Shown here: in pieces, positions 1 to 8,944 of the stretch
How positions within the stretch are numbered: the stretch's first letter is position 1
How the letters are laid out: every line of letters begins with the position of its first letter
Assembly: GCA_023512255.1 (NCBI GenBank)
Contig: JAILZY010000122.1
Span: 1 to 8,944, forward strand
Direction: 5' to 3'
From: a bacterium
GTDB taxonomy: Bacteria; SZUA-182; DTGQ01
DNA length: 8,944 nucleotides
Made by a program: the position numbers and the translations under genes
The notes under the pieces: model-generated
Told to the model about the DNA's origin: nothing
The model's database searches: none
The model's input: the letters and a program-made list of their open reading frames with translations, nothing else

Positions 1-57
1 TTCTTCTCTCTTTATTTTCTCTCCTCCCCTTTATATTTTCAACATTATTTTTTCAAC

Positions 58-71
58 ATGGGGAACATCTG
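58..71 (+). repeat. Left copy of a 14-base inverted end motif
   Basis: ATGGGGAACATCTG here is the exact reverse complement of CAGATGTTCCCCAT at 8869-8882. The two copies lie about the same distance from the two window ends and point outwards. By a rough count, one such pair somewhere in 9 kb is unlikely but not impossible by chance. The flanking sequence is only loosely alike. It may mark the ends of related dispersed elements; no transposase is visible. Confidence 0.4.
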
Positions 72-102
72 CCAAAAGTAACTATCGTTTACTTTACCTC
101 TA

Positions 103-134
103 AGGAGGGCCAACTATAAGAGCCTAGCCCTCCT
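103..134. other. 8-bp stem hairpin of unknown role
   Basis: AGGAGGGC (103-110) and GCCCTCCT (127-134) form a perfect 8-bp stem around a 16-base loop. No T-run follows on either strand, so it is not a typical rho-independent terminator. It lies about 165 bases before the promoter of the nfeD operon and may belong to the 3' end of an upstream gene outside the window. Confidence 0.45.
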
Positions 135-269
135 AATGTCGATCATTAATTTCTCCCATCCGCTGGAGGGCCTCTTGCTCCGCTTTCAAAACAAATCCCA
201 TCTATATTTTATATTTCATGCATATTACCGATTACCGATGGCTAAGTATATAACTAAAAAGAGAAACCC

Positions 270-298
270 TTGCTAATCAGTCTTTAGCCTGTTATACT
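270..298 (+). promoter_or_regulatory. Sigma70-like promoter of the nfeD-floA operon
   Basis: TTGCTA (270-275) and TATACT (293-298) are separated by 17 bases, matching the -35 and -10 consensus at 4 and 5 of 6 positions. Transcription would begin near 305, leaving a leader of about 25 bases before the first gene. The only other clear opportunity for transcription initiation in the operon is the 107-base spacer before floA, where I see no comparable promoter. Confidence 0.65.
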
Positions 299-312
299 CA
301 CACATTGTGAGT
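296..312. promoter_or_regulatory. Possible operator palindrome over the -10 and start site
   Basis: ACTCACA, CAT and TGTGAGT form a perfect 7-bp inverted repeat with a 3-base centre. It overlaps the last bases of the -10 box and the predicted transcription start, a classic repressor position. Its core CACATTGTG recurs at 6466-6474 between two of the 30-base repeats. No regulator gene is present in the window. Alternatively it could form a small hairpin at the mRNA 5' end. Confidence 0.4.
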
Positions 313-329
313 TCTCGAGGGAAATTACT

Positions 330-1898
330 ATGAAGAGAGTATTTTCCGCGCTTTGGATACTGTCAGTGGCTCTCTGGTTACTCCTTTTCCCTTCGGCAGC
401 TTTTAGCAGTAAGGCTGACACCGGAGCGGGGAGTGGAGATGAACAGGGAAGAGGTGAGCAGACCCGACTTTACCTGCTTAAACTCAGAGGCGAGGTCGAT
501 CAGGGGCTTACTCCGTTTATCAGCCGTGTAGTTCGGCAGGCTGATGAGCAGGGCATTCGGGCTATTATCATTGAAATCAACACCTTTGGCGGACGGATAG
601 ATGCGGCAGTCGATATTCGGGATGTCCTGCTGAAGGCCAAGACCTTAACCATTGCCTATGTCAATGAGCGGGCTATCTCTGCTGGAGCCTTGATTTGTCT
701 GGCTTGCCGGAAAATTGTTATGGCTCCGGCAGCCACCATAGGAGCAGCCACTCCAGTTATCATCAATCCTTTTAATCAGCGGATGGAGCCAGCCAGCGAA
801 AAGGTAATATCATACTTTCGTAAAGAAATGAAAGCCACCGCGGAAAGAAATCACCGTCCTCCTCGGATCGCCGAAGCTATGGTTGATCCTGAGATAGTCA
901 TTCAAGGACTAAGCGAAAGAGGAAAGCCTCTTACTTTGACCACTTCGGAAGCTCTTCGGCACAAGGTGGCTGATTTTGAAATCTCAGGTGGAGTTGATGA
1001 GATTGTGGAAAAATTTCACCTTTTGGCCAAGGCGGCTGGGGCAGGAGTTATCATAGAAGAGCAAAGGGCAAATTGGGCTGAAAAATTTCTCCGGACTACA
1101 AGCAGTAGTCTAGTGAGTTCCATGCTTCTGACCATCGGCCTGCTGGCCCTGCTTCTTGAGCTGCGGACCCCCACCTTGGGGATTGCTGGAGCGGTGGGGT
1201 TGCTCTGTCTGGCTGTGTTCTTTTGGGGGCATGTGATTCTCAAACTGGTCGGTTGGGAAGAGGTTGTGCTCCTTCTGATCGGAGCGGTTTTACTTCTTCT
1301 AGAGGTCCTGGTCATCCCTGGATTTGGTCTGACCGGCATCCTTGGCCTGCTATTCCTGGCTGCTGGTTTCACCTTGAGTCTGGTTGGCAGGAATCCGACC
1401 GTTTGGGAGATAGCAAAAGCAGGATCGCACATCTTAACCGTAGTGCTTATTGCCTTAGCCGCCTTCGCCCTGTCGGTGAAATTTTTAACTAAGAGCGCGG
1501 CTATCCAGCGCCTGGTACTTCATACCCGCTTCGACGGCCGCAGCAGACGATCGAAAACCGAGCATCTGCCGGCTGAAGGAAAGCAGCCACCGGCTGAGCA
1601 GCCGGGGGCTGAAACAGCAGCGCCTGAAGCGCCTGGGGAGGAGGCACAGTTAAACCTTAGACCAGCAGACCAGATCGATGATCTCGGCCAGGAGGGAGTA
1701 GCCCTGACTAATCTGCGACCTGCGGGCAAGGCAGCGTTTGGGAATAAGAAACTGAATGTAGTCAGCGAGGGGGATTTTATTGACCAGGGGTGTGCGGTTC
1801 GAATTGTTCAGATAGAGGGTAACAGGGTCGTGGTGCGAAAGGTCGATGAAAGGGTTAATGATAAAAACGTTAATAGTAAAGAGGAAAGGCGAGGTTGA
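330..1898 (+). CDS. Long NfeD family membrane serine protease (ClpP-class, NfeD1b type)
   Basis: Membrane protease of the NfeD/stomatin-operon type, 522 residues. It opens with a signal peptide (residues 1-26). A ClpP-like protease domain follows (about 45-235). The motif AISAGA places the nucleophile at Ser117. Lys158 lies 41 residues further on, the same spacing as the Ser97-Lys138 dyad of archaeal PH1510. Five hydrophobic segments run from about 261 to 384, and one contains IPGFGLTG. A charged Pro/Ala/Glu-rich linker (about 400-440) leads to the NfeD OB-fold domain (about 452-505), probably cytoplasmic. The family cleaves hydrophobic stretches of membrane partners such as stomatin, and NfeD partners with flotillins. 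The start follows GAGGGA (317-322) by 7 bases. The last 17 residues are an unusual AT-coded polar tail beyond the OB fold. It is first in a four-gene operon and shares one base with the next gene. The family is secure; the substrate is unknown. Confidence 0.93.
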   Translation: MKRVFSALWILSVALWLLLFPSAAFSSKADTGAGSGDEQGRGEQTRLYLLKLRGEVDQGLTPFISRVVRQADEQGIRAIIIEINTFGGRIDAAVDIRDVLLKAKTLTIAYVNERAISAGALICLACRKIVMAPAATIGAATPVIINPFNQRMEPASEKVISYFRKEMKATAERNHRPPRIAEAMVDPEIVIQGLSERGKPLTLTTSEALRHKVADFEISGGVDEIVEKFHLLAKAAGAGVIIEEQRANWAEKFLRTTSSSLVSSMLLTIGLLALLLELRTPTLGIAGAVGLLCLAVFFWGHVILKLVGWEEVVLLLIGAVLLLLEVLVIPGFGLTGILGLLFLAAGFTLSLVGRNPTVWEIAKAGSHILTVVLIALAAFALSVKFLTKSAAIQRLVLHTRFDGRSRRSKTEHLPAEGKQPPAEQPGAETAAPEAPGEEAQLNLRPADQIDDLGQEGVALTNLRPAGKAAFGNKKLNVVSEGDFIDQGCAVRIVQIEGNRVVVRKVDERVNDKNVNSKEERRG

Positions 1899-2458
1899 TG
1901 AGTTGGTCTATTTTCATTGCCTTGCTCCTGATCCTAGGGCTAGTGCTTTTCCTGATCGAGGTGTTGATTATCCCAGGCTTTGGTATAGCGGGTATTGGAG
2001 CCATTATTTTTCTGACTCTTGGCATCCTTCTGGCCTGGGTAAAATTGACTCTTGCCTGGGCCATTGGAGTAACGCTGCTCAGTGCCGTATCTTTGGTGGC
2101 GATGATCGTTCTGGCGAGGATGTCCGGTCTGATGAGCCGATTTGTGCTGAGTCAGCGGGTTGGTGGTTATAGGACCGGAGCGGCTAGTAGGGGGAGAAGG
2201 CTTTTGTCTGCTTCTGCCAAGAGGCAGGAGGAAGAAGATAATCAGATGGTAGAAGATGGCAAGATCGCGGTAAAGTCAGCGGCTATTTCCGAAGGACAAA
2301 TCGGTCAAGCCATATCCGACCTTAGGCCAGCAGGGATAGCCAAGTTTGGAGATCGCCGACTGCATGTGCTCACTGACGGCACATATATTAAAAAAGGTAC
2401 CAGAGTAAAGATCATTCGCATCGAAGGCAGCCGGATAGTGGTCGAGGAAGAACAATAA
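1898..2458 (+). CDS. Short NfeD family membrane protein
   Basis: 186-residue short-form NfeD with no protease domain. Three membrane segments are visible (about 5-24, 29-47 and 52-74). They are followed by a charged linker (about 96-128) and an NfeD OB-fold domain (about 133-184). It is a paralogue of the C-terminal half of the preceding protein: LIEVLIIPGFGIAG here against LLEVLVIPGFGLTG there, and DLRPAGIAKFGDRRL against NLRPAGKAAFGNKKL. The ATG at 1898 overlaps the upstream stop in TGATG, which suggests translational coupling. A TTG at 1895 would add one residue, but ATG is preferred. In bacteria short NfeD proteins typically accompany flotillin-like genes and are thought to help organise membrane microdomains. 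The direct biochemical role is unsettled. Confidence 0.9.
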   Translation: MSWSIFIALLLILGLVLFLIEVLIIPGFGIAGIGAIIFLTLGILLAWVKLTLAWAIGVTLLSAVSLVAMIVLARMSGLMSRFVLSQRVGGYRTGAASRGRRLLSASAKRQEEEDNQMVEDGKIAVKSAAISEGQIGQAISDLRPAGIAKFGDRRLHVLTDGTYIKKGTRVKIIRIEGSRIVVEEEQ

Positions 2459-2483
2459 TATTAAAAAATTAACCATCAAAAAA

Positions 2484-2545
2484 GTAATAACCACAAAAGT
2501 ATAATATAATAACCACAGTAATAGCCACAAAGTAATAACCACAAA
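2484..2545 (+). repeat. Four-copy 14-base repeat in the nfeD-floA spacer
   Basis: GTAATAACCACAAA recurs with small changes. Copies begin near 2484, 2506 (truncated or degenerate 5' end), 2518 (GTAATAGCCACAAA) and 2532. The last two are exactly adjacent. The array fills most of the 107-base spacer and ends 5 bases before the floA Shine-Dalgarno sequence. It could be a repeated protein-binding site, an unstructured translation-enhancing leader, or simple slippage. No hairpin or clear promoter is visible. Confidence 0.75.
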
Positions 2546-2565
2546 TTGATGGAGGCTTTCAGATT

Positions 2566-3582
2566 ATGTCTATCATTCCGTTATTCCCATTTCTAATTTT
2601 GGGTTTTATCATTATTTTTCTTGTTCTCTTTACCTACCTTATTCCGGTCCCGCTCTGGATCGCCGCCTGGTCTTCTGGAGCTTATGTAGGAATCGTCAAC
2701 CTCATCGGCATGAGATTCCGCCGTGTACCGCCCCATGTGGTAGTCAATGCCAGAATCAGCGCGGTCAAGGCCGGGCTCGATATCGCTATCAACGACCTTG
2801 AGGCTTTATATCTGGCCGGGGGACATGTCGAATCTGTGGTCAAGGCTCTCATCTCTGCTGACAAGGCAGGGATCAAGATGGGCTTTGATATCGCCTCAGG
2901 CATTGATCTTGCTGGCCGCAATGTGCTGGAAGCGGTTCAGATGAGTGTTATTCCCAAAGTTATAGAGACTCCGACTGTGGCTGCCGTAGCCAAAGATGGT
3001 ATTCAGGTCCAGGCTAAATCCAGAGTAACGGTCCGGGCCAATATGGAGCGGCTAGTCGGAGGAGCTGGAGAGGAAACCATTATCGCCCGGGTCGGAGAAG
3101 GAATAGTTACCACCATCGGCTCTTCAGCCTCGTACAAAGATGTTTTAGAAAATCCAGACTCCATCTCACGAACCGTTTTGGCCAAGGGGCTTGATTCAGG
3201 GACCGCCTTTGAAATCCTGTCTATTGATATTGCCGATGTGGATGTTGGAGAAAACGTGGGAGCACGCCTGCAGACCATGCAGGCTCAGGCTGATAAGGAA
3301 ATTGCTCAAGCCCAGGCTGAGAGCCGCCGCGCTCTGGCTGTGGCTATGGAGCAGGAGATGAAAGCTAAGGTCCAGGAAATGAAGGCCAAGGTCATCGAGG
3401 CTGAGGCTCAGGTGCCGCTAGCCATAGCCGAAGCCTTACGGAAGGGAAATCTTGGAGTGATGGATTATTATCACCTCAAGAATATCTTGGCTGATACCGA
3501 GATGCGAGAATCTATTTCCCGAATGGGAGGCGAAAAACCACCAGCCGGCGGACCATCCAAAACCGAAAAAGACCAGGGCTAG
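2566..3582 (+). CDS. floA: Flotillin-like membrane scaffold protein FloA (YqfA family)
   Basis: SPFH-superfamily scaffold that oligomerises at the cytoplasmic membrane and organises functional membrane microdomains. Its 338 residues match the usual FloA length of about 330. Two hydrophobic stretches (about 4-27 and 28-48) form the membrane insertion. The SPFH domain follows (about 50-245), with FloA-typical sequence such as [30 protein letters not shown] and [12 protein letters not shown]. The next region (about 246-290) is Ala/Glu/Gln/Lys-rich with EA repeats and should form a coiled coil for oligomerisation. The end (about 292-322) holds the conserved [18 protein letters not shown] segment, then a short Gly/Pro-rich tail. 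GGAGG (2551-2555) lies 10 bases before the ATG. Its place after two NfeD genes is the classic NfeD-flotillin arrangement. Confidence 0.96.
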
Positions 3583-3586
3583 CCTC

Positions 3587-4441
3587 ATGGAAAGAGTTAT
3601 TGAACTTGTCATTATATTTTATCTCATCAGCTCCTTACTCCGGTTTTTGAAAAAGAGCCCCCAAAAGAGGCCCGATCAACCCTCTCCTCCGGCAGATAAT
3701 CGACGATCCTATCCCCCTATCCCGCATCAACAGCAACGGGAGCCGCTTCGGCCTCCATCGACGCCTCCTCCAGCCCCAAGGAGAGAGTCAGGTAGCCCTT
3801 CACCCGACGCCAGGCCAAGGCCAACAACAGCCCCTGCTCCAGCAACTTCTCCCAGTGAGAGAAAAGCTTTGGACGTTCTGGCCGAGTGGGAGCGCAGGGC
3901 CAAAGCCCACCGCGAAGGAGCCGCAGGCGGAGGAGCCGAGAGACCAAGGGTCCACACATCAGAATCAGAAGCCCCGGCCTCAAGGGGCAAGATCTTGACA
4001 GAGCAGTATCGCCGCAAAGAGCCCACCAAAGCCCCACCGGCAAGAGACAAGATCTTTAATTCGACAAAAGAAAGGGTGAAGAAAGAGCCTCCTTTGCCAG
4101 TGCCTGCTCCAGCCACCGGAGCGGGGTCTAAGAGTCCCTCTTCTCCCTCTTCGACTACTTGGCCAGAGAGTGTGATCGAGACTATACCCCAGCACCGAGC
4201 ATCGCTGCCAGATTCGATCACTCTTGCCCGTGGTGAGAGAGCCGCTATGGCAGCACGTGAGGGATTTGGGCCGCAGATATCCGACGAAGTGGCAGATTTT
4301 TTGGAAAAACCTGCCCTCGCTGAAGGGATATTATTTCTGCGACAGCCTGACCTGCTTTGGCAGGGGGTCATTATGTCAGAAATCCTTCGACCTCCCCTGG
4401 CTCGGAGAAATACCTTTCTACCTCCATATTTGAGGGGATAG
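3587..4441 (+). CDS. Uncharacterised proline-rich membrane-anchored protein of the NfeD-floA operon
   Basis: I do not recognise a named family. The 284-residue protein has one N-terminal membrane segment (about 5-20), followed by lysines that suggest a cytoplasmic body. A long low-complexity region rich in Pro, Ser, Arg and Ala (about 24-195) has one likely helix (about 88-112, ERKALDVLAEWERRAKAHRE). The C-terminal 90 residues are more ordered and end in GVIMSEILRPPLARR and PPYLRG. From memory, SEIL-x-PP followed by basic residues near the C terminus recurs in poorly characterised bacterial proteins, often as SEILGPP. The start lies 4 bases after the floA stop, with AGGG (3575-3578) as a modest ribosome binding site, so co-translation is likely. 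A role as partner or adaptor of the FloA/NfeD assembly is inferred from context. A long antisense ORF here is treated as a shadow caused by the proline-rich codons. Confidence 0.82.
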   Translation: MERVIELVIIFYLISSLLRFLKKSPQKRPDQPSPPADNRRSYPPIPHQQQREPLRPPSTPPPAPRRESGSPSPDARPRPTTAPAPATSPSERKALDVLAEWERRAKAHREGAAGGGAERPRVHTSESEAPASRGKILTEQYRRKEPTKAPPARDKIFNSTKERVKKEPPLPVPAPATGAGSKSPSSPSSTTWPESVIETIPQHRASLPDSITLARGERAAMAAREGFGPQISDEVADFLEKPALAEGILFLRQPDLLWQGVIMSEILRPPLARRNTFLPPYLRG

Positions 4442-4604
4442 GCTGAAGGAACAATTAATGGGCGCGGGGCTAAATGGTTCTTTCGCTAAGTGCGTAACAC
4501 AAGTGCGAGCAGATCAATTATGCTATCAATTGGCCGACGCAGCTTGCGCATTTTGTTAGCGAAAGAACCGCTCAATCTCATTGCCCCAATATTTTGAGGG
4601 GATA
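4424..4604 (+). repeat. Direct repeat of the gene end and its downstream echo
   Basis: CCATATTTGAGGGGATA (4424-4440) covers the last codons and most of the stop of the proline-rich gene. CCAATATTTTGAGGGGATA (4586-4604) repeats it with two single-base insertions. The 145 bases between them hold the left and internal arms of the inverted-repeat element. This could be a partial duplication of the gene end or an echo of an insertion event. The copies are not flush with the element ends, so they are not a plain target-site duplication. Confidence 0.6.
4476..4569 (+). other. Extended RNA hairpin downstream of the operon
   Basis: GGTTCTTTCGCTAA (4476-4489) pairs perfectly with TTAGCGAAAGAACC (4556-4569). 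Inside, GTGCGAGC (4503-4510) pairs with GCTTGCGC (4542-4549), allowing two G-U pairs. The apical loop contains ATCAATT twice. The hairpin lies wholly before the terminator, so it would sit in the 3' UTR of a terminated operon transcript. In a read-through transcript the right arm at 4660-4696 could instead capture the left arm. Confidence 0.6.
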
Positions 4605-4620
4605 AGAGCGGGGTTACAGG

Positions 4621-4646
4621 ATCGCCGCGATCGGCGATATTTTTCT
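4621..4646 (+). terminator. Rho-independent terminator of the nfeD-floA operon
   Basis: ATCGCCG (4621-4627), loop CGAT and CGGCGAT (4632-4638) make a perfect 7-bp stem with a tetraloop. ATTTTTCTT follows at once. The T-run is on the plus-strand side only, so it stops transcription from the left operon and not from the aminopeptidase side. It lies about 180 bases after the last stop codon. Confidence 0.8.
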
Positions 4647-4700
4647 TGCTCTATCATTTGCGCATTTGTGTTACACATTTAGCAAAAGAACCATTTGGTG

Positions 4701-4752
4701 ATAGGCAGGTGTAGGGAAAGAAATAAATAATAGGCAGATAGGGAAAGAAATA
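4701..4752 (+). repeat. Tandem duplication of about 29 bases
   Basis: ATAGGCAGGTGTAGGGAAAG (from 4701) and ATAGGCAGATAGGGAAAG (from 4730) are both followed by AAATA. The second copy has lost two bases and has one substitution. The duplication sits just outside the right arm of the inverted-repeat element. The remaining 4753-4830 stretch shows only a weak AAGAT-GAT-ATCTT hairpin and no clear terminator for the aminopeptidase gene. Confidence 0.75.
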
Positions 4753-4830
4753 TCTTAAGTATAGATTTACAGAGAGCTTTTGCGGATAAGCAAGATGATA
4801 TCTTCAAAGACGGCCCAAATCCCGCAAGGG

Positions 4831-6252
4831 TCAGCTCTTTTCCAAGAAGACCCGATATGCCTTGAAAGTCTCGTATAGATCAACTGTGCTGGCAATTTCA
4901 AAAGGAGAGTGCATACTCAGGATAGGAGGGCCGCAATCAATCATGTCCAGCCCATATTTAGCCAGAAACTTGGCTATGCTTCCACCGCCTCCCTCATCTA
5001 CCTTGCCCAGTTCCTTGGCCTGCCAGACTACACCGTGCTCGTTGAACAGCCTTCTGATGTCTCCAATATACTCAGCACTGGCATCATTGGTGGCATACTT
5101 TCCCCTCGATCCGATATATTTGCTGAGGTTGACCCCAAAGCCGAGCCGGCAGGCATTTTGTTTTTCAAAAACATCTGGATAGTTCGGGTCAAGTGCGGCA
5201 TTCACATCCGCTGACAAGGCTTTGGAGCGGAAAAGAAGATCACGCACCAGATGCTCCTTTGGCTCTAGCCCTGATTTCTGAAGAAGTTGGCTGACCACCA
5301 GCTCGACAAAGCAGGACTGGGCGCCAGTGTTTCCCTCACTGCCGGTTTCCTCTTTATCCATAAAGAGAACCATCGACGGATATCGGGGCGGCTCTGTCTG
5401 TGCAAATATAGCCCGCAGCGAGGCATAGGCACAGATCCGATCATCCTGCCCATAGCCGCCAACAATACTCTGATCTAAGCCAACCAGCCGGGCTGGCCAG
5501 GCAGGGACTGCTTCTATCTCCGCGCTGATAAAATCCTCCTCGACTATTCCGTACCGCTCATGCAGCAGGGAGAGGATATTCAACTTGATCCGCTCCTTAT
5601 CTTCCGTCTGTCCGGCTATCGGCTCATGGCCAAACAGTATGGTCAGCTTTTCTCCCTCAATCGCTTCTTTCAATTTCTTCTCATCCATAATTCTTCCGGA
5701 CAAATGCGGCAAAAGATCACTGATCGTGAATACAGGATCGTTTGGATTCTCCCCTAGGCAAAATTCAATCTTACTGCCATCGGAGCGGACCACAACTCCA
5801 TGAAGAGCCAGAGGAAGAGCTACCCACTGATACTTTTTTATTCCTCCGTAGTAGTGAGTGCGCAGCAAAGCCAGCTCCTGGTCCTCATAGAGGGGATTCG
5901 GTTTTAGATCGAGCCGAGGAGAGTCAATATGGGAAATAATAATCCGGATCCCCTGGCAAATATCTTCTTTCCCCAGGGAGCACAGAGCGATGCTTTTCCC
6001 ACGATTGAGCTGATAAAATTTCCTGCTCGCCTGAGCAGAGGATGAGGATAGGTCTTGGAATCCTTGCTCCTTGGCCTGCTTTAGGATCTCTCTCACCGCT
6101 TCTCTCTCAGTTTTGGCAGCGTTTAAAAAGTCAATATACTCCTGGGCAAAAGATGCGACCTGCTTGCGTTCCTCCTCGCTCAGAAGCTCCCAAGCCATCT
6201 TTGGCCGTGATTTCAGTTTCTCAAGATCTTTCATATCCGGCAGCTCGCTCAT
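4831..6252 (-). CDS. M18 family zinc aminopeptidase
   Basis: Cytoplasmic metallo-aminopeptidase of the M18 (aspartyl aminopeptidase/aminopeptidase I) family, which removes N-terminal residues from peptides and usually forms a dodecameric tetrahedral particle. The 473-residue length is typical of the bacterial branch. The di-zinc site can be read along the sequence: His108 in SHIDSPRL, the bridging Asp in GQDD (270-271), Glu301-Glu302 in DKEETGS (general base and ligand), Asp349 in ADVNAAL, and His448 in LSMHSP. Conserved GGYGQDDR, GVNLSKY and KVDEGGGGSIA segments support the call. GAGG stands 8 bases before the ATG. It follows the S1 gene on the same strand after 493 bases, with the 30-base repeats in between, so it may be transcribed separately. 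Residue preference (acidic or otherwise) cannot be told from sequence alone, so no symbol is given. Confidence 0.94.
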   Translation of the reverse strand: MSELPDMKDLEKLKSRPKMAWELLSEEERKQVASFAQEYIDFLNAAKTEREAVREILKQAKEQGFQDLSSSSAQASRKFYQLNRGKSIALCSLGKEDICQGIRIIISHIDSPRLDLKPNPLYEDQELALLRTHYYGGIKKYQWVALPLALHGVVVRSDGSKIEFCLGENPNDPVFTISDLLPHLSGRIMDEKKLKEAIEGEKLTILFGHEPIAGQTEDKERIKLNILSLLHERYGIVEEDFISAEIEAVPAWPARLVGLDQSIVGGYGQDDRICAYASLRAIFAQTEPPRYPSMVLFMDKEETGSEGNTGAQSCFVELVVSQLLQKSGLEPKEHLVRDLLFRSKALSADVNAALDPNYPDVFEKQNACRLGFGVNLSKYIGSRGKYATNDASAEYIGDIRRLFNEHGVVWQAKELGKVDEGGGGSIAKFLAKYGLDMIDCGPPILSMHSPFEIASTVDLYETFKAYRVFLEKS

Positions 6253-6334
6253 ATTTATGGCCTCATCTTTTTGTGCTTTTTTCTCGGATTATTAAACTTG
6301 GCGATTTTGCCTTGAATAAACTCTGGATAGCACA

Positions 6335-6355
6335 GCCGAAAGTTATCTTTTCGGC
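6335..6355 (-). other. 7-bp hairpin in the aminopeptidase leader
   Basis: GCCGAAA (6335-6341) and TTTCGGC (6349-6355) form a perfect stem with a 7-base loop, about 80 bases before the aminopeptidase start. No T-run follows on either strand, so it is not a normal terminator. It may be an mRNA-stability or processing structure. Confidence 0.45.
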
Positions 6356-6361
6356 AATCTC

Positions 6362-6517
6362 ATCCGGCCCTCTCCGTGTCTAGGCTCTTTTTTCTGCTCC
6401 TATCTGCCCCGTCTGGTTTTGATCCGGCTCTCTCCGTGCCTAGGCCCTTTGTTTGAAAGATAAACCACATTGTGTAGCTTGATGAAAATCCGGCTCTCTC
6501 CGTGCCTAGGCTCTTTT
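6362..6517 (-). repeat. Cluster of three 30-base direct repeats, CRISPR-like spacing
   Basis: Copies occupy 6362-6391, 6422-6451 and 6488-6517. The first 24 bases on the plus strand read ATCCGGCTCTCTCCGTG followed by CCTAGGC. Copies 1 and 3 differ at two positions, as do copies 2 and 3. The intervening unique segments are 30 and 36 bases long. On the minus strand each copy can fold weakly (GGC with GCC, then CC with GG across a TA bulge). No cas gene, AT-rich leader or further copy is visible. It may be a relic or very short CRISPR array, or an intergenic repeat family with several insertions in the S1-aminopeptidase spacer. Confidence 0.8.
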
Positions 6518-6540
6518 CCCATCCTGTTGTGGAAGAGAAG

Positions 6541-6581
6541 AGAAAAGGACAGCTCTCGGTTGTCCACTTTGAAAAAAGTGG
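6541..6581 (-). terminator. Weak terminator candidate after the S1 gene
   Basis: On the minus strand two small hairpins follow one another. CCACTTT-TTTC-AAAGTGG (6581-6564) comes first, then GGACA, a 9-base loop and TGTCC (6565-6547), followed by TTTTCTCTTC. The two stems share two bases and cannot both form completely. The second stem is short for a terminator, so some read-through towards the aminopeptidase gene is plausible. The 6582-6745 stretch between it and the S1 stop holds nothing else that I can identify. Confidence 0.35.
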
Positions 6582-6745
6582 AGTGTCCGCAAAGAGGAAG
6601 AGCAGAAAAGATATTTTTGGGGATAATACGAAGCCTTTTGAGTTTTTGAGGTCAGATATTTTTACTCGAAACCAAAGGTTAGCCTCAAGTCTATGACAGT
6701 GACGGACGGATCAGAGCATAAAATACTGGGAAGACCACTTGTGGC

Positions 6746-8236
6746 CTATATTTTTTTACCCCATTTTTCCTCAAGCTTTGCCTTAAGGATAACCCCAAGA
6801 GAACCAAGCGGAGGTTCCTCTTTGCCTTTTTTCCCGTTAGGAGGAGCATACTCCTGCACATTCTGCTTTTCTATAATCTCTAGGGCAGCTTTTCGGCTCA
6901 GTCTGATCTTCTCGTTTTCTCGGTCGATACCCAGAACCACAACGCTCATGGGTGTGCCTACCTTAAACATCTGAGCGTGCTTGGCTCCCTTCGTAGTTCC
7001 CATTTCTTCATTAGGGACAAGACCCGTAAGTCCATTAGGTAATTTGACGAAAACCCCGTATGGTTTGACTGATTCCACAGTTCCTTCAAGCAGATCGCCC
7101 TCTTTGAATCCAAGATCTTGACTATGAAAGGGGTTTATCCGCTCAGGTTCCATAGTTAGGGAGATCCTCCGGCCTTGCTCATCCACTTTGAGAACCCGAA
7201 CATCCACCTTCTGCCCAATTTCAACAACTTCTTTGGGATGTTTTACATGCTGCTCGGCATTTAAATTCGAAATATGTACCAGTCCATCCACTCCCGGCTC
7301 GAGTTCAACAAAGGCTCCAAAATCAGTCAGCCGCACTACCGTACCCTGAAGCCATGCGCCTTCCTGATACCGCTGACTAACGGTCAGCCACGGATCAGTC
7401 TGAGTATGCTTTAAAGTAAGAGAGATTCGCTGCTTATCCCAGTCGATTGAGGTTATCTTGGCCTGAACCTGCTGGCCGACTTTTAGCACTTCAGCAGGAT
7501 TTTCAACTCTGCCCCAACTCATTTCAGACACTGGAATCAGCCCATCCAACCCTCCCAGGTCGACAAAAGCGCCAAAATTCTGAATTGAGCGCACCGGACC
7601 GGTAATCTCCTGACCGACCTGCAAGGTCTCCTTGAGATGAGCGATTTTCTTCTCCTGCTCCTGCTCGAGAATATCCCGCCTTGTCAGGATAATATTTCTG
7701 CCTCCCTCTTTATATTCAAGAATGTGAAATGTAAGGTGTTTTCCAATATATTTTGAAAGATTTGCTCCCCGGCGCAACTCGATATGAGAGGCAGGACAAA
7801 AAGCCCTAACTCCTGAAACCTTAACCTCAAGCCCTCCCTTGATCTCACCCACTACGTATCCTTCTACTGGAATATGGCTTCGATAAGCCTCCTCAAGCTG
7901 CTTTTTATTGGCCTTAGCCTGTCCTCCGATCTTAGTTGTCAGGACAATTTCCCCATCCTGCAAGTAAAGAAACTGGGCTTCGATCTCATCACCTTCAGCT
8001 AGTTTGATTTGTCCCTGCTCATCCTCTAGTTCACTTCGGGCGATAACTCCTTCGCTTTTGCCCCCGCCAAGATCAACAAAAACCCACTCTTCAGAAATGC
8101 GGGCGATCTTGCCTTTTATCTTCTGCCCCTGTGAATATTTCTTGGGTTTGGTGTTGCTCTTGTCTAGGAGTTCGGCCAGATTCTCCTCACCCCCTTCGCT
8201 GGGAGTAATTTCTTGAACTTTTTCTGCTTCGCTCAT
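6746..8236 (-). CDS. rpsA: 30S ribosomal protein S1 (five S1 domains)
   Basis: RNA-binding protein of the small ribosomal subunit that helps mRNAs dock and unfold for initiation. Its 496 residues hold five S1/OB-fold repeats: about 37-104, 121-188, 208-276, 293-363 and 380-448. Repeats 3 and 4 carry the strongest signature, QNFGAFVDLGGLDGLIPVSEMSW and TDFGAFVELEPGVDGLVHISNL. The first 35 residues are acidic and low in complexity. A basic tail (about 466-496) ends in KAKLEEKWGKKI. E. coli S1 is about 557 residues with six repeats, so this is one repeat shorter, as in many non-enterobacterial S1 proteins. GGAGG (8254-8250) lies 13 bases before the ATG, unusually far, with GTTTAAAC between them. 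The usual neighbours cmk and ispH are absent here. An S1-like paralogue rather than the main ribosomal S1 cannot be excluded. Confidence 0.9.
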   Translation of the reverse strand: MSEAEKVQEITPSEGGEENLAELLDKSNTKPKKYSQGQKIKGKIARISEEWVFVDLGGGKSEGVIARSELEDEQGQIKLAEGDEIEAQFLYLQDGEIVLTTKIGGQAKANKKQLEEAYRSHIPVEGYVVGEIKGGLEVKVSGVRAFCPASHIELRRGANLSKYIGKHLTFHILEYKEGGRNIILTRRDILEQEQEKKIAHLKETLQVGQEITGPVRSIQNFGAFVDLGGLDGLIPVSEMSWGRVENPAEVLKVGQQVQAKITSIDWDKQRISLTLKHTQTDPWLTVSQRYQEGAWLQGTVVRLTDFGAFVELEPGVDGLVHISNLNAEQHVKHPKEVVEIGQKVDVRVLKVDEQGRRISLTMEPERINPFHSQDLGFKEGDLLEGTVESVKPYGVFVKLPNGLTGLVPNEEMGTTKGAKHAQMFKVGTPMSVVVLGIDRENEKIRLSRKAALEIIEKQNVQEYAPPNGKKGKEEPPLGSLGVILKAKLEEKWGKKI

Positions 8237-8260
8237 ATTAAAGTTTAAACCTCCGAAAAA

Positions 8261-8319
8261 TAATTAAAATAATATACCTTACCTTAATTAAAATAATATA
8301 ATTCAATATATAATTCAAT
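8261..8319 (-). repeat. Two overlapping microduplications in the S1 leader
   Basis: TAATTAAAATAATATA occurs at 8261-8276 and 8285-8300, a 24-base period. TATAATTCAAT occurs at 8297-8307 and 8309-8319, a 12-base period. Both are exact. They lie immediately upstream of the S1 ribosome binding site and will leave the leader essentially unstructured. They may be slippage products or an A/U-rich S1-binding leader. Confidence 0.75.
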
Positions 8320-8544
8320 TGCTATTTATTAACATAATATCTTAATTAATATCATAGTAATATAGTTTATGACTTAGTAATATTATATTTGCTTATGCCT
8401 TAATAATACGCCTTATCTTATTCTTATATCGCTTCTTATCTCACTATTTTTTCCTGCAAAGGCAGGGAATTTACTCAAAGCTTGTGGTTTTGTGCCATTC
8501 TATGAATTCATCGTCTTAAAAAACCTCAGGACTCGGATCAATTT

Positions 8545-8595
8545 TTAAAAACTAATCTTCACCCCGGCGATTTGATCTCTTGTGTACTTTTTCAT
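8545..8595 (-). CDS. Possible 16-residue ORF upstream of S1
   Basis: The reading frame MKKYTRDQIAGVKISF is preceded by GGGGGAG 7 bases before the ATG, a better-placed Shine-Dalgarno than the S1 gene has. An in-frame ATG at 8643 would extend it to 32 residues (MSNAAKSTNAAKGEIS first) but lacks a ribosome binding site. That extension contains GCGGCCAAG twice, 18 bases apart, giving the peptide repeat NAAKSTNAAKGE. I recognise no family. It could be a leader peptide, a remnant of a decayed gene, or chance. A -10 box lies upstream at 8679-8684. Confidence 0.35.
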   Translation of the reverse strand: MKKYTRDQIAGVKISF

Positions 8596-8607
8596 AGATA
8601 TCTCCCC

Positions 8608-8637
8608 CTTGGCCGCGTTGGTACTCTTGGCCGCATT
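8608..8637 (-). repeat. GC-rich 12-base direct repeat
   Basis: CTTGGCCGCGTT (8608-8619) and CTTGGCCGCATT (8626-8637) differ at one base and lie 18 bases apart. They form a GC-rich islet in otherwise AT-rich DNA. An 18-base period keeps a reading frame, and on the minus strand they encode the repeated NAAK in the extended form of the small ORF. Confidence 0.6.
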
Positions 8638-8678
8638 GCTCATGACGAGAATAAAAAAGCGATCTTTTCAAGAATACC

Positions 8679-8684
8679 ATTATA
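8679..8684 (-). promoter_or_regulatory. Consensus -10 box upstream of the small ORF and S1
   Basis: TATAAT reads on the minus strand. The best -35 candidates are poor: TTACTC with an 18-base spacer or TACTCT with 17. Transcription would begin near 8672, about 75 bases before the 16-residue ORF and 435 bases before S1. The exact -10 consensus is easily met by chance in this AT-rich region. Confidence 0.35.
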
Positions 8685-8732
8685 AGAAGAATATTGCAAC
8701 CAGAGTAATTGAATTAAAATTTTAGAAAAAAA

Positions 8733-8758
8733 TTCCAAAGGTAATTTCCAAGGGTAAT
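8733..8758. repeat. Perfectly adjacent 13-base tandem duplication
   Basis: TTCCAAAGGTAAT (8733-8745) is followed directly by TTCCAAGGGTAAT (8746-8758), with one difference. No hairpin or coding potential accompanies it. Confidence 0.75.
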
Positions 8759-8821
8759 TGTTTTTAAACTAAGACAGCTTTCCCACCCCATGTGCTGTCA
8801 ATAGCAATTTCATAACTCTTT

Positions 8822-8851
8822 ATCTTTTCACAAGATCGAAAACATTGTCAA
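8822..8851 (-). promoter_or_regulatory. Possible distal minus-strand promoter
   Basis: A perfect TTGACA reads on the minus strand at 8851-8846. AAAGAT (8827-8822), 18 bases on, is the best -10 candidate but matches the consensus at only 3 positions. It would transcribe towards the small ORF and S1. A second TTGACA at 8801-8796 has no -10 partner. Confidence 0.25.
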
Positions 8852-8868
8852 GAAAAATATGCACTTGT

Positions 8869-8882
8869 CAGATGTTCCCCAT
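8869..8882 (-). repeat. Right copy of the 14-base inverted end motif
   Basis: CAGATGTTCCCCAT is the exact reverse complement of 58-71. It begins 76 bases before the right end of the window and points outwards, as does the left copy. Beyond the 14 bases both copies run into A-rich, then purine-rich sequence that is only loosely alike. Confidence 0.4.
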
Positions 8883-8944
8883 ATTTAAAATTAGGAGAAG
8901 TAGATAAGCTGCAGGGGAAGGGTATTGAGGTAAAAGACAATAGT

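What the first reader, a model, noticed from the sequence alone, without database searches (positions are those of the whole stretch)
3587..4441. Uncharacterised fourth member of an NfeD-FloA operon
A membrane-anchored protein with a 170-residue disordered proline-rich body and an ordered, SEIL-x-PP-bearing C terminus begins 4 bases after floA. The tight spacing and shared terminator indicate joint expression with two NfeD proteins and the flotillin. One anchor, a flexible tether and a conserved tip is what a recruiting adaptor of membrane microdomains would look like. Function is inferred only from context and architecture.
Basis: partly seen in the sequence, partly recalled or inferred. Interest (0 to 1): 0.65.

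Follow-up and report, generated by a model that had tools for sequence, protein, structure and literature searches.

The report
Overlooked partner protein of bacterial flotillin
The gene after the bacterial flotillin floA encodes a membrane-anchored, mostly unstructured protein whose last 22 or so amino acids are conserved across many bacterial phyla and occur almost only in genomes that have FloA, so it is very probably a missed third component of the FloA-NfeD membrane-organising system; what it does is still inferred.

Summary
ORF4 (3587-4441, 284 aa) starts 4 nt after floA and has one N-terminal transmembrane segment, a proline-rich linker and a C-terminal tip (residues 253-275, QPDLLWQGVIMSEILRPPLARRN). 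It is not a lineage oddity. A profile of the ~24-residue tip finds the gene after floA in most FloA genomes examined: 43 of 53 in a broad sample, and 124 of 130 hits in a 249-genome single-phylum sample. In 290 diverse genomes, hits at E<=1e-3 fall in 32 FloA+ and 0 of 237 FloA- genomes, although 180 of the latter have NfeD. In a third sample, 12 of 25 FloA+ and 0 of 74 FloA- genomes carry it, and 9 of those 12 copies are unlinked to floA. So the tip tracks FloA, not merely operon position or NfeD. Anchor and linker are dispensable: some lineages keep a 50-70 aa soluble tip protein. No Pfam or NCBIfam family covers it. Papers mention only uncharacterised genes at this position (B. subtilis yqfB, a Thermus gene). 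I infer that the tip docks on the FloA assembly and that anchor plus tether tie it to the membrane. AlphaFold2 gave a tip helix but no evidence of docking. The recruiting-adaptor function is possible and untested.

The parts
330..1898 (+). NfeD1b: ClpP-class N-terminal domain, membrane domain, C-terminal OB domain
   Evidence: Pfam NfeD1b_N 1.7e-44, NfeD_membrane 4.8e-23, NfeD 1e-13
1895..2458 (+). short NfeD (membrane segment + OB domain), overlaps the NfeD1b stop by 4 nt
   Evidence: Pfam NfeD 3.6e-13
2566..3582 (+). FloA (flotillin-like SPFH protein)
   Evidence: PF12127 520 bits; NCBIfam FloA equivalog 527 bits
3587..4441 (+). ORF4: FloA-partner protein with the conserved tip; the finding
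   Evidence: no Pfam or NCBIfam family
3596..3646 (+). ORF4 N-terminal transmembrane anchor, residues 4-20, positive charges on the C-terminal side (predicted N-out, body cytoplasmic)
   Evidence: hydropathy and charge, 41 of 43 members alike
3647..4342 (+). ORF4 low-complexity, proline-rich linker, residues 21-252; not conserved between lineages
4343..4411 (+). ORF4 conserved tip, residues 253-275 QPDLLWQGVIMSEILRPPLARRN; short helix followed by xPP and basic residues
   Evidence: profile hit 4346-4411, E 1.5e-9 genome-wide; alignment columns; helix in the AlphaFold2 model of a homologue

Best explanation
ORF4 is a dedicated partner of FloA. The transmembrane segment anchors it with its body in the cytoplasm, the disordered linker is a tether, and the C-terminal helix-xPP tip is a docking peptide that binds the FloA assembly, most likely FloA itself rather than NfeD, possibly towards the C-terminal coiled-coil/hat end. 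The tether would then tie or regulate the FloA-NfeD dome at the membrane. Shown: conservation of the tip, its dependence on FloA at genome level, its position next to FloA copies that keep the C-terminal cap, and a predicted helix. Inferred: binding, binding site, and effect on assembly or stability.
For: Tip hits at E<=1e-3: 32 of 53 FloA+ versus 0 of 237 FloA- genomes, Fisher 8e-29; about 10 of the 32 helped train the profile. FloA-/NfeD+: 0 of 180. Bacillota-like sample: 124 of 130 listed hits directly downstream of floA on the same strand. Bacteroidota-like sample: 12 of 25 FloA+ versus 0 of 74 FloA-, 9 of the 12 unlinked. In G152/G289 floA stands alone and the gene lies elsewhere with anchor, Pro-rich linker and tip intact. 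In five genomes with two FloAs the tip lies by the copy with the C-terminal cap, not the capless one, though in G047 and G193 the two copies are adjacent. FloAs with a one-heptad coiled-coil deletion form one clade spanning several phyla; every tip found beside them is a variant lacking the conserved E. Lineages with only a 50-70 aa soluble tip show that the tip is the essential unit. Topology places tip, SPFH domain and NfeD OB domain on the same side (PMC11222466 for NfeD).
Against: No direct interaction evidence. AlphaFold2 gives the tip the same confidence with FloA fused (pLDDT 87/86/75) and alone (83/90/75), so docking is not supported. The coil-deletion/tip-variant match is a single clade, hence one event. 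13 of 25 FloA+ genomes of the Bacteroidota-like sample show no tip at E<=0.01, so FloA can do without a recognisable tip. FloA and NfeD occur together in 50 of 53 genomes, so a joint FloA-NfeD surface cannot be separated from FloA alone.
Confidence: 0.55

Rival explanations
1. Recruiting adaptor: the tip holds the protein on FloA while the disordered proline-rich body binds client proteins and brings them into microdomains.
For: Architecture of anchor, long flexible body and conserved end; FloA-NfeD is reported to hold unfolded membrane clients (PMC11222466).
Against: The linker has no conserved motif, varies from 66 to 234 residues, and is reduced to a soluble stub in some lineages.
Confidence: 0.2
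2. NfeD ligand or substrate: the tip binds the NfeD OB domain, or is a substrate or inhibitor of the NfeD1b protease. The Pyrococcus protease PH1510 cuts a hydrophobic C-terminal stretch VIVLMLPM of its stomatin (PMC10153343), loosely like VIMSEILRPP.
For: NfeD is next to floA in 55 of 58 tip loci that can be judged. The OB domain is the published FloA contact (PMC11222466).
Against: 180 NfeD+/FloA- genomes have no tip. Ten named tip loci have only short NfeD without the protease, some perhaps cut by frame or contig. The protease domain follows a signal peptide, the tip is predicted cytoplasmic. G206 has FloA and a tip-like gene but no recognisable OB domain.
Confidence: 0.12
3. Membrane-binding amphipathic helix: the tip with its basic tail folds back onto lipid, so the protein senses or bridges membrane rather than binding FloA.
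For: The tip is a short hydrophobic helix ending in K/R-rich residues.
Against: Near-invariant E and P and small residues four apart (G/A then S/A) look like protein packing, not generic lipid binding; and lipid binding would not make it depend on FloA across genomes.
Confidence: 0.1
4. Operon hitchhiker or artefact: a neighbour kept by position only, similarity by chance.
For: Members share no alignable sequence outside the tip.
Against: Unlinked copies still occur only in FloA genomes; shuffles and other ORFs of the loci give nothing comparable.
Confidence: 0.02

Closest known systems
Bacillus subtilis YqfB (yqeZ-yqfA/floA-yqfB, sigma-W operon)
   Same: Third gene of the NfeD-FloA operon by published gene order; operon reported to give sublancin resistance (PMC3498285, PMC8144471). 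Other Bacillaceae in my loci carry the tip at this place (L079, L084, L087, L122).
   Different: Uncharacterised; its own sequence was not retrieved here, so membership by sequence is untested.
Thermus thermophilus YP_144313, 'gene of unknown function' in the SPFH5 operon (PMC2636767)
   Same: Same position next to FloA (SPFH5) and NfeD; a Thermus-like genome (G027) and Meiothermus (L112) have the tip there.
   Different: Noted in 2009 only as an unknown gene; no family or motif described in the passages searched.
SPFH-NfeD complexes (QmcA-YbbJ, PDB 8z5g; S. aureus FloA-NfeD cryo-EM, PMC11222466)
   Same: Same core system; the predicted FloA homologue matches SPFH domes.
   Different: Two-component descriptions; no tip-type protein reported in what I read, and E. 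coli QmcA is not FloA.
FtsH-HflK/C assembly (PMC12048511)
   Same: An SPFH dome with an extra membrane-anchored partner.
   Different: The partner is an AAA protease; ORF4 has no recognisable enzymatic domain.

Membership tests
FloA-partner tip family (defined here) | C-terminal helix-xPP tip matching the profile | tested here: met
   E 1.5e-9 in the whole genome; this sequence is in that training set, but the Bacillota-only HMM also hits it at 20 bits
FloA-partner tip family (defined here) | encoded directly downstream of floA or at least in a FloA genome | tested here: met
   4 nt after floA
FloA-partner tip family (defined here) | N-terminal membrane anchor and unstructured linker (usual, not universal) | tested here: met
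   41 of 43 members have the anchor
FloA-partner tip family (defined here) | tip binds FloA | not testable with these tools
   fused and alone AlphaFold2 confidence equal
NfeD family | NfeD membrane and OB domains | tested here: not met
   no Pfam hit even at E 1 for ORF4
SPFH/flotillin family | Band 7/SPFH domain | tested here: not met
   no Pfam or NCBIfam hit
TatA/TatE (one homologue matched at E 4e-4) | TatA model matched across members | tested here: not met
   only 1 of 43 members, E 4.4e-4; ORF4 none
B. subtilis YqfB | sequence match to YqfB | not tested

The most novel reading that the evidence does not exclude
FloA-NfeD is in most FloA-bearing bacteria a three-component system: an almost unalignable, membrane-tethered protein uses a conserved ~22-residue C-terminal docking helix to bind the FloA dome and control its assembly or attachment. 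It has been missed because only the tip is conserved.
Probability: 0.5. Interest if true: 0.78.

Novelty: new variant of a known kind. Interest (0 to 1): 0.62.

Why it matters
FloA-NfeD is studied as a two-protein scaffold, and what regulates or targets it is open. A widespread third component with a short defined motif gives a directly testable handle: delete it, mutate E or PP, or add the peptide in trans. It may also explain part of what is attributed to floA operon induction, such as sublancin resistance of the B. subtilis yqeZ-floA-yqfB operon.

Tried and rejected
(1) Single-sequence search with the C-terminal 95 residues: finds only family-level relatives; a profile was needed. (2) Second conserved linker helix: suspected by eye, not above shuffles (148 versus 144 sd 4). 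(3) AlphaFold2 docking by reading through the floA stop in loci where floA and the tip gene share a frame: high tip confidence, but the control without FloA gave the same, so no docking evidence. (4) Specificity positions of Bacteroidota FloA (V269, M272 and others) as a tip-binding site: withdrawn, because tip genes in that phylum are often unlinked, so loci without an adjacent tip are not known to be tip-less. (5) FloA+/NfeD- genomes G097 and G238 as evidence against an NfeD target: withdrawn; in G238 an NfeD-like OB tail is visible upstream of floA although Pfam missed it, and G097 is its relative. (6) FtsK-gamma-like domain in the G097/G238 linkers: no Pfam support. (7) Tip hits in FloA- genomes: G103 lies in what looks by eye like a GspE-type ATPase (G242 is its relative), G222 and G526 are 49 and 31 aa frames; the number fits chance. 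(8) Solved structures by sequence: no FloA, NfeD or tip match.

Full report
What is in the window. The window is a whole contig (C141) of a 172-contig assembly with few close relatives. Genes on the + strand: NfeD1b (330-1898), short NfeD (1895-2458), FloA (2566-3582) and ORF4 (3587-4441). ORF4 starts 4 nt after the floA stop. It has a hydrophobic segment at residues 4-20 followed by basic residues, a 17% proline linker, and ends ...LRQPDLLWQGVIMSEILRPPLARRNTFLPPYLRG. It matches nothing in Pfam or NCBIfam, nor do its homologues beyond scattered weak hits.

The same kind of gene follows floA elsewhere. In relatives and in distant genomes the ORF after floA has the same anatomy and a similar end, although the rest cannot be aligned. 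A FloA scan of GTDB genomes gave 80 named loci from Bacillota, Acidobacteriota, Nitrospirota, Myxococcota and other 'Deltaproteobacteria', Deinococcota, Omnitrophota, Latescibacterota, Betaproteobacteria and Bacteroidota (downstream ORFs). A 21-column HMM from 19 Bacillota tips, run on 8532 ORFs, puts the ORF after floA in every one of the top hits; the best hit elsewhere has 7.1 bits. Nine held-out non-Bacillota loci exceed the best of 100 shuffles.

Consensus. In 48 tips: [LI]-x-x-[GA]-[IV]-[IV]-[WMLF]-[SA]-E-[IV]-L-G-x-P-[KR]-[AS]-x-[RK]; E in 46, the second P in all 48, small residues four apart. The motif proline lies a median of 9 residues from the C terminus.

Whole-genome test. The tip profile over 290 diverse genomes and FloA over the same set: 53 genomes have FloA; 43 have a tip match (E<=1) within 2 kb downstream on the same strand; at E<=1e-3, 32 FloA+ and 0 of 237 FloA-. 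About ten of these genomes contributed training sequences. Exceptions were read: G285 is a contig break; G152 and G289 have a solitary floA and the intact gene elsewhere; five of the remaining seven floA loci without a scored tip have a degenerate tip-like ORF in place. NfeD occurs in 230 of the 290 genomes, 180 of them without FloA, none of those with a tip. In 249 genomes of the phylum of G060 (Bacillota-like), 172 have FloA and 134 a tip at E<=0.01; of 130 hits compared by coordinate, 124 are directly downstream of floA, and the only hit I found in a FloA- genome is a 31-aa frame. In 99 genomes of the phylum of G070 (Bacteroidota-like), 12 of 25 FloA+ and 0 of 74 FloA- genomes have the tip, and 9 of these 12 genes are far from floA, some beside a gene that looks like mutY by eye. 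This unlinked co-occurrence argues for a functional bond rather than positional inertia.

What part matters. The linker is not conserved (within the genus; across the family). The anchor is present in 41 of 43 aligned members, but G054, G109 and G150 have only short soluble proteins ending in or near the tip, and several Myxococcota-type loci have a short free tip-like peptide plus a second anchored protein. The tip is the core.

Which partner. FloA is favoured over NfeD by the genome counts. In five genomes with two FloAs the tip lies by the one with the C-terminal cap (GxMDYYxxxNxxADTxMRxSI), not by a capless copy, though in two of the five both copies are adjacent. FloAs with a 7-residue coiled-coil deletion form a clade (support 0.99) over several phyla; the tips found beside them lack the conserved E and often read GPCR. 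These are suggestive only. AlphaFold2 of a read-through FloA-tip fusion, an artificial chain used as a docking trick, gave a confident tip helix, but so did the tip protein alone; no docking claim is made. The FloA part matches SPFH dome proteins: stomatin, HflK/C, prohibitin, flotillin, vault, QmcA-YbbJ.

Mechanism. Most likely the anchored, flexible protein docks its tip on the cytoplasmic FloA assembly and tethers or regulates it. NfeD's cytosolic domain is reported to contact FloA (PMC11222466). The adaptor idea remains open but nothing in the linker is conserved to support it.

Known or new. PMC2636767 mentions a gene of unknown function in the Thermus FloA operon; PMC3498285 and PMC8144471 list yqfB in the sigma-W yqeZ-floA-yqfB operon linked to sublancin resistance. 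I found no description of the tip family in the open-access library searched; subscription literature was not covered. The finding is a new, widespread component of a known system.

Noticed in passing
window 4472-4696: Inverted-repeat element just downstream of ORF4 (36-nt arms, 89% complementary) belonging to a dispersed repeat family with about 40 or more places in this genome (224 candidates, only 40 scored); looks like a MITE or similar.
   Followed up: partly
L045, L051, L085, L065, L055 downstream of floA: Myxococcota-type loci have a short soluble tip-like peptide right after floA, in several followed by a second anchored protein of about 530-540 aa with a tip-like end.
   Followed up: partly
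L049, L050, L057, L058, L060, L063, L104, L113 (FloA residues 265-271, window numbering): FloA clade with a one-heptad deletion in the coiled coil; most associated tips read like MTVLGPCRAL, with a Cys in place of the second Pro and no Glu.
   Followed up: partly
G047, G193, G281, G144, G127: Second FloA copy ending near position 290, without the conserved C-terminal cap; separate from the tip gene in three of the five.
   Followed up: no
L181 2539-3396, L182 2548-3354: Tip proteins with an extra conserved domain in the linker that looks by eye like a winged helix (EFLMDEFDLTEGEAISMLAELQKHRIIGRD); no Pfam hit.
   Followed up: partly
L186, L190, L191, L192: Unlinked tip genes of Bacteroidota-like genomes; in L186, L190 and L191 they follow a ~380-aa gene that looks like mutY by eye, a recurrent alternative neighbourhood.
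   Followed up: no
window 4831-6252 and 6746-8236, - strand: M18 aminopeptidase (PRK02256 equivalog) and a multi-S1-domain ribosomal protein S1-like protein.
   Followed up: no
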